Below are positions 1 through 64,000 of a DNA stretch of 64,000 nt, piece after piece. Made by a program: the position numbers and the translations under genes. This DNA comes from Aldrovandia affinis (taxonomy: Eukaryota > Chordata > Actinopteri > Notacanthiformes > Halosauridae). How positions within the stretch are numbered: position 1 is the stretch's first letter; each line of letters starts with the position of its first letter. Below the pieces are notes generated by a model that had not been told where the DNA came from, did no database searches, and worked only from the letters and a program-made list of their open reading frames with translations. The stretch is from contig JAINUG010000053.1 of assembly GCA_029706075.1 (NCBI GenBank), positions 868,001-932,000 of the forward strand. Reading direction: 5' to 3'.

Positions 1-257
1 GTATTGAGTATATTCAAAGCCTCTGAGCTTTTTATTTGTCTGATGATGATGATAATAATAATAATCATATATTTTGGTCCCACTTTATATTGTTGCCCTA
101 ATACCTGTGAAGTTATTCTAACAAGTACTGTGTACTTGTTGTTGTACACATTGTTACATAGTATTCCAGCTTAAGTAGTCACATTTGTGTAACAATTATT
201 TGTATGGTTTAAGTAAGTACACATGTACAACTAAAAATATGTTAATTGGGACCCAGT
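1..257. other. AT-rich sequence without a gene
   Basis: I see no coding signal here. A short GAT/AAT trinucleotide microsatellite lies at about 41-66. The rest is unremarkable AT-rich DNA leading into a SINE. Confidence 0.6.
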
Positions 258-528
258 TTTTTTTAGATTTTGTTTCAGATTTTCTCCCATTTTCTCCCAA
301 TTTAATAGCCAATTAGACCCGCTGATTTTATGTCAATCCCCCCTAGTAATGTGAGTTTGCTGCCGTAGTCCTGCGACCGGTAGTGACGAAGGCAAAGTAA
401 TGAAGGCAAAGTAACGTCCTGTCGGCTTTCCTCCCCCCTCCCTGGGGGCGGACAGCCAATCGCCGCCCCCTGGTGGCACTCCCAGCCAGAGCTGACTCTG
501 GTGGGACGGGGAATCGAACCCCGTCAAT
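258..528 (-). repeat. tRNA-derived SINE (family 1), copy 1
   Basis: This belongs to a SINE family with four clear copies in the window (also near 2262, 58313 and 61222), all read on the minus strand. The B-box-like GGTTCGATTCCC lies near 510-525. The shared body includes the GGCGGACAGCCAATCGCC stretch near 447. The A/T-rich 3' tail lies near 258-300. The tRNA-like 5' end is cut short compared with the copy at 58313. It is a transposed repeat, not a tRNA gene. Confidence 0.7.
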
Positions 529-1067
529 TATGTTATGTTTAAAAGTAGCAAAATATACAATGTTAAAATATTATTATTACTATTATTTTAAATATGTAAT
601 GAAGTCACAATTCAATTCATGCTTCTCAAAGGTGGGGTTGTATTGTCCCCTCTCTCCGAGCATAGGGTTTTTCTATTAAATCCTATTTCCTGTGATCCAA
701 AGATAAATCAGTAGCATTTTAGTATCCTTTAGTGGGCACCAAGACAATTAGAGACAAATGCAATTGGAACTAAAAGATAATATGCAGCGAGAGATTAACA
801 AGTGTGACCATAACAAATCAAATGTTCATTGCGATTGGGTTCAAGTCTCAAAAAACTTAAATAGAGACTAGCAGCAGATGATCCTATGCTAGGTTGTTGT
901 AATTGCCCCCACTGAGTATTGAATTATGTTATTTTCTCATAATTGATTGAATCTCATTCAATTTCATTAGAGATTTTATCCAGTGTCCTCAATCAATAGC
1001 CTAAATCAGGTTCAAATGTGTCATAAAGTATAATGAATTGATCTTCCACTATTGTCCTTAAACATAT
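529..1067. other. AT-rich sequence without a gene
   Basis: No coding signal, RNA gene or recognisable repeat was seen between the SINE and the solo LTR. Confidence 0.5.
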
Positions 1068-1549
1068 TGTAGCGATCCAGGTGGGTCGCTGCATGTAAAT
1101 GTGTGCGCGGGGCATTGTGGGGTAACACTGTTGTATGTTTGTTTGTTCCCCCCTATGTTAATTAGAGTTATGTTTGATAAATCATGTTGTGTGTGTTGAT
1201 TGTTATCATTTGTGTATGTGAAACCGATGGTCACGGTGAGCCAAAAGGTAGAGCCATCGCGACCGACGTTCGTTTACTGTTTAGTACCGTTGCCTGTGAT
1301 TTTCTGTATTTGTGTTCATTCATTGACTGAAGAGTACTTTCTGTGTGATGTACTAGCTAGTTGAAGAGGTGCACCTGGCATGTATGTTCTCAAAGAAAAC
1401 TCTCGAGACGATATCCGGGGTCGTGCGTTGTATGGGGCACGGATATTGTCACCTTCATTATTAAAATGGCTATGGTTCGTAGCCACATTTAAACTGCTGC
1501 CTGACTCCATTCATCTTCTTGTTGCACCCCACCGCGCATGCTCGCTACA
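1068..1549. mobile_element. Solo LTR with 4-bp target duplication
   Basis: The 482-bp unit begins TGTAGCGA and ends TCGCTACA, perfect 8-bp inverted termini of the TG...CA type. It is flanked by ATAT on both sides (1064-1067 and 1550-1553). That is the structure of a solo LTR left by recombination between the two LTRs of a retrotransposon. No coding sequence remains and orientation is unclear. The small ORFs inside are not protein genes. Confidence 0.75.
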
Positions 1550-2261
1550 ATATTCTAGTTTAACTAGCTACCATCTAGTTTATGAGAAGACATTTGTTCT
1601 TCACCATATACAGGTATATGACAGTAAATTAACAGTTAAGGTTTTGACAACTATCTATTTGTATTGTTATGCTATCCTACAATAACCTTTATGCATGATT
1701 ACAGGGGTTATAATAGGATCGAGCAGTCATAGAACATAAAGCAGCGAGATACTGCTCAAAGGGGCTTCCACTATCTCAGAGATCCAATTGTAACCTTGAC
1801 ACTGACCTTGACAAAGATGATGACTACCACCATTACTACTCTCAATACTACAACTACTGCAATAAATAATAATCATAATAATAATAATAATATACATTAT
1901 AACTATGTATTTACAATACCACTGTAATGATAATCAGATTAAATCATTTTGGAATCCGAATGGGAAGTTTTGCCACAAAAGCACAACACATTGCAAATAT
2001 GCAAATATATCAATTTTTTTAATTTTATGAATCTGTAACAAATGTATTTAATAATGAAAGCAATTTATTGTTATCATTTAAATAATATGTCAATATGTTG
2101 GGAAACAAAACCATTATTGCATATGTTTTATGTATTGTGTACATATTTCTTTGAGGAAATTCAAAGTGTTTTGACTCAAACCAGGCTTATGAAACTATAT
2201 ATATATGGACTTCCGAAAATAAGTCCATGAATATACTATCATTGTCAAAGTACCACATGAC
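1550..2261. other. AT-rich sequence with an AAT microsatellite
   Basis: No gene was seen. An imperfect AAT repeat lies at about 1861-1892. Confidence 0.5.
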
Positions 2262-2497
2262 AGGCTCCCGTTTTCCCCTTTTGTCTCCAATTCTGACAGT
2301 TACATCCTCTATTTCTTTCAATTTACCCTACCCCACAAGCCCGCTGCTCATGCTAGCTTTCCCTCCCCCCTCCCAATGGGGCAGTCAGCCAATCGTTGCC
2401 AGAGCCAGACTGGTGCAGCCAGGTTTCGAACCGTGGCTGCAGTGGGCAACCTGCATTCTGGACAAATGCCTTTACTGCTACACCACCTGAGGCCCCC
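2262..2497 (-). repeat. tRNA-derived SINE (family 1), copy 2
   Basis: On the minus strand the element starts with a tRNA-like head near 2497. It has an A-box-like segment (GGTGGTGTAGCAGTAAAGGC) and a B-box-like GGTTCGAAACC near 2425. It then runs through the body shared with the copies near 258, 58313 and 61222. It is diverged. Confidence 0.65.
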
Positions 2498-2707
2498 TTT
2501 ATTTTCACATTTAATCATTTCTATATTTATTTCGATATTTAATTAATTAATTAATATTGTCACATTGGCTCTTGGTGTGAAATGGGAAATAATCTGTCAA
2601 CATCATCCATCAAAGCTAGTGGGCAGGATCTAACATTTGATTCGGTTGTCTCGGGTGTTTTAAAAAATCAACCATTCAGTCTTGATCAGTGAATTCCACT
2701 GTAAAAT

Positions 2708-3150
2708 ACAGTGATGCTTGAAAGTTTGTGAACCCTGCAGGGGGTGGTCCTTATTTTCATATGTTATAGAAAAATAACCCAATAAAATTGTTATCTAAAC
2801 CTCAATTGTTAATGAAGATATCCCATATAAAGGACACACACAAAGAAATATGATATATTTCCATTGTTAATTTAACAAAACTGGTTTATTTAACAAAAAC
2901 TCAGATATCATAGTGTGCAAAAATATGTGAACCCCTTCAATCAGTAACTTGTGGCACCTCCTTTAGCAGCAATGACTTGAATCAAATGTCTCCTATAGCC
3001 ACTGATCAGACTCTGGCATCTTCTTTGAGGGATTCTTTCCCACACCTCGTTAGAGACCCCAGCCATCTCAGTGAGGTTTGAGGGCTGTCTGGCATGAACA
3101 GCCCACTTCAGGTCCTGCCACATCATCTCGATTGGATTTGGCCAATACAA
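2708..3150 (-). mobile_element. Tc1-like transposon fragment
   Basis: The left end carries a typical Tc1-like inverted-repeat sequence (near 2709, ACAGTGATGCTTGAAAGTTT). On the minus strand, 3150-2941 encodes the C-terminus of a Tc1 transposase. Visible motifs are PNPIEMMWQDLKWAVHARQP around the catalytic-glutamate region and the ending VIAAKGGATSY. The N-terminal domain, two catalytic aspartates and the other inverted repeat are missing, so this is a dead 5'-truncated copy. Confidence 0.8.
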
Positions 3151-4039
3151 AACACAAAACTTATTTCTTGGAGTTCATCTCAAGAAACACAAAACTGTAG
3201 TCTGTGTATTTGAAAGGTGTAATTTTAGTACAGATATTTATGGAACCTGTGCATCTCATAGTAGCCAAAAACACACAGCCCATTCAGATTTCAAACCTGG
3301 AATCTTGAAAAAGCTTGTTGTTAGTCAACTGCTCAAGAGAATATTTTAGAAGAGGTAATGTTTGTAATGTTTCTAATTGTGACCAAGTTGTACATTCAGA
3401 ACCTACAGCTACGCCAGACTACGCCACGATTGGAATTGCGCCCAAATAAATATTTTTAACACTTTAATAGTGATCAAGCAGAGGTTTCCCCAACAGGTCT
3501 ATTCAACTAAATGAATGGAGCAGAGACGTGAGTTCAAAGTGAAAAAGATAAAATTGTATTTATCGTTTCAAGAATAAGGGGTAAGAGGAAGAGGCAGGAA
3601 TGAGGCAGATCAAAAAGGAGTATCAAAATTTATTATAAACAAATATCTGTTAGCAAGGCCGAAACAGCAAATATAAAAAGGGCAATTCCTGATTAGGATG
3701 ACAGTCCTGAATTCAAACAGAAACCAGTTGCCAAAGGCACTATATACAAAAAGGGAGCGAGACGGCCCGACTAGGGGGAGGTATACTTACTACCAGGGGC
3801 TATTCCAGGTACACACCAATCATGCCTGTGCTCTGGTGACTCACGCACACACATGCACACGCGCACACACCACGCACACACTGCACTCTGTGAAGAAAAG
3901 GTGGAATACAGTGTTAGAGGTAAATATCACAAAAAAACATGCAGTGCAGTGAAGGGAAGGGGCCTCCTGTTCTATAACCACCCCCACACGTCTGGATGCT
4001 CGGCTCTTCGGGCAGGCCACTAGAAGATACACAATGTTA
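3151..4039. other. No recognisable gene; short CA-rich stretch
   Basis: No coding or repeat family was recognised. An imperfect CA-rich stretch lies at about 3843-3885. Confidence 0.45.
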
Positions 4040-4880
4040 GTATGCATGTAGTGTGGGTTTGGCAAACAATTTGGAATCGACTAAAGTAATCCAAGATGAT
4101 TTAAACAAAATCCCAAAATGGGCAGATACATGGCAGATGACATTCAATATTGCTAAATGTAAAGTTATGCATGTGGGAAATAAAAACATTAGACAGGAGT
4201 ATTTTATGGGAGGAGAAAAGTTAGTAGGTGTTCAATTTGAAAAAGACTTGGGAATTGTAGTTGATCAAAGCATCAAAGCAGTGTGCTACAGCAGTGAAAA
4301 AAGCCAACAGGATGCTGGGATACATAGCAAAAAGTATTGAGAATAAATCAAAGGAAGTTATATTAATGCATATAATGCCTTTGTCAGACCGCACTTAGAA
4401 TTCTGTGTGCAGTTCTGGGCACCGCACTACAAGAAAGATATAGAAGCTCTTGAAAAAGTCCAAAGAAGGGCAACTAAACTGATACAAGGTAAAAATTATG
4501 ATGATAGACTTAAGGCACTCAATCTATTTAAGCTTAGCAAACGGAGACTTAGGGGGGATTTGATTGAGGTTTTTAAATTCCTAAAAGGGATTAACAAAGT
4601 GAAATACCAAAGATTTTTAAAGATAAGTGGGGTGAGCAAAACAAGGCCACAGGTGGAAATTAGTTAAAGGCAAATTCTGCACAGATATTAGGAAGTTTTT
4701 CTTTACACAGAGAGTGTCAATGCCTGGAACAGCTTGCCAGGTCAGGTAGTAGAGGCAGAAACACTTGGGCTATTCAAGTCCAGGCTAGCTATAATACTAG
4801 ATACTCTTTAGATCAGGACATGACGAGCCTAGATGGGCCGAACGGCTCGTTCTCGTCGTTATGTATTCTTATGTTCTTAA
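4040..4880 (+). mobile_element. CR1-like LINE, 5'-truncated 3' end
   Basis: Two consecutive frames encode the C-terminal (thumb and connection) part of a non-LTR reverse transcriptase. The first, at 4053-4340, has KWADTWQMTFNIAKCKVMHV. The second, at 4407-4667, has [19 protein letters not shown] followed by [17 protein letters not shown]. The KRRLRGDLI...K.LKG ending is typical of CR1-related LINEs. The non-coding tail GGGCCGAACGGCTCG leads into a short ATTCTTATGTTCTTA end at about 4880. Frameshifts and 5' truncation make it inactive. Confidence 0.8.
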
Positions 4881-5294
4881 AATGTAATATGTACTGTGAA
4901 ACAGTTGGCTTCATCAAAATAAACAAAATACATGCAAACTGCACTAGTGCAGGAAAACACAGCACTATGGCTGGACTCAAATCAGTCTATGCTGAGAAAG
5001 GCTAAGGTAGTGATCAATAGGTAGCACTAGATAAATCGTACCAACTAGTAATCCTACAAGTCAATGGTTTAGAAATAATGTCTCAAACTTCAATGACGGT
5101 TTCGCATTAAGTAGCACACACCAAACCAACATCACGCAGTTCCCACATAGTAATTGGGAACATCAAAGTTACACAAGGCCACGTTGTCTAGGTGAGCCTA
5201 GAAACAGAGACACAAGGCCCATTATTACAGGATACACATAGGACAATGCTAACATTGGAATACATTACATTACCTCTGAAACGTGTTATACACT
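4881..5294. other. No recognisable gene or repeat
   Basis: The sequence between the CR1-like tail and the piggyBac TTAA has no coding signal I can support. Confidence 0.45.
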
Positions 5295-5935
5295 TTAACC
5301 CTCTGAGGTCCGTGCTAAGCTTAGAGAAGGTTTGTGATTTTGGCGTGGTCTGATATTTATCTCAATTTCATCAACTTAACACACACTTAATCCAAAGTGT
5401 TTGATATTTTTATTTGAAGGACAATCACAGCTACATTTATATGCGATTCAATAGTTTGGTCAGTATCATATGCAGCTTGTAAATAGATCTACAAACACAC
5501 AAGTTATAAAGAGTACATTTTTCTGCTGTCACAAAAGTTGTGAAAGCACACACTAAACTATAGTGACGAATTGTTCTGCCAATATGCATTTGTTCATCAA
5601 GGTCTTGGTTATGTAAGGGTGTGAAAATAGTTTAGCACATCTGAGATCTAAATAGCTAAAAAACGTTTTTTATCAGAACTGGTCACATTTATTTCAGGCT
5701 GTGGGAGGGCTATATTCTAATTTCATGAATATTCATGATCCACACCTGAGGTTTGTCCACACCTGTAAGATCTGTCAGATGGGCCATCTCTCTCTCAAAG
5801 GCCGTCAGACAAAGAGAAAAGCCATCAGAGTAAGCAATAGTCAGTGAGCCATGCAGAACACAGAAAAAAAAGGAGTTTTTTTTCATTTGGGAAGATTAAT
5901 TGAAAACATCAAACTATATACTAACTATATACAAA

Positions 5936-6887
5936 CTAATTTGATCCTGTCTAGATGACATCAAATGCTGGATGGCACAAAATTTCTTACAACTCAACGA
6001 GTCTAAATCTGAAATCCTCCTTTTCGGCCCCCCAAACAAAACCAGTGTGATGGCCAGCAGCCTGGGTAACCTGTCTGTCCTAGTTCAGCCCTTTGTTAAA
6101 AACCTGGGCGTGTTCTTCGACCCTGAATTTCACTTTGACAGGCAGGTGAACTCGGTGGTGAAGGGATGTTTCTTCCAGCTCCGGACCATAGCTAAGATTA
6201 AGGCCATTCTCTCCCCTCAGACCTTGAGAGAGTCATTCATGCCTTCATATCATCACGACTTGATTATTGTAACTCTCTGTACCTGGGGCTTAATAAGTCG
6301 ACCATGGCCCGCCTACAGCTACCCCACAACGCTGCTGCTAGATTGCTCACAGGTACTCGGAAGAGAGCTCATATCACCCCTGTCCTTGCCTCCCTTCATT
6401 GGCTCCCAGTACGCTATAGGATAGATTTTAAAGTTCTTTTATTTGTCTACAAAGCTCTAAATGGTAAGGCCCCCTCCTACCTAGCAGACCTCCTCACCCC
6501 CTATACCAACGTCAGGGCCTCAGATCTGCTGATAAGGGTCTCCTAACCACCCGTAAGTCCAACCTCAAGTCTAGGGGGGGGCGTGCTTTTGCTGTTGCAG
6601 CCCCTGACCTCTGGAACAGCATCCCCATGTCCATCAGATTTGCCCCCTCCATCGAGTCCTTTAAATCTAAGCTCAAAACTCACTTATATTCCTTAGCGTT
6701 CCCCAACTCACACTGACTCCTGCCTTGTTTGTTTTGACGTGTTGTTCTGTTCCTTTGTATGTCTGTTGGTTGTTTATTTTCTGTTTATTTATTTTTACCC
6801 TTAGTCTACCTGTATTGTAAAGCACTTTGGTTGACGAGCGTCATGTTAAATGTGCTATATAAATCAAATTTGATTTGATTTGATTTG
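5936..6887 (+). mobile_element. L2-clade LINE 3' fragment inside piggyBac
   Basis: This 5'-truncated LINE is bounded by the 9-bp duplication ATATACAAA (5927-5935 and 6888-6896). Its frames encode the C-terminal half of an L2-type reverse transcriptase. One frame (about 5957-6424) has FLQLNESKSEILLFGPP and KNLGVFFDPEFHFD. After a frameshift, 6304-6546 has HNAAARLLTGTRKRAHITPV and LHWLPVRYRIDFK. The 3' tail reads AAGCACTTTGGTTGACGAGC and ends in TTGAT repeats. This tail differs from that of the L2 at 27412-30400, so it is another subfamily. Confidence 0.88.
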
Positions 6888-6972
6888 ATATACAAAAAAT
6901 TCAAAATTAAAACATGGTGAGACAATCTGTTCCTTCACGGTCTTTGGTGCCACTTCTCAAAACAGTTTCTGG

Positions 6973-7221
6973 TCAACTGTAGACACAAGGGAACGTCACA
7001 AACCGCTGTTTCCCCGACATCTTGCAGAGTACGCATTTCTTGCAGCCAACAGAAGCCAATTTGCCAACATCCAGAGTCTGTTTGGCAGTGGGCACAGGCA
7101 CATGATCAAAAGTAGCCCGTTTTCTGGGTTTAAGATATTTATCGTTAAACGTCTGTAGGAAAACGAAAGCAAAATCCGTGTCTTCGCAGACACGGAAAGA
7201 CAAACAAAACAAAACAACCAA
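6973..7221 (-). pseudogene. piggyBac transposase C-terminal remnant
   Basis: The frame contains LKPRKRATFDHVPVPTAKQT followed by a cysteine pair (KKCVLCKMSGKQ). These match the zinc-binding tail that ends many piggyBac transposases. The copy near 42640-42890 keeps more of this domain (CDVPLC and NCFEKWH). Here the distal cysteines are lost to a deletion and the catalytic core is not present. It is a relic. Confidence 0.65.
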
Positions 7222-7914
7222 CGATCAGGAACAAACAAAGCAAAGTAAACAGGTAAATCCAAAACGTATCCAAAAACTCAGTATAAACTAAATGCTGGGA
7301 ATCTAAACAACAACAAGCACACAAACAAACAAGTTCTCGAGAGGCAAGAAACATTAATCACAATAGGTACTATCAAGCTAAGCTAGATAATGTGTAAGCG
7401 CCGAAACAGAGAATGCCAGCTGGTTAAATATCCTACTGTTAATTATTCGCAGTAGTTCGCAATGATTCTGATTGTTTCCGTATAGCGTCACAAGACGCGG
7501 AATTCATATATTTGGAAATAAAATAAATATCAGCATACACCGTCTGTTGCTGGCAGATCGCAACCGTAAACACAGACAAGATGTGATATAATGTCGGGAC
7601 ATTGTTTACGCTGCGATTTCACACATGGCCCCACGCCCCTCCCCGAGACTAGCACCTAGTTACCATGTCAATAGAAGGGGGACGGCACTTCCAGGTAAAA
7701 AAGAGGAAAAGGCAAGGTTTACTTTTGGTCTAATTAACCTAATTTAAAAAATCTCATATTATTTGCCAGTGCTCAAATCTGAAAGTCACGAATCGAAGGT
7801 TTCTGTCAATGTTTTTGCCGCATGTGTATGATAAAATCTCGCGACGTTAGAAATAGTAATATACTTTTATTGCTGCTGGGATCGTCGGAGATCCTGTCGA
7901 CCTCAGGGGGTTAA

Positions 7915-8299
7915 TACAATAGATAATTAAAACACATACCTCGGAGTGAACGTGCAACTCCTACATATACCGCTAAATAAAACACCAAAATATAAGTTAC
8001 CTCGGTCGGTGTGGAGTCTCATCCTGTTGAGTTACGTAGTTTACTGCTACCACTGCATGAGCTACGATTTCCTATTGCAACACGTTACAAATACATTAAT
8101 GTATTAAATACACGTAGAAGCAAGCAAAGTCTTGTTTAGCAAATGTAAATGTACCTCAAGAGTATAACAAAATGAAATGCAGAACGCAAAACCGGAACCA
8201 GGAAATCAGCTTGATTAGGAAGCGTTTCCATGGTCTTTATATACACACACGTAAATCAGCCTAAATGGCTTACCTGACCAGGAAGTACTTTACATCATA
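7915..8299. other. No recognisable gene or repeat
   Basis: This short stretch after the piggyBac right end shows no supported feature. Confidence 0.45.
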
Positions 8300-9462
8300 C
8301 AAGGGAGGTGCTTAACAATGACCAGTGCTGAACACTGTCTGTTACATAATGTTCCAAATAACTGCAACAAAGAAATTGTAGAGGAGCTCCATTTCATATC
8401 AATCTCAGTGTCAGGCCCAGTCATTATAGATGTTATCAAGTCTTCTTTAAGGAAGCATGACTGTGTTGTTGACGATGTAGTTATCTTGGATTTGGTCAAA
8501 TAAATATGTGAGTCAAACCCTATAACCCTAAGGAGTTTTTTAAGAAACAATTTCCAGTGGTCGAGCTTGTTGAATACATTCTTAAGGATGTAAAAGGAAG
8601 GAAGAATATCCCAGTATGTTCCCCATGTTACAGTCACTGCTGCATATATTAAGCAAGGGAATTCAGGAGAAGGCCTTCAAGCCTTCCTAAGGTACTTATG
8701 AGTACAAGTCATTTTATGATGGGACACATTTCAAATGTTTGTGTAGCAGCTGATAACTTGGGTGTCCATTCCATGATTTAATACAAATTAAAAATGTTTA
8801 ATTAAGAACAATTAACAGCTAGTTAGTTGAGAGGTTGCAATTATGGTTGGAACGAAAACCAGCATACACAGTGGGTTTGAGAACCACTGCTCTAGAATGA
8901 GCATTGTGCTTGAATTTGCTCATCAAGAATAACTACTTCACTCTGTTTGAGTTAACATAACATAACATAATCAGAAAATTTGCCCACAGTCAGTTCCTGT
9001 TAACTTTGCCACTAGAAAGGGTACAGGAAGAAACACCCATGGAAACTGGTGCTTTTTACGCATGCTTCCATTCCTGATAAGAACAAAAGTACCTACTAGT
9101 GAACCAGCATGGCAGCTCCTTATGGACCTCAAAGACATTGCGGTTTCCCCGCACCACACAGGAGAGATTTATTGCTAACTTCATGCCAAGATATCAGAAC
9201 ACAGACATAGGTACTTGCAGGTTTTCAGACAGCATCACTTTCTTCAGCATTATCCACAAGTCATTGTGCCCTTTTGGCCACATGTAGCTACTTGCCCTTT
9301 TGGCCACATTTTTAAATGTGTAGTTCATCAGACTAACACTTTTCAAAACATTTTATGGTCTCTTGCTGATAAGCATATGCTTGCAGATCATCCTGTATGG
9401 CACAGGCATTTTTAAACCTGCCCTTTCTGTCACAAAGCTGTCAATGGTGCCTTTAGAAGTCT
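8300..9462 (+). pseudogene. Multicopy fish gene family, block B (first part), broken
   Basis: Scattered plus-strand frames resemble predicted fish proteins of unknown function that occur in many copies. At 9085-9420 readable pieces include PAWQLLMDLKDIAV, AKISEHRHRYLQVF, LQHYPQ and VVHQTNTFQNILWSLADKHM. A second copy of the same module lies at 21400-21920 (LESKISDHRNLL, HFIEHYPELTKRFG, FEAKHG), which supports homology. The 8318-8503 frame (NVPNNCNKEIVEELHFIS) may be an upstream part. Stops and frameshifts interrupt it. A Tc1 transposon at 9465 splits it from its continuation at 10919. I infer the family from memory of predicted proteins; the function is unknown. Confidence 0.55.
8720..9084. 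other. Non-coding stretch with one end of a hAT-like MITE
   Basis: The segment GGGTTTGAGAACCACTGCTC near 8874-8893 looks like one end of the fish MITE type whose other strand reads CAGTGGTTCTCAAACCC. A matching second end was not found, so it is probably a remnant. A short TAACA repeat lies near 8953-8970. Confidence 0.35.
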
Positions 9463-9464
9463 TA

Positions 9465-10916
9465 CAGTCATGGCCAAAAATATTGGTACCCTTGCACGTT
9501 TTTCAAAAAACGCAAAATTTTCTCTAAAATAAGTTGAAATGTTTGGTCTCCACAATTCTTTGATTTCACTGTTAATAGTACATAAACTTTTGATTCAGAA
9601 CTTAACATATCATTTTAAATCATAAAATAAACAGAAATGGTATTGACAAAATTATTGACACCCTAGATTTAATATTCAGTAGCACAGCCTTTGGAGAAAA
9701 TAACTGCAATCAAGCACTTCCTATATCCATTAGATTCCTACACCTCTCTACTGGCCCATTCTTCTTTTGCAAACTGCTCCAGTTCTCTCAGATTGTAAGG
9801 GTGCCTTCCCCAACTGCTATTTTCAGATCTCTCCACAAGTGTTCAATCGGATTGAGATTAGGACTCATTGCTAGCCATTCTAGGATGTTTTTTGGGTCAT
9901 TGTCCTGCTGGAGAACCCATGACCTTCGACTGCCATCCAGTTTTCTAACAATGGGTAGCACATTTTTCTCCAAAATGCCTTAGTAATCCTCTGATTTTAT
10001 GATGCCATTAATACATGCAAGGCATCCAGTACCAGAGGCAGCGAAGCAGCCTCGCAGCATTAGGAAACCTCACCATATTTGATTGTAGGTAGGGTGTTCT
10101 TTTTGGCTTCATCGGTCCACCGACCATTTTCCAAGAAGGATTTAGGCTTGTTTAGGTGGGTCTTGGCAAAGATTAATCAGGCCTTCTTGTGTTTCTCTTT
10201 CAGTAGTGGGGTCTTCCTTGGCCTCCAACTATAAAGCCCTTCTTGGTTCAGTGTCTGGCATAGGGTATGGGCTGAAACCATTAGCCCAGACCTCTCCAGG
10301 TCAGCCTTGAGATCTTTGGATGTCATAGGTGTTTTTTCAATGGCTCGCACCAACCTTCGACGACATCTGAGATCAATTTTCCTATTACCACCACATCCTG
10401 GGAGATTCTTAACAATTCCATGAGCAGCAAACTTATTGATAACATTGTGAACTGTGGAAACAGGAATGCCAAGGTCTCTAGAGATGGCCTTATAACCTTG
10501 TGAACGCTTATGTTTTGTGATAATCATTTTTCTGACATCCACAGACAGCTCTTTTGTCTTCACCATTGTCACAGAGGAACAGGGTAGCAGAATGGACTGT
10601 TTTCTCAGTTTAAAATGTGTTGATAATTCATTCATTTGTACCATGTAGGCACCTGCAACTTGTCACAGGTGAGTTGAATTACACTGCAAACAAGAATCTA
10701 TTTCCTCTAACCAAATTTATTTAAATTGTTCTAAACGGTGTCAATAATTGTGTCATGCCCACTTTTCAGTTTGGATTTATTCGTATTATTATTGATTGAT
10801 CATGTGCTGTTGTAAATCAAACAGATCGAAAGTTGTTCCAATTTCCAATTATTTCAGAAGATATTAAACATCATCTACATGAAATGCAAGGGTGCCAATA
10901 TTTTTGGCTACGACTG
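9465..10916 (-). mobile_element. Tc1-like transposon, complete ends, TA duplication
   Basis: The 1452-bp element has inverted ends (CAGTCATGGCCAAAAATATT at left; the right end read in reverse gives CAGTCGTAGCCAAAAATATT). TA lies on both sides (9463-9464 and 10917-10918). It interrupts the block B reading frame, and the flanking frame continues directly at 10919. The transposase is on the minus strand and is broken, so the copy is full-length in structure but inactive. Confidence 0.92.
9788..10566 (-). pseudogene. Tc1-family transposase, frameshifted
   Basis: The likely start is the Met at 10566 (MVKTKELSVDVRK), the usual Tc1 start context, rather than the upstream Met at 10644. The N-terminal helix-turn-helix DNA-binding region spans about residues 1-110 (GYKAISRDLGIPVSTVHNVI and RRLVRAIEKTPMTSKDLKAD). 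The middle, with the first catalytic Asp, is lost to frameshifts. The C-terminal frame at 9973-9788 keeps WVLQQDNDPKN and SPNLNPIEHLWRDLK. About 15 residues are deleted between the second Asp and the Glu, so catalysis is not possible. Confidence 0.85.
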
Positions 10917-10918
10917 TA

Positions 10919-11275
10919 AAAGATGATGTACAGGAAGCAGTGAAAAGAAAATATCCAGATGAGACGTGCTCATTTAACAAACACTGTTTCTTGTTATAGG
11001 ACCACTTACTCAGCTGGCATGATCTTCCACTACGGGTCCACTGGAGAACTTCCAGACGTCGTAGAACTAAGTCTTATGATTATTATTCATGGCAAACCTG
11101 CATTTGTCGTGAAGCATCAAAATGCTTGGTATCTTGAGCACTTTCAGGGTTTTGTACGGGAACCAACAGGGAGTACTTTAGTCCTTGAGCAATAGGAATT
11201 AGCAGACTCTTACCCTCTTGCAGCATACACCATAGGCAGAAGCGGATGGCCACACTGAAGCATCACATTCTCCTA
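10919..11275 (+). pseudogene. Multicopy fish gene family, block B (continuation), broken
   Basis: Directly after the Tc1 element the frame continues with DDVQEAVKRKYPDE. It is followed at 10997-11195 by TYSAGMIFHYGSTGELPDVV, FVVKHQNAWYLEHFQGF and then, after a stop, PLAAYTIG. This is the C-terminal portion of the block B module begun at 9085. Together with block A at 11630 it preserves the order seen again at 21.4-23 kb. A stop and frameshifts make it non-functional. No enzymatic motif is visible. Confidence 0.55.
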
Positions 11276-11629
11276 CCACATTAGGTATTATGTCATTTGA
11301 CATGATTTCAAAAGTAAGAACAGGCTTTAATCGGAGCATCATTGGCTGGGATTTTGTACTCTTGCACTAGCACAATTCTACCTAGCACATTTTTAAAGTT
11401 TGACATAAAAGTGATTTTGTGAAACTGTTGAGGTTTTTAGTTGTAGTTGTTCTCTAGGTAGGTGGGTGCATGGTCAAATGGCATGTTTATTTTGTAGGGT
11501 ATGCTCAGTGCTACATTTTAGATGTTGCAGGACAGCATAACACATTTCCCAAATTATTGAAAAATATAGCCTAATCACTGACTTTTCATATGGGAACAAC
11601 TACACTATCAGCTTTTAATTCATTTCAGT

Positions 11630-12292
11630 CTGCAGTACATGGACACTGATTTTGAAGGTCAGTTTTTTACTTTGTTGGCAACCAATGAGGTTGAAGACAA
11701 AGACACTGTCAGGGTGGTTTTCTTTGAACCTCTTCCTGTTGTTACTTTGAATCTCCAAGTGTGCTTCGATCGGGATCATGTGCTACTCAGGATCCTGTGA
11801 TTCATTGCTACTGTCCTCACCAGAGAGGACCTCCTCCTTCTATTCTCATTTTTGACCATCCAAATTTGAGATATCTTGCTTTTCTAACAACACAGATGTC
11901 ATTCTTGCAGCTGTAAATGAAGCATACAGAAAGGATGAAGCGCTTTGTAATAATCCAGCTATAAATTCAGACATTTTGGAAAAACTGGCAGAAAGCCAGT
12001 TTTTCTGAGTACACAGGTTATCCTTCAGCTGCCCAAAGAGAGCAGGTGACTGAAGCTTTAGTTGAGAAATATCCATGCCTGGGCGAGCCTGGATCTTTCA
12101 ATAGCTTATATGAATGGCACAACAGTCTAAAATGCAAGATGGGCAATTACAGAGCAAAAGTAAGAGCCATTGGATGGCCGGAACAACCAGCTGATGAGAG
12201 AATTCCAGCCAAGAATGTAAAGAAGCCCAGGAAGGCAGAAGTACATGATGGATATTCCATCTCTACCAATTTCTATTCACTATATACTGAAC
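11630..12292 (+). pseudogene. Multicopy fish gene family, block A (N-terminal), SAMD3-like, broken
   Basis: The pieces in order are LQYMDTDFEGQFFTLL (about 11630-11680, resembling a ubiquitin- or PB1-like N-terminal fold), NEAYRKDEALCNN, YTGYPSAAQREQVTEALVEK and KYPCLGEPGSFNSLYEW (12070-12120), CKMGNYRAKVRAIGWPE, and NVKKPRKAEV near 12215. This order matches predicted fish proteins often labelled SAMD3-like. The corresponding parts of a second copy lie at 22060-22995. There are stops and at least two frame changes. An L1 insertion from about 12300 ends the copy. Function is unknown. Confidence 0.6.
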
Positions 12293-12379
12293 TATGAACC
12301 CACCCATGAATGTATAACATGGAATGTAAAAGGCATGGGAAATGTGGTAAAAAGGAAGAAAATATTAACATTTTTTAAG

Positions 12380-12593
12380 GCAGGCAGTGTGGTATAATGG
12401 TTAGGCAACTGGGCTTGTAACGTTAAGGTTGCAGGTTCAATCCCCAGGTGGGACACTGCTGTTGTACCCTTGAGCAAGGTACTTAACTTGAATTGCTTCA
12501 GTTAATATCCAGCTGTATAAATGGATTGTATGTAAAGAAATGTAAACTGTAAGTCGCTCTGGATAAGAGCGTCTGCTAAATGACTGTAATGTA
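12380..12593 (+). repeat. tRNA-derived SINE with the L2-type tail
   Basis: The head has A-box-like TGGTATAATGGTTAGG and B-box-like GGTTCAATCCC sequences. The centre reads CCTTGAGCAAGGTACTTAAC, and the 3' tail is GTAAGTCGCTCTGGATAAGA continuing to TCTGCTAAATG. The tail matches the 3' end of the L2 LINE at 27412, the presumed source of its retrotransposition machinery. It sits inside the L1 endonuclease frame. It is not a tRNA gene. Confidence 0.88.
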
Positions 12594-12650
12594 AAGAAGG
12601 AAAGGGATGATATCTTCTTGCTTCAGGAAACGCATTTGTCTAAGGAACAT

Positions 12651-12799
12651 GTGGCTCTGTGGCTCAGTTGGTAGAGCACGGCGTTAGCAACGCTTAGGTT
12701 GTGGGTTCAATCCCCACTGGGGCCACAAATACTGAATGCATTCACTACTGTTAGTCGCTTTGGATAAAAGCGTCTGCTAAATGGCATATATTATATATT
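12651..12799 (+). repeat. Short tRNA-derived SINE, AACAT duplication
   Basis: The head GTGGCTCAGTTGGTAGAGCA and B box GGTTCAATCCCCAC are tRNA-like. The tail is GTCGCTTTGGATAAAAGCG. The flanks are AACAT (12646-12650 and 12800-12804), and the L1 frame resumes exactly after the second copy. A second member lies at 35842-35990 on the minus strand. Confidence 0.85.
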
Positions 12800-12833
12800 A
12801 ACATCTAAAACTTTGTAAAAATCATTTAAATAT

Positions 12834-13409
12834 TGTGGCAGCCTAAGGGGCTGCACAAGAAAATGGCTGCCTGGCCTCCAACACATGGCAGCCCAAAACA
12901 CTACATTTCCTAGCAGGCCACAGTCACACCTGAATGGAGTAAAGGCAATGAAACTAACGACCAGCTGAAAGCCATTTCGAGGCCTACTTAAAGGACTGGC
13001 TCACATTACCCATGGAGAGGAGTAGGAAAGTGTTTGTGAGTGTGTTGAAGGAGAGAGAAAGAGAAGCCTGTGAAGTTGTTGACCAGCCAGGAGTTAGAAA
13101 GCGAGTGTTGGAGTGTGTTGTTTTGTGTTTGACCGGATTATGTGAGGACCCCCCTTTGAATAACGACTACAGACTGGATTGTGGACTTGGACCTGGATTT
13201 TGGATTGGATTTGGACATTGATGACGAGATAAGGATTTGTGGACTTTATGTGTTTGTGTTCCCCTGAAGACCCCACCCTTTGTTTTGTGTTTGTCAGTAG
13301 TAGTTTAATAAATTATCATTTTGTTTTTGAATACTGCCTCCTTGTTCTTGAACTTGCCTACGCCCTCTGCAAGGTCCGTGAGTGTCGCCCAACCCCTGGG
13401 GACACCACA
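12834..13409 (+). mobile_element. Solo LTR related to the element at 14581
   Basis: The 576-bp unit starts TGTGGCAGCC and ends GACACCACA. It is flanked by ATAT (12830-12833 and 13410-13413). It aligns over its length with the LTRs at 14581 and 17418, for example ATGGCTGCCTGGCCTCCAAC and the ending GGTCCGTGAGTGTCGCCCAA. It is visibly more diverged and lacks the long GA tract. It is a solo LTR of an older insertion into the same L1. Confidence 0.9.
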
Positions 13410-14580
13410 ATATGTATTTTTTAAAACTTTTTCTTCAAAGAAAAGAGTCACAGCAATCGTTATAAGTAAACATGTACCGTCTATTTTTGGTCAACATGTC
13501 ACAATTCCGAACGTTTACGCTCTGAATGAGGATTCCCCGGAGTTCATGTCTGAAATAGTGTTACTGTTTAACTAGCAGTTACAGTTAAACTAGGCTTTCT
13601 CGCTGGTGACTTCAACTGTGTTTTAGACTATACTCTGGACAAATCTTCAACTGCTGCAGTTCTGGATCTTCATCCACTCTTAAAAGCATATGCAAAGACA
13701 CCAGTCTTACCGATGTCTGGAGGGAGTGAAACCCCTCAATTAGGGACTACAGTTTCTACTCTAACCCCCATGCTTCTATTTTTATGCCATGTAACTACAT
13801 CCATACTGTGCAGTCGATATAAATTTGGATTCACCGCTACAGAGAAATACGTTTTGGAGATTGAATCCTTCCCTTTTGTAAAATTCAGGGTTCTGTGATC
13901 TAGTACAATAGTGGATAATGCAGTATCGTGAGACCAATGAAGGCTCCTCTGTATCACCTGCAACCATGTTGGACGCTGGCAAAGCAACTATACGTTGGCA
14001 TATTATTTCCCACGTCATTACAAAAAAAACTGTTGGTGCAAAAGAGGTAAGACCAAGAGTCAGAGATATTACGATTAGAGAAACTACATAAAAACACACC
14101 ATCCCGTTTCAATTGGGCAGCACTTTGTAAATCTAAAGCTAAATTAAGCCTAGATCACACCGAACATATTAAAAAGCTACAGCTTTTTTCTCAACAGAAA
14201 TATTATGAATATTGCATATTACTCGCACACCAATTAAAGAGGGAACAGAACGAAATATCTATTTAATCAATAAAGTTAGCGGACAGTTCCAACACTTATG
14301 ATCCTGTTCTTATTAATAAAATATTTAAAGAACTATAATTCCCTCTATAAATCACAAAGCACAGCCTCGAAAGATGATATAATATCCTTTTTGGATGAGC
14401 TGTCACTTCCTACTGTTTCAGATGAGGACAGAACCATTCTTAATGCACCACTCTCCCCAGAAGAGGTTTTAAATGCAGTTCAGTCAATGCCCTCCAATAA
14501 GGAGTTTTATAGGAAATTCAGCCCATACTGTTGCCAGTTCTTCAAGACATTTTTTAATAGGAGTCAATAACTGAAACTTG

Positions 14581-15213
14581 TGTGGCAGCCCAAAGGGTTG
14601 CACCAGAAAATGGCTGCCTGGCCTCCAACACATGGCAGCCATTTTCACTACATTTCCCAGCATGCCACCGCAACACCTGAACGAAGTCAGGCATGGGGAG
14701 CTAACGACCAGCTGAAAGCCATTTTTAAGGCCTATTTAAACGGCTGAATCCCATTGTTCTGCGATAGGAGTAGGAACGTGTTTGGGGAAGAAGTGCGGTG
14801 TGTTTAGAGAGAGAGAGAGAGAGAGAGCGAGAGAGCGAGAGAGCGAGAGAGCGAGAGAGCGAGAAAGAGAGAGAGAGAGAAACCTGTGGAAGTCGTGGAC
14901 CAGCCAGGATTTGGAGAGCGTATTGGAGTGTGTTTGTTTGTTGGAAATCGGATTGTTTTGGACTTTGACTACGGACTGGATTGCAGACTACGAACTGGAT
15001 TTTGGACATTGGAACGGACTTGGACAACGAGATAAGGATTGTGGACTTTGTTTGTATTCCCCTGAAGACCCCACCCTTTGTTTCGTGTTGCCCTTGTTCG
15101 TGTGATAATAATAAATTATCATTTTTGTTCATATTACTGCCTCCTCTGTGTTCTTACTTGCCTACGCCCCCTGCAAGGTCCGTGAGTGTCGCCCAACCCT
15201 TGGGGACGCCACA
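14581..15213 (+). repeat. 5' LTR of the captured-gene element
   Basis: The 633-bp LTR has a GA-rich tract at about 14810-14880, longer than in the 3' LTR. It has an AATAAA polyadenylation signal near 15110 and ends GGGGACGCCACA. Arginine/glutamate-rich ORFs across the GA tract are low-complexity artefacts. Confidence 0.92.
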
Positions 15214-15215
15214 TA

Positions 15216-15232
15216 TGGTGGAGAATGCGGGC
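15216..15232 (+). promoter_or_regulatory. Candidate primer binding site
   Basis: TGGTGGAGAATGCGGGC begins two bases after the 5' LTR, where reverse transcription is primed by a tRNA 3' end in LTR retrotransposons. A nearly identical sequence follows the LTR at 59588-60196 (60198-60214). I could not assign the tRNA. Confidence 0.6.
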
Positions 15233-15302
15233 AGAGGGCAGCACAGATAGGCAAGAGGAGGTAGTGCAGCAGGGTTTGTGTTTCGTTTGTGCAACGGACT
15301 CC

Positions 15303-16465
15303 ACGATGGAAGAGATGCAGAGACTGAAGAGACGGGCAGCCATGGTGGAGGACCGATGGCGTGTCACCCTCCGTGAGGTCCAGCAGCTGAAGCAGAGTGC
15401 CCAGATTGAGCTGTGCAAGGCAAAGGTGGAGTTGAACACCTCAGAGGAGCGCCACCTGCTGGCAGTGATGAAGTTGCAAGAGGAGCACCACATGGACTCC
15501 CTGAGAGTGCTGGGAATCATGGGTGGGGAGCTGGAAAAGGAGAAGGCATCCCTTGGCGATGAGATGAGGCGTGTAGAGTCCCACAACTTGGCGCTCAAAG
15601 AGCAGGTGAGAAACCTAACCCACAGGCTTGAGAATGAGCAGCGACAGTGTCTGGACATGCAGGAGTCCCAGGACCAGGCCACAGATGAGTATGCCAGGGC
15701 CTTGGGGGATGCACAGACCAGGCTCGCCCAGAAGGAGGCAGAGCTAAGGAAAGCAGCGGAGAACCATGCGTCCGAGGCGGAGCAACTCCGGTGCCGAGTG
15801 GAGCAGGAGAGCAGGGATACGCACCAGGTCGAGGCCAACGCCCTGCGGGAGCAGCTGGCCCAGCTGGAGAAGAGCGTGGAGTAAGAAAAGGCCCAGAACC
15901 AGGAGCTACAGACCAAGCAGGAGAAGCTCCTGGCCCAGAGAGATGACGTCAGCTCCCAGCTGCAGGAGGTGAACCGCGCCAACAGCCGGCTCCTGGAGCA
16001 GCTGACTGAACGGGGCCAAGAGAAGGACAAACTCCAGCAGGAGCTGGAGGCGACCAGGAAGACGGCGGACAAGCGCAAGGCCATGCTGGACGAGCTGGCC
16101 ATCGACGTGGCGCAGGAGAAGTCGCGGCACAAGGAGGAGCTGAGCGACGCGTGGCTGCAGCATGAGAAGGAGGTGCTGGGCGTGCGGGCGCGCTACGAGA
16201 AGGAGCTGCGCGGCCTGCACGAGGACAAGAACCGCACCGAGGAGGAGATCCGCTCACAGCTCCGCGCGACGAGAAGGCCCGCACTGGGAGCTGGAGAGCC
16301 TACAGCAGACGGTGGAGGAGCTGCAGGCTCAAATCCAGTCCATGGAGGGCACCAAGGGATGGTTCGAGCGCGGACTCAAAGAGGCGGAGGAGACGGCAGA
16401 GAAGAGTGCGCTGGAGCACCAGGAGCAGGTCCAGAAGCTGCAGCTGGAGCAGACCGCACAGCTTC
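15303..16465 (+). pseudogene. GRIPAP1: Captured coiled-coil ORF, GRIPAP1-like, with stop and frameshifts
   Basis: The frame starts at Met 15303 (MEEMQRLKRRAAMVEDRW) and is almost entirely Leu/Glu/Lys/Gln heptad-like coiled coil. From about 15940 the residues resemble the middle-to-C-terminal coiled coil of GRIPAP1 (GRASP-1), an endosomal protein that binds GRIP1 and Rab4. Examples are [58 protein letters not shown] and [14 protein letters not shown]. No intron interrupts it, although host genes of this kind are multi-exon, which suggests an mRNA origin. A TAA at 15882 and a frame change near 16265 break it. The N-terminal 190 residues are coiled coil that I cannot assign with certainty. GRIPAP1 identity is from memory, not from a search. 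Confidence 0.75.
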
Positions 16466-17404
16466 AGGGGGAAAATGGCGGAGATAGAAGCCCAGCAGCG
16501 GGGCACAGAGAAATCCTTTCGCGAGGTGTTAAAAATCCAAACTGAGACTCTGCTGGATCTACAAAATCAACTGGACGAGGTGAGCAAAGAACTTGAATAT
16601 TTAAGATGTGTTCCGGTCAAGAGAGATTTTGGCACGCAGGTGGAGATCTCGCAGCCAGTGGAGCTGGCAAGGGATAGATGGTCCTCAGTCCCACTCAGCC
16701 TGCCGGATCTTGGAGGAGAACTGGAGGAGCAATTTGTAGAGGATGAGCTATGGTGGGACCATGGCGTGGAGGAAAGCCTCTTGGCGATGGATGAGGTCAG
16801 GTGGGACACCCAACCATCTCCTGACGTGGTAAGTCCATCTCCCTCACTAACCTTAAAAAGACAGAGAAGAATGGAGCACAGAAATTCTGGTCGGAAGAAA
16901 AACGGGAAACGGAACCGGCAGATGATGGAATGGGATGACCCTAGGAACTGGCTAGGGAAGGGGGATTTTAAGGAAAATGTGGAAAATGAATCAAAGAATA
17001 AAAGTAACAGTGTTGTGAAGAGCATGTTTTCCCCAGTCACCCCACCTGACCCCCTGAAAGGAAAAGGGACGTGGAAGAAAAAGCCAGAGAATGGACTAAG
17101 GAAGGAAATGCTGCACAGGGTTCGCTGGAGGAGCCATGGAGGGCTGGTGAGGACCAGCGCAAGGGCGGTAACCATTCCGTCCGTGGACCCCAGAGCCAGT
17201 ACCCACCTATGGCCAGGTGGTGGCAGACAAGGTGAGCGACTTTCGCCATTTCCTAACGGCTTGCAGATGCTTTTTCAGGCAACCGGAGACTGGGGATTCT
17301 GGACGTTTGACCCAGGGGGGACACTTCCTGAGTGGACCTGGAGAGGGGGACCCTCCTGGTGGCCGCTGGACATAGGCCGCTCAGCCCTCCCCGAGGTCAG
17401 AGCT
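16466..17404 (+). pseudogene. Unassigned downstream ORF of the captured-gene element
   Basis: From about 16470 a different frame is open to the end of the internal region; it continues into the 3' LTR and stops at 17584. It begins with more coiled coil (EVLKIQTETLLDLQNQLDEV) and then becomes acidic and tryptophan-rich (VEDELWWDHGVEESLLAMDE). A basic patch follows near 16870-16930 (RRMEHRNSGRKKNGKRNRQM). It ends with a Gly/Pro/Trp-rich part (WRGGPSWWPLDIG). I recognise no domain. It may be further captured sequence or a remnant of the element's own gag or spacer. Confidence 0.5.
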
Positions 17405-17417
17405 GAGGAGGAGGGTG
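17405..17417 (+). promoter_or_regulatory. Polypurine tract
   Basis: GAGGAGGAGGG immediately precedes the 3' LTR. This is the position and composition expected of the plus-strand primer of LTR retrotransposons. Confidence 0.7.
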
Positions 17418-17642
17418 TGTGGCAGCCCAAAGGGTTGCACCAGAAAATGGCTGCCTGGCCTCCAACACATGGCAGCCATTTTCACTACATTTCCCAGCAT
17501 GCCACCGCAACACCTGAACGAAGTCAGGCATGGGGAGCTAACGACCAGCTGAAAGCCATTTTGAAGGCCTATTTAAAGGGCTGAATCCCATTGTTCTGCG
17601 ATAGGAGTAGGAACGTGTTTGGGGAAGAAGTGCGGTGTGTTT

Positions 17643-17681
<39 letters not shown>

Positions 17682-18026
17682 GAGAGAGAGAAACCTGTGG
17701 AAGTCGTGGACCAGCCAGGATTTGGAGAGCGTATTGGAGTGTGTTTGTTTGTTGGAAATCGGATTGTTTTGGACTTTGACTACGGACTGGATTGCGGACT
17801 ACGAACTGAATTTTGGACATTGGAACGGACTTGGACAACGAGATAAGGATTGTGGACTTTGTTTGTATTCCCCTGAAGACCCCACCCTTTGTTTCGTGTT
17901 GCCCTTGTTCGTGTGATAATAATAAATTATCATTTTTGTTCATATTACTGCCTCCTCTGTGTTCTTACACTTGCCTACGCCCCCTGCAAGGTCCGTGAGT
18001 GTCGCCCAACCCTTGGGGACGCCACA
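17418..18026 (+). repeat. 3' LTR of the captured-gene element
   Basis: The 609-bp LTR is nearly identical to 14581-15213. I see only a handful of substitutions (for example GCAGACTA versus GCGGACTA near 17795) and a shorter GA/GC tract at about 17644-17690. It carries AATAAA near 17920 and ends GACGCCACA at 18026, followed by the CTTG duplication. Confidence 0.92.
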
Positions 18027-18030
18027 CTTG

Positions 18031-19872
18031 GAATACGGCCTCCATTTTGTTATTAAAGAAGGATAAAGATCCACTCGATTTTAGTTGGTATAGGCCCATA
18101 CGCTTACATTTGTATTGTAAAGTAATGGCTAAGGTACTTGACACGTAGACTAGAGGTTATTTTGTTTAAGATTATTAAACATGATCAGACAGGGTTTGTA
18201 CAATCCCGATTTGGATCAGACAACTTGCGTCGCCTACTAATATTATGGACTGTTACCAGAAATCAAAAACCTTCACTTATAGTCTCCCTCGATGCTGACA
18301 AAGTGTTCGATAGGGTGGAATGGGATTTTCTTTTTGCCATCCTGGACAAATTTAATTTGGGTCCAATTTTTACCAATTTAGTCAAATTACTATACCTTAA
18401 CCCCCAAGCTGTGGTGACCACTAATGGCCTCCCATCCAACAGTTTTAAAATTGGCAGGGGCACAAGACAGGGCTTTCACCCCTTATTTCACCCCAGCCAT
18501 AGAGCCGCTTGCTGAGGTCCTAAGGACTAATCCAGGTTTCTCTGGTATTACGGTGGAGGGGGAGGAGCACATAATTTCACTATATGCTGCTGATGTTCTA
18601 CTGTACATAACCCACATGGAACAGTCAGTCCCTGTAGTGTTGGACAGTATTTCAGCATTCTGTCAGGCTATACAATTAACAACCAAATCTCTTGCATTAC
18701 CTTTACATTTTCCTTCCACTTTATTATCGCCTTTTCACCTAATTCAGGATGGATTTAAATACTTTGGTGTTTTTGTTACCCCTGATCTGAGAAACCTTTT
18801 CAGTAAAAACGATCTCCCTACAAGGCTCGCTTAAATAATTGGTGTTCTTTACCTATATCCTTGCTTGGTCGGATCAGTGTAGTTACAATGAATATTCTTC
18901 CTCGGTTACTTTATTTATTTCAGTCATTGCCCTGCTGCATACCCCCGTTTTTTGGAAAGAATGAAATAGTAGTTTATCAAAATTAATTTGGAATGATAAG
19001 AAACCGAGGATGACATTTACACAGTTACTGAAACCAAGGGCGATGGGAGGCGCCAGGGTACCAAATCTACAATTAGTACATATTAGTACATATAAGACAT
19101 ATTAGTGTGCCCAGATAAGGCATATGTTTAGCTGGTGCACTAATAGGAGAGATTCCCTCTGGCTTAATATGGAATCAGTCCCTTGCCACCCATTGCCTAT
19201 AGGTTCACTACTTTTCATTAACAATACAAAACAATTGAAGGACGTATTAAATATCTTTGTGTTACACAATACACTCTTAACCTGGAGAGATATAAGAACC
19301 CATCCTAAAATACCCAACTGTCTTTCTATGCTGTTTTCAGTCGCTGCTAACCCTGATCTCCCCCTTCAACTACAAAATATAAGGCTCTCAGGCTGTTTCA
19401 GGAAGGGCATTTTGAATTTCGCTTGCCTGTTTTCAAAAGATGGTTTAAAATCTTTTCAGCAGATTCAGAATGAAAAAGATATACCTAAATCTGAATTCTA
19501 TAGATTTCTTCAAATATATTTTATTTCATGCATTGTTAAGGACAATAGTCTATGGCTTGAGGTGGCAGAAATTGAAAGATTTTTAGTAACACTCCCCAGT
19601 TCCAGAGAAATGATATTGAGAATATATAACATTTTATGCAATGCTCATACCTCACCCTATACAGCCATAAAAAACGTTTGGGAACAAGACCTTGACTGTA
19701 CATTTAGTGAGGAGGATTGGCTCATAGTTTGTGAAAGGATATATTCTAAATTCAATTCAATATGCATGAGCTTAATTTTAAATTCTTCAGTAGGCTTTAT
19801 CTAACTCCAGTGCATCTTCAAAATATATTCCCAGATACATCCAACCTGTGTTATAATGCTGTTCCCCTAAAG
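18031..19872 (+). pseudogene. L1/Tx1-like ORF2: reverse transcriptase and C-terminal region
   Basis: Frames 18138-18515 and 18424-18834 carry HDQTGFVQSRFGSDNLRRLL, IVSLDADKVFDRVEWDFLF (the first catalytic Asp block), and NGLPSNSFKIGRGTRQG. In place of the usual FADD-type motif there is LYAADVLLYI (about 18580-18610), where the paired aspartates have decayed to AAD. Frame 19124-19804 is the C-terminal region with WLEVAEIERFLVTLP and AIKNVWEQDLDCTFSEEDW. Frameshifts and the altered active site mean the enzyme is dead. The C-terminal region is cut by the hAT hairpin at 19873. Confidence 0.85.
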
Positions 19873-20079
19873 CAGGGGTCTTCAACTCCAGGCCTCGAGG
19901 TCCGCAGTGTCTGCAGGTATTTGCTCCAACCACATACTGCACCACCTGATTTCGAATAATTACTTTACCTCCTTGGTCCAGGAAGCGAGCTAATTAGTGA
20001 AATCAGGTGGTGCAGTGCGTGGTTGGAGCAAAAACCTGCAGACACTGCGGACCTCGAGGCCTGGAGTTGAAGACCCCTG
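19873..20079. mobile_element. hAT-type MITE, near-perfect hairpin, 8-bp duplication
   Basis: The 207-bp element begins CAGGGGTCTTCAACTCCAGG and ends with its reverse complement. The two arms pair for about 90 bases around a short centre near 19965-19990. CCCTAAAG lies on both sides (19865-19872 and 20080-20087), the 8-bp duplication expected of hAT transposition. It encodes no protein and sits inside the L1 C-terminal region. Confidence 0.93.
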
Positions 20080-20174
20080 CCCTAAAGGTACCTTTACTCA
20101 TTTACTTTGGCAATGAGATCAAATTAAAACTTTCTGATTAATATGTTTTAGCTGGCAACAAGTTATTTAACCCT

Positions 20175-21303
20175 AAATGATGCAGTGAGTAGCTTCTCAT
20201 TTCTTAAACAATCATGTCGGAAGACATCCTGTGGTTGTGGAAAAGATGTTAATCTGTTTCAGAAGGGTCAAATTATTGGCCTGCATCAAGCAAAGAAAAC
20301 AACTAAGGAGATTGCTGAAACTACTCAAATTGGGTTAAGAACTGTCCAACGCATTATTAAAACCTGGAAGGATAGTGGTGAACCATCATCTTCGAGGAAG
20401 AAATGTGGTCGGAAAAAATTATTGAATGATCGTGATCGGCGATCACTTAAACGTTTGGTGAAATCATTTCGTAAAAAATCAACAGTAGAACTCACGGCTA
20501 TGTTTAATAGTGAAAGTAAGAGCATTTCCACATGCACAATGTGAAGGGAACTCAAGGGATTGGGACTAAACAGCTGTGTAGCCTTAAGAAAAACACTTGT
20601 CAGTGAGGCTAATTGGAAAAAAAGGCTTCAATTTGCTAGGGAGCATAAAGATTGGACTCTGGAGCAATGGAAGAAGGTCATGTGGTCTGATGAGTCCAGA
20701 TTTACCCTGTTCCAGAGTGATGGGCGCATCAGGGTAAGAAGAGAGGTGGATGAAGTGATGCACCCATCATGCCTAGTGCCTACCGTACAAGCCTGTGGGG
20801 GCAGTGTTATGATCTGGGGTTGCTGCAGTTGGTCAGGTCTAGGTTCAGCAATGTTATGTGCCCAAAGAATGAAGTCAGCTGACTACCTGAATATACTGAA
20901 TGACCAGGTTTTTCCATAAATAGATTTTTTCTTCCCTGATGGCACAGGCATATTCCAAGATGACAATGCCACGATTCATCGGGCTCAAATTGTGAAAGAG
21001 TGGTTCAGGGAGCATGAGACATCATTTTCACACATGGATTGGCCACCACAGAGTCCAGACCTTAACCCCATTGAGAATCTTTGGGATGTGCTGGAGAAGA
21101 CTTTGCGCAGCGGTCCGACTCTCCCATCATCAATACAAGATCTTGGCGAAAAATGTATGCAACTCTGGACAGAAATAAATGTTGTGACATTGCAGAAGCT
21201 TATTGAAACAATGCCACGACGAATGCATGCCGTAATCAAAGCTAAAGGCGGTCCAATTCAATATTAGAGTGTGTGACTTTTTTGGGGACGGGCAGTGTAT
21301 ATA
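20175..21303 (+). mobile_element. Tc1/mariner-like transposon, left end lost
   Basis: The right end reads GACTTTTTTGGGGACGGGCA and CAGTGTATATA, a typical inverted-repeat tip. I could not find its partner on the left, where the element seems to abut the L1 3' end. The transposase frame fills almost the whole unit with only two stops. Confidence 0.85.
20185..21267 (+). pseudogene. Tc1-like transposase with two in-frame stops
   Basis: A single frame runs across, broken only by TGA at 20542 and TAA at 20917. In order come the N-terminal helix-turn-helix (GLHQAKKTTKEIAETTQIGL and RTVQRIIKTW), a basic linker (SSRKKCGRKKLL), the first catalytic Asp in MWSDESRFTLF (about 20682), the second in [12 protein letters not shown] (about 20955), and the Glu in [16 protein letters not shown] (about 21070). 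I count 36 residues between the second Asp and the Glu, rather than the 34 of classical Tc1. All three catalytic residues are kept, so inactivation looks recent. Confidence 0.88.
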
Positions 21304-21399
21304 TAATGGCATGTAACTTTCTCTGTGGAGATGGATGTGTTGTAAGGTTGATGTGAAAACCAAAGAAAAATATTTTTTTTAAAACAGCAAGCCACAACA

Positions 21400-21920
21400 G
21401 ATTTTAAAATCATCATGAGGCATCATTAGGTGGCAATGGACACGAGAACTGGACACTTTTTAAATTACTACCTCTAATAATTGGAGAAAAAATACCTGAA
21501 AGTAATAAATCATGGGGAGTAATTCTAGAACTGAAGGACATTGTTCAGCGTTTTGCATCAAGTACATTTTCTACAGAGACATTACACTATCTTGAATCAA
21601 AAATATCAGATCATAGGAATTTGTTGCAAGAAGAATTCCCTGAGTTCAGAATTGAATTGAATCTGAAACCCCATTTTATAGAGCATTATCCAGAATTAAC
21701 TAAAAGGTTTGGACTAGTAATCAATTTCTGGACTATACAATTTGAGGCAAAACATGGTTTGTGACTCCAACAACTTAAAAAAATGTATGCTCGCATTTGC
21801 CTAGAATCATCAGTTGACATTAGCCTACTACCTTGATATGCTAAGTCTGTTCCATCCAGACTTGGAGGTTGAACATATTTCCACTGAGTGCCTTTAAGAA
21901 TTCGTCCAAGTAGGCTGTAC
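21400..21920 (+). pseudogene. Multicopy fish gene family, block B, second copy
   Basis: The plus-strand frame reads GEKIPESNKSWGVILELKDI, LHYLESKISDHRNLLQEEF, HFIEHYPELTKRFG and FWTIQFEAKHG, then stops at about 21762. Further pieces (HPDLEVEHISTECL) follow near 21850. It parallels the 9085-9420 module, and both are followed on the same strand by block A. It is degenerate, with stops and frame changes. Confidence 0.6.
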
Positions 21921-22059
21921 AAAATATGGGAATGTCACTATTGTATCTGTATTAACAGTTATTATCTTTGTTTATTTTAGATTAAACTTTCTGTGGAATA
22001 GACTTTTCATTGAACTCCAGTTAAATATAATTTAACATTTCTTCTTTCATTCTCCTTGT

Positions 22060-22995
22060 TTTTTGTTTATTGCAGTTTTGCATCCAGAACAAAATGTTGC
22101 TCTGTGTGATACTCTCAGCTGTAGATATCAGAAAGGTCTGCCTTGACAGCCTGCCAGAAACAATACAGCATCTTCATTCAACATTAAGAAACAAGGTAAA
22201 CATACAAGCCGTGTTTACCCTTCAATATTAAGATCCAGATTTTGGCAATTGTGCAATCTCACCTCCATCTGTGACCTGCCCCCCGAGAAGGCAACCCTAA
22301 AGGTCATCTTCTCAATGCCATCTACTGATTCAAGTTTATTAAACTGGACCATTGACACTGCAGGTATTTGATTCACCAGTGGCAAATAAATGCTCAAGGG
22401 ATTGGGCTGTCCCCTTTGTCATCCCAAGCTTCTCATATAATGTGGAGCTGAGGCTCAGACAAGGGAATGACAACTACACAAAAGGTGGCTCGCTTCTCAA
22501 CATATTCAGAGATGTGATTGCAGGTGCAATCTACTCTTACAAGACTTATCCATCCAGTTTGAGAGTGTAGCTATGGCTCCCACAGAAAAATACTAATGTC
22601 TCAAGGAGCCAGGGTCAGCATCTGGGTAGTATGGATGGAAAATAAGTCTTAATTTACAAAGCAATTCATTTGAAAAGCAATTTCCAAAATCCTTTGTGAA
22701 GCTGGTTGTTCAGAACTTACTATTAATGGATAAAAGTGTCAAGGTAGTATTGGCAGTGGCAAAAGAAACAAATTTAAGAAGCCAAGGAGGTCAGGGACTA
22801 ACTTCTTTCTGACACGCCAAAAGGAAAAAGCCTTGGAGAATGAAAGGAACCAGATGAGATCAAATAAGGTGAAGATGTAAAATCCAGACTGGATAGTGAT
22901 CGGTGCAGCTATGGTAATACCTTCTCAATCAGAAGAAAGGAGAAGATGAGCCCCTTATCTCTGAGATTAAAAAGAACAGATAGCCTGCACTGTAC
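22060..22995 (+). pseudogene. Multicopy fish gene family, block A, second copy (SAMD3-like)
   Basis: The pieces in order are LCVILSAVDIRKVCLDSLPE and TIQHLHSTLRNK (22094-22195, N-terminal ubiquitin/PB1-like), CNLTSICDLPPEKATLKVIF (22254-22315), RDWAVPFVIPSFSYNVELRL (22399-22460), YSYKTYPSS, KEPGSASG (about 22600), ENERNQMRS (about 22836) and EDEPLISEIKK (about 22944). The 22352-22570 stretch is the longest open piece. This order equals that of block A at 11630 and of predicted fish SAMD3-like proteins. A possible intron junction (AAGGTAAACA) lies near 22195. Stops and frameshifts mark it as a pseudogene. Confidence 0.6.
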
Positions 22996-23046
22996 TATTT
23001 AAAAATAATTTTGTGGTAGTTTACTGCTTAGCCCATATCTGCCAAA

Positions 23047-23152
23047 CTACGGGATTTTCTGTAGACTGTGCAAACCCTTTATTCACCGATCTACGGGATA
23101 TTCTGTAGACTGCGCAAACGATACAGTCGCCGTGCTACGGAAAATCCTGTAG
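23047..23152. repeat. Three-unit 44-bp tandem array of an 18-bp palindrome
   Basis: An 18-bp imperfect palindrome starts at 23047 (CTACGGGATTTTCTGTAG), 23091 (CTACGGGATATTCTGTAG) and 23135 (CTACGGAAAATCCTGTAG), exactly 44 bases apart each time. Between units 1 and 2 the spacer has GTGCAAAC, and between 2 and 3 GCGCAAAC. It lies just after block A copy 2. Confidence 0.8.
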
Positions 23153-23159
23153 CAGAAAT

Positions 23160-24050
23160 TCAATGAAATTGAAATGCGTGTTGACATCCAAATATTATAT
23201 CATTATATAACAAACACATGGGGTGTGTAGACTTCTCTGACAAAACAAGTGCCTGTTACAAGAGACAAATGAAGTCACTAAAGTTGTACTATAATAATTT
23301 GGTACAGGCTTGACATTGCTATCCTAAATTCTTGCATTGTTTACAATAAAGCTCATAATACATAGATCAAATCACACGATTTCAGAGAGTCTCTACCAAC
23401 AAACTTGATAGATATAATCTACAAGAAAGCAGTAGGTACTCAACAGGATCCCAACAGACACAACAACAAAAAAGGCACGCAAAATATTGAAACTAATAAC
23501 AAAATGAAGAATGAGATGAACTTGTAACATTACAGAGAATGATACGAATCCAATTCATTGAAATATAACTCTTCACATCACATTTCTAAATGGTTACATG
23601 TAAATTTGCATATTTTGTATATAATAACACAAATTTGTTAAAACATTTAATTGATATGACATACCATATATCTCCACAAATTATGTATTATTATAAATTA
23701 TGTACAAATACATATATTCAAATGTTCATAATTTATGTATGTTTTTCAATTGCAACTTTTTTGTGATTGGGCATAACACATCAGTTTATACATAAAAATA
23801 AAGATACTTTCATGCTCTTTCCCATGATACATAATTTGCCAAGTTTTTTTTTCCACTTTCCATTTCGAAGGGGGGAGTGTTAGACTGAAGGTTGGCTGAG
23901 TGTGAATGGGTGTGTTATGTGGCTAGGCACACACCATGTTTATACAAATATGGGTTAAAATTAGGTTGTTCGGTGTGTTTACATTGTAGGCAGTACATTA
24001 AATATAAAAATGATTAAAAATAGTGTAGATTTGTTTTCTGTTTTTCAACA
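23160..24050. other. AT-rich sequence without a gene
   Basis: I see no coding signal here. The sequence is rich in TATAT/ATTAT runs. Confidence 0.5.
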
Positions 24051-24054
24051 GGTT

Positions 24055-24240
24055 CCTCATTAGTTCACCAGACTTGTGTCCGTTGACTTGATGAAATCCT
24101 TCTATGAAGGTCTTGATCAGCACCTGCCCTGCCTTCTGGAGTTCTACAGAACGGGAAGAAGCTCCGCTATAGTAGAGCTGAACAATCTGATGAGGTGCCT
24201 AGATAAAGAGATAAGTCTACCATGCGTTACTCAGCACTAG
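24055..24240 (+). pseudogene. Possible further block A exon
   Basis: One frame reads RLVSVDLMKSFYEGLDQHLP followed by CLLEFYRTGRSS and ELNNLMRCLDKEI, open for about 55 codons. It fits the region following the EDEPLISEIKK piece in the family's predicted proteins, and it is on the same strand 1.1 kb downstream. It is preceded by an intron-like TTTTTCAACAG. Assignment is by order and general resemblance only. Confidence 0.4.
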
Positions 24241-24551
24241 TACACAATATTGTATATGTTAACACACAGTTATGTCAACTACCATATACATACTAACACC
24301 AGGGGCCTCATTTATAAAAAGTTGCGTAGAATCCATCCTATATTTGATCTAAGATCATTTCTGAAATGTGCGTAAGTGTGATTCAGAGAAACTGAACGCC
24401 AGTCCCCCAGATGCGAAATCTATAAATCGCAAATGATCTTGAAATTGTGCACAGGTGAATGGTTTTAGATCTCCGCCTTGTAAACGCCCCCTAATTAATA
24501 TCATTAGCATATAAAGGAGCTCGAATCCAAACACAAATCCTCTACTTGATA

Positions 24552-24845
24552 ATGGCGAGCTGCAAGAAAAATTATTTTAGCAAGGCCGAAATCGAGGTCC
24601 TGTTGGCGGAGGTGCAGATGCGTGCAGGGACGCTGTTTGGGAGCCTTTCCAGTAGCTTTACCAGTAAAACCAAGTACGTGGCATGTTAGTCTGTAGCCCA
24701 GGCTGTGAACGAGGTGCGGGGGCAGCAAAGGTCCCTGAAGGACGTAAAGAAAAAGGTCAGAGGTCCTTTTGACCTGACTGAGGTCAAAATCTCTAATAAC
24801 TCATTCCCTTCTTATTGCGCGGTTGGCGATATCTTCGAGAAGTGA
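24552..24845 (+). pseudogene. Harbinger Myb-like DNA-binding protein, one in-frame stop
   Basis: From Met 24552 the frame reads MASCKKNYFSKAEIEVLLAE, then TLFGSLSSSFTSKTKYVAC, a TAG at 24687, and SVAQAVNEVRGQQRSLKDVK up to a TGA at 24843. The spacing of aromatic and basic residues and the ...VKKK end of the third helix match the Myb/SANT-like second protein of Harbinger elements, which helps bring transposase to the ends. The stop falls where family members have Trp. The conserved Trp residues are poorly kept and the C-terminal part is short. Confidence 0.7.
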
Positions 24846-25152
24846 CAATGCTGCCATTCTTCCTCTTGAAAACCACTGCATTATTGGACATTTTATAGTC
24901 TACATATTGACCGAAATGTTTTACACGAATGAAACTATATTATGTATTAAATACATTTCAAGGATGTGTCAATTATGCTAATATGGGTAGTTTTGGAAAA
25001 ACCAATGTGTGTTTTTGTTTTGTTTTCCACAAGTAGCCTAGCTTATGTTGTTTTAATTTATTAATACATTTATTGTGCAAACCATTACGTATAGCCTAAG
25101 CAATGTGTTCAATCTGGTAATACTACTACTACTAGGCTACTACTACTACTAC

Positions 25153-25195
<43 letters not shown>

Positions 25196-25242
25196 GAAAC
25201 AATTAGGCAGCAGACGACATGTTGGCGCTGTTAGATTTCCGA

Positions 25243-25580
25243 ATACATTTTACATTACATTTACATTTTAAGCATTTAGCAGACGCTCTTATCCAGAGCG
25301 ACTTACAATATGTACATTAATACATGGTAGGAACAATCATAGTACACGCAAGAGATCAATTTTTTTTAAATGGAGTAAGCAGGGGTATATAGTGTTGAGC
25401 AAGTAGGCAGTGGTGATGACAATTAGCTAGATGTACAGAATTCAGTGGTAGTGGAGTCTGAAAAGGTGGGTTTTGAGTCTCTTGCGGAAGATCGGAAGTG
25501 ATTCCGCGGTCCTGATTGATTGCGGAAGGTAGTTCCACCAGCGAGGGGTCAGGACAGAGAAGAGACGAGACCGCGAATAC
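25243..25580 (-). mobile_element. L2 LINE 3' fragment inside the Harbinger element
   Basis: The minus strand carries the same 3' end as the L2 at 27412-30400, including GTAAGTCGCTCTGGATAAGA followed by GCGTCTGCTAAATGC. The last reverse-transcriptase codons can be read as FRKRLKTHLFRLHYH near 25442-25490. Similarity to the longer copy stops at about 25576 (AGACCGCGA), the 5' truncation point. Confidence 0.85.
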
Positions 25581-25763
25581 CTGCAGTACTCCAACATTGC
25601 CACAAGGAAACGTGCGTACGCCAAGTTGAAACCTGACGTGGAGCTGAGTACTTTTCCACGTCAAAGACCGTTTTTATAAATCTGAACTTTGGTGTGGATT
25701 TGAGCGTACGCACGTTCTAAGATTAAATCTGTGCGTAGGTACGTTTTATAAATGAGGCCCCAG

Positions 25764-26560
25764 CACATGTTCAGAGAAGGATGAAAAGGGACAAGTTTAA
25801 GGACTAAGCAAGGATCAAATGAAATTATTTGTTTTAGTATTGCCTATAGTTAAGAGCATGCGTTTCTCACCACCTCTGTCAGGAACCTGCAGTTCTGTCC
25901 TCCAATACCAAGAGGTCGATGGAGGACATTCTGAAGCTACTTGTTAAGCAATCAACACATTACAATCTCAAGTAATCATTCAATTACCACAAATGAGGTG
26001 CACATTGCAGTGTAATAGACTGCTCAGCAGTTGACACTGCACACACCCACACGTAATCATACTGATTTATTTGTAAGTAGGCTCCTGCTTTAAATTGTGA
26101 AAATAAGTTTGATGACACGTCCTGGAGGCCGTCCTGGAGCAAAGAAGCTGATGTTGAAATGAATGGGCAGATATTTTTACTGCACAAACTTGTAAAAACA
26201 ATTGAAAGCAAAACAAAAATGACAGCCTAAAGGCAAAATTAAAACATAAAGTACACAATTGTTATTGAGTTATTGTTAAAATTCTGTTAAGGTAGCACAA
26301 TATTTCATATTTTGGTGTTGAATTGAATCATTGTCAGATCATTTGTTGTTTCTTCTTTTCATGACTTGTCGTAGAGGTATCATTTAATTTGATGTAGATG
26401 TTAATTTGAGTAATTGCCACTAATTACTGAAAAAATAGAGTGACGATTATTACAACAATTAATCAATTAATTGGCTTTATGCGCCAATATCAACAAAATA
26501 ATGAGAAAGAAACTAACTTTGAAAAAGTATAAACTTTATTGAAAGGATTTCCTTTTCACT
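25764..26560. other. No gene that can be supported
   Basis: The first 200 bases may continue block A copy 2, since KRSMEDILKLLVKQ can be read near 25912-25953, but this is weak. The rest is AT-rich. Confidence 0.35.
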
Positions 26561-26788
26561 TTCTACCCACTTTTTTGTTTAGAACAGAAATGCATTGGAA
26601 AATAAATACCTACAGAGAAACGTTTTCATTTAATGGACTGACATTTCCACTTTTTTTCATTTCTCAATGAATTTTTTCTCCTCTTTTCTAAAAAATGTAT
26701 ATAATTCGAAATAAATAAGTGTATTCTGGTAAAAAAATAAATGGCTGAGGGTTTTGTTTAAAAAAAAACAACTTTAAGTCACTTCAGT

Positions 26789-27176
26789 TCAACAATGAAC
26801 TAAGATAGTTTGAAATGAAGAAAAACCCAGCATGTCAACATGTTCACATGTCAGGCTTGCTCTCTTCTTTGAGCAGATGCTCCCTGCAGCAGAGAAGAGG
26901 TGCTCTGATGGTGTCGACATAGCAGGAATGCAAAGAAAGTATCTGGCAAGCTTGGCCAGTGTAGGAAAACGTCCCTTGTTTGTCTTCCACCAAGTGAGGG
27001 GGTCTTCTTTCTTTGATATTTGTTGTTCTGCAAAGTACACCTCTATACCTAATTTCTAGCCATTTTAATCTTGTGGTCCTCCTGGGGTCCCTGTTCTTCA
27101 CTGTTGCTGTCTGTGTTAGACTGGACTGACTTTGCCTCTCTGTTTGGAATAGTGACAGGCTGCTCCACCTGCTCAT
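26789..27176 (-). pseudogene. hAT transposase C-terminal dimerisation domain
   Basis: The frame 27040-26789 reads PLTWWKTNKGRFPTLAKLAR, YFLCIPAMSTPSEHLFSAAG and SICSKKRASLTCEHVDMLGF. The W-W...FP.L..LAR..L.IPA.S.PSE..FS.AG pattern is diagnostic of the hAT C-terminal dimerisation domain. The upstream part shows frameshifts. It is the last block of the minus-strand hAT relic. Confidence 0.88.
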
Positions 27177-27639
27177 TCTCGTTTCTTGTGGCTTCTTTCA
27201 AAGCAAGAACTTCGACAGTGCTCTGAACCTTTATGCCTTGTTCAGGATATTTCTAAATCTTGGGCCCAGGGCCGCTGAGAGGAGCACAGTGTTGGGTTTG
27301 TACTCAGAGAAAGTGGTTACATTCCCCCACCTCTCTGTTGTTTGCTTGGAAGCTGCAGTTTGGAAAGCTGCCTGGGGTTGTTTCAAAAGTTAGGTTCTGC
27401 ACATTTACATTTTTTTCCAATTTAAGCATTTAGCAGACGCTCTTATCCAGAGCGACTTACAAGATGTGCATTAATACATGGTAGGAACAATCATAGTTAG
27501 CACACAAGATCAGTGCAGTAATACAGGAATAGACATCATAGCAGCAGGCATACCTGCTGGGAAAGGTTAGTGTAATTTTTTTAATTTTTTTGGAGTATAG
27601 TGTTGAACAAGTAAACAGTGGTGAAGACAATTTAGCTAG

Positions 27640-28430
27640 ATGGACAGAGTTCAGTGGTAGTGGAGTCTGAAGAGGTGGGTTTTGAGTCTCTTGCGGAAGA
27701 TCGCAAGTGATTCCGCGGTCCTGACCGATTGCGGAAGGTCGTTCCACCAGCGAGGGATCAGGACAGAGAAGAGGCGAGACCGCGAGGAGCGGCTGCCAGA
27801 CGCCCGGAGGGAAGGGACAGTCAGTTTACCAGAGGAGGGCGGAACGGAGGGGTCTGGGAGGGGTGTAGGGAGTGATGAGTGACTGGAGGAAAGGGAGCAG
27901 TACCTCTGGCCGCTTGAAAAGCAAGCACCAGTGATTTGAATCTGATATGTGCTGCGATGGGGAGCCAGTGCAGAGAGGAGAGTAGAGGGGTGACGTGGGT
28001 GAACTTCGGCTGGTTGAACACCAGACGAGCGGCAGCATTCTGGACTAGTTGCAGTGGCTTGATGACACAGGCCGGAAGGCTTACCAGCAAGGAATTGCAG
28101 TAGTCCAGACGTGAGATCACCAGGGCCTGGACTAGGAGTTGAGTGGTCTCTTGGGTGAGGAACGGTCGGATCCTCCGGATGTTGTGGAGGGAGAATCGGC
28201 AGGTCCGAGTGATCGCTGCAATATGGTTCGAGAAGCACAGCTGGTTGTCCAGGGTCACTCCAAGACTCCTGGCAGACTGGGATGGAGACACTATGGAGCC
28301 TTCCATGATTGAAGCATCAATCATGGGGTAGCCCTTCGCTGGGAGGAAGAGTAGCTCAGTATTCCCCAGGTTCAGCTTCAGGTAGTGGGTGGACATCCAG
28401 GCAGAGATGTCAGGCATACAGAGATCCTTG
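27640..28430 (-). pseudogene. L2 reverse transcriptase, C-terminal half
   Basis: The frame 28417-27821 reads MPDISAWMSTHYLKLNLGNT, LLFLPAKG, ARSLGVTLDNQLCFSNHI, VISRLDYCNSLL and LQLVQNAAARLVFNQPKFTH. LLSSLHWLPIAAHIRFKSLV, the typical L2 thumb and C-terminal segment, follows. A frame change then leads to SRLFSVLIPRWWNDLPQSVR and FRKRLKTHLFRLHYH near 27651. The reverse transcriptase active site lies just upstream. Confidence 0.9.
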
Positions 28431-28459
28431 CCGGGACCTGCGTCTCAGATGGAGAGAAA

Positions 28460-29080
28460 GAGTTGAGTGTCGTTAGTGGTAAGAAAAAACATGAGCAGAA
28501 CCAAGTGACTTGGTGTACAGAGAAAATAGGACTGGGCCTAGCAGGAGCCCTGCGGGACTCCAGTAGAGAGGGTGTGAGGAGAGGAGAGGGATCCTCTCCA
28601 GGCCACCTGGTAGGACCAGTCAGCTAGGTAGGACTTGAATCATGTCAGTGCAGATCCAGATATTCCCATCTCGATGAGAGATGAGAGCAGGATCTGGTGG
28701 TCCACAGTATCAAAAGCAGCTGACAGGTCACGGAGGAGGAGAATGGAGCTAAGGGATTGGGACTTAGCCATTTGAAGAGCCTCAGTGACCGCCAGGAGAG
28801 CAGTCTCTGTGGAGTAGCCTGCTCTGTACCCAGATTGGTTGGGATCAAGCAGGTCATTCTGTAAGAGATGAGCAGACAGTTGGTTATAGACAGCCCACTC
28901 TAACATTTTGGAAAGGAATGGGAGGAGAGAGACAGGTCGGTAGTTTGAGATGACAGCAGGATTTAGAGAGGGTTTTTTGAGGAGGGGGACAACATGAGCG
29001 CATTTGATGGAAGAGGGGACAGAGCCAGAGGAAAGAGAGGAGTTAATGACATTGGAGACAAAGGGGACGATGTCCACAGC
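28460..29080 (-). pseudogene. L2 reverse transcriptase, N-terminal half with altered active site
   Basis: The frame 29077-28640 reads VPSSIKCAHVVPLLKKPSLN, ISNYRPVSLLPFLSKMLEWA, NQSGYRAGYSTETALLAVTE and LLRDLSAAFDTVDHQILL, where the first catalytic Asp is present. Near 28465-28490 the expected YADD motif reads as TTND before TQLFLS, so one of the paired aspartates has become Asn. Frames are shifted around this site. The enzyme cannot be active as it stands. Confidence 0.85.
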
Positions 29081-29550
29081 AATGGACTGGAAGAGGGTGG
29101 AAGGAATGGGATCAAGAGGGCAGGTGGTGGGATGGTGGGAGAGGACAAGTTGAAGGATGTCTGAGTCAGGGAGGGGCGAGAAGGAGGACAGAGGGGTGAG
29201 AGGTTTAGGTAGCGAGATGGGTGAGGGAGTGGTTGGGGGAAGGAATTACGAATGACATCGACCTTCTCCTGAAAGAATGATGCGAAGTCATCCGCGGTTA
29301 GAGAGGAGGGGGGAGGGGGAGGAGGAGGGGTGAGGAGAGAGGAAAACGTAGAGTAGAGTTTACGAGGGTTAGAAACCGAAGATTTAATTTTGGAAAGGAA
29401 AAATGCAGAGTGGACGATGCCTCCTCAGCAGGTAGGTGAGAGAAGGCATCAGTAGGGGGAAGGGAAGTTAGAACAGTAGCTGACAGGGCAGCGGGGGAGA
29501 GAGAGCGGAGGTTGCGATGGACAAGAACAGTGGGAGCAGGTGAGGATGGT

Positions 29551-30377
29551 TTAGGCACAGAGGGGAGGGGGAGGGGAGAGACAGAAAGCAATGGTCAGAC
29601 AGTCACCGAGGAGTAAGACGGGGGTGCCATCCTCAGTGAAAGCGCTGAGTAGGGCATCCATCTCATCTAGGAAACTCCCTAGTGGACCTGGAGGGCGATA
29701 AAGAACAATGATGTGCAGTTTACATGGAACAGTGACAGTGACAGCATGAAATTCAAAGGAGGTGGGTGAGAAGTGAGGAAGAGGAACAATACCAAATTTC
29801 CACAGGGGGGAGATCAGTATACCTGTCCCTCCACCTCTACCTGTGGGTCGTGGAGTGTGGGAGAAGGTGTAGGCAGCGGAGAGAGCAGCAGGGGTGGCCG
29901 TGTTCTGCGGAGTGATCCACGTCTCCGTGAGCGCCAGGAACTGCAGGGAGAGTAGGGAGGCCTGGGCCGAGATGAAATTGGCCTTCCGGACAGCGGACTG
30001 GCAGTTCCATAGTCCGCCTGCTACCACCACGTCAACACCGGGAGATCTAGGAGGGAGGATGATATTGGAGAGGTTTTAGGTGTGAGTAGAATCTTTTCTT
30101 CTAGGCAATCTAGAAGAGGAGACATGGACTGGGATAGGGAGGTAGCATGTAGTGTCAGATGCAGAGGAAGAACAGGGAGAAAAATTATGATACTTACCGT
30201 ACGGCGAGCACTCCCTAGCTGGCCCCCCTCGGTGGACTCCTGTAGGTAGACTCCTACGTCTTTGTCCACCGAGTCTTTGTACTCCTGCAGGTAGACTCCT
30301 ATGTCTTTGTCCGCAGAGTCTTCATCCGGGGAGGCTAGGAAGGTGAGGCTGCCGTGAAAAGCTTCCGCTTTCCACAA
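29551..30377 (-). pseudogene. L2 ORF start and endonuclease domain
   Basis: An ORF beginning at Met 30377 (MWKAEAFHGSLTFLASPDED) contains a 15-residue duplication (DSADKDIGVYLQEYK and DSVDKDVGVYLQEST). It runs into another frame encoding the endonuclease: WNCQSAVRKANFISAQASLL, LQFLALTETWITPQN with the catalytic Glu, GGGTGILISPLWKF, LHIIVLYRPPGPLGSFLDEM and PVLLLGDCL. In the last, the usual GDFN/GDWN Asp remains but the following residues are lost to a frameshift. Proline-rich frames follow. Confidence 0.8.
30236..30325 (-). repeat. 45-bp tandem duplication in the L2 ORF
   Basis: Two 45-base units (30236-30280 and 30281-30325) are nearly identical. They encode the two copies of the DS.DKD.GVYLQE motif, so the duplication keeps the frame. 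Confidence 0.85.
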
Positions 30378-30400
30378 CTATGGTTGCTTAAATGTGGCGA

Positions 30401-31306
30401 ATGCCCCCTGACAACAATACAGACTAATTACCAACTCACAGGTTCCTCCCACTAATCAACTACAGACACGGGTGCTATGCCTGTTAAAACAAAACCGATT
30501 GAAACGCTAAGTATCAATCAACTTTGAACTAAATCTTCTAAGCAGCGACTGAAGCTAGTAATCAAAACTAATAAACAGTAGAACAAAAGCAACAAGCTAC
30601 TAATTAAGCTAACAAAGTAACGAGAGCTGCTACTGCAACAAGTGAAAGCAGGCAGCGAACGCAGAAACTACACACAAAGTCTAACGCCGGGTAACCAACA
30701 CTTACTAGAACGCAATGAGATGACTCTTACCATGATAGAATGCACACTGTATTGAATGTTTATTTCCATGTGGGTGATAATGGTTGGGGAATCCAGTTTG
30801 GAATTTACGTTTTTCAGGTCGCGGCCAGATGAGAGTGGAGCTTGACGTGGTATGAGCAAGCTTGTGAAATGGTAGTGATAATTTTTGCTGAAAGTGGTGG
30901 GTTCACAATTGGCTAGATACAGCAGTTACTGCCTGCAAGCCTCATCTTATTTATCAAACAGAAATAAATGTTCCATATGTGAGGAGACAGAACTAAACCG
31001 TACATATTGGAGGTTCCAATTTAGTATTTGTTAAGATAGTTGAACCTACGTCTGTAGATTTTGATGAAGGTTGATCCACCAGATTGCTCTGCCTATCAAC
31101 GAATTTGGAGATTTAATCGATAATTGAGTATCCTGTGCAGTAATTATTATATTAAATCAAATAAATATAGTTTACATGTAGGATAAGTGAGGGGTTTTAA
31201 GGCGTAATACCACTTGTGTTCAGTATTCAGAGTGCTGAACTTTAAACAAGGGCATTTGACTGTTAAGGCTACAGGATTCAGAGAATAGACCATTTTTATT
31301 CTCACT
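30401..31306. other. Probable L2 5' region and unassigned hAT-flanking sequence
   Basis: No coding block was recognised. The first few hundred bases may be the 5' untranslated region of the L2; its 5' junction was not located. Confidence 0.35.
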
Positions 31307-31985
31307 TCAATGTTCTGACAAGAGTGTGGCTGTAACAGGCCACTGCTGCTCCAGTAGTTTGTCGATCATGTGGTAGGTGCTATTCCACCTCGTGCTGACA
31401 TCGTGAATCAGCCTATGCTCTGGGGTGTTCATCTGCTGCTGTTTGGACTTCAGCTTGGTATTAGCTAGCTCACATTTCCTGAAGTGTTCAACCAAGCACC
31501 TTGCTGGTCCTACTGCTTTGCTGATGCTGCTTTTAGAGCATTGTTGACAACCAGCTGGAGAGTGTGTCCAGTGCAGTGGAGAGAGGCACATCCATTATTC
31601 TCCTCCAGCATCCTCACTGCTGTCATGGACTACTGCTTTTATTTTGTTAAAACGAGTCTCAAACTTGGCAGCAACCTCCTCCAGCCTGATTGCTATATTG
31701 GCAGCAGTATGTTTTTCATCACCAATAAAATGGCAAAGTAACACCAAGGTAAGCCTCTGTTGCAAGGCTGGTCCAGGTATCAGTGGGCAGTGTAATGCTA
31801 CTCGTTGTTGCTTTAATGGCCCCTTTTACCTTCTGAAAAGTTATCTCCTACTTCTTTTCCATTAAGGTTGTGAAATGTGTTCTTGATGGTAGGGTGTATC
31901 CTGGGTTGAATGTTTGAACCATTTCACAAAAGCCTTGATCTTCCACCATGGAAAGAGGTCTCATGTCCTTGATTAACATGAGGGC
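31307..31985 (-). pseudogene. hAT transposase central region
   Basis: The frame 31591-31307 reads CLVEHFRKCELANTKLKSKQ followed by QQMNTPEHRLIHDVSTRWNS and TYHMIDKLLEQQWPVTATLL. The DVSTRWNSTY segment is a well-conserved hAT transposase landmark. Further upstream on the same strand, near 31640-31985, more pieces can be read with stops (INQGHETSF region, NPGYTLP-like positions and a CTGHTLQLVVNNALK stretch). It lies between the BED finger and the dimerisation domain of the same relic. Confidence 0.8.
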
Positions 31986-32120
31986 ACGGTGGTGCAGTTA
32001 GCACTGTCGCCTCACAGCAAAATTGGCAGGAACTTGTAGTTTCCTCCCACAGTCCAAAGAACTATTTTAAATTGCCCGTAGGAATTGAAAACGTTCCTTC
32101 AATCCATTACGAACGCATGC
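31986..32120 (+). repeat. Fragment of a common fish repeat
   Basis: The text GGCACGGTGGTGCAGTTAGC, CTGTCGCCTCACAGCAA, TTTCCTCCCACAGTCCAAAG and AAATTGCCCGTAGG matches a repeat widespread in fish genomes. The middle is deleted. Its class is not clear to me. Confidence 0.6.
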
Positions 32121-32255
32121 TGGGTTCCAGCACAGGGGTCTAAAGAGCCATGAAGATTATGCAAATTAGTCCGCTGATGCCAAACAACGCGACGGACTGA
32201 CATCATATTTGTGCGTCACTGCAACAACCTAGAACATGGAGGTTTGGTCATGTTA

Positions 32256-32718
32256 GGCGCGTTTCCACCAAAAATTGCCTATATTTCACTAAATCTTTAT
32301 TCGAAAATTTCACAAAATACATTTTTAGATTCAGTACGCCTTAGGCGATTTAACTAGGGTGGTCTAAATTAATTTAATAAAAAGTTTTTACATTTTATTT
32401 AATTCGGTCGCGTTTCTAAAAACCTGCCTCCCAGAAAGGCATTTAGTATGAAAAACAAAGCAAACCAAAACATACAACACAACGCCATGTAATTCAGTCA
32501 ACGCTGGAAAAGAGACAAACAGCGCTGCAAGCCCCACCTCCAAAAGTTCTGCAACATTCGAAAAGACCTACCTCCTGACTAGGAACATTTTGAGGGGTAA
32601 ATAAGTCCCCCGAGCTACATTCTGATGCTGGTTGCTGCTACTTCCGTTTCCTGATATGAAGACAATTAACATAAAGGTCCCAAGTTCCTGGGAAAAGTCC
32701 CTGCGGTGGAAACGCGCC
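32256..32718. mobile_element. MITE with GGCGCGTTTCCACC ends
   Basis: The 463-bp unit starts GGCGCGTTTCCACC and ends GGTGGAAACGCGCC, with TA on each side (32254-32255 and 32719-32720). There is no coding sequence. It is a non-autonomous DNA transposon of uncertain superfamily and sits within the hAT relic. Confidence 0.75.
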
Positions 32719-33348
32719 TATGGTCAGGATTGTGTCAGTGAGAACAGTTGCATGCTGGGGTGTACAAGTATTCTTCCTAAGAAGAAATTAATCCATAGTA
32801 TGGCTTTGTTTTTGACTGAGATAGGAAAATTGGACAAAGCACATGTAGTCTGTCTGTCTATCTGACTATCTCTCTACCATTTAGATTTAATTATTACTAA
32901 ATTATGTGATTTCCATATAGGCTATCTGAGGTGAGTTTCATATACTATTTCTAGCCTACTGAAATAATTAGATCACTGTGAGTGATTAGCCTATATACGT
33001 GAAATTAGTTTCTATATCGCATTCATTGTCTCAATGCGCTATTCAAATGCTTCAAAGTACCAATGGCCAGGGATGCCACTGGAGGTTTTAGAGGGGATTT
33101 ATTGTAAATAAAAAGCATGGAAAACATTTAATTACAACAACTCATTTTATAAATGCAATTTTTGGCATTGACCATGGCAGTTCTAGTGTTAATACTAGAC
33201 CTACTGCAGACACTATAGCTAACACAGTAATGTTAGTGCATAACAATAGTCTTTTGCTTTATTCATAAGGATGTTTTCTTAACATATCATAACAAAAACA
33301 CCTAAAGTTATCTCACACTAGCCTGTTTGCACGAATGCTAACATAACA

Positions 33349-33549
33349 TTATGCAAACATTCCCTCCATGCTAGCACTGTCATCCGCGCCAGGGTGTTTT
33401 CTTTTCATATGCTCAAGCATACATGTTGTGCTCCCATTTAACGTCAACTCCGTCTTGCATAAAATGCACGTGACCACATTTTTAGCTGGATTTTTCTCAA
33501 AGTGTTCCCACACTTTGCTGCACTTGGATTGTTTTGAAACTTCAGCCAT
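33349..33549 (-). pseudogene. BED zinc finger of a hAT transposase
   Basis: The 66-codon frame reads KCSKVWEHFEKNPAKNVVTC, ILCKTELTLNGSTTCMLEHM and KRKHPGADD. The pattern S.VW.HF, C..C, then H...KH is a BED-type zinc finger, the N-terminal DNA-binding domain of many hAT transposases. The aromatic W and F and the C2-H2 ligands are all present. It is upstream, in minus-strand sense, of the central and dimerisation blocks. A domesticated ZBED gene is possible but less likely given the relics downstream. Confidence 0.82.
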
Positions 33550-33600
33550 TTTCAGTCTTCTTTAAGATTTGCAGAAGACAAGAAGGCAAGAAACAGTGGC

Positions 33601-34080
33601 GCGCTGCCCTCTTTCGGTTGAAAGAGTCATTACTGAATAAAAGACCATTTTAAAAATGCAAACGACGAATCGACAATGGAAATATGTATTGATAATTTTT
33701 TATTGTCAAGGTTATCGATAATGTTGAATATTCGTTTCAGCCATAGCCTTCAGCGATGCCTTGAGGATCAGAAAGGAACTGTAGCTTCTTGAGAGAGGTA
33801 GAGAAAATGCATGTCTTTATCTATAGTATACTGTATGAATTAATCATGATGGATACATAGCTTCAGTGCTATTTTTTACTGTAGTTTGTGCACTTACTGT
33901 AGTGGGAGCACTTACAAGGGATCCAGTTGGTTCCTTTTCCTTTTCCTCTCTTTCCTCTAATACAGATCCCTGATTGCCCTGCTAAGCTTTTCTCCTTTTA
34001 TGTGTCATGCTTGTTAAATGTAATTCTCAGTGTTCATAATGTTATTTATTTTTGTTTTCTTTTGGAATTATTGCTTTTCT
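33601..34080. other. No gene that can be supported
   Basis: Nothing coding was recognised between the BED finger and the block A C-terminal piece. Confidence 0.4.
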
Positions 34081-34254
34081 TCAGAGTTAAAATCAGAGGA
34101 AGAGGGAAGCTGTGCTGCAAGGCCTACCGTACTTCATGAGAGAGGATCCTACTGACTTTTTCAAGACATGAGGTACGGAAAATGAATGCTGCAGCCCAAT
34201 TCCTTCCTACCATCATTACTGTTTATTGGTTTAGCCATCGGATAACCAATACAA

Positions 34255-34286
<32 letters not shown>

Positions 34287-34620
34287 CGAAGCCAGCTGAT
34301 GATGAGAACGTTGTTCTTTGAGGAGTCACGGTTGACATTCTGAGGGTAGCAGAAGGAACCGGTGCAGATGAGCTAATCCCAGCAGATGTGATTGATGTAG
34401 CTGTGGTGATTGAGGAGGGGCTGATTGTGATGCAAGAAGTGCATGATGTGCCAAAGGCCATTGCCATCTTAATTGGTCTCCAGTACGCACTGAACATTGA
34501 CTACCCAAAGGGACTAAGGTACACTTTTGAGGCAATTCAGCAAGTATTCATCAACATTGGTGGGAATAGCTACACTGCGAGTGCATGGACTCAAAAACAA
34601 ACTGTTACAATTAAGTGACA
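34081..34620 (+). pseudogene. Multicopy fish gene family, C-terminal block
   Basis: A piece at 34110-34170 reads LPYFMREDPTDFFKT. After about 150 bases containing a TC microsatellite (34254-34286), a long frame follows with VDILRVAEGTGADELIPADV, DVAVVIEEGLIVMQEVHDVP, ALNIDYPKGLRYTFEAIQQV and FINIGGN, ending at TAA/TGA near 34618. These resemble the last quarter of predicted SAMD3-like fish proteins that start with block A, and the strand is the same as in the copies at 11.6 and 22.1 kb. It may be the 3' end of copy 2, separated by the hAT, L2 and Harbinger insertions. Function is unknown. Confidence 0.55.
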
Positions 34621-35640
34621 GCAAGCGACATGGAGTAAATGCATGTCAGTCCTGTGCAACTTTTCCATTTTGAAATAGAAGATTATTGCACTAGATTGTT
34701 TTGACTCTATAGAGCAAGAGACGTATTTGTGTTTTATTTTCCAGTGTCAATAAGATCATTATGTTTATGTTCTATTAAACAGTTTTTGGGGAAAGCAGCT
34801 GTTCAACATGTAGTAAATGTGGAAGATTTCTGATGCACATGCATGCCATTACTACACACCATACTGCAGACACTTTTTAGTAGGTAAAGCACTACAAAAG
34901 CTTCAGTGAAAAGCATCAAGTTAGTGTTGGCAGTGGCAACATAAACTAATTTAAGTGAGAAGATTTTGAACAAATTCAAAATGAGAAGAAGAAGCTCAAT
35001 CCAGACAGGACAGAATCCCTATTTCTTGGTGAACTCTGAACAAGATTCTTTCAAGTTAACATGCAAGGATCCTTTCCAAATGTGCATGAGTTCATGCAGA
35101 AATAGTCATTTGTCTATATGGTGTAATGACATGTATGTGAATCTCAAATATTCCAAACAAATACATTTGCTGCAAGTTGAACAGAGTTGATTTAGCTTTA
35201 GATTACTGCACTTGCTGTAGAAAGTTAAGGGGCGACGAGAGCGTAGGAAGTGTAATGTAATGTTTTGGTGCATTATTGGAACATGCTAGTAGTTAGAACA
35301 TAGTGTCCCATGATTGATGTCTCCTTCCTAGTTGTGCAGGAGAGAGACGTGTTCCGTAGTTGAGGCCCCTTTCTTTGATGCGGCCAACACCTGGCCTGCA
35401 GAGTTGAGGCCTCCTGGCACAGGGGGTTTTGTTCCCCACCAGATCACCCTTTATGGCACCTCCCCCAGAATACAGATTGCTTCAAATAGTTGTTTATTTA
35501 ACAATTTTCCTCAGAATGATGTGAAATACAGAAGATCCACAGCAGTCTTGTGTGATGAGGTATTTATCACATCTGCCCTAGCAATCTGTTTCATATGTGC
35601 CCATTAATATTGTCACCAAACTGGGACCTAACTCCATGTG
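34621..35640. other. No gene that can be supported
   Basis: Short frames such as 34966-35190 show no recognisable domain. No clear repeat was seen. Confidence 0.4.
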
Positions 35641-35647
35641 TTTGAGT

Positions 35648-36127
35648 TAAGAGGTGGTCTGGGTGTACCAAAATGCGAACAACGAAACTTGCACAGTGCC
35701 AAATGTTTTCATTGGCACACGCCCCATTGCGCTGCCCAACCCAACCCATGTTGACGCAAATGCCTTTATTGCCAGTTTCGTCTGTCGCAAACGGAATATT
35801 CCCCATCTCCGCCGAGTTTGGCAATTTCGTGGTGCGCAGTAATATATGCCATTTAGCAGACGCTTTTATCCAAAGCGACTTACAGTAGTGAATGCATACA
35901 TTTTCAGTATATGTGGCCCCAGTGGGAATTGAACCCACAACCTAAGCGTTGCCAACGCTGTGCTCTACCAACTGAGCCACAGAGAACCACGGCTCTGAAG
36001 TGAAGATGTTTGCGCGACTATGGGTTGGGCAGCGCGATAGGGAGTGTGACAATGAAAACAGTCGGGCGCTATGCAAATTTGGTGTCAAATAATGAGTTTG
36101 CATTAACGTCCAACTAGACCACCTCTT
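35648..36127. mobile_element. MITE with AAGAGGTGGTCT ends, carrying a SINE
   Basis: The left end reads TTAAGAGGTGGTCTGG. The right end at about 36114-36127 reads AGACCACCTCTTAG, its reverse complement. A nested SINE lies at 35842-35990. The left about 110 bases are repeated at 37182-37288. There is no coding sequence. Confidence 0.65.
35842..35990 (-). repeat. Short tRNA-derived SINE (second member)
   Basis: On the minus strand the head GTGGCTCAGTTGGTAGAGCA, the B box GGTTCAATTCCCAC and the tail GTCGCTTTGGATAAAAGCG match the SINE at 12651-12799. It is a repeat, not a tRNA gene. Confidence 0.85.
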
Positions 36128-36129
36128 AG

Positions 36130-37170
36130 CGCAAATGCTGGCGCTCTGTGCAATTTGTTGACTTTATTGATGCGCACATATGACCATAAGGTTATCTGAA
36201 ATCACATGAGAATGTTTTGTGAATATTGTGAATTTCCCCCCACGTTGAGGCAAATCGTCCAATCCATGGGTAACTTGCAAGCGTAATCAATTAAGCTAAA
36301 AACTATTTCACCACAGCTTGTGGTTATTCAATGCATGGACATGAAAGACTGAAGCCAGCAGGCCATCCATCGCTACCATTCAGTAAGATACACCTGTTAA
36401 ATAAATATATGTTTGTATGCACATTGTTTTTCTTATGTGAAAGGGTTTTATTCTTTCCATTTGCACTACAGAAAATGGAGTACATAATTGGACGCCGAAG
36501 GCGATACCGTGAGCGTTACCCTGGGTTTGGTAGCCGGTGTTGGCCAGATGGCTATCAGTTCGGCTGTACATGCAGTTTCTTCCAGTCTTGTCCAACATGC
36601 AACCCGACAGCCAGCAGAGTAAACAGGTATTACTTTTCCTACACCCGACAGCCAGCAGAGAACTAAACAGGATTTTTTTACATTAACTTAGAAGAAATTA
36701 AACGTCGGGTTTCGTTTTTTAAGTTGGAAAGCCTACAAATAAGGAAACAGGGATGGTAAAATAAAACACTTTCTTTTAACAATGTAGGTCTCAAAATATA
36801 AACTCAAATCATGAAAATAACAAATTAATGTAATGTTTTCCCCCTCTGATTCACGCGCCAACTTTTCCGCACCTCCTCGCTCTCCTCTTTTGAGAAGCGC
36901 TCCTGGCGCAGAAGGCCAAAACTGTCATGCATGTCAGGAAATTGCCAATTTGCTATAGCGTTTGCATACTGGTATTTAAAGGGATAGAAAATAGGTGTGC
37001 TGATTGGCCATTATGAAACCAAACCCCCACCACACACACATGTATTTTAAAAAAGTTAATCCAACCTCTTTTACAACTGCGCTGGAGGTGCGCTTTCGTC
37101 CTAAATCATGAAATTACCAAAATTGCGTTAGACACGCCCTACCGACACCGTCCTATTTCACCAAAATAGG
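36130..37170. other. No gene that can be supported
   Basis: The frame 36331-36666 has a basic, cysteine-containing stretch (IIGRRRRYRERYPGFGSRCW), but no family is recognised and the 15-bp CGACAGCCAGCAGAG is duplicated within it. I treat it as non-coding. Confidence 0.35.
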
Positions 37171-37171
37171 G

Positions 37172-37288
37172 CACCATGTGTTTGAGTTAAGAGGTGGTCT
37201 GGGTGTACGAAAATGCAAACAACGAAACATGCAACAAACATTGCGCTGCCCAACCCAACCCATGTTGACGCAAATGCCTTTATTGCCA
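37172..37288 (+). repeat. Partial second copy of the 35648 MITE
   Basis: CATGTGTTTGAGTTAAGAGG, TGGTCTGGGTGTACGAAAAT and CCCATGTTGACGCAAATGCC repeat the sequence at 35635-35780, with a deletion of about 30 bases. The opposite end was not found, so the copy is truncated. Confidence 0.75.
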
Positions 37289-37483
37289 AAAACAAAACTA
37301 CCAAACAATAAATATTCAATTTGCGATTACTAAAACTATAACTACTATTACACTATTGTTCAGGTGTGTTTTTGCTAGCGTCCTCTCCAAACTAGAGCCC
37401 AATTGCAATTTATTTGGTAAAAACGTTTCTAAAGCAAATTAGAAAAGCATGATTGTGTCTACATAACATCACATGACACCTAA

Positions 37484-37926
37484 CAAAAAGTTAGGAAATT
37501 TGTGTTTGGTAGATTATTTCTCTGTTGTAACAATGCTTCTTGGCAATAAATTGTATACCGTTGGAAAGCCTGTTTATTTCCCTATTAAATGGTGGGTTCA
37601 GTCAGAGTGGTGACAGAGATGAGTAAATGTAAAATGGTGCTAAATTGCTAATTAGCCCTTGATTAGCTGGCTACCTTGTCCATTTGCATGGCCACAATAA
37701 TACACCTTGGCATGTTAACCTGTCTAGGTTGAAAGCTGAAGTTGTGTGCGAAAAGTAGTCTGCCTATTCATTAGTTAGCTAGTTAGTAGTAGTTAAATAA
37801 CGAAACATCAAACAAAAAGTTCGGAAATTCGTGTTTGGTAAATTATTTATCTGTTGTAACAATGCTTCTTGGCAATACATTTTATACCATTGGAAAGCCT
37901 GTTTATTTCCCTTTTAAATGGTACCC
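37484..37926 (+). repeat. Pair of about 115-bp direct repeats
   Basis: The units at about 37484-37599 and 37813-37926 share TAACAATGCTTCTTGGCAAT, GGAAAGCCTGTTTATTTCCC and TTAAATGGT. They are about 90 percent alike by eye and 329 bases apart. The class is unknown. Confidence 0.75.
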
Positions 37927-38034
37927 CATTTGTAAGGAACATGCATTTGTGGGATGAGCAGCACAGCTGAGTATATGGGTTGCGCCCATGAAAAATTTGC
38001 CTCTGCCAATGCCAAACAGCTTTTTAAAAATCAT

Positions 38035-39199
38035 TTTTCTGCCGTCACAAAAGTTGGAAAGAACACACTAAACTATAGTGACAAATTGTTTTGCCAATGT
38101 GCGTTTGTTCATCAAGGTCTTGGTTATGTAAGGGTGTGAAAATAGTTTAGCACATATGAGATCTAAATAGCTAAAAACCTGTTTTTATCAGAACTGGTCA
38201 CATTTATTTCAGGCTGTGGGAGGGCTATATGCTAATTTACTGAATATTCATGATCCACACCTGAAAGATCTGCCAGATGGGTCATCTCTCTCTCAAAGGC
38301 CATCAGACAAAGACATCTTGCAGAGTACGCATTTCTTGTGACCAACAGAAGCCAGTTTGCCAACATCCAGAGTCTGTTTGGCAGTGGGCACAGGCACATG
38401 ATCAAAAGTAGCACGTTTTCTGGGTTTAAGATATTTATCTTTAAACGTCTGTAGGAAAACGAAAGCAAAATCCGTGTCTGCGAAGACACGGAAAGACATA
38501 AACAAAACGAAACAAAATAACCAACGATCAGGAACAAACAATACGTATCCAAAATCTCAGAATAAACTAAACGCTGGGAATCTAAACAACAATACGCACA
38601 CAAACAAACAAGTTTTCGAGAGGCAAGAAACATTAATCCCAATAGGTATTATCAAGCTAAGCTAGATAATGTCCAAGCGCCGAAACAGAATGCCAGCTGG
38701 TTAAATATCCTCCCGTTAATTATTCGCAGCAGTCCGCAATGATTCCGATTGTTTCCGTAAGACGCGGAATTCATATATTTTCACGAGTATTTAAAAACAT
38801 GGTAAATAAAATAAATATCAGCATGCACCGTCTGTTGCTGGCAGATCGCAACCGTAAACACAGACAAGATGCGATATAATGTCGGGACATTGTTTACGCT
38901 GCGATTTCACACATGGCCCCATGCCCCTGCTCGAGACTAGCACCTAGTTACCATGTCAATAGAAGGGGGACGGTACTAACAGGTAAAAAAGAGAGGAAAA
39001 GGCAAGGTTTACTTTTGGTCTAATTAACCTAATTTAAAAATCTCATATTATTTGCCAGTGCTCAAATCTGAAAGTCACGATTCTAAGGTTTCTGTCAATG
39101 TTTTTGCCGCGTGTGCATGATAAAATCTCGTGACGTTAGAAATAGTAATATACTTTTATTGCTGCTGGGATCGTCGGCGATCCCGTCGACCTCAGGGGG
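38035..39199 (-). mobile_element. piggyBac-type transposon, copy 2, left end missing
   Basis: It matches the right two thirds of the copies at 5299 and 42125 and ends GACCTCAGGGGG followed by TTAA (39200-39203). The left TTAA end is absent. The minus-strand frames 38541-38293 read KPRKRATFDHVPVPTAKQTL and GHKKCVLCKM, the piggyBac C-terminal cysteine region, cut by a deletion. No catalytic core is present. Confidence 0.75.
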
Positions 39200-39439
39200 T
39201 TAAAGGCATTCTGAATTTGTGAACCTAATAAATAGCATCATATGTCAATCTGTCATAACAAAATTAAAATGTGCACTATAACTGTTCTTCAACTGTTTTT
39301 ATGTTATACAAGATAAAAAAGTATATTTGCAAACATTTCAAACAGAGTATACTATTAACACAGAATGATTAATAATCAAACATCTGATCTGTGGCGACAT
39401 GTCCCTTATATATTAAAACACTGACAACAGGTCAGCAAT

Positions 39440-40660
39440 CTCATTCTCATTCTGCCAGCCAAGCAGGCAACCTCTGGAGGCAAGTGCTCCAGTAATTCAC
39501 ATGTGCTGGGTCTGGGGTCCCTGGAGGAACTGGTGGCTGGTGACCAGGGGGTGCAGGAACAGGCAACTGGCTGAAACTGGTGACAGCGAGAACAGCTGAC
39601 GCTGGTGTGGCAGATGGCTGGCGAGGCACAAGCATTGCTGGTGAACCTGGTAGCTGGCTGCAGGCTGGTGTGGAGCCAGATGGTACTCCCTGCCTAACAA
39701 ATGGTGAAGAACAGTGCAAGGCCCCTTCCAGTCACAATCAAACTTTGTGGAGTGTCCCTTCTTCCGGCGAGGGTTAACGCTCTCACCTGGCTGGAATGCA
39801 CTGCAATTCACTGCTTGCATCTGCAATCCTGCAGCTGGTGTACATAATCCAGGCCCGGTTGGTGGGGTAGCTCTGGATCTGTTGGCCTGTCAAAGATAAG
39901 GTTGACCGGGGTGCACAGCTCTCGGTCCAGCTTGAATGCTGTGGGGGTGCAAGTGGTGGACTCCTGCATGGCTGACCTGTAAGCCAAGCAAATGCACAAG
40001 GGGGATATGAGCGTCCCAGTCACGTTAGACAGCTAGAGGTGACAGGGCCAGCTGGCTGGTGAGCGTCTGGTTAAAGCACTCAACAAGCCCGTCAACTTGA
40101 GGGTGGAGTGGCGTGTTGTGTGTCATGCAGATGGACCAGGGACGACATACCTTGCTGAACACCTGGCTTTCAAAGTTACGCCCATGGTCGCTGTACAGTT
40201 CTTCCGGCAACCCAAACCGGGTGAAAATCCCCTCCAGCATCCACTTGCTACCGCCACCTCTTGGAAAGGAACCGCATACGCCTCCAGCCACTTCATGAAA
40301 TAGTCCATGGTGGTGAGCATGTAGCAATTCCTCGCCTCCGACACCAGAAACCAGGCACCCAGAAAATCAATAGCTACACTCTCCATGGGGGCACTGCTGA
40401 CCATCTGGTGGAGTGGCACCTTCGAACAACCCACCGGGCCCTTCTTTGCGGTGCACAGGTCACAGTGGTGGCAGAAGGTGGCCATGTCTCGTGGGCAGCA
40501 GGCCCAGTAGAACCGCTCCCAGAGCTGCTTGAGGGTCTTGCTTACCCTTACTTACTATGGTTCTGTGGACCAGCTGGGGGACTGTGGCCCAGAGACTGAC
40601 TGGGGTGAGCAACTCCAGGTGAACGACCCCGCTCTCCAGATCCAGATCTAATCAGAATTG
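39440..40660 (-). pseudogene. Gypsy-type retrotransposon integrase remnant
   Basis: The minus-strand frames in order are: 40485-40123 with zinc-binding-like CHHCDLCTAKKGPVG, then PMESVAIDFLGAW with the first core Asp and YMLTTMDYFMKWLEAYAVP; 40327-40025 with IFTRFGLPEELYSDHGRNFE (second Asp) and HPQVDGLVECFNQTL (the Glu); and 39826-39497 with the C-terminal RRKKGHSTKFDCDWKGPCTV chromodomain-side segment. The order matches a Ty3/gypsy integrase. Frames shift between pieces and no LTRs, gag or reverse transcriptase are present, so it is an isolated relic. Confidence 0.85.
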
Positions 40661-41062
40661 TATTGTTACCTTCCACACACACACACAAACACACACTTGT
40701 ACCTGTACTTGTTTATGTAAATGTTTCATTTAAGAACTAATATCTATTATAAATACAACCTACTCCTCACATTTGTAAGAACAAAAAAAGTATATAGATA
40801 CTTAAAATGAAATAAAAATTGAAAAATATGACTCTAAAATTGCTACAGAGTTCAGTGGCTGAGAATGGAGTAATAGTGCATCATTCAACAATATCAAGAG
40901 CACTGCATAATACTGGCCTGTATGGCAGGATGGCAACAAAAGCCATTACATAAAACAAAACTTCTTACAGCCCACTTGGAGTTTGCTAGACAGGGCATGA
41001 GTGATCCCGCTAAGATGTGGGGAAAGGTTTTGTGGTCAGATGAGACTAAAATAAAGCTGTGG

Positions 41063-41690
41063 AAGGTGTGGGTCTCAGCAGCGGAATCGGGGCGATTAAC
41101 AGCCATGCCTACTGGCAGAGCAGCCAGAGCACACACCTGTCTTGTGTCACACAGACTTTTGGCACTGTTTTGCCGCTTCCGTTAAACTATCAAAATGTTT
41201 TATTTCAGATTGTTCAAACACAAACTATAAGTTGCAAGCACAAGTCATTGCTTACAGATACGAAAAGCTTTTGGCATTAATTTGAGCCCATATGCCGTGA
41301 CCAGTGTTGGACGTTGAAACCACTAGACCACACGGGAGGCCTTGCTCTCTTTAGTAGGTGGCTGCAACCAGGAAGCAGAAGACTGAAAAGAGCGAGAGTA
41401 TTACCTGTGCAGCTGAAAAGTTGCAGAGGTTGTGTGTTTGTTCATTGTTTTGCCGAAAGGCTTAGTTCAGTTAGTTTCTTATTTTTGTTTATTGTTTTTG
41501 TCCCAAACTTGCGAGGGCGACAGCCTAAGGTTTTGTATTATTTTGTTTATATTGCACTCTCGATCTCGTTCTCTTTCCTGTATCTGGGAGAGAGAGAAAA
41601 AGAAAAAGAAAATAAAGATCCGGTCTTTTGACCATAAAATCCTGCTGCTCTGTTCTCATTCGGGGATTGTCACATGGCGTGAGACAAGAG
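41063..41690 (+). mobile_element. Probable LTR-type insertion in Tc1, with a SINE-head remnant
   Basis: This about 625-bp block interrupts the Tc1 transposase between KIKLW and the next codons. It contains a segment (41293-41345, ending CCACACGGGAGGCC) resembling the reversed tRNA-like head of SINE family 1 (compare 58600-58622). It has an AATAAA signal near 41610 and the ending GGGATTGTCACA. That resembles the 3' half of an LTR, but I see no clean duplication, so the class is uncertain. Confidence 0.4.
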
Positions 41691-42124
41691 TTTTTTTGCC
41701 AAAATGCAAAGCGTTATGTATGGCGTAATCCTAAAACCGCTTATGCCCCACATAACACAATCCCTACAGTGAAGCATGGTGGTAGCAGTATCATGCTATG
41801 GAGATGCTTCTCTTCAGCAGGGACTGGGAAACTTGCCAGAATAGAAAGAATAATGGACGGAGCAAAGTACATGCAGATACTGCAAGAACCTATTTCAGTC
41901 TCACAAAAAACTGAAGCTGGGGAAAAAATTCACCTTTCAGCAGGACAACGATACAAAGCACAGGGCCAAAGCTACATTGGAGTGGCTCAAGATAAGAAAA
42001 GGTGAATGTCCTTGAGTGGCCCAGTCAAAGTCCTGACCTGAACCCGATCAAGAATCTGTGGCACAACTTGAACATTTCTGTCCATAAGCAATATCCAAGC
42101 AACTTCAGACAGCTGGAGAAATTC

Positions 42125-43679
42125 TGATTGAAGGACAATCACAGCTACATTTATATGCCATCAATAGTTTAGTCAGTATCATATGCAGCTTGTAAATAGA
42201 TCTACAAACACACAAGTTATAAAGAGTAAATCTTTCTGCCGTCACAAAAGTTGTGAAAGCACACACTAAACTATAGTGATGAATTGCTTTGCCAATATGC
42301 GTTTGTTCATCAAGGTCTTGGTTATGTAAGGATGTCAAAATAGTTTAGCACATCTGAGATCTAAATAGCTAAAAACCTGTTTTTATCAGAACTGGCAAAA
42401 TTTATTTCAGGCTGTGGGAGGGCTATATTCTAATTTCATGAATATTCATGATCCACACCTGAGGGTTGTCCACACCTGTAAGATCTGTCAGATGGGCCAT
42501 CTCTCGCTCAACGGCCATCAGACAAAGGCAAAAGCCATCAGAGTAAGCAATAGTGAGTGAGCCATTGAAAAGTTTTTTTCATTTTGTAAGATTTATGGAA
42601 AACATCACACAAACTATATAGAAAAAATTCAAAATTCAAACATGGTGAGATAATCTGTTCTTTCACAGTCTTTGGTGCCACTTCTCAAAACAGTTTCTGG
42701 TGAGCTGTAGACACAAGGGAACATCACAAACCTTGCACTCCCATGGAGTGCACTGTTGTTTCCCCGACATCTTGCAGAGTACGCATTTCTTGTGACCAAC
42801 AGAAGCCAGTTTGCCAACATCCAGAGTCTGTTTGGCAGTTGGCACAGGCACATGATCAAAAGTAGCCCGTTTTCTTGGTTTAAGATATTTATTTATCTTT
42901 AAACGTCTGTAGGAAAACGAAAGCAAAATCCGTGTCTGCGAAGACACAGAAAGACATAAACAAAACAAAACAAAATAACCAACGATCAGGAACAAACAAA
43001 GTAAAACGGTAAATCCAAAACGTATCCAAAAACTCAGAATAAACGAAACACTGGGAATCTAAACAACAATAAGCACACACGAGCAAACAAGTTCTCGAGA
43101 GGCAAGAAACATTAATCACAATAGGTACTATCAAGCTAAGCTAGATAATGTCCAAGCAGAGAATGCCAGCTGGATAAATATCCTCCCGTTAATTATTCGC
43201 AGCAGTTCGCAATGATTCTGATTATTTCCGTATAGCGTCACAAGACGCGGAATTCATATATTTTCACGAGTATTTCAAAACATGGGAAATAAAATAAATA
43301 TCAGCATACACAGTTGCTGGCAGATCGCAACCGTAAACACAGACAAGATGCGATATAATGTCGGGACATTGTTTACACAGCGATTTCACACATGGCCCCA
43401 CGCCCCTCCCCGAGACTAGCACCTAGTTACAATGTCAATAAAAGGGGGACGGTACTTCCAGGTAAAACAGAGAGGAAAAGGCAAGGTTTACTTTTGGTCG
43501 AATTAACCTAATAAAAAAAATCTCATATTATTTGCCAGTGCTCAAATCGGAAAGTCACGATTCTAAGGTTTCTGTCAATGTTTTTGCCGCGTGTGTATGA
43601 TAAAAGTTTGCGACGTTAGAAATAGTAATATACTTTTATTGCTGCTTGGATCGTCGGCGATCCAGTCGACCTCAGGGTG
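42125..43679 (-). mobile_element. piggyBac-type transposon, copy 3, left tip missing
   Basis: It matches 5406-7910 without the L2. The right end GACCTCAGGGTG is followed by TTAA (43680-43683). The left junction falls inside the repeat (GAAGGACAATCACAGC), so the left TTAA and tip are lost. It lies within the Tc1-like element at 40845. Confidence 0.78.
42640..42995 (-). pseudogene. piggyBac transposase cysteine-rich tail, best-preserved copy
   Basis: The frame reads KPRKRATFDHVPVPTAKQTL, GHKKCVLCKMSGKQQCTPWE and CKVCDVPLCLQLTRNCFEKW. The series C..C, C..C, C....C and H gives the zinc-binding module that ends piggyBac transposases. It ends with WHQRL and a stop just before the sequence corresponding to the internal boundary. 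The upstream catalytic DDD region is not present in any of the three copies, so this is a family of non-autonomous derivatives. Confidence 0.72.
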
Positions 43680-43908
43680 TTAATGCGAGGAGTCTGAATA
43701 CTTATGCAAGCAGTATATTTCCGTTTTTTATTTTTATTTAAAATATTTGCTGACATAACTAATTACTTATTTATAAAAATTATATTTGAGCATGAGTTTT
43801 GAATAAAAAATATTAAGTGGAAAGAAATGTGAATGTATCATTTGTAATCCAGCATCATTTGAAAACTTTCCAAGGGTCTGAGTACTTTTGCAAGGCACTG
43901 TATATATA

Positions 43909-44936
43909 TAGTAGCCTACTTTAAGCGTATGAGGGGGTTATTTGTGGAAGAAACACAAAGAAGGCGCATATCAAAATGCCATAATCTCAGCACTCCTTAC
44001 AGTGCACCAGCAGTTGCTTCACAACTTTTTAAAAACACTTGCTGTGTAGGAACAGATGGATCTATTTTTGTAAAGCAGCAATGCTGCAAGTGACGGGGAA
44101 ACTTGGGTGGAAAGTCATGCTTGAATTATGACATCACCACCAGCCACTGCTTCAATTTGTTAATAAGTAATATTGTTAATGACTTATCATGTCTTGTGGT
44201 AAATACTGACAGTAAACAGCTGCAGAAATGATTCAGCTTAATAAATAATAAATAAATCTATAAAATCATATCTAATTACTCATTACTTTTCCATGAGTCA
44301 TAGACTGACAATCACCCGACCTACTTTTAATATTGCATGTAAAAACGTGCAGGTTAAGCACAGTTTATAAGCAATGAAGTAGACTTGGTCCACAAACGCA
44401 GGTAACTGGCTGGTTGTGCCAGGGCAGTCACTATGGCCCTGGCTCCTTTTAGCTCTGAGCACATGCTAATTGGCTGTCCCGCAGATCAACAACTGTGTCC
44501 TCATGCCCCTGGTTCCCTTATGATGCAGTGGGTGATCACACTCGTACAGGAATGAGGCACAAGTCCAGCTTATCGTACACATCATCATTTTTCTTTGCAG
44601 GGTGCTGGGGCTTATGACTCTCTAGGGGTCTTGAGTTTGACCAAGATAAGCCTCTGTTCTCTCCAAAAACCTCCCAGCATGGAAAAAGGCTGCTGACGTT
44701 GGTTGAACAGCATCCCTGGCGACTCCCTATCACATCAACTGCTCAAGAAAAGCAAGCCTTAAAAAATCTTTAAAAGGCAGCCCTTGTGTCAAAATGCTAC
44801 ACTAAGCTTGTCTTCTGTCTGGTGTAATAAAAATACTACACCATTCTAGCTTGATGAATGATGGAAAAAGATAAATATTTAAAATGTATTAATTTCTGAA
44901 AGCTTATTAAGAGATTAATATTTTACCTCTATGAAA
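43909..44936. other. No gene that can be supported
   Basis: Only short frames were seen, with no recognisable repeat family. Confidence 0.4.
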
Positions 44937-45718
44937 TGTCAGGAACGGTTCGGAAAACCAGGCGCGGACCCAAGAATGCAATAATGGGCAAAAACAACAG
45001 GCAAAGTTCATACGGGAGCAATCAGGGCAATACAGGTTTCCAAAGAGTAATCAAATTTCAAACAGGGGCAAACCAGGCAATTGGGAAAACCAGGGAGTAG
45101 TCGGGGACAGGCAAAGTTAGTTTCCGGATCCAGCTGTGTCACAGGCAGGCAAGACGTGGTCAATGGGCAGGCGGAGGTCGGTACCAAGAAAGCAGTCCCG
45201 GGAACACACAGATGAGCAGGGCTGGAACCACAAGGAGCATGAACAGGTGGATAGGGAAACGAAACAGAGACACGAGCGAACACGAGGACACAAAACATGG
45301 GTAAACGAAGAAACGCTGGAGAGTTGTGAACGCATAGGCAAAGCACAAGACAATCTGGCAACAAACATGGGAAAACGCACAGCTTATATACATCAGACAT
45401 AACGAGAAACAATCAGGAATTAACAGGAATGCAGCTGCCACCGGAGACTGCAATCAGACACACGAGGAACAGGTGAAAACGATAATACAATTGCGAGACA
45501 ATCTGGTAACGGAAATGGGAAAACACACAGCTTAAATACATCAGACATAACGAGAAACAATCAGGAATTAACACGAATGCAGCTAACTGCAATCAGATAC
45601 ATGAGGAACAGGTGAAAACGATAATACAATGACGAGACTGAAAACAGGAAAGCGAAAGTGAAAACATGGAATAAACTAAAACACCTAATTACGGGGAACA
45701 CGAACACGAGACGTGACA
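44937..45718 (-). mobile_element. Solo LTR with 6-bp duplication and repeated core
   Basis: The 782-bp unit begins TGTCAGGAAC and ends CGTGACA. ATGAAA lies on both sides (44931-44936 and 45719-45724). On the minus strand it starts TGTCACGTCTCGTGTTCGTG, so transcription is probably leftward. An internal tandem duplication at 45349-45631 contains the TATATAAG-like sequence. No coding sequence remains. Confidence 0.85.
45349..45631 (-). promoter_or_regulatory. Duplicated promoter-like segment in the solo LTR
   Basis: Two units (45349-45496, 148 bp, and 45497-45631, about 135 bp) share GACAATCTGG, ACATCAGACATAACGAGAAA and GAGGAACAGGTGAAAACGAT. On the minus strand unit 1 has GATGTATATAAGCTGTG, a good TATA box, while unit 2 has GATGTATTTAAGCTGTG. 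Confidence 0.65.
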
Positions 45719-45724
45719 ATGAAA

Positions 45725-46195
45725 CTTCCATTGTTCCAATACCACTGTGGTTATCTGAAATTGTACAGCACCAGCGTACTCAGCAGTGAGACTATTCACA
45801 GGGAGTATTCAGACAAGAGGGGGTTAAACCATGTGATCACCTGTGGGGAAGTGTGGGAAGCATGGTTAGCACTTAGTACAAGACAAGGTCAGCTCTAAGA
45901 TAATTCATTTGTCCCTCCTCTAATAGACCTCCAGGAAAAAAGGGGCTGGGATTTTGTGTCATCTGGTTGTGATGGTCTCATTTGTTTGAGCCTTTTTGTG
46001 CTCAGGACATCAAGTCCTTGCCGCTCTGGGATTCTGTGTGGCTGTGCTTTTCATTTTTAAATGAACAAACCTTTGTGAGGTTCCTGACTCAGGGATAATT
46101 TTGTTTTTGCTCACAGTCTGTCAACCAGAAAAAAAAGAAAATTGCAGTTTACAGTAATATATAAACTACAACAGTACACAGTATATAATATATCA

Positions 46196-46200
<5 letters not shown>
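45725..46200. other. No gene that can be supported
   Basis: No coding block or repeat family was recognised between the LTR duplication and the AC microsatellite. Confidence 0.4.

Positions 46201-46235
<35 letters not shown>
46201..46235. repeat. AC dinucleotide microsatellite
   Basis: Seventeen AC units run without interruption just upstream of a Tc1-like element. Confidence 0.97.
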
Positions 46236-46237
<2 letters not shown>

Positions 46238-46285
46238 TATACTGTATATACACATATATATACACGTGTATATACTGTATATATA

Positions 46286-47484
46286 CACACACTCATGGCC
46301 ACTTTATTAGGTACACCTGCACACCTGCTCATTAATGCAATGATCTAATCAGCCAATCATGTGGCAGCAACTTAATGCATAAAAGCATGCAGACATGGTC
46401 AAGAGGTTCAATTGTTGTTCAGACCAAAAATCAGAATGGGGAAGAAATGTGATCTAAGAGAATTTGACCGTGGAATGATTGTTGGTGCCAGACGGGGTGG
46501 CGTGAGTATCTTAGAAACTGCTGATCTCATGGGATTTTCACACACAACTGTCTCTAGAGTTTACAGAGAACGGTGCGAAAAACAAAAAAAATCAGGTGAG
46601 CAGCTTGTTAATGAGAGGTCAGAGGAGAATGGCCAGACTGGTTCAAGCTGACAGGAAGGTGACAGTAACTCAAATAACCATGCATTACAACAGTGGTATG
46701 CAGAAGAGCATCTCTGAATGCACAACACGTCAAACCTTGAAGTGGATGGGCTACAGCAGCAGAAGACCACACTGGGTTCCACTCCTGTCAGCTACAAACA
46801 AGAAAGTGAGGCTACAGTGGGCACAGGCTCACCAAAACTGGACAATTGAAGATTGGAAAAGCATCGCCTGGTCTGACGAATCTCAATTTCTGCTGCGACA
46901 TGCAGATGGTAGGGGCAGAATTTGGCCCAAACAACATGAATCCATGCATCCATCCTGTCTTGTGTCAACAGTTCAGGCTGGTGGTGTTGGTGTAATGGGA
47001 TAAGGAATGTTTTCTTGGCACACATTAGACCCCTTAATACCAATTGAGCATCGTTTAAATGCCACAGCCTACCTGAGTCTTCTTGCTGACCATGTGCATC
47101 CCTTTATGGTCACAGTCTACCCATCTTCTAATGGCTACTTCCAGCAGGATAATGCACCATGTCACAAAGCACACATCGTCTCAAGCTGGTTCCATGAACA
47201 TGACAATGAGTTCAGTGTACGACAGTGGCCTCCACAGTCACCAGATCTCAGTCCAATAGAGCACCTTTGGGATGTAGTGGAACGGGAAATTTGCAACATG
47301 AATGTGCAGCTGACAAATCTGCAGCAACTGTGTGATGCTATCATGTCAACATGGACCAGAATCTCTGAGGAATGTATCCAGCACCTTGTTGAATCCATGC
47401 CACAAAGAATTTAGGCTGTTCTGGGGGCATAGGGGGTCCTACCCAGTACTAGAAAGATGTACCTAATAAAGTCACCACTGGGTG
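46286..47484 (+). mobile_element. Tc1-like transposon, nearly intact
   Basis: The inverted ends are CACACACTCATGGCCACTTT with ATTAGGTACACC at left, and ACCTAATAAAGTCACCACTG with GGTG at right. TA lies on both sides (46284-46285 and 47485-47486). The 1.2-kb unit is filled by one transposase frame with one frameshift and one stop, so it is a young copy. Confidence 0.9.
46436..47414 (+). pseudogene. Tc1-like transposase, one frameshift and one stop
   Basis: The likely start is Met 46436 (MGKKCDLREFDRGMIVGARR). The N-terminal helix-turn-helix includes SILETADLMGFSHTTVSRVY. A frameshift in an A-rich run near 46580-46600 moves to a frame with MARLVQADRKVTVTQITMHY and GYSSRRPHWVPLLSATN. The first Asp is in IAWSDESQFLL (about 46870). 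A TAA at 47001 replaces an expected Trp-region codon. The second Asp is in GYFQQDNAPCHKAH (about 47145) and the Glu in QSPDLSPIEHLWDVVE. I count 36 residues between the second Asp and the Glu. Confidence 0.88.
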
Positions 47485-47495
47485 TATATATATAT

Positions 47496-47900
47496 TGTGG
47501 CAGCCAACCGGAGGCATGCCAAGGGGTGGTGATTATGGTGCGGTGGTACCCCCGCACCATAATGGGAAATCCGGGGCTGGCTGGGCACACCTGGCATGCT
47601 TTTTTCCCGTAATTAACAGGAAATGAAAGACACACCTTTTCCCCCAAACAATTCACAAAGGGAAATGTGTGTTGAGTGAGAGAGAGAGCTACCGAATTGT
47701 TTTTTGATTGCTTACTGGATTGACTAGGATTGTTTTTGAAAACTCTGTTTGTGTACCAACCATTGATTGTTTGAGGACCTGGATTGGATTGATGACTTTT
47801 GATTATGGATAACGACAAAGAGAACGGATCACAGTCATCACCTTCATCCTGTGGAGAAGAATTTCTATCCTGATGGGAGCCATCTCTCATCCACAGGGAC
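47496..47900 (+). mobile_element. LTR-like fragment starting TGTGGCAGCC
   Basis: It starts TGTGGCAGCCAACCGGAGGC right after the Tc1 right end. Its first ten bases equal those of the LTRs at 12834, 14581 and 17418, but the body is different. A short inverted pair (GGTGCGGTGG and CCCCGCACC) lies near 47540. The 3' end and any duplication were not found, so it is a partial LTR at best. Confidence 0.45.
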
Positions 47901-47904
47901 ATTC

Positions 47905-48110
47905 TGGAGTGGCGCCTGAGACAACCTCCATTAACAAATCACCAAATTATGGAATTTCTTGTGAAAGAATGGTAATACATCCCTCTAAAAAAGTTGTAGA
48001 CACTTGTAGAATCTATTCCAAGGCACATTGAAGCTGTTCTCGTGGCTCATGGTGGCCCAACACCCTAGTAATGTTGGTGTTTCCTTTATTTTGGCAGTTA
48101 CTTGTATAAT
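47905..48110 (+). mobile_element. Tc1-like transposon 3' fragment
   Basis: After a decayed start, the frame reads TLVESIPRHIEAVLVAHGGP near 48000-48060, the typical C-terminal end of a Tc1 transposase. TTCCTTTATTTTGGCAGTTA near the right inverted repeat follows. The rest of the element is absent. Confidence 0.75.
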
Positions 48111-48499
48111 ATATACATGCATACGCACAGCATTCTATATATGTATTTATATCACGGGTTGGAAGAATTCTCAATTCTGACACTCACTTAGAAAAAAAGG
48201 TCCATATTAATACACATAAACACAGATTTAATAAGGTAGTGGCAACGCAAGATGGAAACTATTTTGTTGCAGCTATTTTGGGGTTGCAAACAGTGACACA
48301 TTAATAACCAATTTACTAAGACTGGTTCTAGTGACGCAATCAAATAAATGAAATGCCCTCATTTAAAATGTGTGATAGGATACACTCATAAAAAGGTACA
48401 GTCACAAAAATGGGAGAAGGCCACAAAGTGTCTGAAAGTAAAACTGTATTCACGATTCATTCTGTACCCTCTTGACCGCATGCACACAATAAGATGCAT
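48111..48499. other. No gene that can be supported
   Basis: No coding block or repeat was recognised here. Confidence 0.4.
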
Positions 48500-48577
48500 A
48501 ACATGCACACATCTTGTAAGTCGCTCTGGATAAGAGCGTCTGCTAAATGCTTAAAATGTAAAATGTAAATGTAAGAT
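48500..48577 (+). repeat. L2 LINE or SINE 3' tail fragment
   Basis: CATCTTGTAAGTCGCTCTGG followed by ATAAGAGCGTCTGCTAAATG and a short AAAATGT repeat matches the 3' end of the L2 at 27412. It is a severely 5'-truncated insertion abutting the BEL/Pao 5' LTR. Confidence 0.8.
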
Positions 48578-48581
48578 GATT

Positions 48582-49167
48582 TGTAACTGCCTCACATTGT
48601 CAGTTAAGTTTCTAGTAGGCATGTTGCAATTTTTTGGTTCCTAATGCCTATAATATAGTAGTCCTAGATGGTGGAACTAATCTCTGCCGCTGCAGCGTTC
48701 CGCACGTAATTAGTTACAAAAACACCTTGTAAGCAAAGCAAAAAGCATGAAAGAAGAGTGTCGTGAAGGTTGACTTTACTGACCTATAAAGTTGAATTAT
48801 CCTATGAGTTTGATTGCTAATCAAGAAGAAAGAAGATAAGGACGAAGACTAAGCTACAGCAGCAAAATTTACTTAGCCCCTCTTAAATAGTAAGCAGCCT
48901 ACAAGGTATGTGTTTGATTTGTCATTCATTTCTATGGTTAGCTACCTACGTTCGAATGTGTTAGCCCATATGCTAGCTAGCTACCGATTGTATAGCTGTA
49001 GTGGAACTATGACATACTGTACATGCATCCATTTATTGTTTTTCTTATTTTCTCTTTATTATTTTCACAACCCCAGTTCTCACGGGTTGAACCACCACCT
49101 TTGGAATAAAGCCCCGTTTTATAAATCAAGACCTCGAGCCTCGCGTCTATTACTGGAGGGAGCTACA
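48582..49167 (+). repeat. BEL/Pao 5' LTR
   Basis: The 586-bp LTR starts TGTAACTGCCTCACATTGTC and ends GGAGGGAGCTACA. Its 3' part has AATAAAGC near 49107. It matches the 3' LTR closely but keeps about 27 bases (CCCAGTTCTCACGGGTTGAA region, 49072-49098) that are missing from the 3' LTR. Confidence 0.95.
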
Positions 49168-49815
49168 GTGAGAACTCGACTGCTCCGCGTGAGTAGGCGA
49201 GGAAGACGGTGCCAGAGAGCTGTGATGCGTGGATGAAAAGGGACATCACCACATCAGCGCGTGCATCTGCTAGCAGCTACGGCAATCTACACATCAGTGC
49301 AAGACACAGCGCCCACGGGAAGGTCCAGGTGCCCTAGTAGCGTGAATTAAGCTGCAACCAAGAGACTTTGAGTGTTCTGCACAAGAGACATTGATACATT
49401 TATTGCATTTCACATAACAAGTTAATGTTGTTTACTTACCCTTCTAACTGAAGTTTATTGAAGTTCGTTGATATTGATATTGTGTTTACTTATGGGTATG
49501 CTGTAAATATTTCCTAAGAACTAGTAGTACTAAGAGTAAAGCAGAACTAGTAATATAGTGCATTTAAAGGTGAATGATATTACTTAATGAGTGTACAAGT
49601 TTATCTAAGAGTTAATATTTTTGTTTGTCATTTGTGGGGAGTGTACTTAAGTTTAAATAGTTTTAAATAAAGCTATAACAAATAGGTCAAAATAGTGTTA
49701 TTAGCTGCAATTAAGCTTAGGCTACATTAGACCTAACTTATACTACTGTAAATTAGGTAATTACTCAGCTAAAGTAAAGATTAGATTTAAACCAAACTAA
49801 AGTAAATGAAGTAAA
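49168..49815 (+). other. BEL/Pao leader between LTR and gag
   Basis: There is no coding here. The sequence after the LTR (GTGAGAACTCGACTGCTCCG) should hold the primer binding site, but it does not begin with TGG and I could not assign a tRNA. The rest is AT-rich. Confidence 0.6.
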
Positions 49816-52800
49816 ATGTCAGAGCTTGAGGATGTCAGAGAGGGTCTGCCAGAGTCTTCCTCCGAGAGTGACAGAGAGGGTGTAGATGAAGATGCGCAGC
49901 AGCACTGCACAGACATGCAACCACGAGCGACCGAAGGCACAGGAGCTGATAACCACGCTTCCTCACAAGAGCCACAAAGAACCCCAAGAGTCCGCAAGTT
50001 AACGGAAAAGGGCCAAGAACTGCACGATGAGCAAGTAAGAAGATTTGCACACCGTTTCAGTGTGAGCTATGAGAAGTGGAAGGCTATCACTAAAGACGCC
50101 CAACAAGCGCTGCGTGGACATTGCTCAAACAACCTGCTGCATGAACACATCACAAAGGTAGACGACGCCTCAAAACATCTGAACCTTGTTTATGAAGACT
50201 TAAGGCGCATTGACATTCCCGACCATGACACACGTCGCAGAATAGACACCTGTGAAGCAGTAACAAGGATGATCATCGAGACTGCAAGAGGTCGTCTAGA
50301 CACAAGAGAGGGTGAAGGTCAAGGGGATGAAGAGCAAGACTGGAAAGAGACAGCATCTGTATTCAAGTCTGCAGCCTCAGACAAATTAAGCGTCAACTCT
50401 CACCGCGCCAAGTCCTCCACTCATTCTCGAAGCAACTCAAAGGCCACATCCAGACGTTCAAGCCACAGACAAGAAGCTGCTGCTGAAGTTGCTGCCAATG
50501 AAGCCACTTTAGAAGTACTGCTAGAGCAAGAACGTCATATTGAAGAACTTCAAAGACTCGAAGCCGAAGCTGCCCATTTACGAGCCAAACAAGAGGCCGA
50601 AAATGCGGAGAGACAAAGAGCGCTAGAAGCCAAGCGCAGACAAGTAGAGCGGCTGGAGACGATTAAGAAGCTAAAGGCTGCCAAGGCGCGACAGCAAGTA
50701 TATGATCAGAGTGGATGCTCAGATGAAGAAATAAACGAGCTGCTCCATCAACGTGTCTCTCTGAAGGAGAAAGAGAAAGTCAAGCATGAAAGCAGCCCGT
50801 TGCAGCACCACTCTCCACCACAAGCTGTGACACATCCAAAGCAAGAAGACAGCACGGCAGCTCTTGTTAGAGCGTTCGCAGAGTCCATCAGTGCGAGTCG
50901 TCTTCCTGTACCTGAACCAACAACGTTCAATGGCGACCCACTCAGATTCAACGACTGGAAGGTTTCCTTTCAGACACTCATTGACAGGAAAAACATACCA
51001 GCTGAAGAAAAGATATACTATCTGCGAAAGTACATAGGTGGACCTGCCAAGAAGGCCATAGAGAGCTACTTCCTGCTAGGCACAGAGTCAGCCTATCGTG
51101 CAGCGTGGGCTATCCTAGAAGAGAGATATGGCAATCCATTTCTCATCGCCAAGGCCTTCAGAGACAAGCTCGATGCATGGCCCAAGATAAGCTCCAAAGG
51201 CAGTGTGGAACTTCAAGAACTCGCTGACTTCCTTCGCAGCTGTGAGGCTGCCATGTCTCAGATAAGAGGTCTTGAGGTACTCAACGACTGCAACGAGAAC
51301 CAGAAAATCCTTGCTAAACTTCCAGACTGGCTGACCTCAAGATGGAATAGGAAGGTCATAGAAGTGGAAGAACAAAGTCACACGTTCCCAAGCTTCAGCC
51401 AGTTCGTCAAGTTTCTCACACGTGAAGCCAAAATCGCTTGCAACCCAATAACATCTCTCCACGCTCTAAAACCAAGCGAAAGCGAGAAGATCAAGGTTTC
51501 AAAGAACAGAGGTCCTGGAGCAAAGGTACTGGCAACCAACTCAGATGAGAAAGCTGTCTCTACAAGCTGTGTCTTCTGTGAGAAGGCAGGTCACAGTCTA
51601 CACAAGTGTCGTAAATTTATGAATGAGACAATCTTGGAGCGAGTCAAGTTTGTTCAACAGACGAAATTGTGCTTCGGCTGTCTTAAGTCTGGCCATCGCT
51701 CAAAGGACTGTGAAAACAGAAAGATCTGTGATATGTGTGAGAAAGGACATCCGACTTGCCTCCACGATAATCGCACCAAGGAAGAAAGGATGTCAACCAG
51801 GCCTGATGGAGCGAGGGACAGTGACAAGTCAAAGGAAAGGAAGATGGAACGCCCACAAAATAACCCAGCAAGAACATCAAGTGAGGCAACATCGCATAGA
51901 GTCATCCAGAATGTCAAAGACACTCATACGTCCACAATCATTCCAGTGTGGGTGTCAGCCACAAGTGAGCCAGATCGTGAAGTTCTTGTGTATGCACTCC
52001 TCGATACACAAAGTGACACAACCTTTATCCTTGAAGAAACAGCAAAGCCTCTCCACACGAAGAACGAACCAGTTCAGCTAAAGCTCTCCACAATGGCTTC
52101 AAGAAACATAGTCGTGTCCTGCCGGAAACTAACTGGTCTACAAGTGAGAGGATTCTACTCAGACAAGATAATCCCTCTGCCAGTGACCTACTCAAGAGAA
52201 TTCATCCCTGCAAACAGAGATCATATTCCCACACCAGAGACTGCCAAGGCATGGCCTCATCTTGAACACATCGCAGATGAGATCGCTCCTCAGCAAAGCT
52301 GTGACGTCGGCCTGTTAATTGGCTACAACTGTCCTCAAGCTCTCGTCCCAAGACAAGTGGTGTCTGGTGAAGAAAACCAGCCCTTTGCACAGAGAACAGA
52401 CTTGGGCTGGAGTGTAGTCGGCTATGGCAACCCATGTCTCGACTATGGAGACGCGATTGGAGTAAGTCACCAAGTCATCGTGAAGCAAGTGATGCCAGGT
52501 CTTCAGTCCTCTTCAAACCTCACAAGCGAAGTGCACTATGTCTGTAGAACACAGATCAAGGAAGTAGTCTTACCTGCAGATGTCATCAAGGTGCTGGAAT
52601 CTGACTTCGTTGAAAGAGCTTCAGAGGACAGCCACATGTCTCAAGAGGATCTCCGATTCCTGTCAAAGATGGAGAAGGGCATCAGGCTCAAGGACGATGG
52701 TCATTATGAAATGCCACTGCCATTCAAGAAAGGAAGACCCAACTTACCAGATAACAAGGTATGTGCCATCCACCGTCTCAGATGCCTAGAAAGGAAGCTG

Positions 52801-53007
52801 AAAGGAAATGAACAATACCACAAAGACTACAAGACCTTCATGGACGAGACCATAACCCGCGGAGATGCAGAAAGAGTCCCAGAAAAAGACATCAGCAAGA
52901 CTCCAGCATGGTACATCCCACACCATGGGGTGTATCATCCACAAAAGCCTGGGAAGATACGCGTCGTCTTTGATTGCTCCGCTCAAAGTTTAAAGAGACA
53001 TCCTTGA
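49816..53007 (+). CDS. BEL/Pao polyprotein, gag to start of reverse transcriptase
   Basis: This open frame of 1063 codons starts at Met 49816. Residues 1-340 are charged, with a Glu/Arg-rich coiled coil (about 230-310). Residues 365-560 match the gag-like DUF1759 (PEPTTFNGDPLRFNDWKVSF). Two zinc-knuckle-like groups follow at about 585-650 (CVFCEKAGHSLHKC and CFGCLKSGHRSKDC). The retropepsin-like active site reads VYALLDTQSDTTFI near 727. The DTQS form, instead of DTG, needs noting. The frame ends inside the reverse transcriptase, right after KPGKIRVVFDCSA (about 1040-1058), where a frameshift gives a premature stop. The polyprotein forms virus-like particles and processes itself in known BEL elements. 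Confidence 0.92.
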   Translation: MSELEDVREGLPESSSESDREGVDEDAQQHCTDMQPRATEGTGADNHASSQEPQRTPRVRKLTEKGQELHDEQVRRFAHRFSVSYEKWKAITKDAQQALRGHCSNNLLHEHITKVDDASKHLNLVYEDLRRIDIPDHDTRRRIDTCEAVTRMIIETARGRLDTREGEGQGDEEQDWKETASVFKSAASDKLSVNSHRAKSSTHSRSNSKATSRRSSHRQEAAAEVAANEATLEVLLEQERHIEELQRLEAEAAHLRAKQEAENAERQRALEAKRRQVERLETIKKLKAAKARQQVYDQSGCSDEEINELLHQRVSLKEKEKVKHESSPLQHHSPPQAVTHPKQEDSTAALVRAFAESISASRLPVPEPTTFNGDPLRFNDWKVSFQTLIDRKNIPAEEKIYYLRKYIGGPAKKAIESYFLLGTESAYRAAWAILEERYGNPFLIAKAFRDKLDAWPKISSKGSVELQELADFLRSCEAAMSQIRGLEVLNDCNENQKILAKLPDWLTSRWNRKVIEVEEQSHTFPSFSQFVKFLTREAKIACNPITSLHALKPSESEKIKVSKNRGPGAKVLATNSDEKAVSTSCVFCEKAGHSLHKCRKFMNETILERVKFVQQTKLCFGCLKSGHRSKDCENRKICDMCEKGHPTCLHDNRTKEERMSTRPDGARDSDKSKERKMERPQNNPARTSSEATSHRVIQNVKDTHTSTIIPVWVSATSEPDREVLVYALLDTQSDTTFILEETAKPLHTKNEPVQLKLSTMASRNIVVSCRKLTGLQVRGFYSDKIIPLPVTYSREFIPANRDHIPTPETAKAWPHLEHIADEIAPQQSCDVGLLIGYNCPQALVPRQVVSGEENQPFAQRTDLGWSVVGYGNPCLDYGDAIGVSHQVIVKQVMPGLQSSSNLTSEVHYVCRTQIKEVVLPADVIKVLESDFVERASEDSHMSQEDLRFLSKMEKGIRLKDDGHYEMPLPFKKGRPNLPDNKVCAIHRLRCLERKLKGNEQYHKDYKTFMDETITRGDAERVPEKDISKTPAWYIPHHGVYHPQKPGKIRVVFDCSAQSLKRHP

Positions 53008-55937
53008 ACGACCATCTCCTGACCGGTCCAGAGTTGACAAACAGCTTGGTGGGAGTCCTATGTCGTTTTCGAAGTGGTCCTGTGGCGATCATGTGTGACA
53101 TAGAACGCATGTTCCACCAGTTCCATGTGAAGGCAGAAGACCAAGATTACCTAAGATTCCTGTGGTGGGAGAATGGAGATCTTGAAGCCCAACCTTCCAT
53201 CTATCGGATGAAAGTCCACCTATTCGGTGCAGCTTCATCACCTGGCTGCGCCAACTATGGACTCAAGCACCTCGCAGCCGAAGGAAGAGGACACTTCAGT
53301 GAAGACACCATCAAGTTCATTCATAGGAACTTCTACGTTGATGATGGCTTGTCAAGTGTAGCGTCCAAAGGCCAAGCAATCCAGCTAGTGAAGGAAGCAA
53401 GAGAACTGTGCAGGACAGGCAAACTCCGGCTACACAAGTTCATCTCCAACAGCAAGGAAGTCCTAGCCGCCATTCCCAAAGAAGAATGTGCTGAAGCTGC
53501 CAAAGACCTGGACATGGCACTGGGTGAACTACACATGGAAAGAGCACTCGGCGTACAGTGGTGTGTAGCTTCTGACGAGTTCCAGTTCAGAGTGGTCGTA
53601 AAAGAAAATCCACTTACCCGAAGAGGAGTCTTGTCCACGGTCGCTTCAGTATACGATCCACTCGGATTTGTGGCACCCTTCATCCTGGTTGGAAAGCAGA
53701 TCCTGCAGCAGATGTGTCGTGACAAGCTCAGTTGGGATGACGCCTTACCTGATGACCTTCGACCCCTGTGGGAATTCTGGCTCCAAGACCTGCAAAACCT
53801 GGCTGGTGTTAAGATCAAGAGATGCTACATTCCATCAAGCTTCGAGGTTCAGCGCTATGAGCTCCACCATTTCTCCGATGCCAGCGTGTCAGGCTATGGA
53901 GAGTGCTCGTACCTCAGAGCAGTCAGTGCATCGAATGAAGTCCACTGCTCCTTAGTCATGGGAAAGTCAAGAGTCGCCCCCACTAAGGTTACAACCATAC
54001 CAAGACTCGAGCTGTCAGCAGCAGTGGTGGCTGTCCGCACCAGTGACATGCTCAAGAAAGAACTGGAAGTAGATTGCCTGCGAGAATTCTTCTGGACTGA
54101 TTCAAAGGTTGTGCTTGGATACATCAATAATGAAGCCAGAAGATTTCATGTGTACGTAGCAAATCGCGTGGAACACATCAAACAAAGCACAGAGTCTGCG
54201 CAATGGATGTATGTGGCTTCTGGAGAAAATCCAGCAGATCATGCATCAAGAGGTCTCACAGCAGAGCAACTTGTAGCTTCTAACTGGTTCACAGGCCCAG
54301 ACCTTCTTTGGCAGAAAGAGCTACCAAGTGGAGTAGTCAAGGTGGGAGAGATCGCAAGCAGTGACCCAGAGCTCAAGAAGGCCCAGGTTCATGACACCCA
54401 GGCAAAGGAAGTAAGGTCGCTGTTAGATCGTCTACACAAGTTCTCCGACTGGTCAAGAATGGTGAAAGCTATCGCCAGACTCAAGCGCTGGGCAAGGGAA
54501 ACCAAAGGCCTCAAGCCAAGGTCCTGTGAAGCCACCAGTTTAGAGGAAAGGAGGGATGCAGAGCTGACCATAATCAAGATGGTTCAACAAGCAACCCTCT
54601 CTCAAGAAATGCAGTGCATTCAGCGTCATAAGGAGACAAGAATCAAAGACAAGGCCAACAAGTTGCACAAGTTAGGTCCATTCCTGGATGACCAAGGTGT
54701 CCTCAGAGTCGGAGGTCGCTTGACTCATGCTGCCCTACATCCACATGTGAAGCATCCAGCGGTCCTCCCAAGAGACAGTCACGTGTCGGCATTACTCGTC
54801 AAGCACTATCATGAGAGAGTACATCATCAAGGACGAGGAATGACTATGAATGCGCTCCGATCCAGTGGCATATGGATCCTAGGATGCAGCAAGGCAGTAT
54901 CATCCCATATTTACAAGTGCACAACGTGCAGGAAGTTCAGAAGATGCACAGAACAACAAAGGATGGCAGACCTCCCTGAAGAGCGGATGGAAACAACCCC
55001 TCCATTCACTTACTGTGGGATTGACTGCTTCGGACCATTCTACGTCAAGGAAGGGAGAAAAGAGCTAAAACGTTATGGACTGTTACTTACCTGCATGTGT
55101 TCCAGAGCAGTACACATTGAAATGCTCGATGACTTGACCACAGATGCCTTCATTAACGCTCTGCGTTCATTCATCGCCATTCGTGGAACAGTCCGCCAGA
55201 TAAGATGTGATCAAGGGACAAACTTCGTCGGTGCTAGGCGCGAGTTTGTTCAAGCACTGAAAGAAATGGATCAAGAAGAACTCAAAGAACTGGGATGCGA
55301 GTTCATCATGAACATCCCAGCTTCAAGTCATATGGGTGGCGTCTGGGAAAGACAAATTCGCACCATCAGAAGTGTCTTGACGTCCATTCTAGAACAGTCA
55401 GCCAGACAACTTGACTGCTCCTCTCTACGAACATTCCTATACGAGGTCATGGCGGTTGTGAATAGCAGGCCTCTGACCACTGATTATCTGAATGATGCAT
55501 CCAGTCCAGAGCCCCTGACACCAAACCACATCCTGACCATGAAGTCCACGATCCTCTCTCCACCTCCTGGAAAGTTTGTCAAGGAAGATCTTTACCTCCG
55601 CAAGAGATGGCGCCGAGTTCAGCTCTTAGCCAACAACTTCTGGGCACGGTGGAAGAAGGAATACCTCCTAAATCTCCAACACAGACAGAAGTGGATCAAA
55701 GACCGCAGAAACGCAAAGGTCAATGACGTTGTTCTTCTGCAAGATGATGCTACACCACGAAACAAATGGAAGTTGGCAAAGGTTATCGAAGTGTACCCTG
55801 GAAAGGACGGAAGAGTGAGAAGACTAAAGTTGCTTATCAGCGACTCAACCCTGGATGGAAAAGGAAAGCGCATCTCCAAACCTGTTCACCTGGAGAGGCC
55901 CATCCAGAAGACAGTTACACTGTTGGAAGCAGACTGA
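52974..55937 (+). CDS. BEL/Pao polyprotein, reverse transcriptase to integrase
   Basis: This frame of 987 codons continues the previous one after the frameshift. Its first Met is an artefact of frame opening, not a true start. Reverse transcriptase blocks are MCDIERMFHQFHV (first Asp, about residue 42) and NFYVDDGLSS (YVDD, about 120). The RNase H-like region starts at HHFSDASVSGYGECSYL (about 298), with FFWTDSKVVLGYI near 375. The integrase zinc-binding part has HYHERVHHQGRG and YKCTTCRKF (610-650). The DDE core reads YCGIDCFGPFYV, RQIRCDQGTNFVGA and SSHMGGVWERQIR. A DUF5641-like C-terminus (NNFWARWKKEYLLNLQHRQK) ends the protein. All catalytic residues are visible. Confidence 0.93.
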   Translation: MLRSKFKETSLNDHLLTGPELTNSLVGVLCRFRSGPVAIMCDIERMFHQFHVKAEDQDYLRFLWWENGDLEAQPSIYRMKVHLFGAASSPGCANYGLKHLAAEGRGHFSEDTIKFIHRNFYVDDGLSSVASKGQAIQLVKEARELCRTGKLRLHKFISNSKEVLAAIPKEECAEAAKDLDMALGELHMERALGVQWCVASDEFQFRVVVKENPLTRRGVLSTVASVYDPLGFVAPFILVGKQILQQMCRDKLSWDDALPDDLRPLWEFWLQDLQNLAGVKIKRCYIPSSFEVQRYELHHFSDASVSGYGECSYLRAVSASNEVHCSLVMGKSRVAPTKVTTIPRLELSAAVVAVRTSDMLKKELEVDCLREFFWTDSKVVLGYINNEARRFHVYVANRVEHIKQSTESAQWMYVASGENPADHASRGLTAEQLVASNWFTGPDLLWQKELPSGVVKVGEIASSDPELKKAQVHDTQAKEVRSLLDRLHKFSDWSRMVKAIARLKRWARETKGLKPRSCEATSLEERRDAELTIIKMVQQATLSQEMQCIQRHKETRIKDKANKLHKLGPFLDDQGVLRVGGRLTHAALHPHVKHPAVLPRDSHVSALLVKHYHERVHHQGRGMTMNALRSSGIWILGCSKAVSSHIYKCTTCRKFRRCTEQQRMADLPEERMETTPPFTYCGIDCFGPFYVKEGRKELKRYGLLLTCMCSRAVHIEMLDDLTTDAFINALRSFIAIRGTVRQIRCDQGTNFVGARREFVQALKEMDQEELKELGCEFIMNIPASSHMGGVWERQIRTIRSVLTSILEQSARQLDCSSLRTFLYEVMAVVNSRPLTTDYLNDASSPEPLTPNHILTMKSTILSPPPGKFVKEDLYLRKRWRRVQLLANNFWARWKKEYLLNLQHRQKWIKDRRNAKVNDVVLLQDDATPRNKWKLAKVIEVYPGKDGRVRRLKLLISDSTLDGKGKRISKPVHLERPIQKTVTLLEAD

Positions 55938-56089
55938 GGACTCCAGTACCCTATACTCTGTCTCTCTCTCTGCTAGTCCATTGGTTAGTCCATAGTTATA
56001 TAGTTAGTATCTTTAAATTAATGTTTTTATATGCAGTACGTATGTCTTCTAAGTCGTTCTAAGAAATCACTTAAGTGATTTGGTGGGAG

Positions 56090-56652
56090 TGTAACTGCCT
56101 CACATTGTCAGTTAAGTTTCTAGTAGGCATGTTGCAATTTTTTGGTTCCTAGTGCCTATAATATAGTAGTCCTAGATGGTGGAACTAATCTCTGCCGCTG
56201 CAGTGTTCCGCACGTAATTAGTTACAAAAAACACCTTGTAAGAAAAGCGCAAAAAGCATGAAAGAAGAGTGTCGTGAAGGTTGACTTTACTGACCTATAA
56301 AGTTGAATTATCCTATGAGTTTGATTGCTAATCAAGAAGAAAGAAGATAAGGATGAAGACTAAGCTACAGCAGCAAGATTTACTTAGCCCCTCTTAAATA
56401 GTAAGCAGCCTACGAGGTATGTGTTTGATTTGTCATTCATTTCTATGGTTAGCTACCTACGTTCAAATGTGTTTAGCCCATATGCTAGCTAGCTACCAAT
56501 TGTATAGCTGTAGTGGAACTATGACATACTGTACATGCATCCATTTATTGTTTTTCTTATTTTCTCTTTATTATTTTCACCACCTTTGGAATAAAGCCCC
56601 GTTTTATAAATAAAGACCTCGAGCCTCGCGTCTATTACTGGAGGGAGCTACA
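56090..56652 (+). repeat. BEL/Pao 3' LTR
   Basis: The 563-bp LTR starts TGTAACTGCC and ends GAGCTACA. It is preceded by the purine-rich TTTGGTGGGAG. It differs from the 5' LTR by a few substitutions and a deletion of about 27 bases before AATAAAGC. Confidence 0.95.
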
Positions 56653-56934
56653 CTCATGCAAAGAGGAAAGTCGCGATTAAGGCATGCTTTAGTAAATCAG
56701 ACTGAATATTTAATGGACCTTATTTACAAAATCTCCACTCTATCCACATTTTAGCATGTTGTGTTTGTATACATATGTGCCCATGTATATATATGGATGA
56801 ACTGATTTAGCTATTCATCTGAACAAAAGTCGCAAAGTGACATAACCCCCGCAAATTACATCCTAATAGCGATATTACCCATTGCAACCGCTTAATAAAT
56901 CTGACGTAGATATTGGAACCTTGTAGTGACTGCT

Positions 56935-57110
56935 TTCGCATCTTTCTTTTTTTTAAAAGCAGATGCATTCCCCTAAGTGTCTTAATAGGACGTTGGGCCA
57001 TCACGAGCCACCAGAATAGCTTCAACGCACCTTAGCATAGATTCTACAAGTGTCTGGAACACTATTGGAGGGATGCAACACCATTCTTCCACACCAATTC
57101 TTATATTATC
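56935..57110 (-). mobile_element. Tc1-like transposase C-terminal fragment
   Basis: The minus strand reads LVESMLRCVEAILVARDGPT near 57048-56990, the C-terminal end of a Tc1-like transposase. Upstream parts are degraded, and no inverted repeat was located. Confidence 0.65.
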
Positions 57111-57365
57111 TAAGTAAATCTGGCCCTCAGGCTGCATAAACCAGGATCAACATTACTTCACAGCCAGAACATCTTCTCATTTGTAAGATCAGGATTCCAC
57201 ATTCTAATGGACACGGCAGTTCATCTGTCTGTCATGTTATGGAAATTAATGTACAGACTATCAATCAGAAAGGGTCACAAACTCCAACACAGCTCCTGTA
57301 TGGGAGTTTGCTAAAGGAGCAGGACTTGTTTGCTTAGGGCTTTTCTAACTTACCAAGAAATATGC
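57111..57365. other. No gene that can be supported
   Basis: This may be decayed Tc1 DNA, but nothing specific can be read. Confidence 0.35.
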
Positions 57366-58200
57366 AGGGGTTAGACAAAGTAATGGAAACACCAAAAAAT
57401 ATATTCATATTTATTAACAAATAAGAAATTGGGCCACAGCTTCAATCCTTCTTACAATGCTTATACAAGCTTTTGGTTTCTAGTGGGATATTAGACCATT
57501 CGTTCATTTTGAATCCGTTTAGAAGTGTGTATGGGGGCGTTATCATCTTGGAATATGGGAATACCTTGAGGAAACAATGTTTGCATGCAAAGTAATAATT
57601 GGACCCAATGACTCCTACGAGATGGATACCCATACCATAACAGATTCACCCACATGTTTAGTACATGTGGGTTGAAGGCTTCCTTTGGCTTTTTCCAAAC
57701 ATAACCCTGTCCAGGTGTAGGAAAAATAGTGAAAGATGACTCATAAGACAATATGACTTTCATCCACTGCTCAGAAGTCCAGGTTTTAAGGTCAATACAC
57801 TGGGTTATGCATTGTTGCGCATTGACCTTGGTTACAAGAAGTTTCTGAATGGCAGACCCAACTATAAATATCAGCGTTGTGAAGCTCATGATGTACAGGT
57901 TTTGTTGAGACTAAATCATGGAGGTGTAGATTCAGTCCTGTGGTCATTTTTGTGGCCATTGTTTTGTGTTTTTTAGCAACTATCCTGTTAAGTGTCTATC
58001 TATCCCTGTCAGTGTGCTTTGACTTATGGCCATTGTTCTTCAATCCTGATGCAGATGGATTCTGATGATGATGTTTTTCCTTGTTTGGTGTATACCATCA
58101 TACATTTTTACACTGTTCCTCTTGAAACATTAAATAATTTTGCCTTTTCGATGACTGATGCACCAGCAATTCGGGCACCAACTATTTGACCTCTTTCAAA
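57366..58200 (-). mobile_element. Tc1-like transposon, truncated
   Basis: The left end CAGGGGTTAGACAAAGTAAT followed by GGAAACACC is a typical Tc1-like tip. The minus-strand frame 57889-57491 reads LKTWTSEQWMKVILSYESSF (the catalytic Asp position reads Y-E-S rather than D-E-S), TPGQGYVWKKPKEAFNPHVL, then IPIFQDDNAPIHTSKRIQNE. The C-terminus with the Glu is missing or decayed and no right end was seen. The loss of the first catalytic Asp makes it inactive. Confidence 0.78.
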
Positions 58201-58312
58201 ATATGTTAGAAAAGTTAAAAGTGTTCATTTTAAAATATATTTTATAGCAGAAACATATTGGTAATTAGTATTAACATTAATATGAAACACATGTGTAGAC
58301 AACATAAAAAAA

Positions 58313-58622
58313 AAAAAATTGGTTTCTGATTTTATCCCAATTTGGTAGCCAATTACACCCACTATTTTCAAGTCAATCCCCCCCTCGTAGTGTGAGTTCG
58401 CTGCACTTGCCAGGCCATCGACCATAACCCGGTACTACGGAGCCACTCCTGTGCGCAGGGATCGTCCTGTCAGCTTCCTTGCCCCCTCCCTGGGGCAGAA
58501 AGCTAATCGCCACCCCCAGTGGCACTCCCGGCCAGAGCCGACTCTGGCGCGGCTGGTGAGATCGAACCCCGGTCGCCGTGGCCAGCGTCAAACGTTGTAA
58601 CCACTGGACCATGCGGGAGGCC
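58313..58622 (-). repeat. tRNA-derived SINE (family 1), copy 3, best head
   Basis: On the minus strand it begins GGGCCTCCCGCATGGTCCAG with TGGTTACAACG (A-box region). It continues with GGTTCGATCTCACC (B box), the body GCCAGAGTCGGCTCTGGCCG and TTAGCTTTCTGCCCCAGGGA, and ends in an A-rich tail (near 58313). It is the most complete head among the four copies. Confidence 0.8.
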
Positions 58623-58624
58623 CG

Positions 58625-59430
58625 TGTAGACTACTTTTTAATTGCAATTTATTTACTTCCATTATTTCCATTATTTAGTTGTTTCCATTGTTTTGTCTAC
58701 CCCCTGTATTTTGCATTTTTAGCCAGCCACTCTATACCTTCTACCTCTTTCAGCAAACTTACACAGACTCCTGCCAAATTGGATTGTGTGGTTGAACTTG
58801 AAACCATTAAATATTTTCTTGCAAACATTTTTAGTTAGCAACTTACCAGATGTTTTGTATATTAAGTTTATAGCTAGACACGCTAGGAAGCTGTGAAACA
58901 CATATGTGACAAGTGCTAGAAAAGATCACTAGCTCGCTAGCTAGCTTGCACTATCTCAACTTGTTCAGCCTCAACTATGGTACAAAGAGTCCTACAAACA
59001 CTGATAGCTAGCTCGTAATGTAACTAATCTAGCCAAGTTAGCTTGGTATGATAATGTACTGTACTTGGCTCGTTTACAAACGTAAGTTAGGTCAAACATG
59101 TTAGCTAGCTAGCTAACATTGTTATCTTACATCTCTTCTATCTTCCCCTTCATTGCTACTTTTAGCTAATCTTGACTCAAGCTAACAGTCTTTTTGTTAA
59201 AATTCTACATGTTCTTAATATCAAGGATATGACTGAAATACATTTCTATTTCTAACAATTTTCCCAAGATCTCTCACTTTTTTATTTTGATGGCTGGCTG
59301 GAGTTTTTTGCCCATATCTGCCATCTACTGTGCAAATAATGAACATTTCATATCTTCCTGAATCTGGGCAAATGAGGAACTACACATCTTTGCAGATTTA
59401 CACATGCCAAAATATAATATGTATATGAGT
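58625..59430. other. No gene; GCTA-rich stretches
   Basis: GCTAGCTAGC-type runs occur near 58930-58945 and 59100-59115. No coding block was recognised. Confidence 0.5.
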
Positions 59431-59432
59431 GG

Positions 59433-59583
59433 TATAAGTGGAATAATCCACTCCAAGCCATGTGTTCTCAGGATATATACGCACTTCTGGGGCTTTCAGC
59501 CTCATGTTGCATCACCACCCCAGCTATGCGTATATACAGTATATCCTGAGAATGCACAGCTTGTAGTGGTTTATTCCTTATAT
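59433..59583. mobile_element. Hairpin MITE of about 150 bp
   Basis: The left arm TATAAGTGGAATAATCCACT, CAAGCCATGTGTTCTCAGGA and TATATACGCA pairs with the right arm TGCGTATATACAGTATATCC, TGAGAATGCACAGCTTG and TGGTTTATTCCTTATA around a short centre near 59500. It has no coding sequence. The LTR at 59588 starts a few bases after it. Confidence 0.75.
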
Positions 59584-59587
59584 ATAT

Positions 59588-60196
59588 TGTGGGAAGGTAA
59601 CAGGAGGGTGACGGGGTGGTCTCACAGCCCCCGTCAACCTGCCTGCAACAGCAGCGAACGGGACAAATAGGTCTGCGCAGCTAATTGTACTAACGGGAGC
59701 TGGCCGTTTGCTGAAACGAGGGTCAGCTGCACCTCGTTTGGCAAATCCCAGCTGCAGCCACTCACCATGAATAGGCGGCTGCTTGAAAAGCAGCATGCAA
59801 GACACACAAGGGTGAATTCCCGATGGCTGCCTGCTTGTCATGTCTCCGCTGCTCTGCAAGCCCAAGGAACTAAGTGCCTTATCCGTCCCGGAGAGGAGTG
59901 TGCCTGAGCCCAGTAACGGACCCAATTAGATGCAGAGGAGCCGCTGGCAGGCATCCGTCCAAAGATACCCGGAGAAGAGGCACCAGTACACGGGCTAAAG
60001 CTGGCCCATTGAATGTTTTGTTTAAACCGTGTAGAACGTAATAATAATTATTTTGTATTTTTCCCCTGCCCCACCTGCAAGTGGAAAGCTTGCCGGAGAA
60101 AGTTAAAAATAAAAACTCCTTTACCTCCCACTAAATTATCTCTCTCTCTCTCTAGTCACGGTCACGTGGACCGGACACACCCTGCACCCGTTCACA
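59588..60196 (+). mobile_element. Single LTR with adjoining primer-site-like sequence
   Basis: The 609-bp unit starts TGTGGGAAGG and ends CCGTTCACA. It contains AAAAATAAAAAC near 60105 (a polyadenylation-like signal) and a CT run (60138-60154). It is followed by TGGTGGAGAATGTGGGC (60198-60214), almost the same as the site after the LTR at 15213. About 60 bases later the sequence changes to a Tc1 element, so only the 5' LTR and the start of the interior remain. Confidence 0.7.
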
Positions 60197-60197
60197 G

Positions 60198-60214
60198 TGG
60201 TGGAGAATGTGGGC
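60198..60214 (+). promoter_or_regulatory. Candidate primer binding site
   Basis: It lies one base after the LTR end and differs from 15216-15232 at one position (T for C in GAATGTGGGC). Confidence 0.6.
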
Positions 60215-60264
60215 ATTGGCCAGTAGAGAGTGTGGAGATGGAGATCTCAGACACGGGAATGACT

Positions 60265-61710
60265 CTGGACGTTGCACACTACTTAGAGTTAATTTTCACC
60301 CATTCTTCCTGGCAGAATTGCTCCAGCTCTCTCAAGTTGCTTGAACATCGCTTATGGACAGCAGTTTTCAAGTTGTGCCACAGATTCTTTATGGGGTTCA
60401 GGTCAGGACTTTGACTGGGCCAATCACAGACATTCACCTTTTTATTCTTTAGCCACTCCAATGTAAGTTTGGTCATGTGCTTTGGATTGTTGTCCTGCTG
60501 AAAGGTAAATCTTTTCCCCAGCTTCGGTTTTTTGGGAGACTGAAATAGGTTCTTGCAGAATCTGTTGTACTTTGCTCCATCCATTATTCTTTCTATTCTG
60601 GCAAGTTTCCAAGTCCCTACTGAACAGAAGTATCCCCATAGCATGATACTGCCACCACTGTTCTTCCTTGTAAAGATGGTGTTACATGGGGCATAAGCAG
60701 TTTTAGGCTTGCGCCATACATAATGCTTTGCATTTTAGTTAAAAAGCTATATTTTAGTCTCATCTGACCACAGAATATTTCCCCACATCATAGTTGGACC
60801 ACTCATGCACTATCTAGCAAACTCCCAGCAGACCTTGAGATGTTTTGTTTTAAGTAATGGCTTTTTTCTTGCCACCCTGACATACAAGCTAATATTTTGA
60901 CTGATGAATGATTACTCCACTCTCAGCCACTGAACTCTGTAGCTCTTTTAAAGTAATTGTTAGCCTCACAGTGGCTTCCCTCACAAGTCTCTGCCTTGTT
61001 TGGTCACTGAATTTGGAGGAACAGCCTGGCTGTTTCTAGGCAGGGTCTGGATGGTATGATGAGGCTTCCACTTCTTTATTATTAGTTCTCGCTGGGATAT
61101 GCAAAACCTTTTGATAACCATATCCCTGAGTTCCTGAGAACATTCTTTGGTCTTCTTTTTTGTGTCTTTCCTTCAAAATCACTACCCAACCAATCATTCT
61201 CACAAAGACAGGTGTTTTTAAAAATAATTTTGCTTCAGATTTTTCCCCATTTCCTCCCAATTTAGTAGCCAATTATACCCTCTTTATATGTCAACTAGTC
61301 CCCCCTTGTACTGTGAGCTTGCTGCTGTAGCTCTGGGACCAGCAGTGACAAAGGCGATGAACCGCCTCCTCCGAGACAGAACTCACCAAGTCATCAACTG
61401 TAACTCCAGTACACACAGAGGCTACTCTTGTGTGCAATGAGCTCATGTCGGTTTCCCTCCCCTTTCCCACAGGGCGGACAGCCAATCACTGCCCCGAACG
61501 GGACTCCTGACTCGAACCCCTACTGCAGTGGGCAAGCTGCACTCTGGGCGAGAAAGACAGGTGTTTTTAATCCTCAAATCATGACAATCGCTGTTATGGC
61601 ACACAGACAGAGGCTAATCAACCCATTGTGTGGCTGGTTAAGGTAATGTTTTGCACCTGTATTAACTTACAGCTACCAGAGCACAGGGTTTGAATACTTT
61701 TCCATTTTTA
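60265..61710 (-). mobile_element. Tc1-like transposon with nested SINE, Glu-to-Lys change
   Basis: The minus-strand frame 60644-60279 reads [40 protein letters not shown], then [20 protein letters not shown] and FCQEEWVKINSK. I count 34 residues between the second Asp and the position of the catalytic Glu, which is Lys here (PIKNLW). Further 5' transposase DNA runs to 61203 with many frame changes, and the remainder is found at 61571-61710, after the SINE. The 3' tip is lost. It is the same subfamily as the copy at 40845. Confidence 0.82.
61222..61552 (-). repeat. tRNA-derived SINE (family 1), copy 4, 18-bp duplication
   Basis: The body matches the copies at 258, 2262 and 58313 (GGCGGACAGCCAATCACTGC near 61473). 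It is flanked by AAAGACAGGTGTTTTTAA on both sides (61204-61221 and 61553-61570), the long target duplication of LINE-driven retroposition. This proves that the family moved as a retroposon. The head is shortened. Confidence 0.88.
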
Positions 61711-62442
61711 TTTTATTTTAAGCATATATCATATTTCTATAGCGCTTTTCTAAATACTCAAAGACACTTTACAAACACAGGATAAAAAAAGTTTTATTAG
61801 ATGTATATAAAAAGATGTAAATGAGTAAAAGAAGGGAAATATAAAATGTGAGGAGTGAAACAAGAGGGAGGGGAGGGGAGAAGGTTAGGTCTCTAAAGCA
61901 ATAGTGAAAAGGTGGGTTTTGAGGACTTTCTTGAAGGATGGCCTTTCGGATGTGACTGGGGAGAGTGTCTGCAGACCTGAGGCGACGGGTAGGGGTGTGG
62001 TGGTGGAGGAAGTCAGAGAGGTAGTGGGGGGGGCAGGTTGTTGATGGCTTTGAAGCTGGTGAATAGTAACTTGAAATGTATTCTGTATTTCATCGGGAGC
62101 TAGTGGAGGTCATGGAGGACAAGGGTGATGTGATCAGTGCGGCGGGTGGAGGTGAGCATGCGGGCAGCAGAGTTTTGAACATATTGGAGTTTATTGAGGA
62201 TTTTGTTTGATGAACCATATAAGATGCTGTTGCAATAGTCGAGCCTGAATGTTATAAATGCATGTATCAGTGTTTCAGCAGCGGAGAAAGATAGAGAGGG
62301 TCGGAGGCGGGCAATATTCCTGAGGTGGAAAAAGGCAGTTTTTGTGATCTGGTTTACATGAGGGAGGAATGAGAGGGTGGGGTCAAAGATGATTCCAAGG
62401 TTACGGATGTGGGTGGAGGGTGTGACAATGGAGCCATTGATG

Positions 62443-62799
62443 TTAAGTGAGAAATCCTGGGTGGGGCGGGTGAGGGAGTTGGGGCCAATGATGAAGATTA
62501 TTGCAGTTGAGTTTGAGAAAGTTATTTTGCATCCATGTTTTTACATCTGAGGCAGGTGGTAAGGGTGGAATGGCTGCAGTGATGATCTTGGTGGAGAGGT
62601 AGAGTTGTGTATCATCTGTGTAGCAGTGATACCAGAGGCCATGGCAGTGGAGGATCTGTCCAAGTGGTATGATGTACAGGATGAAGAGGAGGGGACCAAG
62701 CACTGAGTCCTGGGGGACACCGTGGGTGGCTGGGGCAGTGGAGGATTTGCAGTTGTTGATGGAGATGAATTGATGTCTGTCGGAGAGATATGATTTCAA
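62443..62799 (-). pseudogene. L2 reverse transcriptase, active-site region
   Basis: The frame reads MKSYLSDRHQFISINNCKSS, THGVPQDSVLGPLLFILYII, then HGLWYHCYTDDTQLYLSTKI and VKTWMQNNFLKLN. The paired catalytic aspartates remain (YTDD). The usual GVPQGSVLGP has an Asp for Gly, which may impair it. C-terminal parts (61900-62440) are frameshifted. The N-terminal part runs in other frames at 62800-63130. Confidence 0.85.
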
Positions 62800-63471
62800 C
62801 CAGGAGAGGGCAGTGCCGGTTATGCCAAGGGAGGACTGGAGGTATGTGATGAGGATGGAGTGGTTGATGGTGTTGAAGGCAGCGCTGAGGTCATGGAAGA
62901 TGAGGATGGAGAAGAGACCAGAGTCGGCAGAGAGGAGAATGTCATTAGTGACTTTTAGTAGAGAAGTTTCTGTGCTGTGTCTGGAGTGGAAGCCAGATTG
63001 GAAAGGTTCATAGAGGTTATTGGAGTCCAGATGTGATTTTAATTGGGAGGCAACAGCTCGCTCTAAGATTTTTGAGAGGAAGGGGAGGTTGGAGATAGGC
63101 CGGTAGTTGTTGGGGGTGTTGGGATCAAGTCTGTTTTTTCTTCAATATAGCAAGCTTTTTTCAGCAAGCTTTAGGGTGGGGGCGACGAAGCCAGTGGACA
63201 AGGAGGAGTTTATAACTTTAGTGATAAGAGGAGAGAGTGAGGGGAGACAAACCTTAACTAGGGTGGAGAGGATGGGGTCCAGGACACAGGTTGAGGTCTT
63301 CCTGCTAATGACTATGGAGGATAGGTCGGATGCGGTAATTTCAGAGAAGGGTGTGAGTGGGTTATTGGAAAGTAGAGGGGAGATGGGTTCTAGACCAGAG
63401 ATGGTGGTGGAGGAGGAAGTGGTCAGTTGGCTGTGTATAGTGTCAATTTTTGTTTGGAAAAATTATACAAA

Positions 63472-63954
63472 TTAGTCACATTTACTGATGGTGAAAGAGT
63501 TGGAGATGGTGTCCATAGGTTTGAGGAGTTTGCTTAGGGTAGATTGAATGATGGAGGAGTAGTGAGAAGAGCGTGTGCTGTTAAGGGCGTCTTTGTATTG
63601 CTGTTGGTGTAATTTGTAGGCATCTGAGTGGGCAGTGAGACCAGTTCTATTAGCAAGCCGTTCCAGCTGGCGACCCTTGGATTTGAGGTGATGGAGCTGG
63701 TCAGTGTACCAGGGGGCTGAGTGAGTGAAGGAAACAGACTTGGTTTTTATGGGAGCGAGGTGATTGAGACAGGAGGAGAGTGCATCGTTGTAGGTGTTGA
63801 CCAGGCCAGTGGGGGAAGCATTCTGGATGAGGGCGGAGTCAGAGATGGTGTCAGCCAATGTGGAGGAGAGAGAGGAGGGGTTGGTGGACTTGAGATTCCG
63901 GAGAGTTATGGAGTGTTTCTGATTGATGAGGTGGGTGGAGATGTCAATGTCCAT
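63472..63954 (-). pseudogene. L2 linker between endonuclease and reverse transcriptase
   Basis: The frame reads MDIDISTHLINQKHSITLRN, YNDALSSCLNHLAPIKTKSV, FTHSAPWYTDQLHHLKSKGR and AYKLHQQQYKDALNSTRSSH. The PW...L..LK...R.LER pattern is the usual region before the L2 reverse transcriptase. It continues beyond the Met shown, and the true start is outside the window. Confidence 0.82.
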
Positions 63955-64000
63955 AGTGATAACCAGGTGGTCGGAGAAGGTGAGGTCAGAGCTGGTCAGG

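Follow-up and report, generated by a model that had tools for sequence, protein, structure and literature searches.

How does part of a host gene come to lie inside the main reading frame of a mobile element, and what did it displace there? The question is raised by an LTR retrotransposon at positions 14581-18026 of the window, by which is meant the whole 64,000-nucleotide stretch, analysed here, of a contig of the deep-sea halosaur Aldrovandia affinis (order Notacanthiformes). A sequence-only reading of this locus had proposed that an intronless piece of the gene for GRIPAP1, a host endosome and trafficking protein, stands between two LTRs in place of gag-pol, and that reverse transcription of a chimeric RNA had put it there. 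The evidence assembled below makes it highly probable that a non-autonomous LTR family took up spliced GRIPAP1 sequence and that the resulting cassette then spread. In the literature cited below, LTR elements that took up host genes tend to be known from their end products only.

Structure of the element

The element is complete. Its LTRs, of 633 bp with TGTGG...CCACA ends at the 5' side (14581-15213, plus strand) and of 609 bp at the 3' side (17418-18026, plus strand), differ at 7 of 607 aligned bases and by 2 gaps, and the element is flanked by the target-site duplication CTTG (14577-14580 and 18027-18030). Two bases past the 5' LTR lies a primer-binding-site-like sequence, TGGTGGAGAATGCGGGC (15216-15232, plus strand), which we take to resemble the complement of the 3' end of tRNA-Ala; it occupies the same place in the further elements compared for it, some of which depart from it by one or two bases. 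A purine-rich (GA-rich) tract (17400-17417, plus strand) precedes the 3' LTR. The near-identical LTRs, the duplication, the primer-like site and the tract reported earlier are thus all in place.

The interior of about 2.2 kb reads on the plus strand and has three parts. The 5' part of the element's own ORF (15186-15908) is open from the LTR end and looks like a coiled coil by eye; the GRIPAP1-derived segment follows (15909-16491), and the 3' part of the element's own ORF (16492-17399) consists of a short coil and then a basic, fast-changing region. The frame of the window copy is interrupted by one stop, at 15882-15884 in the 5' part, and by frameshifts, which affect the GRIPAP1-derived segment. 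The claim that the interior is almost entirely coiled-coil coding sequence therefore holds for the coil, as judged by eye, but not for the frame of this copy. The window subtype is without the N-terminal zinc-knuckle part present in other copies. In window-type copies an unrelated coil (RDTHQVEANALREQ...) stands where the first part of the GRIPAP1 piece would be; the best match to this 5' replacement coil in a PDB sequence search had an E value of 0.11. LINE-type sequence adjoins the window element, and Pfam recognises a reverse transcriptase there at 18126-18512.

The GRIPAP1 segment and its donor gene

When the ORF is used as a protein query, GRIP1-associated protein 1 of many vertebrates is returned. 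The fish's own GRIPAP1 protein is P0107, and its exons were located on contig C213. The native exon chain for residues 354-629 was rebuilt with a GT-AG intron separating each exon from the next, and it agrees with the annotated protein in no fewer than the first 270 of these 276 residues. Against the spliced native coding sequence, window positions 15909-16491 align with nucleotides 175-755 (about residues 412-605) at 96.2% identity, with six exons joined and five introns absent. Exon by exon, the window interior matches successive native exons without introns at 93-97% DNA identity, and these matches end at exon borders or at most 18 bases from them. The copy L057 carries a longer piece, which matches the spliced coding sequence over 726 gap-free bases at 97.5%, covers seven exons across the sites of six introns, and begins and terminates inside exons. 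The match is to spliced GRIPAP1 only; capture of intron-containing genomic DNA is rejected, and the earlier expectation of an intronless piece spanning several exon junctions is borne out. The homology to GRIPAP1 is also real, and the three peptides quoted for it lie in the segment, but it covers about 583 bp (0.58 kb) rather than the whole interior.

The segment shares 184 of 193 residues with P0107, against 165 with GRIPAP1 of Synaphobranchus; the range for the proteins of three eels, a moray, a tarpon and Scleropages is 162-167, with lower values in the four other fish compared. Because identity is highest to P0107, we infer that the donor was the host's own GRIPAP1, after its line had split from eels.

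A large family in the genome

Searches of the 1.22 Gb Aldrovandia affinis assembly, in which the window lies on contig C2056, place the element in a large family. The first-look counts gave 5146 candidate places for the LTR, 1534 for the interior, 691 for the GRIPAP1 part (127 residues) and 1130 for the N-terminal part, of which 40, 40, 150 and 150, respectively, were scored. The scored LTR places, the window's own included, are 87-100% identical, and the scored GRIPAP1 places 78-100%. A stop lies inside the matched stretch in 5 of the 150 scored GRIPAP1 matches, in a list whose order by similarity puts well-preserved copies first. As had been anticipated, the insert recurs in many copies whose flanks differ.

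In the family the LTRs are direct repeats, nearly identical and bounded by TG..CA, the primer site and the purine tract are present, and interior length ranges from 2.0 to 2.7 kb across 17 elements. Both ends could be placed in 23 elements, and 20 of these are flanked by an exact 4-bp target-site duplication, a count that leaves out L044, L047, L049 and the C1546 array, each without a full end pair. The three others are L040 and L046, which stand in tandem after another element interior, and L056, which is ambiguous. Some copies form tandem LTR-interior-LTR-interior-LTR arrays. The LTR pairs within single elements differ by only 0-4% (10 elements), and the insertions are thus recent compared with how far the family has diversified. 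The ORF of this element turns up in many Aldrovandia "hypothetical proteins" and in some named gene models, which calls for caution in the use of these annotations.

Relatives without the segment and the capture junctions

Five relatives, L060-L064, were chosen for divergence, mostly with long frames, from the 150 scored places of the N-terminal search. Their LTRs are 78-83% identical to the window LTR, the start of the leader is identical, their ORFs encode 783, 709, 657, 459 and 773 residues, and they have a zinc-knuckle motif. None of the five has a GRIPAP1 match. Their interiors nevertheless equal those of the carriers in size, and no pol domain was found in the ORFs checked; the idea that GRIPAP1 had taken the place of gag-pol is accordingly abandoned. 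What it did displace is a stretch of coil. In L060-L064 the coil extends from ...(V/A)EQES.RRELEA... to ...AQQ.A.E, and in L056-L059 that coil is substituted by GRIPAP1 from VESILTENDAL onwards.

Four pre-capture copies, three post-capture copies and the donor were compared at the joints, both of which lie inside exons. At the 5' joint, element and donor have the 8-nt sequence GGAGCAGG in common, and at the 3' joint the 5-nt sequence GAAGC, which is found in three of the four pre-capture copies read, L061 having CAAGC. The piece is internal to the mRNA, with neither mRNA end and no poly-A. This comparison of the states before and after capture with the donor suggests a double template switch during reverse transcription, at 8-nt and 5-nt microhomologies. 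The piece has also changed in some copies: L056 and L058 show in-frame loss of internal parts, and different 5' joins are found in L051, L053, L054 and the window type.

A probable single capture and the spread of the cassette

Nine sites differ from native GRIPAP1 in at least 90% of 46 copies; eight of these differences are synonymous, and the ninth puts V in place of L425. The 3' junction, read in six of seven loci (all but L056), is identical save for one base in L059; in the separate junction comparison it is identical in L056, L057 and L058 as well. The nine shared differences and the one 3' junction wherever it was read point to a single capture, although some of the nine may be changes of the native gene after capture.

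The insert occurs on several LTR lineages. Among nine carriers (36 pairs), LTR identity is 0.72-0.94 while that of the GRIPAP1 pieces is 0.95-0.99, and because the LTRs are so much more diverged than the pieces, the cassette probably spread across LTR lineages by recombination. In 14 representatives, the synonymous difference is low both in the GRIPAP1 piece (0.044) and in the 90 codons directly upstream (0.037); it rises to 0.109 beyond these codons and, on the downstream side, to 0.34 and 0.22, so that the young block takes in the adjoining coil. Recombination between element RNAs would be the simplest account of this low divergence, which gene conversion between copies could also produce.

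The element protein and the source of its enzymes

A C-X2-C-X4-H-X4-C zinc-knuckle motif is found in the longer versions of the ORF and is invariant in all six N-termini aligned. Pfam gave no match above cut-offs for ten family ORFs, five pre-capture and five post-capture, or for the L037 ORF, and those ten matched none of the zinc-knuckle, Gag or pol families even with E values allowed up to 1. In the window ORF pieces, the L037 ORF and the ten ORFs there was no match to retroviral gag, pol or env and, at E up to 1, none to reverse transcriptase or integrase. The matches that do occur are below threshold, such as that of L061 to Rab11-FIP3 at E 0.0086. A PDB sequence search with the N-terminus returned no match, and a protein search with the N-terminal half returned seven, all from Aldrovandia, in which only lengths of 480-1533 were considered candidates. 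Since none of these family searches points to a Gag domain and the window subtype is without the N-terminus in question, we call the protein Gag-like, on the strength of one zinc-knuckle motif, and do not assign it to a named Gag family.

By these searches the family is a non-autonomous LTR retrotransposon without recognisable pol. Because no pol-bearing helper was found among the family members seen, its mobility is assigned by default to another element's enzymes, on which it presumably depends.

A model of the capture

The ancestral family would have encoded a single Gag-like protein, composed of a zinc-knuckle motif in its longer versions, a long coiled coil and a basic tail. During reverse transcription of the RNA of one ancestral element, the enzyme would have switched to spliced GRIPAP1 mRNA at GGAGCAGG, copied seven exons and switched back at the GAAGC common to both templates, so that in the coil of the element roughly 50-70 codons would have given way, in frame, to about 240 host codons. 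Later deletions or replacements would have altered the 5' side of the piece, as in the window version, or its middle, as in L056 and L058. The cassette would then have passed to several LTR lineages through recombination between element RNAs, with the reverse transcriptase and integrase for movement supplied by another element. Of the chimeric-RNA retrocopy proposed by the sequence-only reading, the spliced host mRNA is retained in this model; the chimera went beyond one retrocopy, in that the insert joined a propagating family.

Selection on the reading frame

Median dN/dS between lineages is 0.38 in the N-terminal part (26 pairs), 0.55 in the backbone coil (65 pairs, range 0.33-1.72), 0.41 in the coil after GRIPAP1 (53 pairs) and 0.78 in the basic tail (54 pairs), the pairs being those among 12 copies, most of them selected for their long frames, that offered sufficient codons and divergence. 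Change-matched N/S ratios, for which the pairs are not independent and the copies again were mostly chosen for long frames, are 0.52-0.69 of neutral in the N-terminal part (four pairs, P below 0.05 in three), 0.57-1.07 in the coil (seven pairs, P below 0.05 in four) and 0.51-0.76 in the post-GRIPAP1 coil (six pairs, P below 0.05 in two). In the basic tail the four much-differing pairs give 0.85-1.11 and the two that differ little give 0.45 and 0.52, with P below 0.05 in none of the six. As far as such codon counts go, this shows moderate purifying selection on the backbone ORF, and with constraint across both N-terminus and coils the ORF looks like a real element protein.

The GRIPAP1 piece itself gives a matched N/S within the family of 0.84 for singletons (P 0.24) and 0.71 for shared changes (P 0.14), neither significant. 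The near-fixed class stands at 1 N to 8 S and reflects constraint on the native gene too. Under a uniform expectation N/S is about 0.5 in the upstream coil and the GRIPAP1 piece and 0.7-1.4 in the two other sense frames, but the antisense frame rc+1 is as low as the true frame (0.43-0.75), so this frame control is weak. With the change-matched ratio non-significant, we claim no selection on the piece. The codon counts exclude the duplicate loci L010, L012, L028, L034 and L035 and do not use L001-L008; the first 30 copies came from a protein search ranked by likeness to the GRIPAP1 part of the window element, which biases them against non-synonymous change.

Other explanations for the segment

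The interior could be an ordinary Gag coiled coil with only a generic likeness to GRIPAP1, and the flanking parts of the ORF, which are the element's own coil, do align loosely with that protein. This would not yield 93-97% DNA identity to single native exons up to the vicinity of their borders, nor the long gap-free match in L057 together with its absence from L060-L064, and we give the idea practically no weight; chance coiled-coil likeness is refuted by the exon-wise DNA match. A processed GRIPAP1 copy made by a LINE and brought between the LTRs by later insertion or rearrangement might be suspected from the LINE-type reverse transcriptase flanking the window element. The piece, however, is internal, in frame and free of mRNA ends and a poly-A tail, and it stands in for a delimited section of the coil of the element, with short sequences in common at both joints; such a LINE-made pseudogene is therefore rejected as very improbable. 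Somewhat less remote, though still improbable, is repeated capture of GRIPAP1 mRNA by different LTR lineages, which would account for pieces 95-99% identical within carriers whose LTRs are down to 72% identical. It is opposed by the 3' junction common to the loci read and by the nine differences from the native gene that the copies share.

The capture history leaves two views of what the piece does. It may be neutral cargo that hitch-hiked with a successful LTR lineage, a view compatible with that history and a rival only to a functional role. The non-significant matched ratios agree with it, as do the 22 of 46 copies that have a stop or a frameshift in the piece, the other 24 having neither. 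Set against this are the fusion of the piece in frame within the element's own coiled-coil ORF, open frames of 702-876 residues spanning it in several lineages, and internal deletions in L056 and L058 that keep the frame. We consider neutral cargo to have a little under an even chance. That the captured coil is a working part of the Gag-like protein, and that the cassette spread because it helps propagation, is a more tentative proposal, which we regard as possible and rather doubtful.

Relation to known systems

The TR-GAG elements of plants, as generally known, are non-autonomous LTR elements with a Gag-like main ORF and without pol. The Aldrovandia family resembles them in being non-autonomous and without recognisable pol and, as far as the Gag label holds, in its main ORF; unlike TR-GAG, it has an animal host and a fused piece of a host gene, and its Gag label rests on the zinc-knuckle motif only. 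The route of capture would, by analogy, be as known for retroviruses and other LTR elements. In LTR-mediated retroposition (Tan et al. 2016, as cited in PMC8232201 and PMC5408686), template switching occurs at short shared sequences and, as here, spliced mRNA comes to lie between LTRs, often as a partial copy. The Aldrovandia piece differs in being fused internally and in frame within a family that propagates and whose pre-capture relatives persist in this genome.

The closest vertebrate precedent found is capture by crocodilian endogenous retroviruses, of KIT ligand mRNA by CrocERV29 and of nectin3 by CrocERV31; the captured frames are reported to be under purifying selection (PMC4299795). 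These and the Aldrovandia family are LTR elements of vertebrates, present in multiple copies, that contain a captured host mRNA with its frame open. The CrocERVs, in turn, carry the genes of a retrovirus, to which the captured sequence contributes a cytokine or in which it takes the place of env (PMC4299795); in the Aldrovandia family no pol or env is recognised before or after capture, and the piece lies inside the main coiled-coil ORF. Maize Bs1 (PMC5408686) and the LTR-retroduplicated NLR genes of pepper (PMC5664825) likewise combine LTR elements with spliced host sequence but in plants, with other host genes and at another place in the element. The LTR elements of bdelloid rotifers resemble the present family in having extra modules common to retroelement lineages; in the rotifers these are separate ORF3 genes beside gag and pol, unlike the internal cassette of a family with no recognisable pol (PMC5408684). 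Among the matches listed in the open-access literature, there was no paper on this Aldrovandia element family or on GRIPAP1 capture.

Significance

In this one vertebrate genome the donor gene coexists with pre-capture, post-capture and later-altered forms of the element, in hundreds of candidate copies, which lets template switching, cassette exchange and the choice between cargo and function be tested by counting. If the captured coil is indeed a working part of the Gag-like protein, a host protein architecture would have been recruited into the structural protein of a retroelement, with the states before and after recruitment preserved in one genome.

Replacement coil, and GRIPAP1-like sequence outside the element

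In the window subtype, whose copies have an altered 5' side of the GRIPAP1 piece, the first part of GRIPAP1 is replaced by a coil (RDTHQVEANALREQLAQLEKSVEQ...), which lies at about 15790-15908 of the window and is also present in the ORFs of the copies L036, L022 and L024. A related second stretch sometimes follows it. This coil may be a second captured piece; protein and PDB sequence searches found no homolog of it outside Aldrovandia.

GRIPAP1-like sequence is also scattered over a stretch of another Aldrovandia contig (G000:C769:7664-10630); of the three matches there, two contain stops, and their source is perhaps a decayed GRIPAP1 paralogue. Separately, in the GRIPAP1 model of Acipenser ruthenus (P0102) the part of the coil that was captured by the element is duplicated within the protein, which is perhaps an assembly or annotation effect.

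Other repeats and probable repeats in the window

A BEL/Pao-type element occupies 49810-55937 on the forward strand, with two long overlapping open frames of 1065 and 987 aa. These frames match DUF1759, Pao peptidase A17 and DUF5641 in Pfam, and the RVT_1 and integrase zinc-binding matches are weak. Reading by eye, LINE reverse transcriptase-like open stretches were seen at 27651-30075 and 62443-63141, both on the reverse strand. Two tRNA-Ala-like matches (12653-12726, forward; 35913-35987, reverse) are highly similar to each other; judged by eye, they are probably SINEs of tRNA origin and not tRNA genes.

Element sequence in host gene models

Stretches of the element ORF or its GRIPAP1 piece are present in the Aldrovandia gene models P0101, P0103, P0104, P0105 and P0036, which contain doublecortin, methyltransferase, plectin-like, GalNAc-transferase and myosin X N-terminal domains. 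These stretches would represent either annotation fusions or exonised copies of the element.
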